From contig NZ_CP061379.1 of assembly GCF_015624505.1 (NCBI RefSeq), forward strand, positions 2,728,001 through 2,792,000: 64,000 nt of DNA. The letters are read 5' to 3'. Within the stretch, counting starts at the first letter, position 1. Each line of letters begins with the position of its first letter. Below the pieces are notes generated by a model that worked only from the letters and a program-made list of their open reading frames with translations, did not search any database and was not told where the DNA came from. This document shows positions 1 to 64,000 of this stretch, in pieces. This DNA comes from Bradyrhizobium commune (lineage in GTDB: Bacteria; Pseudomonadota; Alphaproteobacteria; Rhizobiales; Xanthobacteraceae). Both the position numbers and the translations under genes were made by a program.

Positions 1-102
1 AAGACATGGTTTTGGGCCGCCACGGCGGTCGGCCCGCTCGCACCCCTGGCGCTGCTGATTCTCGGTGACGCCAAGACGAAGACGCCGGCCTCCGCCGGTT
101 GA
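1..102 (+). CDS. C-terminal end of a membrane protein (partial)
   Basis: The first reading frame is open from base 1 to a TGA at 100-102 and gives 33 residues. They contain one hydrophobic stretch rich in Ala, Leu and Ile, then a short polar tail ending KTPASAG. This looks like the last transmembrane helix and cytoplasmic tail of a membrane protein that starts outside the window. The family cannot be recognised from so short a piece, and that it is coding at all is inferred from composition. Confidence 0.45.
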   Translation, partial: KTWFWAATAVGPLAPLALLILGDAKTKTPASAG

Positions 103-126
103 GCGAGCGGCGCGCGCCTTGCGCGA

Positions 127-327
127 CTATCTCGGTGGTTGAAGCCCGGAGGACTTGATCCAGTCGTCCAGATGACAGGCCATGTCAGCCTGGCGGGCTC
201 GCTTGAGCAGGGCATCGCGCTCGGGACCAGGCGGAAGCTTTGCGGCCTGCTCCTGGATCTGCTTCACCCACGCCGATAGCCGGTCTTCAAGGCTCAGCTG
301 TTGCTTGAACCGCCGCCGTTTGGTCAT
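127..327 (-). CDS. small charged hypothetical protein (66 aa)
   Basis: A 66-residue basic, probably helical and soluble protein beginning MTKRRRFKQQLSLEDRL, with no signal peptide or membrane segment. It contains a PPGPERDALLKRARQAD stretch of a type I associate with short orphan proteins of rhizobia, where similar sequences are conserved without a known role. It converges on the gene ending at base 102. The helical charged character could suit a small binding protein, but no function can be assigned. Confidence 0.65.
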   Translation of the reverse strand: MTKRRRFKQQLSLEDRLSAWVKQIQEQAAKLPPGPERDALLKRARQADMACHLDDWIKSSGLQPPR

Positions 328-518
328 GGCGCGCTCCTGTTCGTGCGGGGGAAGGCGGGAGCGCGATGGGCGTTCTCATCACCGATAGCCGCCACGGTCC
401 GTGCGATGACGGCCCATTTAAGCCCGATTGCGGGATCCGGTTCTGTCCAATTGTGCACACAGCATGAAAGAGGCTGCCGACCTAGGCGAGGCGGCCTCTC
501 GTCTTGAGCTCGTCGACC

Positions 519-710
519 CTAGTGGCAGGGCTTCCCCAGCATCTGGGCGTACCGGCTGTGGCAGCCGTCGTGGAGCTGCCACCGCTTCGTAATCTTCAGG
601 CCGGCTTTCGGCGCGCACGAATTCATCGCAGCCGCCGATGCCTGCGTTTGCGCCGCCACGGTGCCTGCGAAGATCGCCAACGCGAGCGCGATCCTGACAA
701 CGGACTTCAT
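519..710 (-). CDS. small secreted hypothetical protein (63 aa)
   Basis: A 63-residue protein with a clear Sec signal peptide: MKSVVRIALALAIFAGTVAA, then an Ala-rich region with likely cleavage after ASA. The mature part is only about 35 residues and has three Cys and several basic residues (SCAPKAGLKITKRW). The ATG at 710 is chosen over upstream ATGs because GGGAGGAG lies just before it and the signal peptide begins there. It is probably a periplasmic or secreted small protein; no family is recognised. A palindromic site lies upstream at 744-770. Confidence 0.65.
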   Translation of the reverse strand: MKSVVRIALALAIFAGTVAAQTQASAAAMNSCAPKAGLKITKRWQLHDGCHSRYAQMLGKPCH

Positions 711-743
711 CACTCCTCCCGAGTTCGCATAAACGAGACGTGG

Positions 744-770
744 TGTAGCGCTACATTTGAAAGCGTTACA
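744..770 (-). promoter_or_regulatory. palindrome with repeated half-site upstream of the small secreted gene
   Basis: Bases 744-755 are the perfect 12-base palindrome TGTAGCGCTACA. Read on the minus strand, a related half-site TGTAACGCT precedes it at 762-770, so two TGTARCGCT units lie as direct repeats 34 to 60 bases upstream of the ATG at 710. The placement suits an operator for the secreted-protein gene. No regulator with this target can be named. Confidence 0.35.
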
Positions 771-837
771 AAACGTAGCATTAAAAAGCAAGACCGGGAG
801 ATCGCTCAAATTCAGCTGAGACAAACGTGGAGGCAGG

Positions 838-993
838 TCAGGACACGGTGGTTCGGTCTCTGATGTACCGGCGGCGCTGCCTGAGGCGCAAAAGTCTTCG
901 ACCGTAGATCGCCGCCAGGGTCAGGAGCCCACCCGCGACGAACGACGGCAGGCCAAAGACGAGCCACAAGAAGATAAGAAAGGTCGGCGGCAT
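838..993 (-). CDS. small membrane protein, third of an overlapping trio (51 aa)
   Basis: An ATG at 993 opens a 51-codon frame: MPPTFLIFLWLVFGLPSFVAG begins one or two hydrophobic helices, followed by a very basic tail (RRLLRLRQRRRYIRDR). A GTG at 1002 is an alternative start. Neither has a strong ribosome binding site, so translation may be coupled to the gene that ends at 1017. The positive-inside tail suggests a real single-pass membrane protein, but the short length keeps confidence low. No family is recognised. Confidence 0.4.
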   Translation of the reverse strand: MPPTFLIFLWLVFGLPSFVAGGLLTLAAIYGRRLLRLRQRRRYIRDRTTVS

Positions 994-1016
994 CCAGTGC
1001 ACCCGAGAGAGGCGGA

Positions 1017-1229
1017 TCAGGACCTACCCTGCTTGCGCGATTTCAACCAGCCGACGATTGCCGGCGGAGCGCCAAATCCGATGATGACGGGGATTATGGC
1101 CCAATTTCTCGAAAGGTAACCTAGCGCGACGAGAACATGGGCGAGGCCGGCCGACAGGAAAAACCCGGCCCAAGCCGCGATCCATTGCGCCGGCGTGAGG
1201 TCGAGACCTTTGTTGATCGGCAAGCTCAT
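1017..1229 (-). CDS. small membrane protein (70 aa), middle of the trio
   Basis: A 70-residue protein with two predicted helices: the first around residues 14-37 (QWIAAWAGFFLSAGLAHVLV), the second around 43-61 (WAIIPVIIGFGAPPAIVGWL), then a basic KSRKQGRS tail. Its ATG directly follows the TAG of the preceding gene (TAGATG), so the two are probably translationally coupled. The layout is that of a small inner-membrane protein set; a holin-like role is possible but nothing specific supports it. Confidence 0.55.
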   Translation of the reverse strand: MSLPINKGLDLTPAQWIAAWAGFFLSAGLAHVLVALGYLSRNWAIIPVIIGFGAPPAIVGWLKSRKQGRS

Positions 1230-1406
1230 CTACAAACGCGCTTCGACCCATCGATACACGACAATGAATATGACGGCCAACGCGCCGAGAACAAGGTAAT
1301 CCAGCAAGCGTGGGCAGCCTCCACAGACCCACGCGATGAGCCCGATCAGCGTTACGATCGCTTCACCTGTCGCAAGAATGCTGTCTATTCGGTCCATGAC
1401 AGACAT
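1230..1406 (-). CDS. small membrane protein (58 aa), first of the trio
   Basis: The frame from ATG 1406 gives 58 residues: a polar start (MSVMDRIDSILATGEAIVTL), then hydrophobic helices and a C-terminal VYRWVEARL. An in-frame ATG at 1397 would give MDRIDS. Its stop abuts the start of the next gene (TAG then ATG), the strongest sign that the frame is real. It heads a set of three overlapping small membrane proteins on the minus strand. Function unknown. Confidence 0.5.
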   Translation of the reverse strand: MSVMDRIDSILATGEAIVTLIGLIAWVCGGCPRLLDYLVLGALAVIFIVVYRWVEARL

Positions 1407-1521
1407 GCGTCTTCAGCGTGTTGCAGCAATCACTTCATCCAAGAGTAGAATGAAATCAGGACCTTCCCAAAATCAACTTGGGACACGGCGGGTCAAATAT
1501 CGGCAGGCCAAATCCGGGTAC

Positions 1522-1560
1522 TGGCCGAAACAGGCCACTCGGGATTTCAACGTAGGCCAC
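1522..1560. repeat. IS21-type terminal-repeat fragment (left side of island)
   Basis: Two motifs lie together here: one with core GAAACAGGCCA at about 1527-1537, and GATTTCAACGTAGGCCAC at 1543-1560. Close copies recur at 4844-4882 in swapped order. Multiple short repeats of this GGCCA type are typical of IS21-family element ends, so I read it as a transposon scar. The match is by eye. Confidence 0.35.
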
Positions 1561-1694
1561 CCTTGATCCAGCGAAGATGTTCACTATCTGTTCATGGAAC
1601 AATTTTTTACGTGTTGCGTCGAAATTACAGGCGTGGGAGCTCGACCAATGCAATGATGCCCCCTACCCAAATTCCCTCCCGCCTGATCAGAGCC

Positions 1695-2276
1695 ATGTTT
1701 GTTTCACGCGACCGGGAAAAGCTGCTTAACGCGATCATCTATTTTTTAGGTGCGACAAGCCATTGTCACACGTTGAAGCTTTTTAAGCTTTTGAACTTTG
1801 CCGACTTTGAGCACTTCAGGCAGACGGGCAGGACCATTTTCAATTTGGATTACCGCGCGCTGCCGATGGGGCCCGTGCCAACCAAACTTTACGATGAAAT
1901 CAAAAAAGGCGGGGAGCCGGACCTCAAGGCCGCAGTCAATCTTTTCCCTGTAAAGGATGACATCACAGACGCAATCCTGCGTCGCGATCTGAAGGTGCGC
2001 GGGAAGCTCGACAAGCAATACTTCAGCAAAAGAGAACTGCGTATTATCGAGCGCGTCGCTGAGTTCTTTCGCGATCTCAATGCGGCCGACATGAGCGAGT
2101 TTTCCCACCGAAAGGGAGAGCCGTGGCGCGCGATCTATGGAGCCAAAGGAGAAGGTACAGGAAAGATAATTCCACCAGACCTGAGTCTTGATGCAGAGCC
2201 TCTCATTAAAGACGCGCCAATGATTTCGCGCGAAGAATTGGAGGATCGCAGGGACGCCCTAAGAGATATCGCATGA
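1695..2276 (+). CDS. Panacea-domain antitoxin (PanA-type, DUF4065)
   Basis: A 193-residue protein whose whole length fits the Panacea (DUF4065, SocA-like) fold. Visible family marks are KLLNFADFEHFRQTGRTI at about residues 31-48, the GPVP motif at 59-62 followed by KLYDEIKKG, a helical FSKRELRIIERV segment near 110-121, and the late SHRKGEPW motif near 137-144. Panacea proteins neutralise many unrelated toxins encoded next to them. The stop overlaps the toxin start (ATGA), as in TA operons. Start 1695 matches the usual family N-terminus (MF..REKLLNAIIYF); in-frame ATGs at 1653 and 1656 follow a GGGAG and are possible. Base composition is lower in GC than the recA side. Confidence 0.85.
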   Translation: MFVSRDREKLLNAIIYFLGATSHCHTLKLFKLLNFADFEHFRQTGRTIFNLDYRALPMGPVPTKLYDEIKKGGEPDLKAAVNLFPVKDDITDAILRRDLKVRGKLDKQYFSKRELRIIERVAEFFRDLNAADMSEFSHRKGEPWRAIYGAKGEGTGKIIPPDLSLDAEPLIKDAPMISREELEDRRDALRDIA

Positions 2277-2707
2277 CCGATGACGCCATAGAGCCGGGCT
2301 GCGTTCTACATTGGGACGGATTCAAGCTCAGCGATGGCAAAGAAGGGCATAAGTATTTTGTTGTTGTTGGATCTCAGCCAAAGAAAAATTATCTCGCGAT
2401 CATAGCCACTTCGAAACAAAAAAGGCGAGCCGCTCAACCCGGTGGCAACCCTGACGGTGGCTGGTATCACGTCCCCGGAGGCGGAAGAGATTTTTTCAAG
2501 GTCGATACGTGGCTGCTATTTGACGCCGTCCAAGAGCTTTCAGCCGCAGACTTACTCAAGTTGAAGTTTGAAGGAAAAATCACTATCGCCGGGAAACTGC
2601 GCGGGGATATCGCTAACGCCATTTGCAATTGTATGCGGAAATGCGACGACGTGAGCGACTATCATAAAACTCTTCTTGGCCCACCAATTCAGAGGCCAAA
2701 GGCCTAG
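2273..2707 (+). CDS. PanT-type toxin, MazF/PemK-like fold suspected
   Basis: A 144-residue protein translationally coupled to panA by a 4-base overlap. The N-terminus (PGCVLHWDGFKLSDGKEGHK, then YFVVVG) resembles the first strands of PemK/MazF-type barrels, and FFKVDTWLLFDAVQELSA resembles their later strand-helix region. If so it would be an mRNA interferase. I cannot confirm catalytic residues, so the toxin class is inference; partnership with a Panacea antitoxin is the firmer evidence. The last codons overlap the 3' end of the IS1-type transposase remnant on the other strand, so the natural C-terminus may have been altered by that insertion. Confidence 0.7.
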   Translation: MTDDAIEPGCVLHWDGFKLSDGKEGHKYFVVVGSQPKKNYLAIIATSKQKRRAAQPGGNPDGGWYHVPGGGRDFFKVDTWLLFDAVQELSAADLLKLKFEGKITIAGKLRGDIANAICNCMRKCDDVSDYHKTLLGPPIQRPKA

Positions 2708-3350
2708 GCCTTGCCTCCTTCGATTACTGTAAACTTCCGACGCCGATCCGGAGGGGTCTCGGTAGGCAGCGCAGGGGCCACAGGGAGCGCGGCGTCCACA
2801 AGCTGCGCAATGCTCCAAGTCTTGTCAGTCACCCCCAGCGCTTTCGCTGGCGTCGTGCGCATGGCTTCATGGGGTACGGCAAACGTTGTAGTGCGCGACG
2901 CGCGACGGCTGCAACGTGGTTATCCAGCTTCTTGCTAAAGCCGTCCGTTGAAATCTCAGGCTGGCCGATAACCCAGCTGCAGAGGTCATGCAAAAAGTCC
3001 GTGGTGTTTTCGGCATTCCTCTTGCCGACGCCCCAGCTAATGATCGCCTTCTGCGTCCCGACCATGCCGATGAAAACGTACTGATCGCCCTTGGCGTTGA
3101 TCTCGTGGTGCTGGACGTTTTTTTGCTTCTTGCCGACGAAGCTCCACAGCTCGTCAAGCTCAAGGCGCTCGGTGCGCACGCCGACCATGATGCGGTCGTG
3201 TAACTCCATGCAGCCCATGCCGACACGCGGAGCCAGGTTGGCGACGGTGCCACGATTAACGCCAGTGAGGCGGGAAGCTGTGCGGATGCCGACGCCTTCG
3301 CAGAGGGCGGCAATGACTTCAATCTGCTTTTCGCGGGATAGGACGTTCAT
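2704..3350 (-). pseudogene. IS1-family transposase remnant (internal deletion plus two frameshifts)
   Basis: Starting at ATG 3350, the frame reads MNVLSREKQIEVIAALCEGV, then a helix-turn-helix, LELDELWSFVGKKQKNV with the first catalytic Asp, and PEISTDGF. It then jumps straight to SKKLDNHVAAV, which in related rhizobial IS1-type proteins lies many residues later after a second ..GF. The segment with the remaining catalytic residues is therefore gone, probably by recombination between the two short repeats. Two further frame changes follow: HYNVCR is in one frame and HEAMRTTPAKALGVTD through FTVIEGGKA in another, ending at the TAG at 2704-2706. It cannot make an active transposase. Confidence 0.85.
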
Positions 3351-3387
3351 GGAGGGTGCAATCCTCATTAGGATTGACCCCGGGACT

Positions 3388-3421
3388 CTAGAAAACGCGC
3401 TCTGCAAAGCGCATATTCTAG
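3388..3421. repeat. palindrome next to the transposase remnant
   Basis: CTAGAA and TTCTAG arms enclose an inner GCGCT / AGCGC pair, giving a nested hairpin about 40 bases upstream of the transposase start. It could be part of the element's terminal region or a small terminator. No target-site duplication was recognised. Confidence 0.3.
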
Positions 3422-3504
3422 TTTGGTCGCTGGCCCGGGGTGCAATCTCGGGTGGGTGACTAGGGATCGCTGAGGCTGCAACCGCAGCGCTCCCGCTTAT
3501 TCGG

Positions 3505-3580
3505 TGGTTCAGGGAGCCGGATTCGGATCGACATTTCCCAGCTTGTAGGGGCGGGTGTCCTACCGTTAGACGATCCCTGA
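3505..3580 (-). tRNA. degenerate tRNA-like gene with encoded CCA
   Basis: Read on the minus strand, a cloverleaf can be drawn. The acceptor stem TCAGGGA / TCCCTGA is perfect (7 bp), followed by discriminator A and an encoded CCA (3505-3507). The D arm has a 4-bp GTCT / GGAC stem, A14, GG18-19 and A21. The T arm GTCGA-TCCGAAT-CCGGC has C where T55 is normal and a mismatch at its base. The anticodon stem CCCGC / GCTGG has one C-T mismatch and only fits with an 8-base loop CCCTACAA, without the normal U33. No amino acid identity can be assigned. It may be a tRNA pseudogene or an unusual element-borne tRNA. Confidence 0.5.
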
Positions 3581-3840
3581 GAAGCTAGAGCCGATTGCAG
3601 GGCCGTTGCGTTCCTCCCCCGAGGTTTGGCGCAGCGGCCCTTCCTTTTTCCTCGCCCTTCGTCGCTCGGCTAGCGCGGCGAAAGGCTCAAACCCTTCTGG
3701 TCATGTCAGCCTCGTTTGCTGACGGCCATAAAGCATTTATCCAGATTGCGCGCAACAGCGAGATTGAGTTAGTGGATAAATTTATTCCTTGATGTATCCC
3801 GCCGCCTCCGCTATATGGAACCGAACCATTGGAGGGCCGT

Positions 3841-4569
3841 ATGGCTAAAATACGTAGTCCGAACTACCCGAGCATGTCCCTTGGCCCGGCGTTGGAGGCG
3901 GTGCGCCCGGCTTATGAAAAAGAGCACCGAAACAAGATGGCGCGCTCTGTGCTCGCCAAGCATATGGGCTATTCAAGCCTCAACGGTCGCGCCCTTGGTA
4001 AGATCGGCGCGGTGCGTGCATATGGTCTTATCGAAGGCTCAGGGGAAGAATTGCGGATCAGTGATGATACAGTAAAGGCCTTGATGGCTCCCGCAGGCTC
4101 CAGCGAACGAACGGAGGCGCTAGGGCGCCTCGCCAATCGGCCTCAGTTGTTTCAGGAACTGACGAAAGAATTCCCCAACACGTTGCCCAGCCTCGATAAC
4201 CTGAAATACGCCCTTATCAAACGCAACTTCATTCCGGACGCCGCAGAGAAGGCGGCAAAATCCTATCTCGCTACTATGAACCTTGTAGGCGGAATCCAAG
4301 ACGAGTATAATCCTCCCGATGACGAGGAGGAAAACTCCGATATGAATGAAGCTCAACTGGCGGCTGACGCGAAGCGCCTGCTCGACACACCTGTGCACCT
4401 GATCAAGAAACCAGTGCAGGAGGTTTTTAATCTGCCGGAAGGGACGGTTACGATCACGTTTCCGCAGCGGCTCTCAGTCGAATCCTATCAGGACATGGAG
4501 GATCAGCTGGAGTTGCTGCTCCGTCGCGTCAAACGGCAGATCGCCAAAGACGACGAGGCCGCCAACTAA
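3841..4569 (+). CDS. winged-helix-like hypothetical protein (242 aa)
   Basis: GGAGG sits 7 bases before ATG 3841, which settles the start. The N-terminal ~90 residues (YPSMSLGPALEAVRPAYEKE, then MARSVLAKHMGYSSLNGRAL) resemble a recurring family of predicted winged-helix proteins in which a helical DNA-binding-like module is followed by LRISDDTVKAL and a region like RPQLFQELTKEFPNTLPS. An acidic linker (PPDDEEENSD) near residue 160 leads to a C-terminal module, LPEGTVTITFPQRLSVESYQ, of a kind found on antitoxin-like proteins. No enzyme motif is seen. It is probably an accessory regulator or orphan antitoxin-like protein; no toxin gene is adjacent. Confidence 0.75.
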   Translation: MAKIRSPNYPSMSLGPALEAVRPAYEKEHRNKMARSVLAKHMGYSSLNGRALGKIGAVRAYGLIEGSGEELRISDDTVKALMAPAGSSERTEALGRLANRPQLFQELTKEFPNTLPSLDNLKYALIKRNFIPDAAEKAAKSYLATMNLVGGIQDEYNPPDDEEENSDMNEAQLAADAKRLLDTPVHLIKKPVQEVFNLPEGTVTITFPQRLSVESYQDMEDQLELLLRRVKRQIAKDDEAAN

Positions 4570-4774
4570 GGCGGCCTCTCTAGTTAATGACGGTGGACAA
4601 GTCAGTCGGTTGCCATCCCTTCTGTGCCTTTAGCGTTTGAGCGATAAACAGTCGCTATCCAACAATCGGTCCCGCCAGTACATCACCAGCGCTCGCTTAG
4701 CCGCCGCACTTAAGCCGGGGGATCGCACGAGCGATCACTTACGGTTTTGTTCCCGGCACAGCCAAAAGTTTGGT

Positions 4775-4882
4775 CATAGAAACCTCCTTTATTGGCTGAG
4801 TTCCAATTCGGTTCCGGCCGTTAAGTTCAAATCAGTCCACCGTGATTTTCAAACTAGGCCACTGAGGTCGGAAACAGGCCAG
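4775..4882 (-). mobile_element. IS21-like end fragment (right side of island)
   Basis: Read on the minus strand, this stretch has CTGGCCTGTTTCC, AGTGGCCTAGTTTGAAAATC and GTGGACTGATTTGAAC repeats, then an AAAGGAGG ribosome binding site and an ATG at 4777 whose frame stops after 12 codons. That is the order expected at the istA end of an IS21-family element, with the gene lost just after its start. Motif copies match those at 1522-1560. Identification is by pattern memory and needs alignment. Confidence 0.35.
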
Positions 4883-4917
4883 CACCAAAATCCGCAAAAG
4901 AACATATTGCGAACCTA

Positions 4918-4932
4918 GAACAAATAGTGTAC
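4918..4932 (+). promoter_or_regulatory. LexA (SOS) box of recA
   Basis: GAAC-AAATAGT-GTAC matches the alphaproteobacterial LexA box GAAC-N7-GTAC exactly, 75 bases before the recA start codon. A second, imperfect element, GAAC-N7-GAAC, lies just upstream at 4900-4914 and could be a weaker half-site. recA should therefore be DNA-damage inducible. Confidence 0.9.
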
Positions 4933-5007
4933 ATTGCTTTTATCGACGAGCCGCCCCGCCAATCGTTTGTCCCTCGCGCGAATCCTCGCCATAAGGAGCA
5001 CGACCCA

Positions 5008-6096
<1,089 letters not shown>

Positions 6097-6100
6097 GCCT

Positions 6101-6141
6101 TGAAGCGCGATGAGATTGGGATGAATCGTCATCGCGCTTCA
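6101..6141 (+). terminator. hairpin after recA
   Basis: The arms TGAAGCGCGATGA (6101-6113) and TCATCGCGCTTCA (6129-6141) are perfectly complementary around a 15-base loop, 4 bases after the recA stop. There is no strong T run, so it may act as an mRNA-stabilising hairpin as much as a terminator. Confidence 0.55.
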
Positions 6142-6153
6142 GGTTGTTGTTTG

Positions 6154-6200
6154 AGCATGATCTTCTCGGAAAACCGCTTCGCACTTTTCCGGATCATGCT
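6154..6200. repeat. extragenic palindrome (AGCATGATC type)
   Basis: AGCATGATC at the left end and GATCATGCT at the right end are exact inverted repeats around an inner GGAAAACCGCTTCGCACTTTTCC hairpin region (inner arms GGAAAA and TTTTCC). Units of this kind are very common between genes in Bradyrhizobium and related Rhizobiales. Confidence 0.6.
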
Positions 6201-6297
6201 TTAACGCGAAAATCTTTCGCGAGGAGCGGGCGCTGAGGACGTTGAGTTGCCGACGTCGTCAGTGCCCGTTTCGTTTTGGGCGTGTTAGGCCGTGAGC

Positions 6298-7296
6298 ATG
6301 ACGCGACTTATTCTGACAACGGACTCGTCCACCGCCGGTGCTCTGCAACGCGCCGGGCTTGCCGATCTCGTCATCCCAATCGAGCGCCGGCTGGTCTGGG
6401 GGCCGTTGCCGCCCCCTGCGGAGCTCGACGCGTTCTTTGCGCCGCGCACGACGCAGCCACACGGGCATCATTGGCTGGACGATACGCCGTCCTGGCGTCT
6501 CGAAGAATCGGGCGCGAAAGACCGGGGATTGATCGAATTGTCCGCGGAATATGAGGCGGTCGAGTTGTGGATGGGGCCGGAGCGAAATGCGCAGTTGATT
6601 CTACTCTGGCTGCTCGACCATTGCGGCGGCGAGAGAGCGGCGGTCTCCAAACTGGTGATGCGTCAGTTGGCTATCGCCATCGGTGATGTCGATCCAGCAC
6701 AACTCGCCGGGCTGGGCCCTCCTGCCATCACACTCGCGCAAGATCACCTTGAACTGGCCGGTGCCGCTTGGCGCGCCTATCGCGCGCCGACACCGCGGGC
6801 CTGGTTTGACCTGCTCAAAACGGATTTGAGCCTGCTTCCGCGGCTTGAGCGGTGCGCGGTTGAACTGCTCGAAGAGCTTCCGCGCCCCGGTTCGGGCCTT
6901 GGAGCCACGGAAGCGCGGATCCTGGACTTGGTAGCGCCGGGCGATGTGCAGCCCTTCGACGTCTTCCCGGGACATCAAAGGCGCAACGAGCGGCAAGTGT
7001 ATGGATATTGGGAAGTCGGAGCCCTGCTTGACGGGCTCGCGCGGTGCGAGAGACCGGCGGTGTCGGGCCTGGATGAGGGCCCCTTTTCGCTGGACATGCA
7101 CAACGATTCAACCCGCCTCGATCGGTACAAGCGGTCGCGCTTGTCGTTGACCGCCTTCGGCAAGGCGGTGCTGGGAGGCGATGAGAATTTTCGCCGCCAC
7201 AATCAGATCGATCGCTGGTGGGGCGGCACCCACCTGACCAACGAGCGGCTGTGGCAGTGGGACCGCGAGACCTTCTCACTCATCGTGCCCGATTAA
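6298..7296 (+). CDS. DUF1835-like protein, first of a tandem pair
   Basis: A 332-residue soluble protein. It opens MTRLILTTDSSTAGALQRAG, close to the DUF1835 signature (a short strand, then a DS.TAGSL..AG motif), and continues with a WGPLP segment as in that family. The C-terminus HNQIDRWWGGTHLTNERLWQ is shared with the next gene. A GTG at 6292 is an alternative start; no strong ribosome binding site separates them. The biochemical role of DUF1835 proteins is not established. It lies between recA and the glycine cleavage operon with no obvious functional tie to either. Confidence 0.7.
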   Translation: MTRLILTTDSSTAGALQRAGLADLVIPIERRLVWGPLPPPAELDAFFAPRTTQPHGHHWLDDTPSWRLEESGAKDRGLIELSAEYEAVELWMGPERNAQLILLWLLDHCGGERAAVSKLVMRQLAIAIGDVDPAQLAGLGPPAITLAQDHLELAGAAWRAYRAPTPRAWFDLLKTDLSLLPRLERCAVELLEELPRPGSGLGATEARILDLVAPGDVQPFDVFPGHQRRNERQVYGYWEVGALLDGLARCERPAVSGLDEGPFSLDMHNDSTRLDRYKRSRLSLTAFGKAVLGGDENFRRHNQIDRWWGGTHLTNERLWQWDRETFSLIVPD

Positions 7297-7353
7297 TACG
7301 TGCGTATTCGCTCAGAGTTTTCCTGTACTGCGTATCAATTTTGAGAGGCAGTC

Positions 7354-8328
7354 GTGTCCCATTTGATTTTAGCCACGAACGATCTTGCGGAAGACGTGCT
7401 TCGCCAGTCGCGTCTCGCGAACCTCGTGGTCGGAGTCTATCCACGTTTCGTCTGCAGGAAATTGCCTTCCGACGAGCAGCTTTTGACGGAGCTGGAGCGG
7501 CGATCTGCCAAGCACTGCAATCAAGGTGATCACTGGCTCGACGATATTTGCAGAGACTACCTGCGAGGTTTCGGTACGCGTGATACCGGTTTCTTCGAGC
7601 TGTGTGCGAAGTTCGACTCGATCGAGGTGTGGGTCGATCCCCGGCCCAATGATCAACTCGTGCTCGTCTGGCTGCTCGACCTGCTTCGCCCCTACAAGGA
7701 GATCACGACCAAGCTGAGCCTGGTGCACACGGACGTCGTTGTTGCAAACTATGCGCCGGAGTCGGTCGCAAAATGGAAGCTGCCGGCCTTCAAGGTGACC
7801 GACAACCATCTGGTGATGGCAAGCCGCGCCTGGCAAGCCTACCGGGCTGAAACGCCAAAACCCTGCTTCGATCTGCTGATGACGGATCTGATGATTCTGC
7901 CGAGGCTTCGATCGGCGCTGATTGCGGTGCTTGAGGAGCTTCCGGACAGCGTGACGGGACTCGGCGCGAGCGAAATGGATCTCCTCGACTTCGTGAACGA
8001 CGGGCACACCGACCCAAGGCGAGTTACCGAGGCGAGGTGGCTTCGCGATGTGTTCGACGAAGACGACGTGCAAGATGCTTTGATCGAACTGGCGGAGCAT
8101 TCGGTCCCGCCGGTCCTGTTGGGCGACCCCGCGTTCGACAATGAGGACCGTTACTTCGGAAGGAGCGAATGGAAGGTTATGCTGACTGAACTCGGGCGTT
8201 CACTTGTCGCTCGCGAAGACGATTTGTGGCGCCATAACCCGATCGAGCGTTGGTGGGGCGGTACGCTTCTGACCAACGAGCGGCTGTGGCGGTGGGACCG
8301 TGAGAGCCGTTCGCTCGTTGCGCCTTAG
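7354..8328 (+). CDS. DUF1835-like protein, second of a tandem pair
   Basis: A 324-residue paralogue of the preceding protein, 57 bases downstream. It starts at a GTG (MSHLILATNDLAEDVLRQSR) with GAGAGG upstream. The first segment lacks the DSSTAG motif of its neighbour (NDLAED instead), while EVWVDPRPNDQLVLVWLLDL and HNPIERWWGGTLLTNERLWR align with the neighbour. The two copies have diverged along their length, more so at the N-terminus, so they may bind different ligands. Function unknown. Confidence 0.7.
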   Translation: MSHLILATNDLAEDVLRQSRLANLVVGVYPRFVCRKLPSDEQLLTELERRSAKHCNQGDHWLDDICRDYLRGFGTRDTGFFELCAKFDSIEVWVDPRPNDQLVLVWLLDLLRPYKEITTKLSLVHTDVVVANYAPESVAKWKLPAFKVTDNHLVMASRAWQAYRAETPKPCFDLLMTDLMILPRLRSALIAVLEELPDSVTGLGASEMDLLDFVNDGHTDPRRVTEARWLRDVFDEDDVQDALIELAEHSVPPVLLGDPAFDNEDRYFGRSEWKVMLTELGRSLVAREDDLWRHNPIERWWGGTLLTNERLWRWDRESRSLVAP

Positions 8329-8344
8329 CTACACGTTCAGAACT

Positions 8345-8457
8345 GTAGGGTGGGTTAGCCGAAGGCGTAACCCACCACTGTTTTTTCCACGGAAGCAGAA
8401 ACGGTGGGTTACGCCGGCGGACTGCGCTTTGCGCAGCCGCCCGCTAACCCACCCTAC
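8345..8457. repeat. nested extragenic inverted repeat (GTAGGGTGGGTTAGC type)
   Basis: Outer arms GTAGGGTGGGTTAGC and GCTAACCCACCCTAC, with inner arms GGCGTAACCCACC and GGTGGGTTACGCC, form a large cruciform-capable unit between two convergent genes. A related unit lies at 20953-21045 and a decayed one near 22825-22870. It could end transcription from both sides. Confidence 0.7.
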
Positions 8458-8464
8458 GATGCCG

Positions 8465-11347
8465 CTACTCCGCGGCTTCCGCGTAATCGCTCACTGACGG
8501 GCACGAGCACACCAGGTTGCGGTCGCCATAGACGTTGTCGACGCGCCCCACCGGGCACCAATATTTGTCGGTGCGCGAACTGCCTGCGGGGAAGCAGCCC
8601 TCGCTGCGGGTGTAGGCGCGGGCCCACGCGTCGTCGGCGATGTCGTGCACGGTGTGCGGGGCGTGGCGCAGCGGCGATGCCTCGATCTTGAAGCGTCCGG
8701 CCTCGACCTCGGCGATCTCTTTCCGGATCGCGATCATGGCATCGCAGAAGCGATCAAGCTCCGCCTTGGATTCCGACTCGGTCGGTTCGATCATCAGGGT
8801 GCCCGGCACCGGGAAGCTCATGGTGGGCGCGTGGAAGCCGTAATCGATCAGGCGTTTTGCGATGTCGTCGACGGTGACGCCGCTCGTCGTCTTGAGCGGG
8901 CGGGGATCGACGATGCACTCATGCGCGACGCGGCCCCTCTCGTTCTTGTAGAGCACGGGGAAGTGGGCATCGAGCCGGGCGGCAATGTAATTGGCGTTGA
9001 GGATCGCGATCTCGGTCGCGCGCTTCAGGCCTTCGCCGCCCATCATCAGGATGTAGATATAGGAGATGGTCAGGATCGAGGCCGAGCCGAACGGCGCGGC
9101 CGAGACCGGACCGACCGGGGCGTCGCCATTCGTCGCGGGGTGACGATTTTCAGGATGACCGGGGAGGAACGGTGCGAGATGCGCCTTCACGCCGATCGGG
9201 CCCATGCCGGGGCCGCCGCCGCCATGCGGGATGCAGAAGGTCTTGTGCAGATTGAGATGGCTGACATCGGCGCCGTAGTCGCCGGGCCTGCTAAGGCCGA
9301 CCTGTGCGTTGAGATTGGCACCGTCGAGATAGACCTGGCCGCCATGGCCGTGGACGATGTCGCAGATCTCGCTGATGTGCTCCTCGAACACGCCGTGGGT
9401 CGAGGGATAGGTGATCATGATTGCGGCGAGATCGTTCGAGTGTTTTTCCGCCTTGGCGCGGAGATCGCTGACGTCGACGTCGCCGTTGGCCTCGCAGGCC
9501 ACCACCACCACGTCCATGCCGACCATCGCGGCCGAAGCGGGATTGGTGCCGTGGGCGGAGGAGGGGATCAGGCAGATTTTTCGCTGCGTCTCGCCGCGCG
9601 CGGCATGGTAGCCGCGGATCGCGAGCAGCCCGGCATATTCGCCCTGCGCGCCCGAATTCGGCTGGAGCGAGATCGCGTCATAGCCGGTGATGTCGCACAG
9701 CCATTTTTCCAGCCGCGCGAACAGCGCGGAATAACCCTTGGCCTGCTCGCGCGGGGCGAAGGGGTGCAGGGATCCGAACTCCGGCCAGGTCAGCGGCATC
9801 ATCTCGGTGGTTGCGTTCAGCTTCATGGTGCAGGAGCCGAGCGGGATCATGGCGCGGTCGAGCGCGAGGTCGCGGTCGCTGAGCTTGCGCATGTAGCGCA
9901 GCATCTCGGTCTCGGAGCGGTGCGCGTGGAACACGGGATGGGTGAGGAAGGGGGTCGCGCGCTTCAGCGCCTCCGGCAGCGCCTCGCGCGTGGTGGCGTC
10001 GATCTCGGTGTAGGCAAGCTCTCCGCCGAACGCGCGCCAGACCGCTTCGATGGTCGCGGGCGTGGTGGTCTCGTCGAGCGCGATGCGCAAAGCGCTTTCA
10101 CCGACACCGAAATTGATTGTCTCGGCGGCTGCGCGCGCGATGATCTCGGCGCGCTTGGCGCCGGCATCCACACTGATCGTGTCAAAGAAGGTTTCGCTGG
10201 TCGGAGCAAAACCAAGCTTGCGCAGGCCCGCGGCGAGCACGGCGGCGCGGCGATGCACAGTGCGTGCGATCTGCGCGAGCCCCTCGGGGCCGTGATAAAC
10301 CGCATACATCGCGGCGATCACGGCGAGCAGCACCTGCGCGGTGCAGATGTTGGAGGTCGCCTTCTCGCGGCGGATGTGCTGCTCGCGGGTCTGGAGCGCG
10401 AGGCGATAGGCGGGCGCGCCGCGCGAGTCCACGGAGAGGCCGACGATGCGGCCGGGCAGCGAGCGCTTCAGCGCGTCGCGCACCGCCATATAGGCCGCGT
10501 GCGGCCCGCCATAGCCCATCGGCACGCCAAAGCGCTGGGCGGAGCCGATCGCGATGTCGGCGCCGAGCTCGCCGGGCGAGGCGAGCAATGTCAGCGCCAG
10601 CAGATCGGCGGCCATGATCGCGAGCGCGCCCTTGGCCTTCAGCGCCGCGATCGCGGGCCTCAGGTCGCGCACCGCGCCGGAAGAACCCGGATATTGCAGC
10701 AGCGCGCCGAGCACGTCTTCCTTGTCGAGATCGGCGAGGGGATCGCCGACGATGATGTTCCAGCCCAGCGGCTCGGCGCGGGTGCGCATCACAGCCAACG
10801 TCTGCGGATGCACGTCCTTGTCGACGAAAAAGGCCTTTGCCTCGACCTTCGAGTGGCGCTCGGCGAGCGCCATCGCCTCGGCCGCCGCGGTCGCCTCGTC
10901 GAGCAGCGAGGCGTTGGCGACGTCGAGCCCGGTGAGATCGCAGATCATGGTCTGGAAGTTGAACAGCGCCTCCAGCCGGCCCTGGCTGATCTCGGGCTGG
11001 TAGGGCGTGTACGCCGTGTACCAGGCCGGGTTCTCAAGGATGTTGCGCTGGATCACCGCCGGCAGGATCGTGCCGGAATAGCCCTGGCCGATCAGCGAGG
11101 TGAAGACCTGGTTCTCTCGCGCAAGCTCGGCCATATGCGCGATCGCTTCGGTCTCGCTGAGCGGCTTGCCGAGATCGAGCGGGGCGGCCTGCCGGATCGA
11201 GGCCGGCAGCGTCTCCGCCATCAGCGCGTCGACGCTCTTGGCGCCGACGGTCTCCAGCATCGCGGTGACATCGCGCACTGAGGGGCCGATATGGCGGCGA
11301 GCAAAATTGGCGGCGGTGTCGCCGCTGGATTTACGGTGCGCGGTCAT
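8465..11347 (-). CDS. gcvP: glycine dehydrogenase (decarboxylating), P protein
   Basis: PLP enzyme that decarboxylates glycine and passes the aminomethyl group to lipoylated GcvH. The 960 residues are the full-length single-chain type. The N-terminal half has FARRHIGPS and the [19 protein letters not shown] region; the C-terminal half has the cofactor site [20 protein letters not shown], with the Lys that binds PLP. Start 11347 is preferred because GGAG lies 7 bases upstream; ATG 11359 is also in frame. It is the last gene of gcvT-gcvH-gcvP, beginning 19 bases after gcvH. Confidence 0.97.
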
Positions 11348-11366
11348 CGCTTGCTCCATCGTTCTC

Positions 11367-11735
11367 TCAGGCCGTATGCGCCTTGTAGGCGGCTTCATCC
11401 ATGAGGCCGCCGAGCTCGCTCTTGTCGGCAATCCTGATCTTGAAGAACCACGCCTTGCCTTGCGCGTCCGAATTGACCAGCGCCGGTTCGGTACCGAGCG
11501 CGTCGTTGACGTCGAGCACCTCGCCCGTAACAGGCGCGTAGACGTCGGAGGCGGCCTTGACCGATTCCACGACCGCGGCAGCTTCGGCCTTCTTCAGCGC
11601 GCGGCCGACCTTGGGCAGCTCGACGAACACGACGTCGCCGAGCTGCGACTGCGCGTAATCGGTGATCCCGACGGTGGCGACATCGCCATCGATCGCCAGC
11701 CATTCGTGGTCGGAGGTGTACAGCGTCGTGGTCAT
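11367..11735 (-). CDS. gcvH: glycine cleavage system H protein
   Basis: The lipoyl carrier that shuttles the aminomethyl intermediate between P, T and L proteins. At 122 residues it has the standard length. SDHEWL is at the N-terminus, and the lipoylation site is Lys60 in [10 protein letters not shown], followed by [12 protein letters not shown]. It lies between gcvT and gcvP; a large extragenic inverted repeat separates it from gcvT, which may set different transcript levels for gcvT and gcvHP. Confidence 0.97.
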
Positions 11736-11797
11736 GGTCGGTTTCCTGCAGCGGTTGAAAGCTTAATTTGAAACGGTGAGGGCCGAGCGGTCAGTTT

Positions 11798-11954
11798 CAC
11801 CTCTCCCGTAGGGAGAGGTCGGGTCGCATCGTAAGATGCGATCCGGGTGAGGGGATCTGGTCTCACTGGGTGCCGCGCCCCCTCACCCGGATTGCACTGG
11901 ACGATGCTTCGCATCGCCAGATGCAATCCGACCTCTCCCCGCGGGGGAGAGGTG
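11798..11954. repeat. large inverted repeat between gcvT and gcvH
   Basis: Arms starting CACCTCTCCC and ending GGGAGAGGTG enclose further complementary segments (CGCATCGTAAGATGCG, then CCGGGTGAGGGG pairing with CCCCTCACCCGG, then GATGCTTCGCATC). The whole unit can fold into one long hairpin. This kind of repeat is frequent in Bradyrhizobium intergenic regions. Confidence 0.7.
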
Positions 11955-11992
11955 GCCTCGGAGCTGCCAGCTGTGCTCAATCTCATCATGCT

Positions 11993-13141
11993 TCAGCGTT
12001 TGTAGGTGTTTTTCACGAAGGGCATGGCGGCAACCGTGAGCGGCAGTCGCTGGCCGCGCACCTCGGCAAAGAGCTTTGTATCGAGCGCGCTTGAGCTCGT
12101 GGGCAGGTAGCCCATCGCGACCGGCGCATTCAGGCTCGGGCCGAAGCCGCCCGAGGTGACCTGTCCGATCGGCTTGCTGCCTGCTTCGCCCGCAAACAGC
12201 AGCGCGCCCTCGCGCACCGGCGCGCGGCCCTCAGGGCGCAGGCCGACGCGGCGACGCGATGCGCCCTGGTCGAAATGAGCGAGGATTTTTTCGGCACCGG
12301 GAAAGCCGCCGGCGCGGGCGCCGCCGGTGCGGCGGCTCTTCTGCACCGACCATTCCAGCGCGGCCTCGACCGGCGTAGTCGCGGTGTCGATGTCATGGCC
12401 GTAGAGGCAGAGACCGGCCTCGAGCCGCAGGCTGTCGCGGGCGCCCAGGCCGATCGGCATCACATCGGGATTGTCCAGCAGCGCTTTTGCCAAACGCTCG
12501 GCATCGCCTGCGGGAACCGAGACTTCAAAACCGTCCTCGCCGGTGTAGCCGGAGCGCGAGACGAAGCAGGCGAGACCTGCGACCTTGTGCGGGCCCGCGT
12601 CCATGAACTTCATGGAAGTAGCCTCTGCACACAATTTCGCCAGCGCGGCTTCGGCCTTCGGGCCCTGAAGTGCGATCAGCGCGCGATCTTCCAGCGAATC
12701 AATGATGCAGTCATCCGAGAGATGCGCGCGCAGATGCGCTTCGTCATCGGCTTTGCAGGCGGCGTTGACGACCAGGAACAGGTGATCGCCGAAATTGGCG
12801 ACCATCAAATCGTCGAGAATGCCGCCATCGGCATTGGTGAACTGGGCGTAGCGCTGCCGTCCCGGCGCGATCGCCAAAATGTCCTGCGGCACCAGCTTTT
12901 CCAGCGCACGGGCGGCGTCCTCGACCTTGCCCGACTTCGGCCTGAGCGCGATCTGGCCCATATGGGAGACGTCGAACAGGCCGGCGGAGGTGCGGGTCTG
13001 GAGGTGCTCCTTCAGCACGCCGGCCGGATATTGCACCGGCATGTCGTAGCCCGCGAACGGCACCATCTTGCCGCCGAGCGACACGTGAAGGCTATGGAGG
13101 GGCGTACGCTTCAGGGAATCTTGGTCGTCGCGCGCAAGCAT
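11993..13141 (-). CDS. gcvT: glycine cleavage system T protein (aminomethyltransferase)
   Basis: Transfers the methylene group from GcvH to tetrahydrofolate and releases ammonia. At 382 residues it has family length. [27 protein letters not shown] and [12 protein letters not shown] are characteristic folate-binding-domain motifs. Start 13141 ([15 protein letters not shown]) follows GAGGG; a longer frame would run into the riboswitch leader. It is the first gene of the operon and sits directly behind the tandem glycine riboswitch. Confidence 0.97.
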
Positions 13142-13199
13142 CACGGGGCCCTCGGCGGTTCCCCGGGGACGATTCCCCGGAAGCAACCAGTCGAAGCCC

Positions 13200-13368
13200 C
13201 ATCTGTCGCTGTGCCTGAGAGTATTATCCCGTCGGCGGACGCAGTCCGGGTCTTCAAGCCCGTCGGCGCCTCTTTCCAGATGTCGTCAAAGCCACGCGGT
13301 CCGTTTGCCTGAGAGTTTCCGGGGCGGTTGCTCCTTCGGCGCCGGCAAGTGCCGGTCTCTCCCGACGT
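13200..13368 (-). promoter_or_regulatory. tandem glycine riboswitch upstream of gcvT
   Basis: On the minus strand the leader shows two consecutive aptamers. The first has GGGAGAGACCGGC, GCCGAAGGAGCAA and CTCTCAGGCAAA (to about 13300). The second has CTGGAAAGAGGCGCCGA and ends in ACTCTCAGGCACAG (about 13200-13285). The repeated CTCTCAGGCA and GCCGAAGGAGCAA are hallmark conserved segments of glycine aptamers. Tandem aptamers normally switch on gcv genes when glycine is high. Confidence 0.93.
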
Positions 13369-13613
13369 GGCCGTACGATACAGATGGGTACAGACCACAG
13401 GGCGGCCAAGCCTGTCAACGCAGTTGCAGCAGGTATCAACGGGGATTGCCGCCAACGGGCCTGCGCAAGCGCGGCAACCCTCTGATCTCTCTGCACAGTT
13501 TCTGGACAGCGAGACTGGCCTTGTCTAAAAGCGCTTTGGCCCGCAGATATCAGCTCAAACCCTTAGGTTTGGATGGCTCGGAAGCGGGTCCAAGCACACC
13601 CGATTGGATGAAC

Positions 13614-16292
<2,679 letters not shown>

Positions 16293-16314
16293 GATGGCAG
16301 GCGCGTAAATCACC

Positions 16315-17541
16315 ATGCGCCTCGTTCCGCGAGGGCGTGGGCTTCGCGATCCGAATTTGAGGGATCGCCTCTACGAATTGCTGGAGCACGATCCGCTGGC
16401 CTATTCGGCCGGATCGCGCTTCATCAAGATCATCATCGGCGTCATCGTGCTCGACGTCGTCGCGATGATTCTCGCCTCGGTGCCGGATCTCGACGCGCGG
16501 TTCGGCGCGTTGTTCTCGGGCGTCACCATCGTCTCCATCATCGTGTTCGCGCTGGAATATGCCGCGCGTCTGTGGACGGTCGCAGGCCACACGCCGCGAA
16601 AAGGCTCGGCGCTTGCCGACCGATTCTCCTACGCGTTCTCCGCGCTCGGCATCATCGACCTGATGGCGTTTCTGCCGGCGGGAATCGCGCTCGCCACGGG
16701 GCGGCATGCGACGCTGGCCGCGCTCGGCGTGCTGCCGTTCTTCAAGCTGATCCGCTACTCGCCGGCGATGCGCTCGCTGCTTGCCGCCGTCCATGCCGAG
16801 CGGCGGGCGCTGATCGGCTGTGTCGTCATCCTGACCGGCGTGGTGCTCACCTTCGCCTCGCTGCTCTATGCCATTGAGCGCGACGTCCAGCCCAGCAAGC
16901 TCGGCACCATTCCGGACGCGATGTGGTGGGCGATCGTGACGCTCGGCACCGTGGGCTATGGCGACGTCGTGCCGGTGACGGCGCTCGGAAAATTCGTCTC
17001 GGTGTTCGCGATCATCTCGGGCTTTGCCATGATCGCGCTGCCGGTTGCGATCATCTCGACGGCTTTTGCCGAAGAATTGAAGCGGCGCGATTTCGTCGTG
17101 ACCTGGGGCATGCTGGCGCGGGTGCCGCTGTTCTCGCATCTGTCGGCCTCGGAGATCGCCGACGTCATGCGGCTACTGCGGGCGCGGACCATCGAGCAGG
17201 GCGAGGTTCTGGTGCGGCGGGGCGATGCCGCCTCGTCGATGTATTTCATCACCGCAGGCGAGGTCGAGATCGCGCTGCCGAGCCAGCAGGTGCGGCTCGC
17301 CGACGGCACCTTCTTCGGCGAGATCGCGCTGCTGCACAAAACAAAGCGCAGCGGCACGGTGACAGCGACGCGCAAGACGCGGCTCCTGCTGCTCGACGCC
17401 CAGGACTTTCACGCCCTGATCGCGCGCATGCCGACGCTGGCCGCCCATGTTCACGAAACCGCAAGAGCACGGCTCGAGGAGACCGGCGATCTGGCCGCAG
17501 CCGAGCTTGCACAGGCCGAGCGCGAGGGCACCGACCGCTGA
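16315..17541 (+). CDS. cyclic-nucleotide-gated potassium channel homologue (MloK1-like)
   Basis: A 408-residue six-helix channel with a C-terminal cyclic nucleotide-binding domain. Helices fill about residues 36-185; the selectivity filter TVGYGD is at 212-217, followed by the S6 segment VSVFAIISGFAMIALPVAII. The CNBD (about 280-385) has FFGEIALLHKTKRSGTV, matching the phosphate-binding cassette with its Arg. The S4-like segment (FFKLIRYSPAMRSLL) has few positive charges, as in the weakly voltage-sensing Mesorhizobium channel MloK1. It begins 23 bases after alaS, possibly co-transcribed. Confidence 0.92.
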   Translation: MRLVPRGRGLRDPNLRDRLYELLEHDPLAYSAGSRFIKIIIGVIVLDVVAMILASVPDLDARFGALFSGVTIVSIIVFALEYAARLWTVAGHTPRKGSALADRFSYAFSALGIIDLMAFLPAGIALATGRHATLAALGVLPFFKLIRYSPAMRSLLAAVHAERRALIGCVVILTGVVLTFASLLYAIERDVQPSKLGTIPDAMWWAIVTLGTVGYGDVVPVTALGKFVSVFAIISGFAMIALPVAIISTAFAEELKRRDFVVTWGMLARVPLFSHLSASEIADVMRLLRARTIEQGEVLVRRGDAASSMYFITAGEVEIALPSQQVRLADGTFFGEIALLHKTKRSGTVTATRKTRLLLLDAQDFHALIARMPTLAAHVHETARARLEETGDLAAAELAQAEREGTDR

Positions 17542-17545
17542 GCGG

Positions 17546-18049
17546 TCAGCCCTTCTTCAGGAAAACGTACTCGGCGGAATAGGGCGCACTCTTGAACTCG
17601 CCGGCCTTGTCGCAGGCGCCGTCGAGCTTGCCGCCGTGGGTGTTGATGCGCTGGACCGTGGTGACGGGCGTGAGGACGCCGTTGCCGCGGCGGGAGGCGA
17701 CCTCGAGCTTCAGCCAGGCAATGTCGGCAGCCGTTGCGCCTGGCGCGTTGCCGATGACCTTGCCGACCACGGCGCTGCCGTCGGCATGCTCCCAGTTCGG
17801 GCCGGCGTAATGACGGCCGATCGTCTTGCCCTCGGAGAACAGCGTTGCGATCGGCTCGCGGAAGGCCCAGACGAGCTTGCCGTCGGTGCCGGCCTTGCAC
17901 TCATAGACCTGCGCGCCCTCGGCGTGGAGGCTGAGGACTGCGGTCTCGCCCGGCGCGGCGATGGCGTCGGGCAGCGCGTCGGCGGCTGCGGCGGGGCCGG
18001 CCATGGCGGCGAACAGCAGGCAGGGGACGGCGAACTTGATGATGGACAT
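17546..18049 (-). CDS. DUF3455 secreted protein
   Basis: A 167-residue protein with a Sec signal peptide (MSIIKFAVPCLLFAAMAG, cleavage near AAAA). The mature part matches DUF3455: GAQVYECKAGTDGKLVW, WLKLEVASRRGNGVLTPVT and TVQRINTHGGKLDGACDKAG, with two Cys that could form a disulfide. GGAG lies upstream of ATG 18049. The family is of unknown function and probably periplasmic. It converges on the channel gene with only 4 bases between stops. Confidence 0.85.
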   Translation of the reverse strand: MSIIKFAVPCLLFAAMAGPAAAADALPDAIAAPGETAVLSLHAEGAQVYECKAGTDGKLVWAFREPIATLFSEGKTIGRHYAGPNWEHADGSAVVGKVIGNAPGATAADIAWLKLEVASRRGNGVLTPVTTVQRINTHGGKLDGACDKAGEFKSAPYSAEYVFLKKG

Positions 18050-18148
18050 GGGTGGTCTCCGCGCGAAGGTGTCAAAATGAATGGGCCGCGCTTGGGCGCG
18101 GCCCATCATGATGTTTAACCCCGATCAGGCGACAATAATGCGGACGGC

Positions 18149-19363
18149 TCAGGCCGCCAACGCTTTCGTGAGATTCTCGGCGACCTTGTCGAGGAAGCCG
18201 GTGGTCGACAGCCAGCGCTGGTCGGCGCCGACCAGGAGCGCGAGGTCCTTGGTCATGTAGCCTTCCTCGACCGTGTCGACGCAGACCTTCTCCAGCGTGT
18301 TCGCGAACTTGGCGAGCTCGGCATTGTTGTCGAGCTTGGCGCGGTGCGACAGGCCACGGGTCCAGGCGAAGATCGACGCGATCGAGTTGGTCGAGGTCTC
18401 CTTGCCCTTCTGGTGCTCGCGGTAGTGGCGGGTCACCGTGCCGTGGGCGGCTTCGGCTTCCACCGTCTTGCCGTCGGGGGTGAGCAGCACCGAGGTCATC
18501 AGGCCGAGCGAGCCGTAGCCCTGCGCGACCGTGTCGGACTGCACGTCGCCGTCGTAGTTCTTGCAGGCCCAGACGTAGCCGCCTGACCATTTCAGCGCCG
18601 AGGCCACCATGTCGTCGATCAGGCGATGCTCGTAGGTCAGGCCCTTGGCCTCGAATTCCTTCTTGAACTCGCGGTCGTAGATGTCCTGGAAGATGTCCTT
18701 GAAGCGGCCGTCATAGACCTTCAGAATCGTGTTCTTGGTCGAGAGATAGACCGGGTAGTTGCGCAGCAGGCCGTAGTTCAGCGAAGCGCGGGCGAAGTCG
18801 ATGATGGAGTCGTCGAGATTGTACATCTCCATGGCAACGCCGGCGCCCGGAGCCTTGAACACCTCCTTCTCGATCACGGTGCCGTCCTCGCCGACGAACT
18901 TCATCGACAGCGTGCCCTTGCCCGGGAACTTGATGTCGGTGGCGCGGTACTGGTCGCCATAGGCGTGGCGGCCGATGATGATCGGCTTGGTCCAGCCGGG
19001 AACGAGGCGCGGCACGTTCTTGCAGATGATCGGCTCGCGGAAGATCACGCCGCCGAGGATGTTGCGGATGGTGCCGTTCGGCGACTTCCACATCTGCTTG
19101 AGGTTGAACTCCTTCACCCGGGCCTCGTCCGGGGTGATGGTTGCGCACTTGACGCCGACGCCGACCTTCTTGATGGCCTCGGCCGCGTCGATGGTCACCT
19201 GATCGTTGGTCTGGTCGCGGTACTCCATCCCCAGGTCGAAATACATCAGCTCGACGTCAAGGAACGGGGTGATCAGCTTGTCCTTGATATACTGCCAGAT
19301 GATCCGGGTCATCTCGTCGCCATCGAGTTCGACGACAGGATTGGATACCTTGATTTTTGCCAT
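18149..19363 (-). CDS. icd: isocitrate dehydrogenase (NADP+)
   Basis: TCA-cycle enzyme converting isocitrate to 2-oxoglutarate with NADPH. The 404 residues and the sequence ([70 protein letters not shown]) place it in the eukaryote-like homodimeric subfamily found in rhizobia rather than the E. coli type. Start 19363 is chosen from homology, with an AGAGG about 12 bases upstream. It stands alone on the minus strand. Confidence 0.97.
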
Positions 19364-19670
19364 GATCGGGGAAGCCTCTTGGGAACGGCGCTTTTGGCGC
19401 GCCACGGGAATATCCGTCGCCTCTTAGCACCGCCGCGCGGCGGGCGAAAGCCAAGTGATTATGCACTTTTAGCTCATCCAGCTTCCACAGATGGGGAGCC
19501 ACGGACGGTCGCCCGGCCTGGCCTGCCCTGAAGTTTCAGGCGAGATTCAAAAGTCGAATCCAACCCGTTATTTCCCTTGAGAATTTTGTCAGGACAGGCA
19601 AACGACAGGCGAACGGCAGCCGGCCCTGTGCCGGCATTGAATCAATTCCTGAAGAGTGCCTCCCCAAGGC

Positions 19671-19709
19671 CTTGAGAGACAAAGGTCTTGAGAGACAAAG
19701 GTCTTGAGC
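19671..19709. repeat. 16-base tandem repeat upstream of trmJ
   Basis: The unit CTTGAGAGACAAAGGT occurs twice in exact tandem (19671-19686 and 19687-19702), followed by a partial third copy (CTTGAG), ending about 22 bases before the start codon at 19732. Copy-number change here would alter spacing to the promoter. Confidence 0.8.
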
Positions 19710-19731
19710 GAAAGCGTGAAAGCGAGACGAG

Positions 19732-20931
19732 ATGTCGGGGACTGACAGAAGCAAGACGGGCCTCTCCCTCGACGGGCCCATCGTGATCCTGGTCGAGCCG
19801 CAGCTCGGGGAAAACATCGGCATGGCCGCACGCGCCATGGGCAATTTCGCGCTTGGTGCCTTGCGCATCGTCAATCCCCGCGACGGCTGGCCCAACATCG
19901 CCGCCCAGCGCGCCGCCGCCGGCGCCGACCACATTCTGGAAAAGGTCGAATTGTTCGACACGGTCGAGCAGGCCGTCGCCGACCTCGATTTGCTGTTCGC
20001 CACCACCGCCCGCGCCCACGACCAGGCCAAGCCCGTGGTCGGGCCAGAAGCGGCGGCCGCCGAGATTTCGGGTCACATCGCCACCGGCGGCAAGGCCGGC
20101 ATCCTGTTCGGCCGCGAGCGCTGGGGGCTGACCAACGAGGAGGTCGGGCTCTCCAACCGCATCATCACCTTCCCGGTCAATCCGGGCTTTGCCTCGCTGA
20201 ACCTCGCCCAGGCCGTGCTGCTGGTCGGCTATGAATGGTTCAAGCGGGCGACGGCGGGCGAGCTGCCGCACGGCATGCCGGAGCGCTCCGAGCGCGCCTC
20301 GCAACACCAGATGCAGGCCTTCCTCGACAATCTCGTGCGCGAGCTCGACCGGGTCGAGTTCCTGCGCCCGGCCGAGAAACGCGACACCATGCTGGTCAAT
20401 TTGCGCAACATCTTTAGCCGGATGGAGCCGACCAAGCAGGACATGCATACCCTGCACGGGGTGGTGATGGCGATCGCGGAAGGGCGCAAGGGCCCGGCCA
20501 AGGGCGGCGTGCTCGACGGCGAGCAGGCGACGCGCCTGCGCGCGCTTTTGGCCGAGCACGGGCAGGGCGGCGGCGTGCCGGACAGCGGCTCGACCGTGCG
20601 CGGCCTCGCACGCCTGCTCCGCCGCAACCCGACCGACGCGGAACGCCTGCTCTGGCAGGCGCTGACCCGTGATCGCCGCTTCGCCGGTCAGTTCAAGCGT
20701 CAGACCCCGGTTGGCCGCCACATCCCGGACTTCGTCTCGTTCCCGCACCGGATCGCGATCGAGCTGGTCAATCCGGGCGAGGGCGACACCATCGCCGCCG
20801 ACCGCGCGTCGCGACGGGCGTGGCTGGAGGCGCGGGATTACCGGGTGATGGAGATAAGGGCCGCGGATGTCGAGCGCGATCTGGAGACGGAGCTGGTGCG
20901 GTTGCAGGCGATGATCGAGCAGGGCGCGTAG
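19732..20931 (+). CDS. TrmJ-type tRNA methyltransferase fused to a DUF559 nuclease-like domain
   Basis: Residues 1 to about 260 are a SPOUT RNA methyltransferase of the TrmH group 1/TrmJ type: motif 1 GENIGMAARAMGNF, motif 2 ILFGRERWGLTNEEV, motif 3 PVNPGFASLNLAQAV. TrmJ 2'-O-methylates position 32 of tRNAs. After a Gly-rich linker, residues about 290-395 are a DUF559 domain (LLRRNPTDAERLLWQALTRD, PVGRHIPDFVSF, AWLEARDYRVMEI), related to very-short-patch-repair-type nucleases. The usual E-D-G-x-x-H of DUF559 is changed (IAIELVNPGEGD), so nuclease activity is doubtful. One uninterrupted frame covers both domains. Confidence 0.9.
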   Translation: MSGTDRSKTGLSLDGPIVILVEPQLGENIGMAARAMGNFALGALRIVNPRDGWPNIAAQRAAAGADHILEKVELFDTVEQAVADLDLLFATTARAHDQAKPVVGPEAAAAEISGHIATGGKAGILFGRERWGLTNEEVGLSNRIITFPVNPGFASLNLAQAVLLVGYEWFKRATAGELPHGMPERSERASQHQMQAFLDNLVRELDRVEFLRPAEKRDTMLVNLRNIFSRMEPTKQDMHTLHGVVMAIAEGRKGPAKGGVLDGEQATRLRALLAEHGQGGGVPDSGSTVRGLARLLRRNPTDAERLLWQALTRDRRFAGQFKRQTPVGRHIPDFVSFPHRIAIELVNPGEGDTIAADRASRRAWLEARDYRVMEIRAADVERDLETELVRLQAMIEQGA

Positions 20932-20952
20932 GTATCGTGGCGCACCGGTCTC

Positions 20953-21045
20953 GTAGGGTGGGCAAAGCGAAGCGTGCCCACCTTGCCGATCAACGAGCTG
21001 AGACAGAAACGGTGGGCACGGCGCTGCGCGCCTTTGCCCATCCTG
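20953..21045. repeat. extragenic inverted repeat (GTAGGGTGGGCAAAG type)
   Basis: GTAGGGTGGGCAAAG at the left pairs with CTTTGCCCATCCTGC at the right (two mismatches), and inner CGTGCCCACC pairs with GGTGGGCACG. It is the same architecture as the unit at 8345-8457, placed between trmJ and a TPR gene. Confidence 0.7.
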
Positions 21046-21134
21046 CGAACTGCGATCCCTATGCGCAACCAAGGGCTGTGCAGACGCGTTGCTGGTTGCT
21101 ATGACAGTCCCCGTAAAATCGAGTTGGGGACTGC

Positions 21135-22814
21135 ATGTTTGGAATGACTGGCCGCGCAATCGTATGTGCGGCAGCAGGCGCCGGGGCTTTGGCACTGACG
21201 ACCTTGCTCGAAGTATCAGGCGCCCGCGCGGAAATGCCCTTGACCGCCAAGTGCAACGCGGTCGGAAATTTCAGTGTCGATGACCGGATCGCGGGCTGCA
21301 CCGCCATTATCGAGGCAGCGACGGGTATGCAGCAAGGAGTGATCATGGCGCGCTTCCGCCGCGCCATGTTCTACCGCCAGACGAGTGAGATCGACCTTGC
21401 GATCGCGGACTACAATCAGATCATCGAGCGCGATCCAGGCAATCTGAACGCCCGTCTCGCGAGGGCTTCTGCGTTCATCCAGAAGCGAGAGCCCGAGGCC
21501 GCCCTGCCTGACTACACCAAGGTGATCGAGCTCGATCCGAAGAATACCTACGCATATCTCGGACGTGCCCATGTCTATTCGGCAAGACGCGACTTCGTCC
21601 GCGCCATTGCCGACTACGATCAGGCTCTCCTGATCCATCCGGACAATGTCATCGCGCATGTCGAGCGCGGCCTCGTGTACGTCCGCAAAGGGGATCCGGA
21701 TCGGGCCATGGCCGACTGTGACCGAGCGGTCGAGATCAGCCCGCAAACCGGCGGCGGCCAATTGTGCCGCAGCCGCGTCTACTTCGCCAAGGGTAACAGA
21801 GAGCTAGCATTGGCCGCGCTCGATCAAACCATCGAGATCAAACCAAAGAAAGAGAACTTCTATTACTTCCGCGCCGACTCGTTCCATCAACTGGGCGAGT
21901 TCGACCGCGCTATCGCCGACTATGACCGAGTCATCGAGCTGAACCCGCGAAGCCGATATGCATACCTCTGCCGCGGCGTCGCCTATGCCCGAAAAGGCGA
22001 CTATGATCGCGCCATTGCCGACTACACCGAGGCCATGCAGCTGGCGCATCAGGATCGAAGATTCCCGAGCGGTGGGAAAGCTCAGATCCAAGGTCAGGAC
22101 GATGACCCCGTTTCTGCGTCCGTCGACGGTGAGTCAATCGGTCTTGTTTCGGGGGATGGCCCTGCGCTCCGCGCTCGGGCAGGGGCCTACTACGCAAAAG
22201 GGGACTTTGATCGCGCTATCGCCGACTACGACGAGGCGATCCGCCTTAATTCCAAGGACAAGGATGCCTTCGGGCTCCGGGCCAACGCGTACAGGGCCAA
22301 GGGAGATTTCGACCGTGCGCTTGCGGATTACGATCAGCTCGTGCAGCTCGATCCCCAGAATGCGCGCGCCTATTTTCATCGTGCGAGGTTTTATTGGCAG
22401 AGTGCTTCGTTCGGCAAATCGTTGACCGATCTGGATCAGGCGATCCAGCTCAATCCAAAGGATCCCTATCCGGTCTTATGGCGTGAAATTGTTGCGAAGC
22501 GCGGTGACCAACCGAGCCGGCTGAGCGAGGCTGTGAAGCAGCTGGATGCGACGAAATGGCCGGCGCCGATCGTCAATCTCTTTCTCGGCACGATGACGCC
22601 AGAGCAGGTGCTCGGCGCTACCGACGATGCCGATCCCATGAAGAAAAAGGCGCAGCTCTGTGAGGCGAATTTCTATACCGCAGAACTCGCCCTGCAGCGC
22701 GGCAAGGAAGAGGCGTTGAAGCTGTTCGACCTAGCTGCAGCCGATTGTCCGAGGACCTTCATCGAGAAGCAGGCCGCCGACGTCGAACTTAACTTGCTGC
22801 GAGCGAGCCGCTGA
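21135..22814 (+). CDS. exported tetratricopeptide-repeat protein
   Basis: A 559-residue protein. The start (MFGMTGRAIVCAAAGAGALA, cleavage near ARA) is a Sec signal peptide. From about residue 70 to 470 there are about ten TPR units with the recurring pattern FDRAIADYDEAIRLNPK..AYLCRG (examples: DLAIADYNQIIERDPGN, DRAIADYDRVIELNPRS). Such arrays are periplasmic scaffolds for protein-protein contacts. A region near 320-345 (GQDDDPVSASVDGES) breaks the repeat rhythm. The C-terminus is not TPR and ends in Cys-containing helices. No partner is suggested by neighbours. Confidence 0.85.
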   Translation: MFGMTGRAIVCAAAGAGALALTTLLEVSGARAEMPLTAKCNAVGNFSVDDRIAGCTAIIEAATGMQQGVIMARFRRAMFYRQTSEIDLAIADYNQIIERDPGNLNARLARASAFIQKREPEAALPDYTKVIELDPKNTYAYLGRAHVYSARRDFVRAIADYDQALLIHPDNVIAHVERGLVYVRKGDPDRAMADCDRAVEISPQTGGGQLCRSRVYFAKGNRELALAALDQTIEIKPKKENFYYFRADSFHQLGEFDRAIADYDRVIELNPRSRYAYLCRGVAYARKGDYDRAIADYTEAMQLAHQDRRFPSGGKAQIQGQDDDPVSASVDGESIGLVSGDGPALRARAGAYYAKGDFDRAIADYDEAIRLNSKDKDAFGLRANAYRAKGDFDRALADYDQLVQLDPQNARAYFHRARFYWQSASFGKSLTDLDQAIQLNPKDPYPVLWREIVAKRGDQPSRLSEAVKQLDATKWPAPIVNLFLGTMTPEQVLGATDDADPMKKKAQLCEANFYTAELALQRGKEEALKLFDLAAADCPRTFIEKQAADVELNLLRASR

Positions 22815-23158
22815 TTTCGATCAGGCTCTCGCAGGGTGGGCGCACCGTAGCGTGCGCGCCATGCCTGGACCGATCGACTGACGTGAAAAGGTGGCACGGC
22901 TGCCAGGCCTGTCGTGGAACACATAGGGCGGCGATCTTGTGACCGGTCCGCATCAGCGCGCGTGGATCAGTGGGCAGCCGCCAACTTTCCTTTTGACTCG
23001 TTTCACCCAGGGTATAGCATCTTAACGATACTTATCTTGGGTTGAGCCAGCTCGCGCGTTGTCTTTTGGGGCCGCAATTTTTTAGATTTTTCTCGACGGG
23101 GCATGAAGCCCCATTGCTCGCGCGTGTCTCGCCCTGACCCAGCTTGTTGGGGGACAGC
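22815..23158. other. gene-free stretch of 344 bases
   Basis: Its left part (about 22825-22870) is a decayed half of the GTAGGGTGGGC-type extragenic repeat. The right part is AT-richer (AATTTTTTAGATTTTT near 23080) and probably carries the promoter of the lipoprotein-like gene that follows. No convincing coding frame, RNA or named operator is visible. Confidence 0.5.
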
Positions 23159-24169
23159 ATGCATTCAGCTTTGGACGGAATTCGGAGCCGTATTTTCCTC
23201 GCGCTGCTCGTTGCCGGCGCGTCCGCCGGATGTTCGCTGCATCCGGTTCAGCAGGAGGTCACGGGCGTCAAGACCCCCGACCTTGTGCAATTTATCCGTT
23301 GCGAGACGCGGCTTGCGATCCAGGACAAGGCGATCGAGCTTCTGAAAAAAGAAAGGCCTCCGAATCCCGCCATGATCGACGAGCTCACCCAGAGGCGCAC
23401 GTGGCCATGGGATCCCGCGTTGAGAGCGCGAATGAACACCAATGAGCGTGCCATCTACGACAAATATATCCAGACCGGCATCGCCTTCGATTTTTCGTTC
23501 GACATCACCGAGGACAATGCGGGATCTGGCGCGGCCGATCCCGTCAAATTCATTACCAACGGAACGGCGGGCGCCGGTCTGTCGGCGAGTGGCGACTTCA
23601 AGCGGGAAAACCTGCGGCATTTCGTGGTCAGCGAAACGGCCAAGGACCTGCTGGAGAACCCGAAGCTTGGGTTTGAGCAACCGGATGGTCATGCGGAATG
23701 CCCTTCGGATTATCGCCTGTCGAACTTTGCCTATCCAATTTCCGGCAATATCGGAATCGGGGAACTGATCTCGACATTCTTCGACCTCAATGAGGTCAGG
23801 ACGTTGACGGTCGACAAAGCGACGTCGAATGTTTTTGTCGATACGTTGACGTTCACGACGACGGTTTCCGGAGGGATAACGCCCCACGTCTTCGTATCGC
23901 CCGTCGGAAACCGCTGGGGCTTGGCGGCGCCCGCCACCCTAATGGCTTCCGGCCAAAGGATCGACGCTCACAAGCTGATCGTCGGCTTGTCACTGGACAA
24001 TACGAAAAGAATTGCGGGACCGTCGGTTGCGGCGGCCGCAATCGTTCCGGGACGCTATGGGCGATCCGCACTCCAAAGAAGCGACATTCGTTCCAACGCG
24101 GAGCAAAGCGCGCTCGATGCCGTCTCGCAGGCACGCCTCGACGCGTATCTGGATCGCGCCTTCCGCTAG
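23159..24169 (+). CDS. lipoprotein-like hypothetical protein (336 aa)
   Basis: The N-terminus MHSALDGIRSRIFLALLVAG, followed by ASAGC, looks like a signal peptide with an approximate lipobox and Cys29 as the lipidated residue. The mature part has no recognised domain: an early helical region (RCETRLAIQDKAIELLKKE), a Gly-rich GSGAADPVKFITNGTAGAGL segment, and a late region rich in beta-strand patterns. GGGGGA precedes ATG 23159; a TTG at 23144 is less likely. It is probably an outer- or inner-membrane lipoprotein. Confidence 0.7.
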   Translation: MHSALDGIRSRIFLALLVAGASAGCSLHPVQQEVTGVKTPDLVQFIRCETRLAIQDKAIELLKKERPPNPAMIDELTQRRTWPWDPALRARMNTNERAIYDKYIQTGIAFDFSFDITEDNAGSGAADPVKFITNGTAGAGLSASGDFKRENLRHFVVSETAKDLLENPKLGFEQPDGHAECPSDYRLSNFAYPISGNIGIGELISTFFDLNEVRTLTVDKATSNVFVDTLTFTTTVSGGITPHVFVSPVGNRWGLAAPATLMASGQRIDAHKLIVGLSLDNTKRIAGPSVAAAAIVPGRYGRSALQRSDIRSNAEQSALDAVSQARLDAYLDRAFR

Positions 24170-24268
24170 CCCAACGAATGCTGCTCACACCGCAAAAGAG
24201 CGGAGCGCAATCCGGGACAGTGTTCACGCATTCCGCTGCGCTCCATGCGGGCTACGAAGTGAGAGCAA

Positions 24269-24916
24269 TCACACCGCCTCTAGCTGATCCGCGGCGCGCT
24301 TCTTCTTCGCCTTCGTCTGGCTGAGCAGGGGGCCGGCGGTCAGCGCCGCCGTGTCGGCCACGCCCGGATCGCGCGAGATCATGGCGGCGACGATGGCGCC
24401 GTCGATGATGAGGCCGAGCTGGTGCGCGAGCACCGCGGGCTCGGTCGAGCCGAGCTCGCCGGCGAGCTTCTCGATGTGGCCGAGCACGATCTTCTTGTGC
24501 TTCAGCGCGATGTTGCGGAACTGCTTTGCGTCCTTGTCGTGCTCGCCGACGGCATTGATAAAGGGACAGCCGTAGAAGCGTTCTTCCGCAAACCAGCTCT
24601 TCAGCGCCGGGAAGATGCGCGTGAGTTTTGCCTGCGCGTCGCCGCCGCCTTGCTCCATGGCGCCGATGAACCATTCGCGCCATTGCTTGCCTTCGCTCTC
24701 CAGCACCGCGTTGACGAGATTGGTCTTGGAGCCGAACAATTTGTAGAGCGTGGTCTTGGCGGTGCCGGCTTCCTCGATGATCGCGTCGATGCCGGTGGCG
24801 TTGATCCCGTTCTTGCAGAACAGATGCGTTGCCGCGTTGAGCAGGCGCCCGCGCGCGGATTCGTCTTCGCCTGCGGCGGCGTGGGGCGAGGTCTTCTTCG
24901 ATGACGTCTTTGCCAT
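24269..24916 (-). CDS. TetR-family transcriptional regulator
   Basis: A 215-residue repressor. The N-terminal helix-turn-helix covers about residues 22-66 (RLLNAATHLFCKNGINATGI, then AKTTLYKLFGSKTNLVNAVL), and the rest is a helical ligand-binding domain. It is divergent from the osmC operon, whose promoter region holds an ACCGTTCGGT dyad at 25117-25126, a plausible operator. The ligand is unknown; given the operon content it may be an organic or sulfur compound. Confidence 0.9.
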   Translation of the reverse strand: MAKTSSKKTSPHAAAGEDESARGRLLNAATHLFCKNGINATGIDAIIEEAGTAKTTLYKLFGSKTNLVNAVLESEGKQWREWFIGAMEQGGGDAQAKLTRIFPALKSWFAEERFYGCPFINAVGEHDKDAKQFRNIALKHKKIVLGHIEKLAGELGSTEPAVLAHQLGLIIDGAIVAAMISRDPGVADTAALTAGPLLSQTKAKKKRAADQLEAV

Positions 24917-25091
24917 GAGTCCAAACTTACCCGCAGCCGCGCCGCATCAGCAAGCCGCATCTGTTCCGCGCTGAAAAGATTCGCATCAGTGAGCCCATCT
25001 GCATCGCCTTTGAGCAAGCGGCGGCTGACCAATCCGCAGGCAGCGCCGGCTAAGCGGCTCCAATGCTTCGCCTTTTGTTTTTGGCCGGCTC

Positions 25092-25126
25092 TGGCACGCT
25101 CCATGCAAGGAAACAGACCGTTCGGT
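25092..25126 (+). promoter_or_regulatory. candidate sigma-54-like promoter and TetR operator before osmC
   Basis: TGGCACGCTCCATGCA at 25092-25107 keeps the GG-N10-GC core of -24/-12 promoters, differing from TGGCAYRN4TTGCW only in the -12 element's first T. ACCG-TT-CGGT at 25117-25126 is a short dyad of the type TetR proteins bind. The start codon is at 25163. No enhancer-type repeat like that of the cyanate locus was found upstream. Confidence 0.35.
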
Positions 25127-25162
25127 ATCCTGCCGGATTCCACGGCTGCCAGGGAGAAGATG

Positions 25163-25705
25163 ATGACTGCCGTCGTTCAAAAGACAGTGCTGACGGGTTG
25201 CCTCGCACCCATCGACAAGAATGGCCTCGAGCAACTGATCGCCAACGGCAAGGCCAATCCGAAGGTCGTCAAGACCTTGAAATGCAAGACGGTTGCGGAA
25301 GGAAAATTCCGCCACGCCAACTACATCCGCAATCTGCCGCCCTACATCGTCGACGAGCCGCCGGGCTTACTCGGCGACGACACCGCGCCCAATCCGTCGG
25401 AAGCCTCGCTCGCCGCGCTCGGCTCCTGCCTTGCGGTCGGCCTCCACGCCAACGCCGTGCATCGCGGCTGGATCGTCAACAAGCTCGAGCTCGAGCTCGA
25501 AGGCGATCTCAACATCACCGCGGTCTGGGGCACGGGCGATATGTCGGACAAGCCCGTCGGCTTCACCGACGTCCGCGTCAAGGTCGACATGGACTGCGAA
25601 GGCGTCTCGCAGGACGAGATCGACGCGCTTGTCGCCCATGTGAAGAAATGGTCGCCGGTGGCGAACACTTTCACCCGCCCGGTCAATCTCGAGGTCGGCA
25701 TCTAA
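25163..25705 (+). CDS. OsmC/Ohr-family protein
   Basis: A 180-residue protein of the OsmC superfamily, which reduces organic hydroperoxides with a pair of Cys. Visible elements are NYIRNLPPYIVDEPPGLLGD, APNPSEASLAALGSCLAVGL (Cys in the helix-start position) and the late DEIDALVAHVKKWSPVAN. In place of a second catalytic Cys before NTFTRPV there is SPVANTF, so peroxidase activity of the classic type is uncertain. GGGAG lies 6 bases before ATG 25163; ATG 25160 is also possible. It is the first gene of an operon with a flavoprotein and a sulfurtransferase. Confidence 0.88.
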   Translation: MTAVVQKTVLTGCLAPIDKNGLEQLIANGKANPKVVKTLKCKTVAEGKFRHANYIRNLPPYIVDEPPGLLGDDTAPNPSEASLAALGSCLAVGLHANAVHRGWIVNKLELELEGDLNITAVWGTGDMSDKPVGFTDVRVKVDMDCEGVSQDEIDALVAHVKKWSPVANTFTRPVNLEVGI

Positions 25706-25740
25706 CGATCAGCAACCAGGACAAGGTGCGGGAGACGATC

Positions 25741-26874
25741 ATGGGGTCACTGGCTTTATCACGGGCCGAAGTTTTGGATCAGCCCGCACCGTCCATTGCC
25801 GGCGAGGTGGCGCGAATTGCGCGCGAGCAGCTCGCGCCGCTCGCCGCCGGCATCGATGCCGGCACGGTCTATCCGGCCGAGGTGCTGCGCGAATTCGGCG
25901 TGGCCGGCGCCTGGGGCAGTCACGTGCCTCACGAGGGGCCCGCAGATCTGCGCTGCGCCATCCAGGCGATGGCGGCGATCGGCGAGGTCTGCGGCGCCAC
26001 CGCTTTCATGGCCTGGTGCCAGACCACGCTGGTCTGGTACGCGGCGAACTCGACCAATCTGAAACTGGCAAAACGCTTCGGCGATGCGTTCTCGACCGGC
26101 CGCGTGCTCGGCGGCACCGGGCTCTCCAATCCGATGAAGAGCTTCTTCGGGATCGAGAAGCTCAAGCTGAAGGGAAAGAAAGTCGACGGCGGCTACATCG
26201 TCCGCGGCGCGCTGCCCTGGGTCTCCAATCTCGGCCCCGACCACTACTTCGGCACCATTTTCGAGCGCGAGGACGATCAGGGCATCGCAAGCGGCGAGCC
26301 CGGCACCGTGATGTTCCTGGCCGACTGCTCGGACCCGGCGATCACGCTGACGCCTTGCAAGCCGTTCCTCGCGATGGATGGCACCGGCACCTACGGCGTG
26401 CAGTTCCGCGACGTCTTCGTGCCGGACGAGCTGATCCTGGCCGATCCCGCCGGCCCTTTCGTGAAGAAGATCCGCGCCGGCTTCATCCTGCTCCAGGCCG
26501 GCATGGCGCTCGGCGTCATCCGCGACTGCATCAACATCATGGACGAGGTCGACAATCCGCTCGGCCACATCAACCGCTATCTGCCGCAGCAGCCGGTGCA
26601 CTTCCGCGATCTCGCCGCCGAGCTCGAGGCGGAGACGATGGCGCTGGCGCGCGATCCCTACAACGAGGAGGAGACCTACTGGCGCAAGGTGATTGCGCTC
26701 AGGCTTCGCGCCGGCGAAGCCAGCGTCGCGGCGGCGCATGCAGCGATGCTGCATTGTGGCGCGCGCGGCTATCTCAAGAGCCACCGCGCGCAGCGGCGTC
26801 TGCGCGAGGCTTACTTCGTCGCGATCGTCACGCCTGCCACCAAGCAGCTGCGCAAGATGCTCGCCGATTCCTGA
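25741..26874 (+). CDS. acyl-CoA-dehydrogenase-like flavoprotein
   Basis: A 377-residue member of the acyl-CoA dehydrogenase superfamily: an N-terminal helical domain (SIAGEVARIAREQLAPLAAG), a middle FAD-contact strand region (RVLGGTGLSNPMKSFFG) and a C-terminal four-helix domain. No clear catalytic Glu context of true acyl-CoA dehydrogenases is seen, so it could instead belong to the FMN monooxygenase-like branch that includes sulfur-scavenging enzymes. GGGAG precedes ATG 25741. It begins 35 bases after osmC and 50 bases before the sulfurtransferase; co-transcription is likely. Confidence 0.85.
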   Translation: MGSLALSRAEVLDQPAPSIAGEVARIAREQLAPLAAGIDAGTVYPAEVLREFGVAGAWGSHVPHEGPADLRCAIQAMAAIGEVCGATAFMAWCQTTLVWYAANSTNLKLAKRFGDAFSTGRVLGGTGLSNPMKSFFGIEKLKLKGKKVDGGYIVRGALPWVSNLGPDHYFGTIFEREDDQGIASGEPGTVMFLADCSDPAITLTPCKPFLAMDGTGTYGVQFRDVFVPDELILADPAGPFVKKIRAGFILLQAGMALGVIRDCINIMDEVDNPLGHINRYLPQQPVHFRDLAAELEAETMALARDPYNEEETYWRKVIALRLRAGEASVAAAHAAMLHCGARGYLKSHRAQRRLREAYFVAIVTPATKQLRKMLADS

Positions 26875-26924
26875 AGCTTTACGAGTCCACCCCGAAGACC
26901 CCCAACCTCAACGGAGAGGCTGCC

Positions 26925-27803
26925 ATGACTGACGTCCTGATTACTGCCGTCGAACTCGCCGATCTCTTGAAAACCGAGCCGTGTGTCGTCGTCGACACCC
27001 GCAATCCCGACGCCTATGCCGCAGGCCACCTGCCCAACGCCGTCAACGTGCATGAGATCTTCACCTTCCTTGCGACCTCGACGCCGGAAGGCATGGCCGA
27101 GCTGAAGACCAAGTTCGCCGATGCGTTCGGCGGCGCGGGTCTCTCCGGCAAGGAAACGGCTGTGATCTACGAGCAGTCGATGAATTCCGGCTTCGGCCAG
27201 TCCTGCCGCGGCTACTATCTCCTCACCATGCTCGGCTATCCCAAGATCAAGGTGCTGCACGGCGGCTTCGACGCGTGGTCGGCCGCGGGCTTCCCGGTGA
27301 CGAAGGACGTGCCGGCACCGGCAAAGGCCTCCTTCTCGATCGTGCCTGAAGCTGGCGACATCCTGATCGACGCCAAGACCATGCTCGGCGCGGTCGGCAA
27401 GCCCGGCATCGCCATCCTCGACGTGCGCGATGTCGACGAGTGGATCGGCGACAGCTCTTCTCCCTATGGGAAGGATTTCTGTCCGCGCAAGGGCCGCATC
27501 CCCGGTGCGGTGTGGCTGGAATGGTATCGCATGATGAAGCCGACCGCCGAAGGTCCGCGCTTCAAGTCCAAGGACGAGATTCTTGCCGAATGCGCCACCG
27601 TCGGCATCTCGCAGACCACACCGGTCTATCTCTACTGCTTCAAGGGCGCGCGCGCCTCGAACACCTTCCTCGCGCTCAAGAACGCCGGTGTGAAGGACGT
27701 GCGGATGTACTTCGGCTCCTGGAACGAATGGTCGCGCGATCCGTCGCTGCCGATCGAGCAGGGCCTGCCGATTGCGACTGAAGTCACCACCAAGGCGGCG
27801 TGA
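26925..27803 (+). CDS. two-domain sulfurtransferase (rhodanese)
   Basis: A 292-residue tandem rhodanese. Domain 1 (about 8-125) has VVVDTRNPDAYAAGHLPNAV; its catalytic loop lacks a usable Cys. Domain 2 (about 145-280) has ILDVRDVDEW and Cys238 in YLYCFKGARASN, the active-site position. Such enzymes transfer sulfane sulfur from thiosulfate or mercaptopyruvate to acceptors, including cyanide. GGAGAGG is 5 bases before ATG 26925. It ends the osmC operon and lies one gene away from the cyanase locus, which hints at shared cyano/sulfur chemistry but does not prove it. Confidence 0.92.
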   Translation: MTDVLITAVELADLLKTEPCVVVDTRNPDAYAAGHLPNAVNVHEIFTFLATSTPEGMAELKTKFADAFGGAGLSGKETAVIYEQSMNSGFGQSCRGYYLLTMLGYPKIKVLHGGFDAWSAAGFPVTKDVPAPAKASFSIVPEAGDILIDAKTMLGAVGKPGIAILDVRDVDEWIGDSSSPYGKDFCPRKGRIPGAVWLEWYRMMKPTAEGPRFKSKDEILAECATVGISQTTPVYLYCFKGARASNTFLALKNAGVKDVRMYFGSWNEWSRDPSLPIEQGLPIATEVTTKAA

Positions 27804-27813
27804 ACGCGCGCCT

Positions 27814-27943
27814 CGTCCTTCGAGACGACCGCTTCGCGGTCTCCTCAGGATGAGGCTAAGCGGCAGCGGTACCTGTTGAAACTGCTGCCGCGCACGCCGT
27901 CCTCATCCTGAGGAGCCCGCCTAAAGCGGGCGTCTCGAAGGAT
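27814..27943. repeat. extragenic inverted repeat overlapping the regulator's 3' end
   Basis: CGTCCTTCGAGACG on the left pairs with CGTCTCGAAGGATG on the right; inner CTCCTCAGGATGAGG pairs with CCTCATCCTGAGGAG. The right arm extends 23 bases into the adjacent minus-strand gene and supplies its stop codon (27921-27923) and last residues. Confidence 0.75.
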
Positions 27944-29861
27944 GGGCCGCACGCGGACGAGGCGCGATCCCGAGCGCCTTGATCCGCGAGGCCAGCGTGG
28001 TCGGCTTGATATCAAGCATTTCGGCCGCGCCAGCGGGGCCGAACACTTTTCCGGCGCAGGCCTCGAGCGCGGCGAGAATATTGGCGCGCTCGTGATCGCG
28101 CATCTCCGATGACGTCATCACCGCCGGCTGCGCGTCGGCCTTCTGCCGTGCGGTGCCGCTGGGCGTTTGGGCGCCGGAGGCATCCGGCAGATCGATGCGC
28201 AGGCGGCCGTTCTGCGACAGGATCGCGGCGCGCTCGATCACGTTCTGCAATTCGCGGACATTGCCGGGCCAGTCGTAGCGGGTCAGCCGCCGCGCATCGC
28301 CTTCCGACAGCCGCAAATTCGATTTCAGCGCCTTGCTCTCGCGGGTCAGGAAATGCTGGGCCAGCAGCGGGATGTCCTCGCGGCGTTCGCGCAGAGGGAC
28401 GGTCTCGATCGGAAAGACGTTGAGGCGGAAATAGAGGTCCTCGCGAAAGCGGCCGCGCTGGACCTCCTGCTTGAGATCGCGATTGGTCGCGGCGATGACG
28501 CGGACGTCGACGGTTCGCGTGCGCTCCTCGCCGACGCGCTCGAAATTACCCTCCTGCAAGACGCGCAGCAGCTTGCCCTGCAGCTCCAGCGGGATCTCGC
28601 CGACCTCGTCGAGGAACAACGTGCCTCCGTCGGCGAGCTCGAAGCGGCCGATGCGGTCGCGCGTCGCACCAGTGAAGGCGCCGCGGACATGGCCGAAGAA
28701 TTCGCTCTCGAACAATTCGCGCGGGATCGCGGCGCAGTTGACGCGGATCAGCGGCCGGTCGCTGCGGGTGGAGTCCTCGTGAATGGCGCGCGCGATCAAC
28801 TCCTTGCCGGTGCCGGACTCGCCGGTGATCATCACCGCCGCCGTGGTCGGGGCCACCAGCTTGACCTGGCGCAGCGTCTTCTGGACCGCCTCGCTCTGGC
28901 CGATGATGCCGCGCGGGTTGGTCTCGATACGGATTTCTTCCTGGAGATAGGCGTTTTCGAGCTCGAGTCGCTCGCGCAGGCGATCGACCTCGGCGAGCGC
29001 GGCGTGCAGCTTCTCGTCGGCCTCGCGGCGCTGGCTGACGTCGCGAAATACCACGACGGCGCCGACCACCACGCCGCGGTCGCGAATGGGCGTGGAGGTG
29101 TATTCGACCCAGGCCGGCGAGCCGTCCTTGCGCCAGAACACTTCGCCATCGACCTGGTGCACGGCGCCGTCGCGGAACGCCGCATAGATCGGGCAGTCGT
29201 GATCCGGATAGTAACGACCGTCATGATGGGTGTGGTGCACGATCGGGTGGATTTCCTTTCCGACCAGCTCCTCGGCGGTCCAGCCGAGCATGCGCTCGGC
29301 CGCGGGATTCACGAAGGTGGTCTTGCCTTCGGCATTGACGCCATAGATGCCTTCGCCGGCGGCGCGCAGGATCAGCTGGTTCTCGCGCTCGATGTCCTGG
29401 AACACGCGCTCGACCCGCTGCCAGGTCGAAATGCCGCTGCGCATGTGGTCTTCGGCGGCGGCATCGACGTTGCGGCGGCGGCGGGCTTCGAGATCGGTCA
29501 GCGTCAGCAGCACCAGCGTGCGGCCGTCATGGGGCAGCAGGCAGCCGGCATATTCAAGCCTGAGCGTTTGCCCGGTGGCATGACGCGGGGTGACCGCCGT
29601 GGTCCAGTAGGCGCCCTTATGCAGCACGGCCTGGGTGAACACGGTGAGCGCCGGCAGCTGGCCGGCATGAAGCGTGCTGGCGCTGGTCTGCCGCAGCAAT
29701 GCGCGGTCGTAGCCGAGCAGGGTGCAGGCGGCCGGATTGGCGTCGATGATCTGGTCGCCATAGGGGTCCACCAGCAGCGTCGCCTCGACCGAGGATTCGA
29801 AGGCTGCGGTGCGCGGATCGAGATTTTGCGCGACCTCGTCGGGGGTGAGCGTCGAAAGCAT
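27921..29861 (-). CDS. PAS-PAS-AAA+ sigma-54 activator of the cyanate operon
   Basis: A 646-residue enhancer-binding protein. PAS1 spans about residues 20-125 ([20 protein letters not shown]), PAS2 about 165-275 ([20 protein letters not shown], later [12 protein letters not shown]), with a coiled coil near 283-310. The AAA+ domain has Walker A GESGTGKE at 347-354, the sigma-54 contact loop GAFTGA at 394-399 and Walker B LFLDEV at 415-420. A Fis-type helix-turn-helix ends it ([20 protein letters not shown]). PAS2 carries an [16 protein letters not shown] stretch that could bind a metal or haem. GGAG precedes ATG 29861; upstream in-frame ATGs would run across its own operators. The last residues come from an extragenic repeat. 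Confidence 0.93.
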
Positions 29862-29889
29862 TGCCACTCCGAAATCTCGTAATCTGACC

Positions 29890-29918
29890 ACGAATTCTCG
29901 TGTATCACGAATTTTCGT
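29890..29918. promoter_or_regulatory. paired inverted-repeat operators (enhancer for the sigma-54 activator)
   Basis: Two 12-base dyads of the form ACGA-N4-TCGT, at 29890-29901 and 29907-29918, have centres 17 bases apart; the second extends to ACGAANNTTCGT. They lie between the activator gene and its divergent target, 60-88 bases upstream of the -24/-12 promoter. That is a normal enhancer distance, and they are close enough to the activator's own start for autoregulation. Confidence 0.7.
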
Positions 29919-29977
29919 AGCGACCAAGTGCGACCGAAACTCCTGCGTCATCAAGGCACTGGCCTGCCGACCGGCAC

Positions 29978-29993
29978 TGGCATGCTCCTTGCT
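29978..29993 (+). promoter_or_regulatory. sigma-54 (-24/-12) promoter of the cyanate operon
   Basis: TGGCATGCTCCTTGCT fits the sigma-54 consensus TGGCAYR-N4-TTGCW at every position, with the invariant GG and GC 10 bases apart. It sits 34 bases before the ATG of the binding-protein gene, leaving room for a start site near 30003 and the GGAGG ribosome binding site. Confidence 0.9.
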
Positions 29994-30027
29994 GAATTCC
30001 ACCTCGCAATGACGCGCAGGAGGTCCG

Positions 30028-31407
30028 ATGTCCACGTTCGACAATCCGTTTGATCCCGACCGCAACCTTCGGGCCGGCTGCGTCTGCGGCCAGCATCAAT
30101 CAGCCGCCGAGCACGAGCAGGCCTCAGCGCTGCGCTGTGATCCCGTCGAGAGCGAGGAGAAGCGCTACGAGGGCGTGGTGGCGTCGGCGGTGATGCGTGC
30201 GATGTTTCCGCAGGACGTGGCGCGGCGCGCCTTCCTGAAATCGGTCGGTGCGTCGACGGCGCTGGCGGCGCTGTCGCAGTTCTTTCCGATCAAGACCGCG
30301 ACCGAAGTTTTCGCCGACACCGGCACGCCGGAGAAGAAGGACCTCAAGGTCGGCTTCATCCCGATCACCTGCGCGACGCCCATCATCATGGCGGCGCCGC
30401 TCGGCTTCTATTCCAAGCACGGCCTCAACGTCGACGTGGTCAAGACCGCCGGCTGGGCTGTGATCCGCGACAAGACCATCAACAAGGAATACGACGCCGC
30501 GCACATGCTGGCGCCGATGCCGATCGCGATCTCGCTGGGCCTGGGCGCCAATGCGATTCCGTTCACGGTGCCCGCGATCGAGAACATCAACGGGCAGGGC
30601 ATCACGCTTGCGATGAAGCACAAGGACAAGCGCGACCCGAAGGACTGGAAGGGGATGAAATTCGCGATCCCGTTCGACTACTCCATGCACAATTACCTGC
30701 TGCGGTATTATCTCGCCGAGAACGGCATCGATCCCGACACCGACGTGCAGCTGCGCTCGGTGCCGCCGCCCGAAATGGTTGCGAACCTGCGCGCCGACAA
30801 CATCGACGGCTTCCTCGCGCCCGACAACATCTGCCAGCGCGCGATCTATGACGGCGTCGGCTTCATGCATCTGCTGTCGAAAGAGATCTGGGACGGCCAT
30901 CCCTGCTGCAGCTTCGCTGCCAGCAAGGAGTTCATCACGACCGCGCCGAACAGCTTTGCCGCACTGACGCGTGCGATCGTCGATGCGACCGCCTATGCGT
31001 CGAAGGCCGAGAACCGCAAGCAGATCGCCGAAGCCATCGCACCGGCCAACTACATCAACGCGCCGGTCACCGTGCTGGAGCAGGTCCTGACCGGCACCTA
31101 TGCCGACGGCCTTGGTGGTGTGAAGACGGATGCCAAGCGCGTCGATTTCGATCCGTTCCCCTGGCAGTCCTTTGCGGTCTGGATGCTGACGCAGATGAAG
31201 CGCTGGGGCCAGATCAAGGGCGATGTCGACTACAAGGCGGTGGCAGAACAAGTGTATCTCGCAACCGACACCAAGAAGCTGATGACCGAGATGGGCCTGT
31301 CGCCGCCGGAGAGCGCGTACAAATCGTTCGCGGTGATGGGCAAGACTTTCGATCCGACCAAGCCGGACGATTACGTCGCGAGCTTCAAGATCAGGAAGGC
31401 GTCGTGA
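30028..31407 (+). CDS. NrtA/CmpA-family ABC substrate-binding protein (cyanate-type, Tat-exported)
   Basis: A 459-residue binding protein of the nitrate/bicarbonate/cyanate class. The twin-arginine motif is at residues 66-67 ([14 protein letters not shown]), so it should be exported folded. The unusual 65-residue extension before it has a CxC and a third Cys (GCVCGQHQ, later ALRC). The mature part has [20 protein letters not shown] and [20 protein letters not shown], as in NrtA-type proteins. GGAGG precedes the ATG. With permease, ATPase and cyanase downstream, cyanate is the likely ligand; nitrate remains possible. Confidence 0.92.
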
Positions 31408-31431
31408 GGACGGCGCGCGCGCGCTCTCAAG

Positions 31432-31560
31432 CGTCGTCCCGGCGAAAGCCGGGACCCATAACCCCAGGGGAAAGTTTGACGAAGACTTTTCGTTCGGTGC
31501 TCCTATCGAGCGCGATCGATAGATTCCGCGGTATGGGTCCCGGCCTTCGCCGGGACGACG
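31432..31560. repeat. inverted repeat inside the cyanate operon
   Basis: CGTCGTCCCGGCGAAAGCCGGGACCCATA at the left and its near-complement ending GGGACGACG at the right flank an AT-richer centre. It lies between the binding-protein and permease genes, so it may shift the transcript ratio in favour of the binding protein. Confidence 0.75.
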
Positions 31561-31579
31561 GGTGGAGAGGTCTTGCGCG

Positions 31580-32419
31580 ATGACATCCTCCCTCCGCCTT
31601 CGCGCCGGCCTCGTCTCGATCGCGCTGCTGGCCGCGTTCCTCGGCGTCTGGCATCTCGCCACGCGTTCGGCAGGCCCGACCGCGGCGATGAGCCCGGAAT
31701 ACGCCAAGCTGATGGGCCTCACCGCGACGCAGGGCAAATCGGCGATGCCGGGGCCGCTCGATGTCGGCGCAAAGCTGTGGGAGCATCTGAAGCGGCCGTT
31801 CTACGACAACGGGCCGAACGACAAGGGGCTGGGCATCCAGCTCGCATATTCCATTGCGCGCGTCGGCACCGGCTATCTGCTGGCGGTGCTGGTGGCGATC
31901 CCGCTCGGCTTCCTGATCGGCATGTCGCCGCTGCTGAGCAAGGCGCTCGATCCCTTCATCCAGGTGCTGAAGCCGATCTCGCCGCTCGCCTGGATGCCGC
32001 TCGCGCTCTACACCATCAAGGATTCCTCGATCTCCGCGATCTTTGTGATCTTCATCTGCTCGATCTGGCCAATGCTGCTCAACACCGTCTTCGGCGTGGC
32101 CAGCGTGCGCAAGGAATGGATCAACGTCGCGCGGACGCTGGAGGTCGGCACGTTCCGTCGCGCCTTCACCGTAATCCTGCCGGCGGCGGCGCCGACGATT
32201 TTGACCGGCATGCGCATCTCCATCGGCATCGCCTGGCTCGTGATCGTCGCCGCCGAAATGCTCGTCGGCGGCACCGGCATCGGCTATTTCGTCTGGAACG
32301 AGTGGAACAACCTCTCGATCACCAACGTCATCATCGCGATCCTCTTGATCGGCGTCGTCGGCATGCTGCTCGACCAGATCCTCGCGCGCTTCACGCGCAT
32401 GGTCACGTTTCCGGAGTAG
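31580..32419 (+). CDS. ABC transporter permease (cyanate/nitrate type)
   Basis: A 279-residue inner-membrane permease of the NrtB/CmpB/SsuC class, with about six helices. The first is at about residues 9-27 (GLVSIALLAAFLGVWHLATR). The EAA-type loop is visible as VARTLEVGTFRRAFTVILPA, the contact site for the ATPase, and IAWLVIVAAEMLVGGTGIGY is characteristic of the family. ATG 31580 is used, with GGAGAGG about 10 bases upstream; a TTG at 31562 is in frame but lies in the repeat region. The next gene starts 6 bases after its stop. Confidence 0.94.
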   Translation: MTSSLRLRAGLVSIALLAAFLGVWHLATRSAGPTAAMSPEYAKLMGLTATQGKSAMPGPLDVGAKLWEHLKRPFYDNGPNDKGLGIQLAYSIARVGTGYLLAVLVAIPLGFLIGMSPLLSKALDPFIQVLKPISPLAWMPLALYTIKDSSISAIFVIFICSIWPMLLNTVFGVASVRKEWINVARTLEVGTFRRAFTVILPAAAPTILTGMRISIGIAWLVIVAAEMLVGGTGIGYFVWNEWNNLSITNVIIAILLIGVVGMLLDQILARFTRMVTFPE

Positions 32420-32424
32420 GGGCT

Positions 32425-33348
32425 GTGACCGACAAATTCATCTCCATCGAAGGCATCGCCAAGTGCTATCCGGGTGCGAGCGGCGCCACGACGACGATCT
32501 TCGAGAATCTGTGGCTGTCGATGGCGCGCGGCGAGTTCTGCTGCGTGATCGGCCATTCCGGCTGCGGCAAGACCACGGTGCTCAACATCCTCGCCGGCCT
32601 CGATGCGCCGAGCGAGGGCGCCGTCATCGTCGACGGCCAGGCGATTTCCGGCACCAGCCTCGACCGTGCCGTGATCTTCCAGAGCCATGCGCTGTTGCCC
32701 TGGCGCACCGTGCTCGGCAACGTCGCCTATGCCGTGAGCTCGAAATGGCGGCGCTGGGATCGCGCCAGGGTCAAGGCGCATGCGCAGACCTTTATTGATC
32801 TCGTCGGCCTAACCGGCTCGGAGCACAAGCGGCCATCAGAGCTCTCCGGCGGCATGAAGCAGCGCGTCGGCATCGCGCGGGCGCTCTCGATCACGCCAAA
32901 GATGATGCTGATGGACGAGCCGTTCTCGGCGCTGGATGCGCTGACGCGTGGCACGCTCCAGGACGAGGTGCGGCGGATTTGCCTTGAGACCGGACAGACC
33001 GCGTTCATGATCACGCATGATGTGGACGAGGCGATCTATCTCGCCGACAAGATTTTCCTGATGACCAATGGTCCGGGCGCGGTGCTGGCGGAGGTCGTCG
33101 AGAATCCGCTGCCGAAGGATCGCGGCCGCACCGATCTGCACCGCCATCCGCTGTACTACGCGCTGCGCAACCACATCATCGATTTCCTGGTGACGCGCAG
33201 CAAGACCTTCGTCGCCGAGAAGCCCGATCACGATCCGCGCAATGTGCCGGTGGTGCACATCGGCAAGCCCGGACTGACCATCGCTTCGGGCGGCGAAGAT
33301 CAACGACAGACCTGGACACCCGGGAGCAGTCCCGGATTGACGGCCTAG
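32425..33348 (+). CDS. ABC transporter ATP-binding protein (cyanate/nitrate type)
   Basis: A 307-residue ATPase: Walker A GHSGCGKT at residues 43-50, Q-loop in AVIFQSHALLPW, signature LSGGMKQR, Walker B MMLMDEPFSALD and the switch His in FMITHDVDEA. It belongs to the NrtD/TauB/SsuB group. It starts at GTG 32425, its GGAG lying in the end of the permease gene. A C-terminal extension of about 60 residues after FLVTRSK (ending TWTPGSSPGLTA) has no domain and may be repeat-derived sequence. Confidence 0.94.
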   Translation: MTDKFISIEGIAKCYPGASGATTTIFENLWLSMARGEFCCVIGHSGCGKTTVLNILAGLDAPSEGAVIVDGQAISGTSLDRAVIFQSHALLPWRTVLGNVAYAVSSKWRRWDRARVKAHAQTFIDLVGLTGSEHKRPSELSGGMKQRVGIARALSITPKMMLMDEPFSALDALTRGTLQDEVRRICLETGQTAFMITHDVDEAIYLADKIFLMTNGPGAVLAEVVENPLPKDRGRTDLHRHPLYYALRNHIIDFLVTRSKTFVAEKPDHDPRNVPVVHIGKPGLTIASGGEDQRQTWTPGSSPGLTA

Positions 33349-33364
33349 AAAGGGAGACCTGACA

Positions 33365-33847
33365 ATGAAACGCGAAGACCTCACCGAAAAGCTGCTCGAC
33401 ATCAAGCGCGAGAAGGGCTGGAGCTGGAAACACATCTGCGAGAAGATCGGCGGCTATTCGGAAGTGCTGATCGTCGGCGCGATCCTCGGCCAGATGAAGC
33501 TGACAAAACCGCAGGCCGCCAATGCCGCCGAGCTGTTCGGCTTGTCGAAGGCCGAGACCACGATGTTGAACGAGACGCCGATGCGCGGCATGCCGATGCC
33601 GCCGACCGATCCCCTGATCTATCGCTTCTACGAGCTGGTGATGGTCAACGGCCCGGCCTGGAAGGCACTGATCGAGGAGGAATATGGCGACGGCATCATG
33701 TCGGCGATCGACTTCGACATGGTGATGGAGCGTCTGCCCAACCCGAAGGGCGACCGCGTCAAGATCACGATGTCAGGCAAATTCCTGCCGTACAAATATT
33801 ACGGCGCCAGCGGCAACGTGCCGGAGTACGGCTTCAAGGAAGGTTAA
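33365..33847 (+). CDS. cynS: cyanate hydratase (cyanase)
   Basis: Decomposes cyanate with bicarbonate to ammonia and two CO2, detoxifying cyanate and yielding nitrogen. At 160 residues it has family length. The catalytic triad is intact: Arg87 and Glu90 in YRFYE, Ser113 in IMSAIDF, matching R96, E99 and S122 of E. coli CynS. The N-terminal helix-turn-helix-like domain and the LPYKYYG end are typical. GGGAG lies before the ATG. As last gene of the sigma-54 operon it defines the likely substrate of the transporter. No cynR (LysR) or cynT (carbonic anhydrase) is nearby. Confidence 0.97.
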   Translation: MKREDLTEKLLDIKREKGWSWKHICEKIGGYSEVLIVGAILGQMKLTKPQAANAAELFGLSKAETTMLNETPMRGMPMPPTDPLIYRFYELVMVNGPAWKALIEEEYGDGIMSAIDFDMVMERLPNPKGDRVKITMSGKFLPYKYYGASGNVPEYGFKEG

Positions 33848-33854
33848 CGGGGGT

Positions 33855-33908
33855 GAGTGGCGAATTGCGAGTAGCGAATGGGGGACCCTCATTCGCTACT
33901 CGCCACTC
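33855..33908. terminator. hairpin between cynS and the convergent zeta-type gene
   Basis: GAGTGGCGA..GAGTAGCGAATG and CATTCGCTACTCGCCACTC form a long stem around a GGGGACCCT centre, with a small bulge. It lies between two convergent genes and probably ends transcription from both. It is also of a type repeated in these genomes. Confidence 0.65.
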
Positions 33909-33918
33909 CCTATTTCGC

Positions 33919-34242
33919 CTATTTCCCCGCCTTCACCTCGGCCACCGCCACCGCAATCAGCTCGCCCATCTTGGCCCGAATCGTCTGCTCGGTGATGGCG
34001 ACGTTCTTGGCGGCGAAATCGGCCATGACCTTGCGCAGCACGTCACCGTCGCCGGCTTCCTCGAAATCGGCCGCGACGACCTCCTTGGCGTAGGCGGTAG
34101 CGGCTTCGCCGCTGATTCCGAGCTTTTCGGCCGCCCACAGGCCGAGCAGCCGGTTGCGGCGGGCCTCCGCCTTGAATTTCTGCTCCTCGTCGAGGGCGAA
34201 CTTCTTCTCAAAGCCTTCCTCGCGCTTGTTCAACTCGCTCAT
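33919..34242 (-). CDS. F1-ATPase inhibitor zeta-subunit family (DUF1476)
   Basis: A 107-residue helical protein with the family core EGFEKKFALDEEQKFKAEAR and NRLLGLWAAEKLG, then VVAADFEEAGDGDVLRKV. In Paracoccus the zeta protein of this family blocks ATP hydrolysis by F1FO-ATP synthase; in several other alphaproteobacteria the homologue is a weak inhibitor or has another role. It is a single gene on the minus strand, not near the atp operon. Confidence 0.9.
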   Translation of the reverse strand: MSELNKREEGFEKKFALDEEQKFKAEARRNRLLGLWAAEKLGISGEAATAYAKEVVAADFEEAGDGDVLRKVMADFAAKNVAITEQTIRAKMGELIAVAVAEVKAGK

Positions 34243-34574
34243 GCGTCTTGCAATTCCCTGCTGAATGGACCGGGCCGCCCGCGTTGCGGGGGCCTCAGCG
34301 CATGCCTAGATAGGGGGCACGAATCGGCAAAACAACGAGCCGTTAAGCCGCAGGCAAGGCGGTATAAGTTGGCATCGAAGGGGCCGGATCGATTGTGCTG
34401 GGACGGCCAATCGGATAGGTTGCCTGAGGTTGGGTTCCTGTTCTGTTTCCTTGGTATTTCCAAGGGTTCCAGACGGGTTCCGAGCCGTTCACGGCAGCTC
34501 CGCTGTGGGTCAGTAGTCCTAGTCAACCGGAGCACACCAAATACATGGATTTCAACAAAACACGGTACATCCCC

Positions 34575-35342
34575 ATGAGCCGTCGGCGTCGCATTTATGA
34601 AGGCAAGGCAAAGGTTCTTTACGAAGGTCCGGAGCCCGGCACCCTGATCCAGCACTTCAAGGATGACGCCACCGCGTTCAATGCGAAAAAGCATCAGGTG
34701 ATCGAGGGCAAGGGTGTCCTCAACAATCGGATCTCGGAGTACCTGTTTCAGCACCTCAACGACATCGGGGTGCCGACCCATTTCATCCGCCGCCTCAACA
34801 TGCGCGAGCAGTTGATTCGCGAGGTCGAGATCGTGCCGCTGGAAGTGGTGGTGCGGAACGTCGCCGCCGGCTCGCTGTCGCAGCGCCTCGGCATCGAGGA
34901 GGGCACGCAGCTGCCCCGTTCGATCATCGAGTTCTATTACAAGAACGACCAGCTCAACGACCCCATGGTGTCGGAAGAGCACATCACCGCCTTCGGCTGG
35001 GCCACGCCGCAGGAGATCGACGACATCATGGCGCTCGCCATCCGCGTCAACGATTTCCTCACCGGCCTCTTCCTCGGTATCGGCATCCGCCTCGTCGACT
35101 TCAAGATGGAATGCGGGCGGCTGTTCGAGAACGAGATGATGCGGATCATCGTCGCCGACGAGATCTCGCCGGATAGCTGCCGTCTGTGGGACATCAAGTC
35201 GAACGAGAAGCTCGACAAGGACCGTTTCCGCCGCGACCTCGGCGGTCTGCTCGAGGCCTATACCGAAGTTGCAAAACGCCTCGGCATCCTCATGGAAAAC
35301 GAGCGTCCGGCGGGCTCCGGTCCGGTGCTGGTGAAGAGCTGA
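34575..35342 (+). CDS. purC: SAICAR synthetase
   Basis: Phosphoribosylaminoimidazole-succinocarboxamide synthase: joins CAIR and aspartate using ATP in purine synthesis. The 255 residues begin [16 protein letters not shown] and include the ATP/substrate motifs [24 protein letters not shown] and [12 protein letters not shown]. Start 34575 agrees with the family N-terminus; an in-frame ATG at 34545 lies closer to a GGAG and would add [10 protein letters not shown]. It heads the chain purC-purS-(corA)-purQ-purL. Confidence 0.96.
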
Positions 35343-35354
35343 GAGGATTTTGAC

Positions 35355-35594
35355 GTGAAGGCACGTGTCACCGTTACGCTGAAGAACGGCATTCTCGATC
35401 CGCAGGGCAAGGCCATCGAGGGCGCGCTGAAGTCGCTCGGTGTCGACGGCGTCGCCAGCGTCCGTCAGGGCAAGGTGTTCGACATCGAGCTCGCCGGCGC
35501 CGACAAGGCCAAGGCGGAAGCCGCGCTGAAGGACGCCGCCGACAGGCTCTTGGCGAATACCGTGATCGAGAATTACCGGGTCGAGATCGTCTAA
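35355..35594 (+). CDS. purS: FGAM synthase subunit PurS
   Basis: A 79-residue small subunit that joins PurQ and PurL in phosphoribosylformylglycinamidine synthase and is needed to deliver ammonia. KARVTVTLKNGILDPQGKAI and SVRQGKVFDIEL are diagnostic. It starts at GTG 35355, with GAGAGGA between it and the purC stop 12 bases upstream, so the two are co-transcribed. Confidence 0.95.
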   Translation: MKARVTVTLKNGILDPQGKAIEGALKSLGVDGVASVRQGKVFDIELAGADKAKAEAALKDAADRLLANTVIENYRVEIV

Positions 35595-35621
35595 CCCTCA
35601 CGCGGCCTCGCAGCAGTCGTA

Positions 35622-35700
35622 GCCCGGATGGAGCGAAGCGAAATCCGGGTCTATGATCCGCGGTGGCACTGACCCGGATTGCGCTTCGCTCCATCCGGGC
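35622..35700. repeat. extragenic palindrome (GCCCGGATGGAGCGAAGCG type)
   Basis: GCCCGGATGGAGCGAAGCG at 35622-35640 and its exact complement at 35682-35700 flank a centre with further AATCCGGGT / ACCCGGATT pairing. A second copy of the same family is at 43263-43340, and both follow genes of the purine chain. Confidence 0.85.
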
Positions 35701-35707
35701 AACTCGC

Positions 35708-36724
35708 TCACAGCCACCCGACGCGGCGGAAGCGCCAGTACAGGCCGGCGCAGGTCAGCGCCATCATGCCCATCACCACGAAGTAGCTGTACTCCCATTG
35801 CAGCTCGGGGATGTATTTGAAGTTCATCCCATAGATGCCGGCAACCGCGGTCGGCACGGCGAGGATCGCGAGCCAGGAGGCGAGCCTCTTCGAAACCGCC
35901 GTCTCCTGCGCCTGGCCGACCAGGAGGCTTGCTTCGAATGCGAAGGCCAGCACCTCGCGCATGGAGTCGATGCGCTCCTGGATGTTGCGGACGTGATCGG
36001 TGACGTCGCGGAATAACGGCTGCATGGTCGGGCGAACCATCGACAGCTCGTCATGCTCCAGCCTGCGGCAGACCTCGACCAGCGGCCCGATGGCGTTCCG
36101 CAGCCGCAACAGGTCGCGGCGCAGCATATAGAGCCGCTCGATCTGTGCCTTGGCGATCACGTTCGAGAGCACGTAGTCTTCGATCTCCTCGATTTCCTCG
36201 TGAATGCTCTCGAGCACGGGCGAGTAGTTGTCGACGATGAAATCAAGGATCGCATAGAGGATGTAGTCCTCGCCGCGGGCGAGCGCCCGCGGGCAGCTCT
36301 CGCAGCGCTCGCGCACGGCCGTGTAGGAGGTCGATGCGCCGTGTCGGACGGTGACGAGATAGCCTTCGCCGACGAATATGTGGGTCTCGCCGAAGGCGAT
36401 GCGGCCCTCGATCAATTGCGCCGTACGCGCCACGATGAACAGAGCTTCGCCATATTGCTCGATCTTGGGGCGCTGGTGGGCGTTGTTGGCATCCTCGATT
36501 GCGAGATCGTGGAGATCGAACTGCTTCTGCACCGCACCGAGCAAGGCCATGTCGGGCTCGTGCAGCCCGATCCAAACCACGTGGCCGGGCTTGGCCCGCC
36601 AGCTCGAGGCCTCGCTGATGGCGATGTTGGCGACGCGCCGTCCGTCGACATAGGCGCCGGCAGCAACAACGCCCTCGGTGGACACTGGCTCGGAGTGCGA
36701 TGCGGGCTGCGACGGGACGTTCAT
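35708..36724 (-). CDS. corA: magnesium/cobalt transporter CorA
   Basis: A 338-residue divalent-cation channel protein. A large cytoplasmic N-terminal domain is followed by two C-terminal helices with the YGMN filter motif between them (VAGIYGMNFKYIPELQW); the second helix is YFVVMGMMALTCAGLYW. Start 36724 (MNVPSQPASHSEPV) is chosen; a GTG at 36751 would add nine residues. Neither has a strong ribosome binding site. It is inserted in opposite orientation between purS and purQ. Confidence 0.94.
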   Translation of the reverse strand: MNVPSQPASHSEPVSTEGVVAAGAYVDGRRVANIAISEASSWRAKPGHVVWIGLHEPDMALLGAVQKQFDLHDLAIEDANNAHQRPKIEQYGEALFIVARTAQLIEGRIAFGETHIFVGEGYLVTVRHGASTSYTAVRERCESCPRALARGEDYILYAILDFIVDNYSPVLESIHEEIEEIEDYVLSNVIAKAQIERLYMLRRDLLRLRNAIGPLVEVCRRLEHDELSMVRPTMQPLFRDVTDHVRNIQERIDSMREVLAFAFEASLLVGQAQETAVSKRLASWLAILAVPTAVAGIYGMNFKYIPELQWEYSYFVVMGMMALTCAGLYWRFRRVGWL

Positions 36725-36885
36725 GGCTTCAATCCCGGGCGTTGGGCACACGTGCCGTTTCTATGGCCTGTGCACAAGGCCATTCCGCAAGGCTAGCACT
36801 GGTAAAATTCCCGTCAAATGGCTATGTCTCTTGACGAATTGGCCCGCGGGCCAACCCGATTCCCGTCACCGTCGGAACCTGAGCT

Positions 36886-37587
36886 ATGAAAGCCGCCATC
36901 CTCGTCTTTCCCGGAATCAACCGCGAGCGCGACATGGCGCGCGCGCTGAAGCTGATCTCGGGCAACGAGCCCGCGATGGTCTGGCACGCCGAGACCTCGC
37001 TGCCCGCAGGCACCGATCTCGTGGTCGTGCCCGGCGGTTTCTCCTACGGCGATTACCTGCGCTGTGGCGCGATCGCGGCGCGGGCGCCGGTGATGGACGC
37101 GGTGCGCGACTATGCGGCCGAGGGTGGCCTCGTGCTCGGTGTCTGCAACGGCTTTCAGATCCTCTGCGAATCCGGCCTCTTGCCTGGCGTCCTGATGCGC
37201 AACGCGCGGCTGAAGTTCATATGCAAGGACGTGCATCTGCGCGTCGAGCGCTCCGACACCCCGTTCACCCGCGGCTACAATGCCGGCCAGGTGATCCGCG
37301 TGCCGGTCGCCCATGGTGAGGGCAATTACGAGGCGGATGACGAGACCATCAAGCGGCTCGAAGGCGAGGGGCGGGTGCTCTATCGCTACTGCTCCGCCGG
37401 CGGCGTGGTCGACGAGGCCAACAACATCAATGGCGCTGCGCATTCGATCGCCGGCATCGTCAACGACAAGGGCAACGTACTCGGCATGATGCCGCATCCG
37501 GAAAACCACGTCGAAGACATCATGGGCTGCACCGACGGCCGCGGCCTGTTCGCGGGGCTGGTCCAGCATCTGGACAAGGCCGCGTGA
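36886..37587 (+). CDS. purQ: FGAM synthase subunit PurQ (glutaminase)
   Basis: Class I glutamine amidotransferase giving ammonia to PurL. The 233 residues have the nucleophile Cys87 in [26 protein letters not shown] near residue 50, and the His-Glu pair in [11 protein letters not shown] near the C-terminus. It begins with [16 protein letters not shown]. The next gene overlaps its stop by 4 bases (GTGA). Confidence 0.96.
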
Positions 37588-38555
37588 TTTCATTCGTGTT
37601 GAAGTGGCTGTCGGCCGCCATCGCTGTCGTTGCGTTTGCGACTGCCGCGTTCGCCCAGGATTTTCCCAAGCGTCCGATCACCATGATCGTGCCGTTCGCA
37701 GCCGGCGGCACCTCGGACGTGATCGCGCGCACGGTCGCCGAGCAGATGAGCATCGCGCTCGGCCAGACCATCGTGATCGAGAACGTCGCGGGCGCCGGTG
37801 GCTCGACTGCGCTCGCGCGCGCCTCCCGCGCCGAACCCGACGGCTACACCATTGCGATCGGCAATGCCGGCACCAATGCCGCGACCTACACGATCTATCC
37901 AAAGCTGCCATTCACGCCCGATTCCTTCGTGCCGATCGGAATGGTGGCGAAGACCTTCGGCATCATCGCGATCCGCAAGGATTTTCCGGCGAAGGATCTG
38001 AAGGAGTTCATCGCCTACGCCAAGGCCAATCCCGGCAAGATCAATCTCGGCCATGCCGGCGTCGGCTCGTCGAATTACCTGATCTGCAAGAGCTTTGTGA
38101 CGGCCGCCGGGATCGATGCGACGCTGGTCGGCTATCGTGGCGCATCGCCTGCGCTGACCGACGCGATCGGCAGCCAGATCGACGGCGTCTGTGATGCGGC
38201 CGCCTCCGTCTCGCAGTCGATCAACGAGAAGCTGGTGCGGGGGCTCGTGGTCGGCTCGACCGTGCGGCTCGCCACACTGCCCGAGCTGCCGACCTCGGCG
38301 GAAGCCGGCCTGCCCGAATTCGAGGCGCAGGGCTGGAACGGACTGTTCGCACCCAAGGGCACGCCGCCGGCCGTCATCGCCAAGCTGAATGCAGCCGCGC
38401 GCACGGCGGTGGAAACCGAGGCGGTGAAGAAGCGTTTTGCCGACCTCTCGACCGTTGCGCCAGATGACAATGAGCATACATCGGAGCTGCTTCAGCAGCT
38501 GGTGACGCGCGACGTCGAGAAGTACCGGAAATTGCTCGCGGACGACGCCAAATAG
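37584..38555 (+). CDS. TctC/Bug-family extracytoplasmic solute-binding protein
   Basis: A 323-residue periplasmic binding protein. The signal peptide is [20 protein letters not shown], with cleavage near AFA-QDF. The mature N-terminus [20 protein letters not shown] and [20 protein letters not shown] are hallmarks of the Bug family, which binds small carboxylates or other metabolites. It starts at GTG 37584, overlapping purQ. No TctA/TctB membrane partners are present, as for most orphan Bug proteins. The ligand is unknown. Confidence 0.93.
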
Positions 38556-38740
38556 CCGCAAGCCTCTGCCGCGATGTCGTGAACCTGGACCGCGATCGGT
38601 GCGACTGACTTCTCATCGCCATCAAGGCGCGTGCGTCCGAGGTCGCCGATTTTTCTATCGGTATGGGCAACTCAAAGTTGTTCCGCCGCGCCGGTTGCGA
38701 TATCAGAAAGCCTGCGCTGTCGTTGTGCCCTGGATGTCAC

Positions 38741-39484
38741 ATGCCCGTCGCTTTGGTCGTTCTGCTGCTCGATATCACGTTGATCTATCATGCCTCGCGC
38801 ACCGGGCGGATGCAGCCCTGGGCCTTCATCATCCTGATGGTGCCGCTGGTCGGTGCGCTCGCCTATATCGCGGTCGAGCTCATTCCCGAATGGTTCTCGA
38901 GCCCGGGCGCGCGGCAGGCCCGCCAGCGCGTCGCCAATAGGCTCGATCCGGAGAAGCGCTATCGCGAGCTGTCCGACCGGCTCGCTGCCACCGACACCAT
39001 CACCAATCGCGCGGCGCTGGCCGAGGAGTGCGCGAAAGTCGGCCGCTTCGGCGAAGCCGAGCAGCACTATGACCACGTTCTGGCGCTGCCGATGGGTCAT
39101 GATCCCGCGTATGCGCTGGGCAAGGCGCAAGCGCAGTTTTCAGCCAAACGTCCCGCCGATGCGCTCGCGACACTCGATGATCTCCAGAAGCAATGGCCAG
39201 AATTCGACTCCGCCGACGCGCACCTGTTGTACGCCCGCGCGCTTGCCGAGGTCGGCCGCCTCGACGAGGCGCTCGAGGAGTTCCACGCCGTCGCCGGCTA
39301 TTTCCCCGGCGCAGAGGCGCGAGTTCGCTACGGCATGCTGCTGCAAATGGTCGGCCGCACCGCCGAGGCGCGCGTGGTCTTCAACGAGCTCCTGATCCAG
39401 ATGCGCCGCGCCCCAAAATATCTGCGCGATGCGCAGGCCGAATGGCTCAACATCGCCGAGAAGCAATTGTCGACGCCGCGCTGA
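38741..39484 (+). CDS. membrane-anchored TPR protein
   Basis: A 247-residue protein with two N-terminal helices (MPVALVVLLLDITLIYHASR and WAFIILMVPLVGALAYIAVE) resembling the PLDc_N-type membrane anchor, then a soluble TPR-like region: RAALAEECAKVGRFGEAEQH, RPADALATLDDL, YARALAEVGRLDEALEEFHA. ATG 38741 begins right at the first helix. It is probably an inner-membrane scaffold facing the cytoplasm. The role is unknown; position after the TctC gene is not informative. Confidence 0.8.
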   Translation: MPVALVVLLLDITLIYHASRTGRMQPWAFIILMVPLVGALAYIAVELIPEWFSSPGARQARQRVANRLDPEKRYRELSDRLAATDTITNRAALAEECAKVGRFGEAEQHYDHVLALPMGHDPAYALGKAQAQFSAKRPADALATLDDLQKQWPEFDSADAHLLYARALAEVGRLDEALEEFHAVAGYFPGAEARVRYGMLLQMVGRTAEARVVFNELLIQMRRAPKYLRDAQAEWLNIAEKQLSTPR

Positions 39485-39492
39485 TTGCCGCT

Positions 39493-40161
39493 TCAACGCC
39501 AAACGCCGGAGAAGGCGATCAGGTCAACCAGGTAATGCACGAGCACGACCGGCCAAAGCGCGCCTGAGCGCCGGTACATCACCATGAAAAGAATGCCGAT
39601 TGTCGCAGAGAGCAGGATGTTTCCGATCCCTGCCCACCAATGATCGGCGCCGAATATCAGAGACGTGACCAGAATGGCAAAGACACCGTCGCCCACGTAA
39701 GGCAGCAATGCGTTCCGAAGCAATCGCCTGAAAATGATCTCTTCGCTGGCCGCGACCAGTGCCAGTCCAAAAACGAGATCGAAGACGTTGAGCCAGCCGG
39801 TCGGGTGCGGATACTTGCCAATGACGGTCGCCGGAAATGTCGCGTTGATGAGACGTTGCGGCCACTGAGCCAAGCGGTCCAGCAGCACAATTCCTGCGAT
39901 CCAGACGCCGATTTCAAGAAGAGATATACGACGTTGCTCGCGTCGATAGGCAACCGTGCGTGCTGGGGGAATCGCCGCAAGGATGGCCAGAGCGGCAATC
40001 CGGCCAGCGTAGTCCCAAACCAGCCAGCCGGCCGCAGTGTGCGGATGCAGTCGCATGAGCTGGGATGCAAATAGTGGGACAAGAGCGAGTGCGAACCACC
40101 AGACGCTCGGCGCGCGATCGGATTCCAAGGCTCGAGAGGCGTCTGGTGAGCGGCTGTCCAT
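39493..40161 (-). CDS. CPBP-family intramembrane metalloprotease
   Basis: A 222-residue membrane protein of the CPBP (CAAX protease/bacteriocin-processing) family. The metal and catalytic motifs are EEIIFRR at about residues 140-146, His174 in FGADHWWAG, and His209 in VLVHYLVDLIAF. Six or so helices are visible. Start 40161 gives MDSRSPDASR. Bacterial members are linked to peptide processing, protein anchoring or immunity to bacteriocins; no substrate gene is adjacent. Confidence 0.88.
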   Translation of the reverse strand: MDSRSPDASRALESDRAPSVWWFALALVPLFASQLMRLHPHTAAGWLVWDYAGRIAALAILAAIPPARTVAYRREQRRISLLEIGVWIAGIVLLDRLAQWPQRLINATFPATVIGKYPHPTGWLNVFDLVFGLALVAASEEIIFRRLLRNALLPYVGDGVFAILVTSLIFGADHWWAGIGNILLSATIGILFMVMYRRSGALWPVVLVHYLVDLIAFSGVWR

Positions 40162-40360
40162 GCTTAGCCTTGAGGGAGGGGGCGTTGCGACAGGCCTGCG
40201 CCCCACTACCTCACCATTTCTCCAACCAGTGTCAATCAGGCTACGCCGTGCCTCGTTGCGCTGGCGCTCAGCGTGCTCTGCGGCACTTTGTTGGCTCCCC
40301 GCGCATCCATGCGCAACTCAACTTTGTAGCGTGGCAGCGCCAGGGAAGGATCGCCGCGAG

Positions 40361-40840
40361 CTAGGCGCCCGCCTGAGGGAGCGGCTTCCGCTTCACCCGC
40401 TTGATCGTGCCTGAGAAGGTGAACAATCGGCGCTCGCCGGCCATCATCTCCCCGCGCAGGAAGATCAGCGAGCCGCCGGCCCGGGTGACCTCGCCGGTGC
40501 ACTCGATCAGCTCGCCCTCATGGCCGGCATCGAGGAATTCGCAGGCGAAATTGACGGTCACACCCTTGCTGTTCAGGGCGTTGCGGCCGATCGCGAACAG
40601 GCAATAGTCGGCAAAGGCCATGAAGCAGCCGCCATGGACGTTGCTGGAGCCGTTGAGGTGCTTCTTCTCGACCCGGAAGGCGCAGCGGACGCTGCCGTCC
40701 GCCTCCATCCGGTGCCAGAAGGGGCCGATATGGTTCTCAAAACTGTCGCGGATCCAGGTCTGCCATCCCTTGAATTCTCCCTCGGTTGCGACGTGCAGCT
40801 CGGGGCGCTGGGATGGGGCCGTTTTGGTCAATTCGTGCAA
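40361..40840 (-). CDS. PaaI-type hotdog thioesterase
   Basis: A 159-residue hotdog-fold protein: NGSSNVHGGCFMAFADYCLF contains the conserved HGG(x)xxxxAD motif of PaaI/YbgC thioesterases, followed by VTVNFACEFLDAGHEGELIE. It likely hydrolyses an acyl-CoA. The only sensible start is TTG 40840, with GAAGG about 10 bases upstream, so exact N-terminus is uncertain. It is divergent from purL. Confidence 0.87.
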   Translation of the reverse strand: MHELTKTAPSQRPELHVATEGEFKGWQTWIRDSFENHIGPFWHRMEADGSVRCAFRVEKKHLNGSSNVHGGCFMAFADYCLFAIGRNALNSKGVTVNFACEFLDAGHEGELIECTGEVTRAGGSLIFLRGEMMAGERRLFTFSGTIKRVKRKPLPQAGA

Positions 40841-41025
40841 GGAAATAGGCCTTCAATTGCGGGTCTTGAGCCCTTAAATCCGATCCGTCCGCGCCGTGCA
40901 ATTCCTGTTCCCGCAAGGCCCCGGCCGCAAAACGTGGGACAGCGGGAAAATGGGCCATAAAGGGCTTTTCGCGAGCCTCCGATGTTCCTAAGAACGGCCA
41001 ACCCGCCGCCGAAAGCCCCGAATCC

Positions 41026-43236
<2,211 letters not shown>

Positions 43237-43262
43237 GGCGGCGCCGCAAACTCAGACCCGTA

Positions 43263-43340
43263 GCCCGGATGGAGCGAAGCGTAATCCGGGACGGTGTTGC
43301 TTGTGGCACGATCCCGAATTTCGCTTCGCTCCATCCGGGC
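43263..43340. repeat. extragenic palindrome (GCCCGGATGGAGCGAAGCG type), second copy
   Basis: GCCCGGATGGAGCGAAGCG on the left pairs with CGCTTCGCTCCATCCGGGC on the right. The arms are the same as in the unit at 35622-35700, with a different centre. It separates purL from a convergent acyltransferase gene. Confidence 0.85.
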
Positions 43341-43352
43341 TGCGATCACCTC

Positions 43353-44540
43353 TCACAACACGTGCGAGGCGCCCGGTATCTTCCGTAACGCCGCCGTCAG
43401 TCCCCAGCTCAGGATCACCGTGAGCACGAAGCCAATCGCGGCCTTCGCGATTGCCGGCAGCTCGTAACCGTACAGCGCGTACTGGATCCACAGCGCGATC
43501 GGGTAGTGCACCAGGAACATGCCATAGGCATCAGCCTGCATGCGGTCCAACAGATTCGGCCCCGGCGCCTTCGAGTGCAGGAAGAAGGCGAGGATCGCGA
43601 GCAGGATCGACGCCGAAAACAGCACGAAGAATGTGCCGTAGATCGCCTGGTACCAGTGCGGCAGCACATCGGGATTGCCGAGGATCTCGCGCTTGATGTA
43701 GATCATGCCCCACATCAGGCAGTAGGGGATCAACGTCGCGATCACCCACAGCCAGCGGCTCCTCGGCAACTGGCCGTCGGCGCCGAGGATACCGCGATCG
43801 AAATTCGCTGCACCCACGCTGGCGCCAATGAAGAAATACGCGAAGTAGAGCAGGATGCGGCTCGCCTGCACCGAGAACGGTCCGAACTCGAACCATCGGT
43901 TGCCGCCGAAATAAAGCAGCGCCGGCACGTAGACGATGATGCTGACGGCGGCGAGCATCAGCCAGAACGGGACCGGCTGCCCAAAGCCCGCGACCGAGAT
44001 GCGATTGCCGGGATCGACCAGATGCGCCGAGACCCGGTAGAGCAGGCTCGCGGTGAGGTCGAAGGCGAGCAGCACCCACACGAACCAGATCGGGCCGCTC
44101 GGCCACGGGCCGACGGTGACCGTCTTCCACCAGAAAGCGGCAAACGTCAGCTCGGGATCGTGCCGCAGCGCGATCGCGTAATAGGCGATCGGAATCACGG
44201 TGAACGCTGCGATCACGAACGGCAGCCCGAGCCGCAACAGGCGATCGCGCAGGAAGACCGATGGCGCCTTGCGCGCGATGCCGGGCCAGGTGAACAGGCC
44301 CGACAGGAAGAAGAACATCGCCATGAAGAAGCTGTCGGTGGCGAGCACGACGGCGTCGAAGCCGATCCAGGACGCCGGGTCGGTGTGGCCGAAATAGGTG
44401 TAGGGGATGACGGCGTGATGCAGCAGCACCACCAACGTCAGGAAGGTGCGCGCACGGTCGAGCGAGAGGTTGCGCGCCTTGGCTTTTGGCGCGGCGTGAG
44501 CCTCTGCACCCACCGTCGCAGAATGTGACATCGTGATCAT
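43353..44540 (-). CDS. acyltransferase-3 family membrane protein
   Basis: A 395-residue protein with about ten membrane helices and the acyltransferase-3 signature: a first helix [20 protein letters not shown] with the catalytic-type His pair, and [18 protein letters not shown], then an Arg-rich [14 protein letters not shown]. Such proteins O-acylate glycans such as osmoregulated glucans or polysaccharides. ATG 44540 is used; ATG 44531 (MSHSATVG) is equally possible. No polysaccharide genes are nearby. Confidence 0.88.
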
Positions 44541-44724
44541 GGCCGCCCCGGTCGCGCTCCTGTCCCGGCCGGACTGTGCCGCCGGGAACCCGATTCAGCA
44601 AGGGCAGTTTGTGCCGCAAGAACCTTCGGTCGCGTTTAGGAACCAGTTCCGCGCAATGCAGTTAGGGTTTTCGAAACGGCTGAGAGGGCCGCCGATTGCG
44701 GCGGCCAATGTGGCGGAGCTGGCG

Positions 44725-44898
44725 ATGACGATCCTGAAATGGGCGCTGATCTTCCTGTTGATCTCGATCGTCGCCGGCGTGCTCGGCTTCACCGGTATCT
44801 CGGCCGCCTCCGCCGACATCGCCCGCTTCCTGTTCTACGTCTTCGTCGTGATCTTCCTGGTGCTGCTGATACTGGGGCTCACGATCTTCAGGGCGTAG
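44725..44898 (+). CDS. DUF1328 small membrane protein (57 aa)
   Basis: A 57-residue protein with two helices: [20 protein letters not shown] and [18 protein letters not shown], joined by [14 protein letters not shown]. That pattern is DUF1328 (YtjA-like). GGAG precedes the ATG at 44725. Homologues are abundant small inner-membrane proteins, some linked to stress. It is a single gene. Confidence 0.92.
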
Positions 44899-44945
44899 CG
44901 GGTCGACGTGAGGTTCGAAATGGCGCCGGCCCTCAGACCGCCCGC

Positions 44946-46049
44946 TCAATCTTGCGCGAACGGTCGCACGCGGGTGACCAGCTCTGCCAAAAACTGGTCG
45001 GGGCGATCGAACGGAATGAAATGGCTCCCGCCACGCACCCAGACAAATTCCTTATGCGGGGCCGTGATCTGATTGAAGAGTTGTTCGGCCGGCCCACCTG
45101 GTGTGTTGTAGTCTGCATCGCCCTCGATGAAGATCACCGGGATCGGAAACGCGAGTCCCAACGAGGCGACGTCACGCTTGAACATGGGGCCCTCTCGTCC
45201 GCGCAGAAATTTTGCGGAGAAGGCCATGCCCTTGCGCCAATTGTACCAGTCCAGCAGCGAGAAATCCGGCATGAACGGGGGCGGGATGGGACCCGCCAAC
45301 TGGACGCTCTCGATGGAGGGGAGCCGCAGCGCCTTGCTCCATTTGTCGGCAACCAGGCGATTTTGTGGATTAATCAGAGGTCGCGCGATGATCGGCGCCA
45401 ATTCCGCCAGGGCCTCGCTGTTGCCGGCGGACTGCGCCAAATCTTGCAGATGCGCGATCGTGATCTCGAATTGCTTCTCGAACGTCACCCTGCCGACCAC
45501 TTGTCCCGTGCCGACATAGGCAGCGAACAGATCAGGGCGCTGCTTGACGATGTGAATGCCCAGGAACGAGCCCCAGGAATGCCCGACCAGGATGATCCTG
45601 TCCTTGTGCAGATGCGTTCGCAGATACTCGGCGAGCTCCACGCCATCCTGCGTCATTCGCTCCAGCGTCATGGTTGGCGCAAGCGCGTCTCCGGCGGCGC
45701 CATAGGTGCGGCCAGCGCCGCGCTGATCCCATTGCACGACGGTGAAATGCTTTTCCCAGGGGCGCCAACCCGACGAGATCGGCAAGGTTGAGCCTCCCGG
45801 TCCGCCATGGACGAACAGGAGGACGGGGTTATCCCGATCCTCGCCGCGAATTTGAATCCATTGCTTGATGCCGCCAATGTCGACGAACTCTCCCTCCTGC
45901 ACGCCATTCGGCGAGCGGATCGCGAGAGTTTCCGCAGCAAGATGCTCGCGATAGGCGCGAAAACCCAGTCCGGCAGTGGCCACCACAATGAGCACGCCGG
46001 CCAATCCCAGCAACGAGACCCCAATCAGTCTTGCGGCCTTGCGCGGCAT
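44946..46049 (-). CDS. alpha/beta hydrolase, proline-iminopeptidase-like
   Basis: A 367-residue hydrolase with an N-terminal membrane anchor or signal (LIGVSLLGLAGVLIVVATAG). The oxyanion motif HGGPGGS and nucleophile elbow GHSWGSFLG (Ser) are as in S33 peptidases, and EGDADYNTPGGPAEQLFNQI with GGSHFIPFDRP gives the Asp and His region. It may cleave N-terminal Pro from peptides, or other esters/amides outside the cytoplasm. Start 46049 (MPRKAARLIG) follows AAGG; a longer frame from 46100 is possible. Confidence 0.88.
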   Translation of the reverse strand: MPRKAARLIGVSLLGLAGVLIVVATAGLGFRAYREHLAAETLAIRSPNGVQEGEFVDIGGIKQWIQIRGEDRDNPVLLFVHGGPGGSTLPISSGWRPWEKHFTVVQWDQRGAGRTYGAAGDALAPTMTLERMTQDGVELAEYLRTHLHKDRIILVGHSWGSFLGIHIVKQRPDLFAAYVGTGQVVGRVTFEKQFEITIAHLQDLAQSAGNSEALAELAPIIARPLINPQNRLVADKWSKALRLPSIESVQLAGPIPPPFMPDFSLLDWYNWRKGMAFSAKFLRGREGPMFKRDVASLGLAFPIPVIFIEGDADYNTPGGPAEQLFNQITAPHKEFVWVRGGSHFIPFDRPDQFLAELVTRVRPFAQD

Positions 46050-46115
46050 CTTGTGCCTTGTGTCGACTGAGAGAGGCGATCCGTGATCACCCCGCATCAC
46101 AGCTGCGCCGTGAGC

Positions 46116-46475
46116 CTACCCCACTTCCTCGATCTTCACCTTGTCCGGATAGAAGGCGAGGTGGCCCGAAATCTCCGTCATCGCCGGGAACGGCGTCTCG
46201 TAGGTCCAGATCGCGTTGTCGAGCGTCTTTCCGTCAGCCTTGATGCTGAAATAGCTGGCGTCGCCCTTGTAAGGGCAGTGCGTGGTGCGCTCGGTCCGCT
46301 CGAGCAGCGCCATGTTGGCGTCCTCCCGTGGCAGATATTGCACCGCCGGATATTTGGCCTCCTTCAGCGTCAGCGCCTTGGTGCTCTCCGCGATCACGAT
46401 ATCGCCCGCCGTCACGCGGACGCGCCGGGGGTTTTGGGTGATGGTGATGGGGTGGTCGGGGCCGGGAAGCTTCAT
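46116..46475 (-). CDS. DUF427 protein
   Basis: A 119-residue protein matching DUF427: KLPGPDHPITITQNPRRVRV, YLPREDANMALLERTERTTH and CPYKGDASYFSI, ending WTYETPFPAMTEISGHLAFY. The fold is a small beta domain of unknown role, often found next to metabolic genes. It is divergent from bolA with about 190 bases between the start codons. Confidence 0.9.
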   Translation of the reverse strand: MKLPGPDHPITITQNPRRVRVTAGDIVIAESTKALTLKEAKYPAVQYLPREDANMALLERTERTTHCPYKGDASYFSIKADGKTLDNAIWTYETPFPAMTEISGHLAFYPDKVKIEEVG

Positions 46476-46665
46476 GATTCACGCCTTTTCGATCAATCTG
46501 CCGTGCGCGGCACTTTGTCGTGCCTTTATCCTGCTGGAAGCGGGGATATAGTGGGTCGGTACGTGACCTAGAAGACCGTTCACGCTAAGTTTGGCCATGC
46601 CGGCAAGTTTGGCTTTACCGATCGGGACCCCGGCGACGATTCGACGAGACAGGAGCGAGACCCGA

Positions 46666-46902
46666 ATGCCCATGGACGCCCACGATATCGAGGCGATGAT
46701 CAAGGCAGCGATCCCCGATGCCGAGGTGACGATCCGTGACCTCGCCGGCGATGGCGACCACTATGCCGCGACCGTGATCTCGGAATCCTTCCGCGGCAAG
46801 TCCCGCGTCCAGCAGCACCAGATCGTCTATCAGTCGCTGCAAGGACAGATGGGCGGCGTGCTGCATGCGCTGGCGCTGCAAACCGGGGTGCCGGGCACCT
46901 GA
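46666..46902 (+). CDS. bolA: BolA-family iron-sulfur regulator
   Basis: A 78-residue BolA-like protein that normally pairs with monothiol glutaredoxin to carry a [2Fe-2S] cluster. The helix HDIEAMIKAAIPDAEVTIRD, GDGDHYAATVISESFRGKSR and VQQHQIVYQSLQGQMGG (with the cluster-ligand His) are clear. Start 46666 is used; an in-frame ATG at 46672 gives MDAHD. AGGAG is about 12 bases upstream. grxD, its usual direct neighbour, lies 3.8 kb downstream with ltrA and egt genes between. Confidence 0.94.
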   Translation: MPMDAHDIEAMIKAAIPDAEVTIRDLAGDGDHYAATVISESFRGKSRVQQHQIVYQSLQGQMGGVLHALALQTGVPGT

Positions 46903-46926
46903 GCTGATCGCGCGACGGGGACGACG

Positions 46927-48120
46927 ATGGCGGCGGACAACCCGCGCGGCGCGATGTTTCGCGTCATCACGCCGAACCAGCACAGCCGTGTCACCAATGC
47001 CGAGCTGTTTTTCGACCTCGTCTTCGTCTTCGCCGTCACCCAGGTCTCGCACACGCTGCTGCACCATTTCACGCCGCTCGGGGCGGTGCACGTCACCGTG
47101 TTGTTTCTCGCGGTGTGGTGGGTGTGGGTCTACACCGCCTGGGTCACCAACTGGCTTGATCCTGAGCTGACGCCGGTCCGCATCCTGATCTTCCTGATGA
47201 TGCTGGGCGGCCTCGTGCTGTCGACGACGATCCCGACCGCCTTTGAGGGGCGGGGCCTCTGGTTCGCCATTGCGTATGCGACGATGCAGGTCGGGCGCAC
47301 CGCGTTCTGGCTGTTCGCAACTCCGCGCCATCGCAGCCTGGTGCGGCACAACGCGATCCGCATCCTGGTCTGGCTCTCTGCCTCCGCCATCTTCTGGATT
47401 CTCGGTGGCCTCGCCGATGACGAGGCGCGGCTGTGGTTCTGGATCGCGGCGCTGACGATCGAATACATCTCGCCGGCAGTTCGCTTCTGGGTTCCCAAGC
47501 TCGGGTTCTCGTCGGTCGAGGCCTGGGCCGTCGAAGGCGGCCACATGGCCGAGCGCTGCGCCGGCTTCATCATCATCGCGCTCGGCGAGGCCGTCGTCGT
47601 CAACGGCGCAACCTTCGCCGAGCTGGACTGGACCGCGGACAACATCCTGGCCTTCGTCTCGGCGCTGGTCGGCAGCGTTGCGATGTGGTGGATCTATTTC
47701 CACAAGGGCGCGGAGGCCGGCTCCGATTGGATCTCGAAGTCCGCCGAATCCGGCCGCCTGGCGCGGCTCGCCTACACCTACCTGCACATGCCGATCGTCG
47801 CCGGCATCATCCTGACCGCGGTGTCAGACGAGCTGGTGCTAAAGCACCCGACGGGTCATTCTGACGTCAGGACCATCGTCAGCACGATCGGCGGTCCGCT
47901 GGTGTTCCTGGTCGGCACCATCCTGTTCAAGCACTCGATCCGCGGCTTTCTCCAGCTCTCGCACGGCATCGGCATCATTCTGCTGCTGGCGCTGTGGTGG
48001 TTCGCCGCCGATCTTTCGCCCTTATGGCTGTCGGCCGCGACGAGCGCGATCATGATCGTGGTCGCGGTATGGGAATCGCTGTCGCTGGGGGCGAAGCCGG
48101 AAGAGGCCGAGGAGCACTAG
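46927..48120 (+). CDS. low temperature requirement protein A (LtrA)
   Basis: A 397-residue multi-pass membrane protein of the LtrA family, starting with the family hallmark TNAELFFDLVFVFAVTQVSH at about residue 22 and continuing with about eleven helices; EGGHMAERCAGFIIIALGEA is a conserved central segment. The name comes from a Listeria mutant unable to grow in cold; the molecular role is unknown. It starts 25 bases after bolA and may be read from the same promoter. Confidence 0.92.
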   Translation: MAADNPRGAMFRVITPNQHSRVTNAELFFDLVFVFAVTQVSHTLLHHFTPLGAVHVTVLFLAVWWVWVYTAWVTNWLDPELTPVRILIFLMMLGGLVLSTTIPTAFEGRGLWFAIAYATMQVGRTAFWLFATPRHRSLVRHNAIRILVWLSASAIFWILGGLADDEARLWFWIAALTIEYISPAVRFWVPKLGFSSVEAWAVEGGHMAERCAGFIIIALGEAVVVNGATFAELDWTADNILAFVSALVGSVAMWWIYFHKGAEAGSDWISKSAESGRLARLAYTYLHMPIVAGIILTAVSDELVLKHPTGHSDVRTIVSTIGGPLVFLVGTILFKHSIRGFLQLSHGIGIILLLALWWFAADLSPLWLSAATSAIMIVVAVWESLSLGAKPEEAEEH

Positions 48121-48130
48121 GGCGCCGGAG

Positions 48131-49105
48131 CTATGACTCCGCCGCCTCCAGCGCATGCACCGAGAACATCTTGGCCGCATCGGTCCAGCTCTCGCGCACC
48201 CGCCAGCCGGCGCCTTGCGCCAGCGCTGCAAAGCGCTCGAGGCTGTATTTGTAGCTGTTCTCGGTGTGAATGCTTTCGCCCGGCCGGAACGAGAAGCTGG
48301 TGCCGAGCAGTCGCACGGTCTGGCTTTTCCGACTGATCAGATGCATCTCGATGCGATGGCGCGCGTGATTGTAGATCGCACGATGGGTGAAGGCGGAGAG
48401 ATCGAAATTGCCGCCGAGCTCGCGATTGATCCGCACCAGCACATTGAGGTTGAAGCGGGCGGTGACGCCGGCCGCATCGTTATAGGCGGCATGGAGCAGG
48501 CGCTCTTCCTTCTCGAGGTCGGCGCCGATGATCATCTGCGCGCCGGCGCCCAGAATCTGGCGCGCGCTCTTCAGGAAGGCCTGCGCTTCATGCGGCTCGA
48601 AATTGCCGATGGTCGAGCCGGGGAAGAAGCCGACCTTGGGCATCGATGCGACCGCCTTGGGCAGCTCGAACGGCGTGGTGAAATCGGCGGCCACCGGATA
48701 GATGCCAAGCGAGGGGAAATCCCGCTTGAGCCCGTTGGCCTGCGCCTTCAGGAAGTCGCCGGAGATGTCGACCGGCACGTAGGCCGCGAACTTGCACTGG
48801 TTCAGCAGCAGACGGACCTTTGTGGTCGCGCCGGCGCCGAATTCGACCAGTGCGGCGTGCTCCGGAATGATCTTTGCGATCTCGCTGCCGCGCTCCCTCA
48901 GGATCGATAGCTCCGTGCGCGTCGGATAGTACTCCGGCAGGCGCGTGATGGCCTCGAACAGCTCTGATCCCGTCGCGTCATAAAAATATTTCGGCGACAG
49001 CTTTTTCGGCTGCTGCGACAGGTCCTCGATGGCCTCGCGGGCGAAGGCAGTGGTCTGCTCGTCGGGAAGATGCGCTTCGGCCAAAGCGCTGGCGTGCACA
49101 TTCAT
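48131..49105 (-). CDS. egtD: L-histidine N-alpha-methyltransferase EgtD
   Basis: SAM-dependent enzyme that trimethylates histidine to hercynine, the first step of ergothioneine synthesis. The 324 residues have LSPKYFYDATGSELFEAITR, the SAM-binding region LVEFGAGATTKVRLLL and GFFPGSTIGNFEPHEA, all typical. The late SFSFRPGESIHTENSYKY matches the histidine-binding part. GGAGAG precedes ATG 49105. It lies 50 bases after egtB on the same strand, a two-gene operon. Confidence 0.96.
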   Translation of the reverse strand: MNVHASALAEAHLPDEQTTAFAREAIEDLSQQPKKLSPKYFYDATGSELFEAITRLPEYYPTRTELSILRERGSEIAKIIPEHAALVEFGAGATTKVRLLLNQCKFAAYVPVDISGDFLKAQANGLKRDFPSLGIYPVAADFTTPFELPKAVASMPKVGFFPGSTIGNFEPHEAQAFLKSARQILGAGAQMIIGADLEKEERLLHAAYNDAAGVTARFNLNVLVRINRELGGNFDLSAFTHRAIYNHARHRIEMHLISRKSQTVRLLGTSFSFRPGESIHTENSYKYSLERFAALAQGAGWRVRESWTDAAKMFSVHALEAAES

Positions 49106-49155
49106 GATACTCTCCTGAACGCGCTGTCCGGCGCGCATTTGTCGTCGGATAAGGA

Positions 49156-50403
49156 TTACTCGTAGTCGGCGAGCCGCAGCCCCGTGAATTGCCAGCGGTG
49201 GTGCGGGTAGAAGAAGTTGCGATATGTGACACGGCTGTGACCGGAGGGTGTCGCCACTGAAGAGCCGCGCAGCACCAGCTGGTTAACCATGAACTTGCCG
49301 TTGTATTCGCCAAGCGCGCCTTCGATCGCGCGGTAGCCGGGGTAGGGCGAGTACGAGGAACGGGTCCACTGCCAGACGATGCCGAAGGCATCGTTGAGCT
49401 GGCCGGCGCGGGCGGCGACCTCCCATTCCGTCTCGGTCGGCAGATGCTTTCCGGCCCAGCGCGCGAACGCGTCGGCCTCATAGTAGCCGACGTGGCAGAC
49501 CGGCGCCTCGGGATCGACCGGCTTGACGCCGGCGAGCGTCATCACATGCCATTGGCCATCGATCTCGCGCCAATGGCCAGGGGCCTGCCAGTCTTCCTTG
49601 CTGGCGGCGGCAAAGCCGTCCATCAGCCACAGCGTTGCGGTCCGATAGCCGCCGTCGCGCATGAAGGCGAGCCATTCGCGATTGGTGACGAGGTTGCGCG
49701 CGATCTTGACGGGGCCGACAAGGGCGCGATGTGCAGGCTTCTCGTTGTCGAAATGAAAGCTGTCGTCGACATGGCCGACGGTATGGATGCCTTCGTTCAG
49801 CGCCAGCCAGTCCTGGCCCGTGCCTGTCGCGGCCGGGAAGCGCCAGTCCGGATCATAGGCCGGATAGACCGGGTTCTGCGCGAAGGCGTGCAGGATGTCG
49901 GTGAACATCAATTCCTGATGTTGCTGCTCGTGGTTCAGCCCGACCTCGACCAGCGGCGCGATCGCGCGAAGCTTGTCCGCACCGGCCTCGCGGAAGAACT
50001 TCACGACGGCCGCATCGACATAGCTGCGATAGTTGCCGACCTCGTTGGCGCTCGGACGGGTGATGTCGCCGCGGTGATTGCGGGCATGGCGCGGGCCGGC
50101 GCTGACGTAATAGGAGTTGAACAGGAATGCGAAATCCGGGTGGAAGGGCCGGTAACCACGGGCGTGCTCGCCGAGCAAGAACTGCTCCCAGAACCAGGTA
50201 GTATGCGCCCGGTGCCATTTCGCCGGGCTCGCATCCGGCATGGACTGGATCTGCTGGTCCTCAGGCGACAGGGGCGCCGCTCGGCGTTCGGTCTCGTTAC
50301 GGACGGCGAGATAGGCGTCCTCCAGCCGCTGGGCGAGGCTGCCCGGGTCGGAGGACGGTGACGAAAGCGGGGGGGCGGCCGTGGCGGAGGCTGGTTTCGT
50401 CAC
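49156..50403 (-). CDS. egtB: ergothioneine biosynthesis protein EgtB (hercynine sulfoxide synthase)
   Basis: Non-haem iron enzyme that joins hercynine to a thiol donor with O2. The 415 residues have the N-terminal DinB-like domain with iron ligands: HRAHTTWFWEQF and the HxxxHxE motif in LNHEQQHQEL; the C-terminal formylglycine-generating-type domain ends in RGSSVATPSGHSRVTYRNFF. It starts at GTG 50403, with GGAG 7 bases upstream. No egtA, egtC or egtE is adjacent, so the thiol donor may be free cysteine, as in some other egtB-egtD alphaproteobacteria; this is inference. Confidence 0.95.
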   Translation of the reverse strand: MTKPASATAAPPLSSPSSDPGSLAQRLEDAYLAVRNETERRAAPLSPEDQQIQSMPDASPAKWHRAHTTWFWEQFLLGEHARGYRPFHPDFAFLFNSYYVSAGPRHARNHRGDITRPSANEVGNYRSYVDAAVVKFFREAGADKLRAIAPLVEVGLNHEQQHQELMFTDILHAFAQNPVYPAYDPDWRFPAATGTGQDWLALNEGIHTVGHVDDSFHFDNEKPAHRALVGPVKIARNLVTNREWLAFMRDGGYRTATLWLMDGFAAASKEDWQAPGHWREIDGQWHVMTLAGVKPVDPEAPVCHVGYYEADAFARWAGKHLPTETEWEVAARAGQLNDAFGIVWQWTRSSYSPYPGYRAIEGALGEYNGKFMVNQLVLRGSSVATPSGHSRVTYRNFFYPHHRWQFTGLRLADYE

Positions 50404-50693
50404 GTTTTTCTCCAGACAGGACAAGAGAACGTTTGTTGGCTTCGCCCGGTTCCAAAACCAAGGTTCGTCCTAGATAGGGGCTCCGTTACGGTATGAAAGT
50501 CCTCCCCGGCGATGATATTCGTGTCATCATGCAATAGCCGGCGCCGTCCGGACCGGCTGCCGCGGAGCCGTTCGCCGCCATTTTACTTTGGATGCACAAT
50601 AGTTTGGGCTACATATATAGGCAGGTATCGGGTTAGATCGGCTGAGCCGGCCCGGAATGATCGTTAAGGGCGCTGCCCCAGAAGGACACGGAT

Positions 50694-51020
50694 ATGAGCA
50701 TCGCGGAATTTATCGCCAACGAAGTGAAGTCGAACGACGTGGTTCTGTTCATGAAGGGAACGCCGCAATTTCCGCAGTGCGGTTTCTCCGGCCAGGTCGT
50801 CCAGATCCTCGACCACATCGGCGTCGGCTATAAGGGCCTCAACGTCCTCGAATCCGCCGAGCTCCGCAACGGGATCAAGGAATATTCGAACTGGCCGACC
50901 ATCCCGCAGCTCTATGTGAAGGGCGAGTTCATCGGCGGCTGCGACATCGTCCGTGAGATGTTCCAGGCCGGCGAGTTGCAGCAGCTCTTGTCCGAGAAGG
51001 GCGTCGCTGTCGCGGCCTGA
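50694..51020 (+). CDS. grxD: monothiol glutaredoxin, Grx4/GrxD type
   Basis: A 108-residue CGFS glutaredoxin (CGFS at residues 29-32, in TPQFPQCGFSGQVVQILDHI) that binds and delivers [2Fe-2S] clusters with BolA. The glutathione-site motif WPTIPQLYVKGEFIGGCDIV is complete. GGAC-type spacing before ATG 50694 is weak but the family start MSIAEFIANEVKS is unambiguous. A macro-domain gene follows after 3 bases. Confidence 0.96.
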   Translation: MSIAEFIANEVKSNDVVLFMKGTPQFPQCGFSGQVVQILDHIGVGYKGLNVLESAELRNGIKEYSNWPTIPQLYVKGEFIGGCDIVREMFQAGELQQLLSEKGVAVAA

Positions 51021-51023
51021 CGC

Positions 51024-51575
51024 ATGACCGCGCTGACGCGCCGGATCGGCGGCGTCCAGCTCGAAGTCATCGTTGCTGACATCACCACGTTGAGCGTTGA
51101 CGCCGTCGTCAATGCTGCGAATTCGTCTCTTCTTGGTGGAGGCGGCGTCGATGGCGCGATCCACGACGCTGCCGGTCCCAAGCTCCTCGCCGAATGTCAG
51201 ACGCTCGGGGGATGCCCGACCGGCGATGCCAGGATCACGAAGGGCTACCTTCTGCCCGCCCGGCATGTGATCCACGCGGTCGGTCCCGTGTGGCACGGCG
51301 GCACCTGCGGCGAAGCGGAGGCGCTGCGTTCCTGCTATCGCCGGGCCCTTGAGCTCTGTCAGGACAATCAGCTGAACTCGCTGGCGTTCTCCGCGATCTC
51401 GACCGGCGTGTACCGTTTCCCGGCCGCCCAGGCCGCGAAAATTGCAGTCGGCGCCGCTATCGAATCCCTTCCGGCTGCGCCGTCCGTCACCCAAGTCATA
51501 TTTTGCTGTTTCTCGGAGACGAGCGCGGCTCTCCACACGGACGCTTTGGCGCGGCACGGCAGCCCTTGTGCCTGA
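51024..51575 (+). CDS. macro-domain protein (O-acetyl-ADP-ribose deacetylase, YmdB-like)
   Basis: A 183-residue macro domain filling the whole protein. ADP-ribose-binding parts are visible: IVADITTLSVDAVVNAANSS, the LLGGGGVDGAIHDAAGPKLL loop and FSAISTGVYRFPAAQAAKIA. These match the YmdB/MacroD class, which removes acetyl or ADP-ribose groups. It starts 3 bases after grxD, so the two are very probably co-transcribed; a link between iron-sulfur status and ADP-ribose metabolism is suggested only by position. Confidence 0.93.
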   Translation: MTALTRRIGGVQLEVIVADITTLSVDAVVNAANSSLLGGGGVDGAIHDAAGPKLLAECQTLGGCPTGDARITKGYLLPARHVIHAVGPVWHGGTCGEAEALRSCYRRALELCQDNQLNSLAFSAISTGVYRFPAAQAAKIAVGAAIESLPAAPSVTQVIFCCFSETSAALHTDALARHGSPCA

Positions 51576-51620
51576 TGACGCGGTCAGTACACTCCGCCCG
51601 GCCTGTTCCGGGGAGGGGAT

Positions 51621-52907
51621 ATGATGTTGCATTCAGGACTTCGCTCGTTATTCGGTGGCGCGCTGGTGTCGGTCGGCGCGATCTCGCTCGCGCAGGCAGA
51701 GGGCACCTACGAGATCCCAGCCGGCGCGCATTTCAACCAGGACAAGCTCGCCAAGGTCAGCGAGTTCTTCAGGAACGAGGTCGCGACCGGCAAGATCGCA
51801 GGCGCCATGGTGCTGATCCAGCAGCACGGCAAGCCGGTCTATAAGGAGTCGTTCGGCGTACAGGACGTGGTGAGCAAAGCGCCGCTCACCGACAAGACTA
51901 TCTTCCGCCTGTTCTCGATGACAAAGGCGATCACCTCGGTGGCCGCGATGCAAATGGTCGAGGACGGCAAGATCAAGCTCGACGATCCCGTCTCCAAATA
52001 CATCCCGTCCTTCGCCAATGTGAAGGTCGGCGTCGAGAAGAAGGCAGACGACGGCACCAAGTCGTTCGAGCTGGTGCCACCGAACCGGCCGATGACGGTG
52101 CACGATCTGATGACGCATACGTCCGGAGTGACCTACGGCTTCTACGGCGACAGCCAGGTTCGGCAGGCCTATCGCGCCGCCAACATCTATGCCGGCGATT
52201 TCGATCTCGCCGAGTTCGCCGAGCGCATCGCCAAATTGCCGCTGCACAATCAGCCGGGCGCGCTCTGGCAATACGGCCATTCCACCGACATCCTCGCGCG
52301 CGTGATGGAAGTCGCGGCCGGCAAGTCGCTGCTTGAGATCGAGCAGGAGAAGCTGCTCAACCCGCTCGGCATGGTCGATACCGGCTTCTTCGTCACCGAT
52401 CCTGAGAAGCAGAAGCTGCTGGCGCAACCCGTGCCGAACGACAGCGATTTCCGCGTCGGCCGGATCAACGATCCGACGGTGGTGAAGAAGTGGCAATCGG
52501 CCTCCGGCGGCATGGTCTCGACCATGGCCGACTACGCGCGCTTTGCGCAGATGCTGCTCAATGGCGGCAGCCTCGACGGCAAGACCATCCTCAAGCCCGA
52601 GACGTTCAAGCTGATGGCGACCGACCAGATCGGTCCGAAGTCGGGCGTCGATCGCGACTATTTTTACTTCCCCGGCGACGGCTTCGGCTTCGGCCTCGGG
52701 CTCGCAGTCCGCACCGATCCCGGCAATGCAAAACCGCCGCCGCCGGGCGATCTCGGCGAATTGAAATGGGACGGCGCCTCGGGCTGCTATTTCGTGATCG
52801 ATCCGAAGCAGGACATGTTCTTCGTCCTCCTGGAGCAGACCCCGACAGAACGGCAGCGTGTGCAGCGGACGTTGAAGCAGCTGGTCTATGAATCCATGGA
52901 GAATTGA
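51621..52907 (+). CDS. serine hydrolase, class C beta-lactamase/esterase family (first of pair)
   Basis: A 428-residue protein with an N-terminal signal peptide (ALVSVGAISLAQAEG). The catalytic SxxK is SMTK at residues 99-102; the Tyr motif is in WQYGHSTDILARV (YGH in place of YxN). The third motif expected before the C-terminus is not obvious (WDGASGCYFVIDPKQD). It likely acts on peptides or esters in the periplasm rather than on antibiotics. The next gene begins 1 base after its stop. Confidence 0.9.
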   Translation: MMLHSGLRSLFGGALVSVGAISLAQAEGTYEIPAGAHFNQDKLAKVSEFFRNEVATGKIAGAMVLIQQHGKPVYKESFGVQDVVSKAPLTDKTIFRLFSMTKAITSVAAMQMVEDGKIKLDDPVSKYIPSFANVKVGVEKKADDGTKSFELVPPNRPMTVHDLMTHTSGVTYGFYGDSQVRQAYRAANIYAGDFDLAEFAERIAKLPLHNQPGALWQYGHSTDILARVMEVAAGKSLLEIEQEKLLNPLGMVDTGFFVTDPEKQKLLAQPVPNDSDFRVGRINDPTVVKKWQSASGGMVSTMADYARFAQMLLNGGSLDGKTILKPETFKLMATDQIGPKSGVDRDYFYFPGDGFGFGLGLAVRTDPGNAKPPPPGDLGELKWDGASGCYFVIDPKQDMFFVLLEQTPTERQRVQRTLKQLVYESMEN

Positions 52908-52908
52908 C

Positions 52909-54171
52909 ATGTGTGGGCGCCGCGCGCTGCTCGCGGCACTCGCCCTGCTGTTCGGCGCCATCGGTGCACAGGCAGGCTCCGAGGGCCGCGCGCACAGCTT
53001 TACGCCCGAGGGACTTGCAAAAGTCTCCGACTACATCAGGAACGAGATCGTGACCGGCAAGTTTCCGGGCGCGATCCTGCTGCTCCAGCAGCACGGCAAG
53101 CCGGTCTATTACGAGAATTTCGGCGTCCGCGACGTCGCGACCGAAATATCGATGAGCGCGGATACCATCTTCCGGCTCTATTCGATGTCGAAGCCGGTCA
53201 CGTCAGTCATGGCGATGATGCTGGTCGAGGAGGGCAAGCTCGCACTCAAGGATCCCGTCGCTAAGTACATTCCGGCCTTTGCCGACATGAAGGTCGGCGT
53301 CGAGAAGAAGGCCGAGGACGGCAGGGTGACGCTGGCGCTGGAGCCGCTCAACCGTCCGGTGACGATCGAGGACCTGATGCGCCATACCGCCGGGCTGCCC
53401 TACGGCTACTATGGCGGCGGCCCGGTGAACAAGCTCTATGCCGACGCCGGACTTTTCGACAACAAGGATTCGACCAATGCCGAGCTCGTCGCGAAGATCA
53501 CCGCGCTGCCGCTCGCCGAACAGCCCGGCACGATCTGGGACTACGGCCACTCCACCGATGTGCTCGGCCGCATCATCGAGCTGATATCGGGGAAATCGCT
53601 GTTCCAGTTCGAAAAGGAGCGGCTGCTCGATCCACTCGGGATGAAGGAAACTGCTTTCTATGTCGCCGATTCCGCCAAGTGGCCGCGCATCGCCGAGCCG
53701 ATGCCGGAGGACCGCGCGATCAGCCCGATGACACGGGTCCGCGATCCCCGGAAACCGCTGAAGTGGGAGTCGGGTGGCGGCGGCCTGGTCGGCACCATCG
53801 GCGACTATGCGCGCTTCTCGCAGATGCTGCTGAACGGCGGCACCTTCGAAGGCCGACGCTACCTCAAGCCGGAAACCATCGCCTTGATGGCGTCGGATCA
53901 CGTCGGTCCCGAAACGCATATTGTGCGCGACGGAAACTTTTACCCGGGCGGCAACTCGGGCTACGGCCTCGGCTTTGCCGTGCGCACGTCGGTGCCGGCG
54001 GGTACGTCCTGGCCGCTCGGCGAATATCGCTGGGACGGCGTCGGCGGCACCTTCTTCTTCATCGATCCCGAAGACGATCTGTTCGGGATCTTCATGGTGC
54101 AGACGCCCTCGCAGCGCGGGCGGATCCAACTCGCGTTGAAGACGCTGATCTACCAGGCGATGGGGCGGTAG
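52909..54171 (+). CDS. serine hydrolase, class C beta-lactamase/esterase family (second of pair)
   Basis: A 420-residue paralogue of the preceding protein, with SMSK at residues 92-95 and WDYGHSTDVLGRI. The signal peptide is MCGRRALLAALALLFGAIGA with cleavage near QAG. GGAG in the end of the previous gene precedes ATG 52909, so translation is coupled. The shared middle (SKYIPSFANVKVGVEKKADD in copy one, AKYIPAFADMKVGVEKKAED in copy two) shows a recent tandem duplication. It ends exactly where the convergent aldolase gene ends. Confidence 0.9.
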   Translation: MCGRRALLAALALLFGAIGAQAGSEGRAHSFTPEGLAKVSDYIRNEIVTGKFPGAILLLQQHGKPVYYENFGVRDVATEISMSADTIFRLYSMSKPVTSVMAMMLVEEGKLALKDPVAKYIPAFADMKVGVEKKAEDGRVTLALEPLNRPVTIEDLMRHTAGLPYGYYGGGPVNKLYADAGLFDNKDSTNAELVAKITALPLAEQPGTIWDYGHSTDVLGRIIELISGKSLFQFEKERLLDPLGMKETAFYVADSAKWPRIAEPMPEDRAISPMTRVRDPRKPLKWESGGGGLVGTIGDYARFSQMLLNGGTFEGRRYLKPETIALMASDHVGPETHIVRDGNFYPGGNSGYGLGFAVRTSVPAGTSWPLGEYRWDGVGGTFFFIDPEDDLFGIFMVQTPSQRGRIQLALKTLIYQAMGR

Positions 54172-55239
54172 CTACGCTCCTCTCACGATCTCGCGCACAA
54201 ACCCGATCGTTTCCTCAACTTGGGCCGCGTCGACGTCGAGATGGGTGCAGGCGCGGATGCGGCCGTCCATCATCGCGAGTGTCACGCCGCGCTGGCGGAG
54301 TGCGGCGACCATCTTGTCGCCGGGCACGCCGGCGCCGTCGGGCTTGAAGAACACGAGATTGGTCTCGGGCTCCTGCACCTCGATGCCTGCGATCTGCGAC
54401 AGCCCGCGCGCGAGCGCCCGGGCATTAGCATGGTCGTCGGCGAGGCGATCGACGTGGTGGTCGAGCGCATAGAGGCAGGCGGCAGCACAGACGCCAGCCT
54501 GCCGCATCGAGCCGCCGAGGCGCTGCTTCCATTGCCAGACCGCATCGATGAACGCGCGCGAGCCCGCGAGTACGCCGCCGATCGGCGCGCCGAGACCTTT
54601 CGAGAAATCGATCCAGGCTGAGTCCCATCCCGCCGTCATGTCGCTTGGGGAGATGCCGCTCGCGACGGTGGCATTGAGCAGGCGTGCGCCGTCCATGTGG
54701 GTGACGAGGCCATGCTGCTTGGCGATCGCGACGATCTCGTCGAGCGCCGCCTTCTTCCAGATCGTGCCGCCGCCGATATTGGCGGTCTGCTCGACGCTGA
54801 CGACGGTCTGCGTCGGCTGATAGCGCGTGCGCGGATGCAGCGCCTTGCGAAAGGTCTCCGGCGTGAACTGGCCGTCGGCGCCCTTGAGCTGCGTCACCTG
54901 GAAGCCGCCGATCGCGGCATGCGCGCCGCCTTCGCGGGCGATGATGTGCGCCGTCTCATGGGCAAGGATCTCGTCGCCGGGCCGGCAATGCACCAGCGTC
55001 GCGGTGACGTTGCACATCGTGCCTGACGGCATGTACACCGCCGCTTCCTTGCCGAGCAGCGCGGCGACGCGCTCGCACAGCGCATTCACGGTCGGATCGT
55101 CGCCGACCTGCTCGTCGCCGACTTCCGCGCGCGCCATCGCCTCGCGCATCGCGGCCGTCGGCTTGGTCTGCGTATCCGACAGCAGATTGATACGCACCGG
55201 CGGCGCCTTGGGATCGACGGGGGGAGGGGTGTAGAGCAT
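54172..55239 (-). CDS. ltaE: low-specificity L-threonine aldolase
   Basis: PLP enzyme splitting threonine/allo-threonine to glycine and acetaldehyde. The 355 residues have LLSDTQTKPTAAMREAMARA (family start), YMPSGTMCNVTATLVH, HMDGARLLNA (cofactor Asp) and WIDFSKGLGAPIGGVLAGS with the PLP Lys. Start 55239 follows AGGGAGC. Glycine produced here would feed the gcv system, but the genes are far apart. Its stop abuts that of the convergent hydrolase. Confidence 0.92.
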   Translation of the reverse strand: MLYTPPPVDPKAPPVRINLLSDTQTKPTAAMREAMARAEVGDEQVGDDPTVNALCERVAALLGKEAAVYMPSGTMCNVTATLVHCRPGDEILAHETAHIIAREGGAHAAIGGFQVTQLKGADGQFTPETFRKALHPRTRYQPTQTVVSVEQTANIGGGTIWKKAALDEIVAIAKQHGLVTHMDGARLLNATVASGISPSDMTAGWDSAWIDFSKGLGAPIGGVLAGSRAFIDAVWQWKQRLGGSMRQAGVCAAACLYALDHHVDRLADDHANARALARGLSQIAGIEVQEPETNLVFFKPDGAGVPGDKMVAALRQRGVTLAMMDGRIRACTHLDVDAAQVEETIGFVREIVRGA

Positions 55240-55275
55240 CAACTTGCTCCCTGAGGGAATTGCATTCACTCGCGG

Positions 55276-55561
55276 TCAGCGAGTTCTGGGTGGACGCCGA
55301 GCGGCGTGGCGAAACCGCATGATAACGATTTTTCTCTCGGTCACACGATAATCGATCAGATAGGGATAAGGGTTGACCGGCAAGCGACGGACGTATGCAC
55401 GAGTGGTCTGCCGCCCTGCATAAGGGTGATCCTGGATCAGCGCGATGAGCGCGACAATGCGGTCGCGCACGTGATTGGCTCCTTGGGGGCGAGCGCGCAT
55501 CGATGTAGGTCAGAACGTCGTCGATCTGCGCGAGTGCCCGCTTCGTGCAATGGACTTTCAC
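55276..55561 (-). pseudogene. ParE/RelE-type toxin, frameshifted
   Basis: From GTG 55561 the frame reads VKVHCTKRALAQIDDVLTYI, the typical start of a ParE/RelE toxin, then changes meaning after DARS. Removing one C from the CCCCC run at about 55488-55492 restores PQGANHVRDRIVALIALIQD and the family end YAGRQTTRAYVRRLPVNPYP, then YLIDYRVTERKIVIMRFRHA, stopping at 55276. The toxin is therefore broken by a one-base insertion, or the run is a phase-variable or sequencing-error site. Its start overlaps the antitoxin stop. Confidence 0.8.
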
Positions 55562-55785
55562 AGCCCGTGCTTGGCCCACATCGCGCGGACTTCGTCGGCG
55601 CTGGCCAGCTCGCCGCGGGCGATTTCAGCTTCGGCCTCGGCGAGATCGGCCTCTTCCGCCTCCGTTAGCTGGATCGGTGGCTGATCGACCCCGGCAAGCT
55701 CAAGCAGGGTCCGAGCCAATTCGTCCTGCTCCGAATCGGGCAGGCCCGAAATCTTACTGAAAGCCTCTTCCAGAAGACGAGTCAT
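55558..55785 (-). CDS. antitoxin of the ParDE/RelBE-type pair (addiction-module family)
   Basis: A 75-residue acidic protein, MTRLLEEAFSKISGLPDSEQ, then LARTLLEL and an acidic LTEAEEADLAEAEAEIARGE, ending VRAMWAKHGL. The short length, acidic helices and coupling (GTGA overlap) to a ParE-like frame identify it as the antitoxin. ATG 55785 is chosen; longer frames begin in the terminator side. With the toxin broken, it may be retained only passively or may counter another toxin. Confidence 0.8.
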   Translation of the reverse strand: MTRLLEEAFSKISGLPDSEQDELARTLLELAGVDQPPIQLTEAEEADLAEAEAEIARGELASADEVRAMWAKHGL

Positions 55786-55853
55786 GCTCAACTCCGCAAT
55801 GTGCGATCTTAGCACAGATGGGCCGAGACATGGGAATGGCCGGCTCAAACAAA

Positions 55854-55878
55854 AAAGGCCCCGGAAACCGGGGCCTTT
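55854..55878 (-). terminator. rpsD transcription terminator
   Basis: AAAGGCCCCGG and CCGGGGCCTTT form a perfect 11-bp stem with a 3-base loop. On the minus strand it is followed by a T run (TTTTTTG), giving a strong intrinsic terminator 22 bases after the rpsD stop codon. Confidence 0.9.
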
Positions 55879-55899
55879 GATTCTTGATCTGCCGAACTA

Positions 55900-56517
55900 T
55901 CAGCGCGAATAGAATTCGACGACCAGGTGCGGCTCCATCTGCACCGGGAACGGCACGTCGGTGAGGCCGGGAATGCGCGCATACTTCGCGGTCATCTTGC
56001 CGTGGTCGACTTCGAGATAGTCGGGAATGTCGCGCTCGGGAAGCTGGCTCGCCTCGAGGACATGTGCGAGTTGCTTGGAGGCTTCCTTGACTTCGATCAC
56101 GTCGCCGACCTTGAGCTGGTAGCTCGAGATGTTGACCTTGCGGCCGTTCACCTTGATGTGGCCGTGGTTGATGAACTGGCGGGCGGCGAAAATCGTGGAA
56201 ACGAACTTGGCGCGGTACACGACCGCGTCGAGACGACGCTCCAGCAGGCCGATCAGGTTCTCGCCGGTGTCACCCTTGAGGCGGCTCGCCTCGACATAGA
56301 TGCCGTGGAACTGGCGCTCGCTGATGTTGGCGTAGTAGCCCTTCAGCTTCTGCTTGGCGCGCAGCTGCACGCCGAAGTCGGAGAGCTTGCCCTTGCGGCG
56401 CTGGCCGTGCTGGCCGGGGCCGTATTCCCGGCGGTTCACGGGGCTCTTCGGGCGGCCCCAGATGTTCTGGCCCATACGGCGATCGATCTTGTACTTCGCC
56501 TCACTGCGCTTAGTCAT
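55900..56517 (-). CDS. rpsD: 30S ribosomal protein S4
   Basis: Primary 16S rRNA-binding protein of the small subunit. The 205 residues have family length. [20 protein letters not shown] is the conserved N-terminal region, and the S4 RNA-binding domain includes [40 protein letters not shown] and [21 protein letters not shown] precedes ATG 56517. As in other alphaproteobacteria it stands apart from the main ribosomal operons. Confidence 0.97.
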
Positions 56518-56716
56518 CGCGTCCTCTTCGGTTGCATGGTTTGAGGAAACGCGCCCTCCTGTGTGACGGGATGATCCCGGCACCGACAGGTCCGATCCCC
56601 AAAGCTTAAGGGAGTGGACCACGGGTCGCGAAACGCTTCGCGGGCCGAAATCGGCCCGCGAGCAGGCGGCTTTTAGGGGAGTTTGGGCCGCTCTGTCAAT
56701 GCGAATGGCCGCGAAA

Positions 56717-57484
56717 TCAGGTTCCGACGGCCCGGATCGGCTTCGCCCCGGCCGTCCGTAATTCGGCAGCGATTTCAGTGTTCAGGACCTGTTCCAGCCG
56801 GGTCAGGACCCGGGCGATGGGGGCAGCGTCAGTGACCCGATGGTCCCAGCGGATCACGACATGGATGGTCTGGTCGGGCTCGACCACCCCGTAGCTGACG
56901 ATGAATGGACCCGGCGTGATCGGATGGAGCTCACCGCCGCCATAGGCGGCCACCGAGCTCACCGCGAAGCTGCCGAACCAGTTGCCGCGCTGGCGGCCAA
57001 AATTCAGCCCGACTGCCCAGCATAGCCGCCGCAACGGCAGCGGGAGGCGGGTTGCCCGCATAACCTTGCGGAACATGGGAACGTCTTCGACCGCGGCCGT
57101 CTTGGCGCGTCGGATCTCGGCATCGACCGCAGCCAGTGTCATGGCCTCGGGGGCCGCGATCCGCTGCGGCATCACGCATTCCTCGCCGTCCTCGACCCGG
57201 GCGATCGCCACTGACGCCACGCTATTGGGCAGCTCATACAGCGTCGGCCAGGGCCATTTGGCATAGACGGTGCGCAGGATCGGCTCGTCCCTGGCGATCA
57301 GGGCGAAGGCCTTGACGAACATCGCTGCCCAGCCGGCAGGCGCCATCGCGCCCGCGCGGGTCTCGAGCAGGGGACGGATATCGAGCGAACGGGAAAGCGA
57401 CACGAAGGGCACGCCCATCGAGGCGCGCATGAGGTCGATAATCAGGCGGCGCGGCAGCGAAATGTTCTTGGGTTGACCGCGCAT
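56717..57484 (-). CDS. E2-like acyltransferase catalytic domain protein
   Basis: A 255-residue protein resembling only the catalytic domain of 2-oxoacid dehydrogenase E2/chloramphenicol acetyltransferase. The C-terminal [20 protein letters not shown] holds the DHR active-site motif (catalytic His). There is no lipoyl or E1/E3-binding domain. GGAG precedes ATG 57484 ([20 protein letters not shown]). Substrate unknown; it may acylate a non-lipoyl acceptor. It lies downstream of the HpcH/HpaI gene with about 270 bases between. Confidence 0.8.
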
Positions 57485-57649
57485 CGTTCTCCGGTTCCGG
57501 CGGGACTGAAAATGTCGGGCGGCGAGCTGGGTCCGCTCGCCGCGTGCTCTAGCACGAACCAACCCGGTTGGGGCCGGTCGGTTCGCCGTTTCAGGGCGCT
57601 GGCGAAGCCAGCGGCTTGGTCTTGATGAAAATAAGAATATCAATATCTT

Positions 57650-57697
57650 TCAGAGACTTAGGGCCTTTGCGCGCCAGCAAGGTCTTTTAAGCATCAT
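57650..57697 (-). other. 15-codon frame with strong ribosome binding site
   Basis: AGGGAGG lies just before ATG 57697, opening MMLKRPCWRAKALSL and a stop, inside the 272-base gap between two minus-strand genes. A GCTGGC / GCCAGC hairpin follows at 57599-57613. It could be a leader peptide, but the size is too small to be sure. Confidence 0.2.
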
Positions 57698-57756
57698 TGT
57701 TGTCCTCCCTGGAGCCGGACCCTAGCAGGCCAGCCGTTCCGGGCAAGGCCGGCAGC

Positions 57757-58530
57757 TCAGCGCTTGATCCCGTCGAAGGCCGCCATGATGCCACGCTGGA
57801 ACAGCGACCAGTCGAAGCCGAGCGCGATCGCGCGGTAGCCGCGGTCGATCAGAGCGTTGGCCTGGTCGGCGGTGCGGGCCACGCCGCCGATCGGCACGCC
57901 GCTTTTGAGAATGCCGGCCTCGGCGCGCGCAATCAGCTCCAGCAATTCCGGATCGTCCATCTGGCCGCGCTTGTTGATGGAGGTGGCGAGATCGCCGGGT
58001 CCGATCACGGCGACATCGATGCCCGGTGTCGCCATGATCTCGTCGATGCGATTGACGGCATCAACATGCTCGATGGTGATCATGCAGATCATCTCGTCGT
58101 CTGCGGCCGCCATGTAATCCGGCATCGACTGGCCCCAGCGGAACGGAGCATGGAACGGACCCCAGAGCCGGTCGCCGCGCGGCGGGTAGCGCACGCTGCG
58201 CACCGCTTTCTCCGCTTCAGCGGGCGTGGTGATCATCGGAAAGTTGATGCCGAAGGCGCCGATATCCATCGGCGCTTTCGCAAGCCACGGTTCGTTCGCC
58301 GCGATCCGCACCAGCGGCGTGCATGATGTGCCCGTCGTGGCCACGATCATCGCATGCGCTTCGGAGAGCCCGATCGGCCCGTGCTCGAGATCGACGATGA
58401 TCCAGTCGAGCGAGCGCGCCATGATCTGCACGGTCTGCACACTCGGGATGGTCGCGATCGCGCCGAAGGCGGGGCGGCCTTCGCGCCAGAGCTGGCGAAG
58501 ACGGTTCAGCGGTGTCGAGGCGACCGACAT
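57757..58530 (-). CDS. HpcH/HpaI aldolase family protein
   Basis: A 257-residue class II pyruvate aldolase-like protein. WIIVDLEHGPIGLSEAHAMI holds the catalytic His region, and DVAVIGPGDLATSINKRGQM with ITIEHVDAVNRIDEI has the metal-binding Glu/Asp. Such enzymes cleave 4-hydroxy-2-oxo acids to pyruvate or semialdehydes. It lies 60 bases after murI on the same strand. The natural substrate is unknown. Confidence 0.92.
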   Translation of the reverse strand: MSVASTPLNRLRQLWREGRPAFGAIATIPSVQTVQIMARSLDWIIVDLEHGPIGLSEAHAMIVATTGTSCTPLVRIAANEPWLAKAPMDIGAFGINFPMITTPAEAEKAVRSVRYPPRGDRLWGPFHAPFRWGQSMPDYMAAADDEMICMITIEHVDAVNRIDEIMATPGIDVAVIGPGDLATSINKRGQMDDPELLELIARAEAGILKSGVPIGGVARTADQANALIDRGYRAIALGFDWSLFQRGIMAAFDGIKR

Positions 58531-58591
58531 GGGATGACCTTGCGGGAGAGGACGGCAGCGGAGCCTAGCAGCGCGCCGTGAAGGCGAAAAG

Positions 58592-59389
58592 TCAGGCGAC
58601 TGCCCGGCCGCCGAAGAACGGCGTCAGGGTGGCGCTGAGGCCATGCGCGCGGTTCGAGGTAAAAATCATCTCGGCACCGGATTGCACGATGTCGCCGGCG
58701 AGCGGGCCGAGAAGGTCCGAGACGCGGCGAGCGATCGCAGGCGCCGGATCGATCCAGTCGACCGGCCAGGGCGCCAGCCGCTCCAGCCGGTCGAGCAGCA
58801 GCGGATAATGCGTGCAGGCGAGCACCACCGTATCGGTGCGCGACGTCGCGTCCGCGGCGTCGCCGACGAAGCAGGGCGTGAGCTCGGCGAGGATGTCGCC
58901 GTCACTGATCGGATGGCCGCTGAGCGCGGCCTCGGCAAGCGAAGCGAGCTCGGGCGAGCCGACCAGCGTCACTTCGCAACCTTGCGCGAAGTCGCGGATC
59001 AGGGCGTGGGTGTATTCGCGCTTCACCGTGCCCTTGGTGCCGAGCACCGAGACGCGGCGGGTCTTCGACCGAGCGCAGGCCGGCTTGATTGCCGGCACCG
59101 TACCGACGAAGGGCACGGAATAGGCGGCGCGCAGGTGCGACATCACCAGGGTGGAGGCGGTGTTGCAAGCGATGACGACGAGGCCGGGATCGTGTGTGCC
59201 GATCAACTCTCCCATCAGCGGCACGACGCGGGCGATAATCTCGTCCTCGCTGTGGTGGCCATAGGGGAAGAAGGCGTCGTCGGCGACGTAGACGTAATGC
59301 GCGTCCGGGCGCGCGGCCACGACCTCACGCAGTACCGTGAGCCCGCCAAGGCCAGAATCGAACACCAGGATCGTCGGGGAATAAGTCAC
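58592..59389 (-). CDS. murI: glutamate racemase
   Basis: Makes D-glutamate for peptidoglycan. The 265 residues have the two catalytic Cys in place: Cys75 in VVIACNTAST and Cys192 in VVLACTHYPLLL. The N-terminal ILVFDSGLGGLTVLREV and DDAFFPYG motifs are also typical. It heads a minus-strand run with the HpcH/HpaI gene. It is divergent from cytochrome b561. Confidence 0.96.
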   Translation of the reverse strand: MTYSPTILVFDSGLGGLTVLREVVAARPDAHYVYVADDAFFPYGHHSEDEIIARVVPLMGELIGTHDPGLVVIACNTASTLVMSHLRAAYSVPFVGTVPAIKPACARSKTRRVSVLGTKGTVKREYTHALIRDFAQGCEVTLVGSPELASLAEAALSGHPISDGDILAELTPCFVGDAADATSRTDTVVLACTHYPLLLDRLERLAPWPVDWIDPAPAIARRVSDLLGPLAGDIVQSGAEMIFTSNRAHGLSATLTPFFGGRAVA

Positions 59390-59561
59390 GCCGTCACCCT
59401 ATCATGACATGGTTACCATTCGGTTTTTTGGGCCGTTTTGCGGCGACCGGCCCGCGAGATCGATTTGGAACTATTCCATTTCGCGATTGCCGCATGTTCC
59501 CGCTATCAGCAGTCCTGCTGCGCTGCGGTTGGGGACATCCGCACATTTTCGGGGAGCGGAT

Positions 59562-60113
59562 ATGATCAGAAATACAACGACCGGCTGGGGCAGCGTCGCC
59601 CGCTGGCTGCACTGGGTTTTGGCGCTGGCGATCGTCGGCATGATCGCCTTCGGCTGGTGGATGAACCACATCCCGGCGCGCGCCGACAAGTTCTTCTATC
59701 GCTCGATCCATGCCGACATCGGCTATCTGATCCTGCTGCTCACGGTGCTGCGGATCGTCTGGCGCGCGGTCAACCCGACGCCGGCGCTGCCGGCCGAGAC
59801 CTCGCGCTGGCAGAAGATCGCGGCCCATGTCAGCCACGGCGCGCTCTATCTCGTCGTCATCCTGGTCGCGATGCTGGGCTGGGCGCATTCCGGCGCGCGC
59901 TCGACCCATTACTCGGACTTCTTCGGCCTGTTTCACGTGCCGCAATTCACCTCTCCGGACAAGGCGGCGGCGGACGCCTATGAGGACCGCCACATCTTCT
60001 TTGCCTATGTGCTGCTCGCCCTGATCGCGGTTCACGTGATCGCGGCGCTATGGCACCACTTCATCCGCCGCGACCGGGTCGTGGCGCGCATGGTGACGGA
60101 CGAGGCTGGGTAG
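59562..60113 (+). CDS. cytochrome b561
   Basis: A 183-residue di-haem b-type cytochrome with four helices. Conserved His residues that bind haem are in WLHWVLALAIVGMIAFG (first helix), IHADIGYLILLLTVLRIVWR, HVSHGALYLVVILVAMLGW and LIAVHVIAALWHHFIRRD. It likely moves electrons from quinol across the inner membrane, including to superoxide or oxygen. GGGAG precedes ATG 59562; a longer frame upstream is not supported. Confidence 0.93.
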   Translation: MIRNTTTGWGSVARWLHWVLALAIVGMIAFGWWMNHIPARADKFFYRSIHADIGYLILLLTVLRIVWRAVNPTPALPAETSRWQKIAAHVSHGALYLVVILVAMLGWAHSGARSTHYSDFFGLFHVPQFTSPDKAAADAYEDRHIFFAYVLLALIAVHVIAALWHHFIRRDRVVARMVTDEAG

Positions 60114-60134
60114 GGGAGCACACTCGCTCCACAT

Positions 60135-60214
60135 CGTCGTTGCGAGCGAAGCGAAGCAATCCAGACTGCCACCGCGGAAAGACTCTGGATTGCTTCGCTA
60201 CGCTCGCAATGACG
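60135..60214. repeat. extragenic inverted repeat (CGTCGTTGCGAGCGAAGCG type)
   Basis: CGTCGTTGCGAGCGAAGCGAAGC and GCTTCGCTACGCTCGCAATGACG are inverted repeats with a few mismatches, around an inner AATCCAGA / TCTGGATT pair, between cytochrome b561 and a GST gene. It is another of the repeat families common in this genus. Confidence 0.75.
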
Positions 60215-60283
60215 GAGTATGATGCGGCGTCGCGACAGACACACGCGGCGTATTCGCTCGCGTCATCTGCCAAGGAGTCGCCC

Positions 60284-60925
60284 ATGCTCACCGTCCACCA
60301 TCTCGGCAAATCGCAGTCCGAACGCATCGTCTGGCTCTGCGAGGAGCTGGAAATCCCCTACGAGCTGAAACACTACACACGCGATTCCAGGACCATGCTG
60401 GCGCCGCCCGACTACAAGGCGCTGCATCCGATTGGGGCGGCGCCGGTCATCACCGACCGCGACCTGGTGCTGGCCGAATCCGGCGCCATCGTCGACTACA
60501 TCATCGCAAAACACGGCAACGGCCGCCTCGTGATCCGTGCCGACGAACGCGAATTCGCGCAGTTCTTGTACTGGTTTCATTTCGCCAACGGCACGCTGCA
60601 AGCCGGGATGGGCCGGCTGATGATGCTGAACCGGCTCAAGCTCGCCGACGACAATCCGATGCTGCTTGCGACCAAAGCGCGCGTCGACCGCGTCTTCGAT
60701 CTGGTGGACGCGCGCGTGCGAGATGCCGAATATCTCGCAGGACACGCGTTCACCACTGCCGACATCATGATCGGCTTTTCACTCACCACGATGCGCTATT
60801 TCCAGCCCTATGACCTTTCGCGTTGCCCGAATGTGGTCGGCTATCTCGGCCGCATCGGTGCGCGTCCCGCCTACCGGCGCGCGATGGAGAAAGGCGATCC
60901 GGGCATGGCGCTGCTGTTGAGCTGA
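60284..60925 (+). CDS. glutathione S-transferase family protein
   Basis: A 213-residue GST: N-terminal thioredoxin-like domain MLTVHHLGKSQSERIVWLCE, with the family cis-Pro in IGAAPVITDRDLVLAESGAI, and an all-helical C-terminal domain ending YRRAMEKGDPG. The active Ser/Tyr position seems to be Ser10 in GKSQSER. AAGGAG precedes ATG 60284. It resembles fungal/bacterial GST (GstB-like) enzymes conjugating electrophiles. It converges on the LysR gene. Confidence 0.92.
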   Translation: MLTVHHLGKSQSERIVWLCEELEIPYELKHYTRDSRTMLAPPDYKALHPIGAAPVITDRDLVLAESGAIVDYIIAKHGNGRLVIRADEREFAQFLYWFHFANGTLQAGMGRLMMLNRLKLADDNPMLLATKARVDRVFDLVDARVRDAEYLAGHAFTTADIMIGFSLTTMRYFQPYDLSRCPNVVGYLGRIGARPAYRRAMEKGDPGMALLLS

Positions 60926-60936
60926 GCCGTCAGCGT

Positions 60937-61842
60937 TTAACGCGGCAGGTGCTTGCTCGCGCGCTCGATCAGGTCACCGAGTCTGGAGATGAACTTTGCA
61001 AGGATCGGCGAGGCATTGTCCTTGTGGTAGCCGACGACGAGATCGATCGTCGGCGCCTTGCCCTTGAGGGGCCGGCTGACGACGGACCAGGGCAGAAAGT
61101 TTTTGATGTAGCCCGGGATCAGAGCAAAGCCGCGTGTGGAGGCCACCATCGACACCGCCATGGCGATGTTGTCGGCCTCGTGCGCCGCTGCGATCGGCAG
61201 GCCGCTCGCGCGGATATAGCTGTCGATCACCTTGCGAAGTTCGGGCGCTGTATCCGATACGTTGATGAAGGGCGTTCCCTCCAGCCTGGGGAGCTCGATG
61301 CGATCGAGCTTGGCAAAGCGGTGATCGCTTGGGAGCACGACAACCAGCGCCTCTTCGATCACCGTCTTGTAGATGAGATCGGTGCCGCCGCCCTCGCGCC
61401 GCATGAAGGCGAGGTCGAGACTGCCGCGCGTCAGGCTCTCCGCCAACACCGGCGAAAAGTCGCTGGTCACACTCACGTCGATGGTCGGTAGCTCGTCCCG
61501 CAACACGCGCATGGCCTCCGGCAGCCAGTCGATTTCCTGTCCCGTGAGGAAGCCGAGCGCGAAGCGTGACTTCTCGGGGCGGCCGGCGCGCCGCGCAGCC
61601 TCGATCGCCGCATCTGCCTGCGTCAGCGCCAGGCGCGCATGATCGAGGAAGGCTTTTCCCGCCGTGGTCAGCGCGACGCCGTGCACACTGCGCGCCAGCA
61701 GCGGCACGCCGACCTCGTATTCGAGATCGCGGATCTGGCGGCTGAGTGAGGGCTGCGCGGTGTGCAGCCGCTTCTCGGCGGCGACCGTGAGGCTGCCTTC
61801 CTCGGCGACGGCGATGAAATAGCGGAGATGACGGAGTTCCAT
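60937..61842 (-). CDS. LysR-family transcriptional regulator
   Basis: A 301-residue regulator. The winged helix-turn-helix spans about residues 1-60 (MELRHLRYFIAVAEEGSLTV, RLHTAQPSLSRQIRDLEYEV), and the effector-binding domain follows from about 90 (LGFLTGQEIDWLPEAMRVLR). It is divergent from the two SDR genes, and LysR proteins commonly control such a divergent neighbour; the ligand is unknown. A clear T-N11-A site was not located. Confidence 0.93.
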   Translation of the reverse strand: MELRHLRYFIAVAEEGSLTVAAEKRLHTAQPSLSRQIRDLEYEVGVPLLARSVHGVALTTAGKAFLDHARLALTQADAAIEAARRAGRPEKSRFALGFLTGQEIDWLPEAMRVLRDELPTIDVSVTSDFSPVLAESLTRGSLDLAFMRREGGGTDLIYKTVIEEALVVVLPSDHRFAKLDRIELPRLEGTPFINVSDTAPELRKVIDSYIRASGLPIAAAHEADNIAMAVSMVASTRGFALIPGYIKNFLPWSVVSRPLKGKAPTIDLVVGYHKDNASPILAKFISRLGDLIERASKHLPR

Positions 61843-61995
61843 GGGGCATGCCTCACAGGTATGTCCCGCAGCCTACAAAGTCTTTTTCAAAGCCGCCAGC
61901 CTGCACCAAATAGCTCTCCAACGAGGACGCGGCATCCACACCATACCTGATTGGCAGGGAATGAGGCTGTTGCGTCCGGCGAAGGAGAATTGACC

Positions 61996-62742
61996 ATGAC
62001 CGACCTCAAGGGAAAGACCGCTCTTGTCACAGGCGCTTCGCGCGGCATCGGCCGCGCCTCGGCGCTGGCGCTCGGCCGGCGCGGTGCGCAGGTGCTGGTA
62101 CATTACGGCCAGGCGGCCAAGGAAGCGGAGGCTGTCGTCGCCGAGATTCGCAAGAACGGCGGGCGTGCCGATGCCGTCGGGGCCGATCTCAGCGCGCCGG
62201 ACGGGCCGCATCAGCTGGCGCGGCAGGTGCGCAGCATCGTCGGCGACCGGCTTGATATCCTCGTCGCCAACGCCGGCGTCTCGAAGGCGGCCGTGATCGA
62301 GGAGACGACGGTTGCGGATTTCGACCGGCTGTTCGCCGTCAATGTCCGCGCACCGTTCTTCCTGGTGCAGCAATTGCTGCCGATCCTGCACGAGGGCAGC
62401 AGCGTCGTGCTGGTTTCCTCGCTCGCAGCTCACGCAGTGGTGGGCACGCTGCCGGCCTATGCCGCCACCAAGGGCGCGATCGACACGCTGGTGAAGCATT
62501 TTGCGGCGGCGCTCGGCGCACGCGGCGTGCGCGTCAACGCGGTGGCGCCCGGCGTGGTGGCGACCGAGATGTCGTCCTTCGCCAAGACCGATGCAGGCCG
62601 CGACTACACGCTCGGCATGCAGACCCTGAAGCGGATCGCCGAGCCCGACGACATCGCCGATGCCGTTGCTTTCCTCGCTTCTCCCGACGCGCGCTGGATC
62701 ACCGGCGACACCATCCACGTCGACGGCGGCTCGAAGCTCTGA
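61996..62742 (+). CDS. SDR-family oxidoreductase (first of pair)
   Basis: A 248-residue short-chain dehydrogenase. The cofactor motif is TGASRGIG near residue 13; NAG is in ILVANAGVS; the catalytic Ser-Tyr-Lys appears as VSSLAAHAVVG then YAATKGA. It ends DGGSKL, the classic SDR C-terminus. AAGGAG precedes ATG 61996. It is divergent from the LysR gene and 43 bases before a paralogue; substrate unknown. Confidence 0.94.
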   Translation: MTDLKGKTALVTGASRGIGRASALALGRRGAQVLVHYGQAAKEAEAVVAEIRKNGGRADAVGADLSAPDGPHQLARQVRSIVGDRLDILVANAGVSKAAVIEETTVADFDRLFAVNVRAPFFLVQQLLPILHEGSSVVLVSSLAAHAVVGTLPAYAATKGAIDTLVKHFAAALGARGVRVNAVAPGVVATEMSSFAKTDAGRDYTLGMQTLKRIAEPDDIADAVAFLASPDARWITGDTIHVDGGSKL

Positions 62743-62785
62743 GCCGGCCGCCGCTCTCTCCCAACCTCCACCAAGGAACTTGATC

Positions 62786-63529
62786 ATGTCAAAGAAACTC
62801 GAAGGCAGAACTGCATTTGTCACCGGCGGCTCGCGCGGAATCGGCGCCGCCATCGCCAAGCGGCTGGCCGCCGACGGCGCCAAAGTCGCCATCACTTACA
62901 GCAGAGGCGCGGAGGCTGCGGCCGCCGTCGTGAAGGCGATCGAAGGCGCCGGCGGCAAGGCGATCGCGATCCAGGCCGATGCGACCGATCCCAAGGCCGT
63001 GCAGGCCGCGGTCGACAAGACCGTCAGCGTGCTCGGCAAGCTCGACGTGCTCGTGAACAATGCGGGCACCGCGATCCCCAAGAAGTTTGAGGAAACCACG
63101 CTCGAAGAGCTCGACCAGGTGATCAACCTCAACATCCGCGGCGTGTTCATTGCCACGCAAGCCGCACTGAAGCAGATGAACGACAACGGCCGGATCATCT
63201 CGATCGGCTCATGCGTCGGCGAACGCATGATGACGCCGGGATTGGTGCCTTACTCGGCGACCAAAGCCGCGATCCGGATGTTCACGCAAGGCCTGTCGCG
63301 CGAGGTCGGCGATCGCGGCATCACCGTCAACAACGTGCAGCCGGGCCCGATCGACACTGATCTCAATCCGGCCTCCGGCGACTGGGCGACCCCGCAGAAG
63401 GCGGCCACGGCGCTCAACCGCTACGGCAAGGTGGAGGAGGTGGCGGCATTGGTCGCTTTCGTCGCCAGCCCCGAGGCGTCCTACATCACAGGCGCGAACC
63501 TCACGGTCGACGGCGGCACCAACGCCTGA
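62786..63529 (+). CDS. SDR-family oxidoreductase (second of pair)
   Basis: A 247-residue paralogue of the preceding SDR: TGGSRGIG near residue 13, NNAG in LDVLVNNAGTA, catalytic Tyr-Lys in YSATKAA, and a C-terminal DGGTNA. The expected Ser is in ISIGSCVGERMM. AAGGA lies upstream of ATG 62786. It probably forms an operon with the first SDR under LysR control; related enzymes often reduce 3-oxoacyl or sugar substrates. Confidence 0.94.
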   Translation: MSKKLEGRTAFVTGGSRGIGAAIAKRLAADGAKVAITYSRGAEAAAAVVKAIEGAGGKAIAIQADATDPKAVQAAVDKTVSVLGKLDVLVNNAGTAIPKKFEETTLEELDQVINLNIRGVFIATQAALKQMNDNGRIISIGSCVGERMMTPGLVPYSATKAAIRMFTQGLSREVGDRGITVNNVQPGPIDTDLNPASGDWATPQKAATALNRYGKVEEVAALVAFVASPEASYITGANLTVDGGTNA

Positions 63530-63579
63530 TCACGACAACGATTGGAGCGGGCGGCCGAAGCGCATTCGGCCGCCCAAGT

Positions 63580-64000
63580 TTACGCGATCCTGTTGGTGGT
63601 GGCCGCCCGCGCCGTGGCCAGCTGCTTCTGCAAGCGATCGATGTTTTGCAGGAGGCGCTGGCTGGTCAGGACCAGGAAATAATAGCCGAACTGCGGATCC
63701 TGGAAGTAGATCTCGAGCAGCCGGTCATAGGTGATGGTCAGCACCTGTCCGTCTTCGATGCATTCGATCGTTCCGGTTCGCCGGTTGTCCGGCGTCAGGA
63801 AGCCGAGCTCGCCCATGAGGGCTCCGGGCTGAATCTCGACGTTGATCTCCTTGACCAGGAACTTGCCGGTGACCGTGAGGAGCATCTCCTTGGCCGGATC
63901 GCCCAGTTTGAAGAGCGTGTCGCCTCGACGATATTTGCGCTCGGTCATGAACGGCTTGAGCCATTCGATCGACATGTCGCCTTCGGCCGCGTGGCGCGCC
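63580..64000 (-). CDS. cyclic nucleotide-binding-domain protein (5' end outside window)
   Basis: The frame is open to the window edge: ARHAAEGD precedes an ATG at 63975, so the gene probably starts further right. The visible part is one CNBD: KYRRGDTLFKLGDPAKEMLL, later LMGELGFLTPDNRRTGTIEC (phosphate-binding-cassette region) and VLTITYDRLLEIYFQDPQ. A C-terminal helix QRLLQNIDRLQKQLATARAA follows; no helix-turn-helix is seen, so it is not a normal CRP. It may be the tail of a membrane or signalling protein. Confidence 0.85.
   Translation of the reverse strand, partial: ARHAAEGDMSIEWLKPFMTERKYRRGDTLFKLGDPAKEMLLTVTGKFLVKEINVEIQPGALMGELGFLTPDNRRTGTIECIEDGQVLTITYDRLLEIYFQDPQFGYYFLVLTSQRLLQNIDRLQKQLATARAATTNRIA

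Follow-up and report, generated by a model that had tools for sequence, protein, structure and literature searches.

Among described systems, the one closest to the locus analyzed here is cynFABDS of Pseudomonas pseudoalcaligenes (oleovorans) CECT5344, in which the gene of the Fis-type sigma-54 activator CynF is divergent to cynABDS and a putative sigma-54 promoter lies ahead of cynA (PMC6627978). In its main text, this report describes cynABDS as one transcript by RT-PCR, a cyanase that cyanate induces and that is missing in the presence of ammonium, a cynF mutant with neither cyanase nor growth on cyanate, and a cyn transporter identified by mutation as a cyanate transporter; its authors noted similar cyn arrangements in alpha-, beta-, and gammaproteobacteria. 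The same main text makes no mention of inverted repeats, palindromes, enhancers, or upstream activating sites. The cynTSX/CynR system of Escherichia coli also places a cyanase under a cyanate regulator, but there the regulator is of the LysR type, the transporter belongs to the MFS, and a gene for carbonic anhydrase is included (PMC6627978). Cyanobacterial cynABDS operons have the ABC transporter and cyanase genes in the order found here. The CynA encoded by the copy on a Pseudanabaena plasmid shares the cysteines of the CynA described here and also has a Cys/His motif N-terminal to its Tat signal. This copy has no adjoining CynF gene, and genes for a histidine kinase with a PAS domain and for a response regulator lie 5' of it. 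A 2026 transcriptome of Bradyrhizobium DOA9 lists cynS as one of the genes with reduced expression when RpoN is mutated, leaving directness and locus type unstated in the text consulted (PMC13207237), and a 2025 survey reports cyanate lyase among the sigma-54-regulated genes enriched in alpha- and gammaproteobacteria (PMC12316311).

Gene content and regulatory region of the locus

The window, i.e., the whole 64-kb stretch of DNA that was analyzed, harbors cynF at 27921..29861 on the minus strand, encoding a sigma-54-dependent activator of 646 residues with the arrangement PAS1-PAS2-AAA+(GAFTGA)-Fis-type HTH. Matches were obtained to PAS_8 (best stretch, residues 19 to 56), PAS (161 to 275), and Sigma54_activat (249 bits, with GAFTGA within), along with HTH_8 at 587 to 629, whose 20.4 bits are just below the Pfam cutoff of 22. 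The activator that the original prediction had placed divergent from the operon, with two PAS domains, GAFTGA, and a Fis-type HTH, is present in these parts. CynF is 54% identical over 622 aligned residues (full length) to P0240, a CynF-like Pseudomonas protein that was compared in place of BN5_0438 of CECT5344. The best-scoring NCBIfam model for CynF was NorR, at 375.5 bits and below the NorR cutoff of 476, and the sensor domains of CynF are PAS domains, whereas NorR has GAF.

On the plus strand, cynA (30028..31407) encodes a predicted Tat-exported substrate-binding protein of the CmpA/NrtA superfamily, cynB (31562..32419) an ABC permease with a BPD_transp_1 match that scores above the cutoff of the NCBIfam nitrate-permease model TIGR01183 (229 versus 209 bits), cynD (32425..33348, GTG start) an ABC ATPase, and cynS (33365..33847) an intact cyanase above the cutoffs of both NCBIfam cyanase models (210.3 versus 150 and 134.7 versus 113.3 bits). 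By these domain and NCBIfam matches, the predicted binding protein, permease, ATPase, and intact cynS were all recovered. The locus has the features of a CynF-controlled system: the order cynABDS with an intact cyanase, a sigma-54 activator gene divergent from cynA, and, by sequence match, a sigma-54 promoter 5' of cynA. The regulator adjoining the operon is a sigma-54 activator and not the LysR-type gene expected under CynR regulation, and the contrast with CynR that had been drawn was right. The accompanying claim of a new control logic did not hold; a novel control system is ruled out by the literature on CynF/cynABDS of P. pseudoalcaligenes, which includes mutants and RT-PCR (PMC6627978). 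The host genome (7,622,528 bases, 7.62 Mb, one contig) has a single rpoN, one CynS (E <= 1e-10), and one CynA (E <= 1e-60). A second CynF was not found in the genome at E <= 1e-60, the three other matches being 44 to 49% identical and starting at residue 279 or later, and no Rfam family was found in 24900-35000 at gathering score.

The cynF-cynA intergenic region is 166 bp long and holds a -24/-12 element and three dyads. The start of the activator gene is most likely the ATG at 29861, with GGAG just 5', rather than the TTG at 30065 of the open reading frame, and the dyads are therefore outside cynF, 8 to 57 bp 5' of its start codon. Two exact ACGA-N4-TCGT dyads, ACGAATTCTCGT at 29890..29901 and ACGAATTTTCGT at 29907..29918, are putative CynF enhancer sites and lie 17 bp apart as predicted. 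A third dyad, missed by the prediction, is CCGAAATCTCGT at 29869..29880 (CCGA-N4-TCGT, with C for A at the first base), giving an array with spacing of 21 and 17 bp. Their sequence differs from that of the NorR site. The 64-kb window contains no exact dyads other than these two, and the genome's 7,622,528 bases contain the N5-spaced exact double dyad just once (reversed control, 0). The -24/-12 (sigma-54) promoter element of cynABDS, a sequence match, is TGGCATGCTCCTTGC at 29978..29992 on the plus strand; TGGCAYGNNNCTTGC has 13 matches in the genome (reversed control, 0). The strict sigma-54 -24 consensus is TGGCAC, and TGGCATGCTCCTTGC has T at the C position, so that the predicted match at every defined consensus position is true for TGGCAY and fails for TGGCAC. 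An RpoN promoter alone is no proof of nitrogen control; for the Pseudomonas system, repression by ammonium has been described (PMC6627978).

Conservation of the dyads, the promoter, and CynF

We compared 99 stretches, consisting of the best 80 of 587 confirmed CynA loci, the window, and a further 18 that came from 16 genomes (37 of 398 genomes drawn from the phylum had a match). With L070 (too little 5' sequence) and L129 (a duplicate of L049) left out, these contain 99 distinct CynA genes of at least 50% identity. In this set, which includes the best 80 of the 587 loci, an exact dyad within 420 bp 5' of cynA was found in 63 of the 65 genes with an adjacent divergent CynF and in 0 of the 34 genes without CynF, at least two exact dyads were found in 58 of the 65, and an exact TGGCA-N6-TTGC within 220 bp 5' of cynA was present in 63 of the 65 CynF-adjacent genes versus 6 of the 34 others. 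The rule for CynF adjacency includes five CynF genes whose match starts after residue 150. An orthologue survey of promoter-dyad conservation had been proposed with the prediction, and the counts for dyad and promoter are in agreement with it, although the loci are related and such counts overstate independence. The -24/-12 element alone is not specific, since six CynF-less CynA genes carry an exact match. With the duplicate L129 still in, and the best 80 of 587 loci included, the dyad was found in 64/66 versus 0/34 genes (Fisher p 1.1e-24), a value that is too strong because the relatives are not independent. All stretches together contain 147 exact dyads in 1.30 Mb.

When C or G was allowed at the first base, three-dyad arrays were found in 50 of the 66 CynF-adjacent loci (one duplicate; the best 80 of 587 and others), 45 of them spaced 21/17 and 5 spaced 22/17. 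A spacing of 38 or 39, suggestive of decay of the middle site, was seen in four further loci, and the remaining ten have a single interval of 17, 21, or 23. Measured in 62 loci (one duplicate), the last dyad stands at 67 to 71 bp from the -24/-12 element in 51 and at 82 to 97 bp in the others. CynF is present and an exact dyad absent in L063 and L119, and an exact promoter match is absent in L117 and L123, both of which have CynF and dyads; the CynF of L117, where the 22/17 array is kept, has the sequence of a protein named Vreelandella aquamarina. A Loktanella plasmid retains the 17-bp dyad pair without a promoter match by the pattern used. On this plasmid, CynF adjoins a nitrilase gene cluster. 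Judged by this conservation, the locus is real and functional.

Across 22 compared CynF proteins, PAS2 is 54 to 97% identical to that of the window's CynF, whereas PAS1 is 23 to 77% identical in the 18 proteins that have it and absent from those of L061, L064, L065, and L067; the CynF of L062, cut by the contig, also starts at PAS2. Because PAS2 is conserved and PAS1 is divergent or missing, PAS2 is the likelier signal domain, and the signal is probably sensed mainly there.

The gene content, promoter, and dyads of the window locus, and their conservation, are established, and we are confident that this is a cynF-cynABDS system in which CynF acts on three dyads to drive an RpoN-dependent operon for cyanate uptake and cyanase. 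As for the hexamer, the ligand, the looping, and the substrate, we infer the following course. CynF dimers would bind the three ACGA-N4-TCGT-type dyads of the intergenic region and assemble on them as a hexamer of three dimers, responding to a signal that is probably cyanate or a derivative. CynF would then loop to RpoN-RNA polymerase at the promoter element, leading to cynABDS transcription. CynA, exported by Tat, would hand cyanate to CynBD, and CynS would form ammonium and CO2 from cyanate and bicarbonate. Assembly of a hexamer on three dyads would fit NorR, also a sigma-54 activator with three enhancer sites, all of which are reported to be needed and to scaffold its hexamer (PMC2941729). 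Dependence on CynF, induction by cyanate, and repression by ammonium would be expected by analogy with the Pseudomonas homologue (PMC6627978). The predicted mechanism, i.e., sigma-54 together with a dedicated PAS-type activator acting via dyads, is well supported by the conservation and by what is reported of that homologue.

Cysteines of CynA and the substrate of the transporter

CynA has about 65 residues ahead of its twin-arginine motif (R66-R67), and these contain a C-x-C-G-x-H-x5-H motif (C18, C20, H23, and H29); all 39 sequences of alignment A1 share its Cys and His residues. Among the matches listed, C-x-C-x(1-3)-[HC] ahead of the Tat motif was found in all 120 homologues and, for cyanobacterial relatives, in 91 of 120; 20 of the 29 relatives without it were listed, of which nine start downstream of this region and eleven have C-x-x-C-G-x-x-H. 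In L120, L121, L140, and L141, Cys occupies a His position of the motif; Cys/His exchange is frequent at metal sites. The mature part has three further invariant cysteines, C115, C293, and C294. They are present in each of the 82 distinct CynA-type proteins of the sample, whereas all nine NrtA-type proteins have D, E, and K at these positions and lack the pre-Tat motif. The 82 comprise 21 proteins made up of the window's own and each sixth entry of P0001-P0120, 30 taken at every fourth entry of P0241-P0360, and 31 distinct locus ORFs, ten of 42 locus proteins and one other having been taken out as duplicates; for the sampled cyanobacterial proteins, gene neighborhood was covered in Pseudanabaena only.

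CynA has the fold of NrtA/CmpA, with cysteines 115, 293, and 294 replacing D, E, and K and with W143, Q190, and H221 in common. The predicted structure from a 90-sequence alignment with cyanobacterial relatives has a mean pLDDT of 84.1, versus 40.4 from 39 close sequences. Its mature part is confident and matches 2g29 (TM-score of 0.90 by target length, 1.4 A, 28% identity), and residues 1 to 90, with the Cys/His module, have block means of 34 to 62. In NrtA, the basic residues K269 and H196 are reported to balance nitrate (PMC8786288). Given a 2g29 chain offset of 29, which was itself inferred from K269 and H196, CynA keeps the histidine as H221 and has C294 aligned with Lys269. A tentative and less likely reading is that CynA-type binding proteins form a thiol-dependent class. 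In it, C294, C293, and C115 would lie in or close to the ligand pocket and capture cyanate via a soft metal or reversible S-carbamoylation, and the cytosolic pre-Tat Cys/His module would load metal or proofread the redox state before export.

These observations bear on whether the transporter might mainly serve nitrite, nitrate, or thiocyanate, with the cyanase acting in detoxification. The nearest solved relatives of CynA bind nitrate or bicarbonate, the permease passes the nitrate-permease model, many CynA homologues are named nitrate/nitrite transporters, and a rhodanese gene adjoins the operon in the window. Some CynA-type genes also lack cynS: among the distinct genes, including the best 80 of 587 loci, cynS lies 3' of CynA in 81 of the 86 that could be judged, is absent in 5 despite at least 4 kb of sequence, and is cut off in 13. 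These five genes and the contexts of L140 and L142 indicate that a CynA-type transporter can also occur without a link to cyanase. We nevertheless consider a main role in transport of these other anions unlikely, given the linkage in the 81 genes, on which the assignment of cyanate is based, the Cys that replaces NrtA Lys269 throughout the proteins sampled, and the mutational report of cyanate transport by the Pseudomonas homologue (PMC6627978). The operon probably imports cyanate and converts it to ammonium, with its own sigma-54 activator as the switch.

That the dyads serve mainly for autoregulation of cynF or for another regulator, with CynF acting elsewhere, would fit their position just 5' of the cynF start codon but is very improbable. 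The presence of the dyads tracks that of CynF (63/65 versus 0/34, the best 80 of 587 loci included), and their distance from the -24/-12 element is steady, as expected of enhancers. Autoregulation and activation of cynABDS by the same dyads can also coexist.

CynF-less relatives and regulatory rewiring

In 20 other stretches, mostly Bradyrhizobium and including some of the best 80 of 587 loci, CynA lies directly 3' of acyl-CoA-dehydrogenase-like and rhodanese genes with no CynF between the rhodanese gene and CynA, and osmC precedes these genes except in L051, which is cut there. In one such CynF-less genome consisting of one contig (G335), no CynF was found elsewhere at E <= 1e-60, the best match being 43% identical over residues 255 to 634. 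L039 has CynA on both sides of CynF, and L080 has a cut 5' copy. The body of the window's CynA belongs to the osmC-operon type: of its 15 blocks of 30 residues, 13 are 97 to 100% identical to the best of nine osmC-operon-type proteins and 63 to 93% identical to the best of six proteins of the other type; the first ten residues resemble the other type by eye, although block 1 as a whole is not other-type-like (83% versus 73%). In the CynA proteins of L053 and L057, a clear change of type occurs from one block to another, so that recombination between copies is likely.

Opposite the osmC operon lies a TetR-family gene (24269-24916; Pfam TetR_N, 48 bits), of which 53 of the 99 stretches (best 80 of 587 loci included) have a relative, among them 17 of the 20 CynF-less osmC-type stretches. 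Exact dyads ahead of the osmC operon were found in 0 of 51 upstream regions of 220 bp; a -24/-12-like element was found there. Literature searches, mostly of open-access papers and not naming these features directly, turned up neither the dyad array nor the cysteines of CynA, and no paper on cyanase, rhodanese, and OsmC together was found.

What this analysis adds is the third dyad and the conserved three-part array, the conservation of PAS2 in CynF, the CynF-less relatives, and the cysteine signature of CynA. In the sequences sampled, this signature separates cyanase-linked from nitrate-type binding proteins, and it could help to correct the name "nitrate transporter" on many homologues. For a characterized cyanate regulon, now placed in Bradyrhizobium, a precise, conserved array of putative enhancers is at hand. 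The position of CynA behind the acyl-CoA-dehydrogenase/rhodanese operon without CynF is a natural rewiring, and the occurrence of the same operon with and without CynF in different strains provides a natural experiment in how regulation is rewired.

Sigma-54-like elements upstream of osmC and of other CynA genes

Upstream of osmC, in the neighboring operon, lies a -24/-12-like element, TGGCACGCTCCATGC (window positions 25092 to 25106). The pattern TGGC-N8-TGC was counted in 53 of 54 osmC upstream regions, and because only 3 of those 53 carry the full TTGC, we regard the element as a weak sigma-54 candidate for the osmC operon. Just downstream, an imperfect palindrome, ACCGTTCGGT (25117 to 25126), is conserved in the osmC upstream alignment and may be an operator of the divergent TetR-family gene (24269 to 24916).

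In two of the compared stretches, L124 (10271 to 13184) and L127 (reversed, 821 to 3967), a second CynF-like activator (45-49% identical) is found immediately upstream of osmC and the acyl-CoA-dehydrogenase-like gene, and TGGCA-N6-TTGC is present upstream of osmC in both. The same motif, with neither dyads nor an adjacent CynF, precedes the CynA genes of L059, L066, L071, L122, L124, and L125, which are perhaps served by another activator.

The palindrome between cynA and cynB

The cynA-cynB gap contains a long, perfect-looking palindrome (31432 to 31560) with an RNA fold of -94 kcal/mol (z, -7.1), resembling repetitive extragenic palindromes in kind. Among 82 such gaps, 30 are of 60 bases or fewer, and a simple pattern detected a matching hairpin in 26 of the longer ones.

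Diversity of CynA-type transporters

The CynA proteins of L053 and L057 are mosaics that combine CynF-type and osmC-operon-type copies. On plasmids of Moraxella osloensis (L140) and Bradyrhizobium sp. 192 (L142), CynA-type transporters occur with no cynS nearby. Their neighbors encode flavin or molybdopterin oxidoreductases, joined in L142 by a carbon-nitrogen hydrolase. The substrate of these transporters is possibly another small anion.
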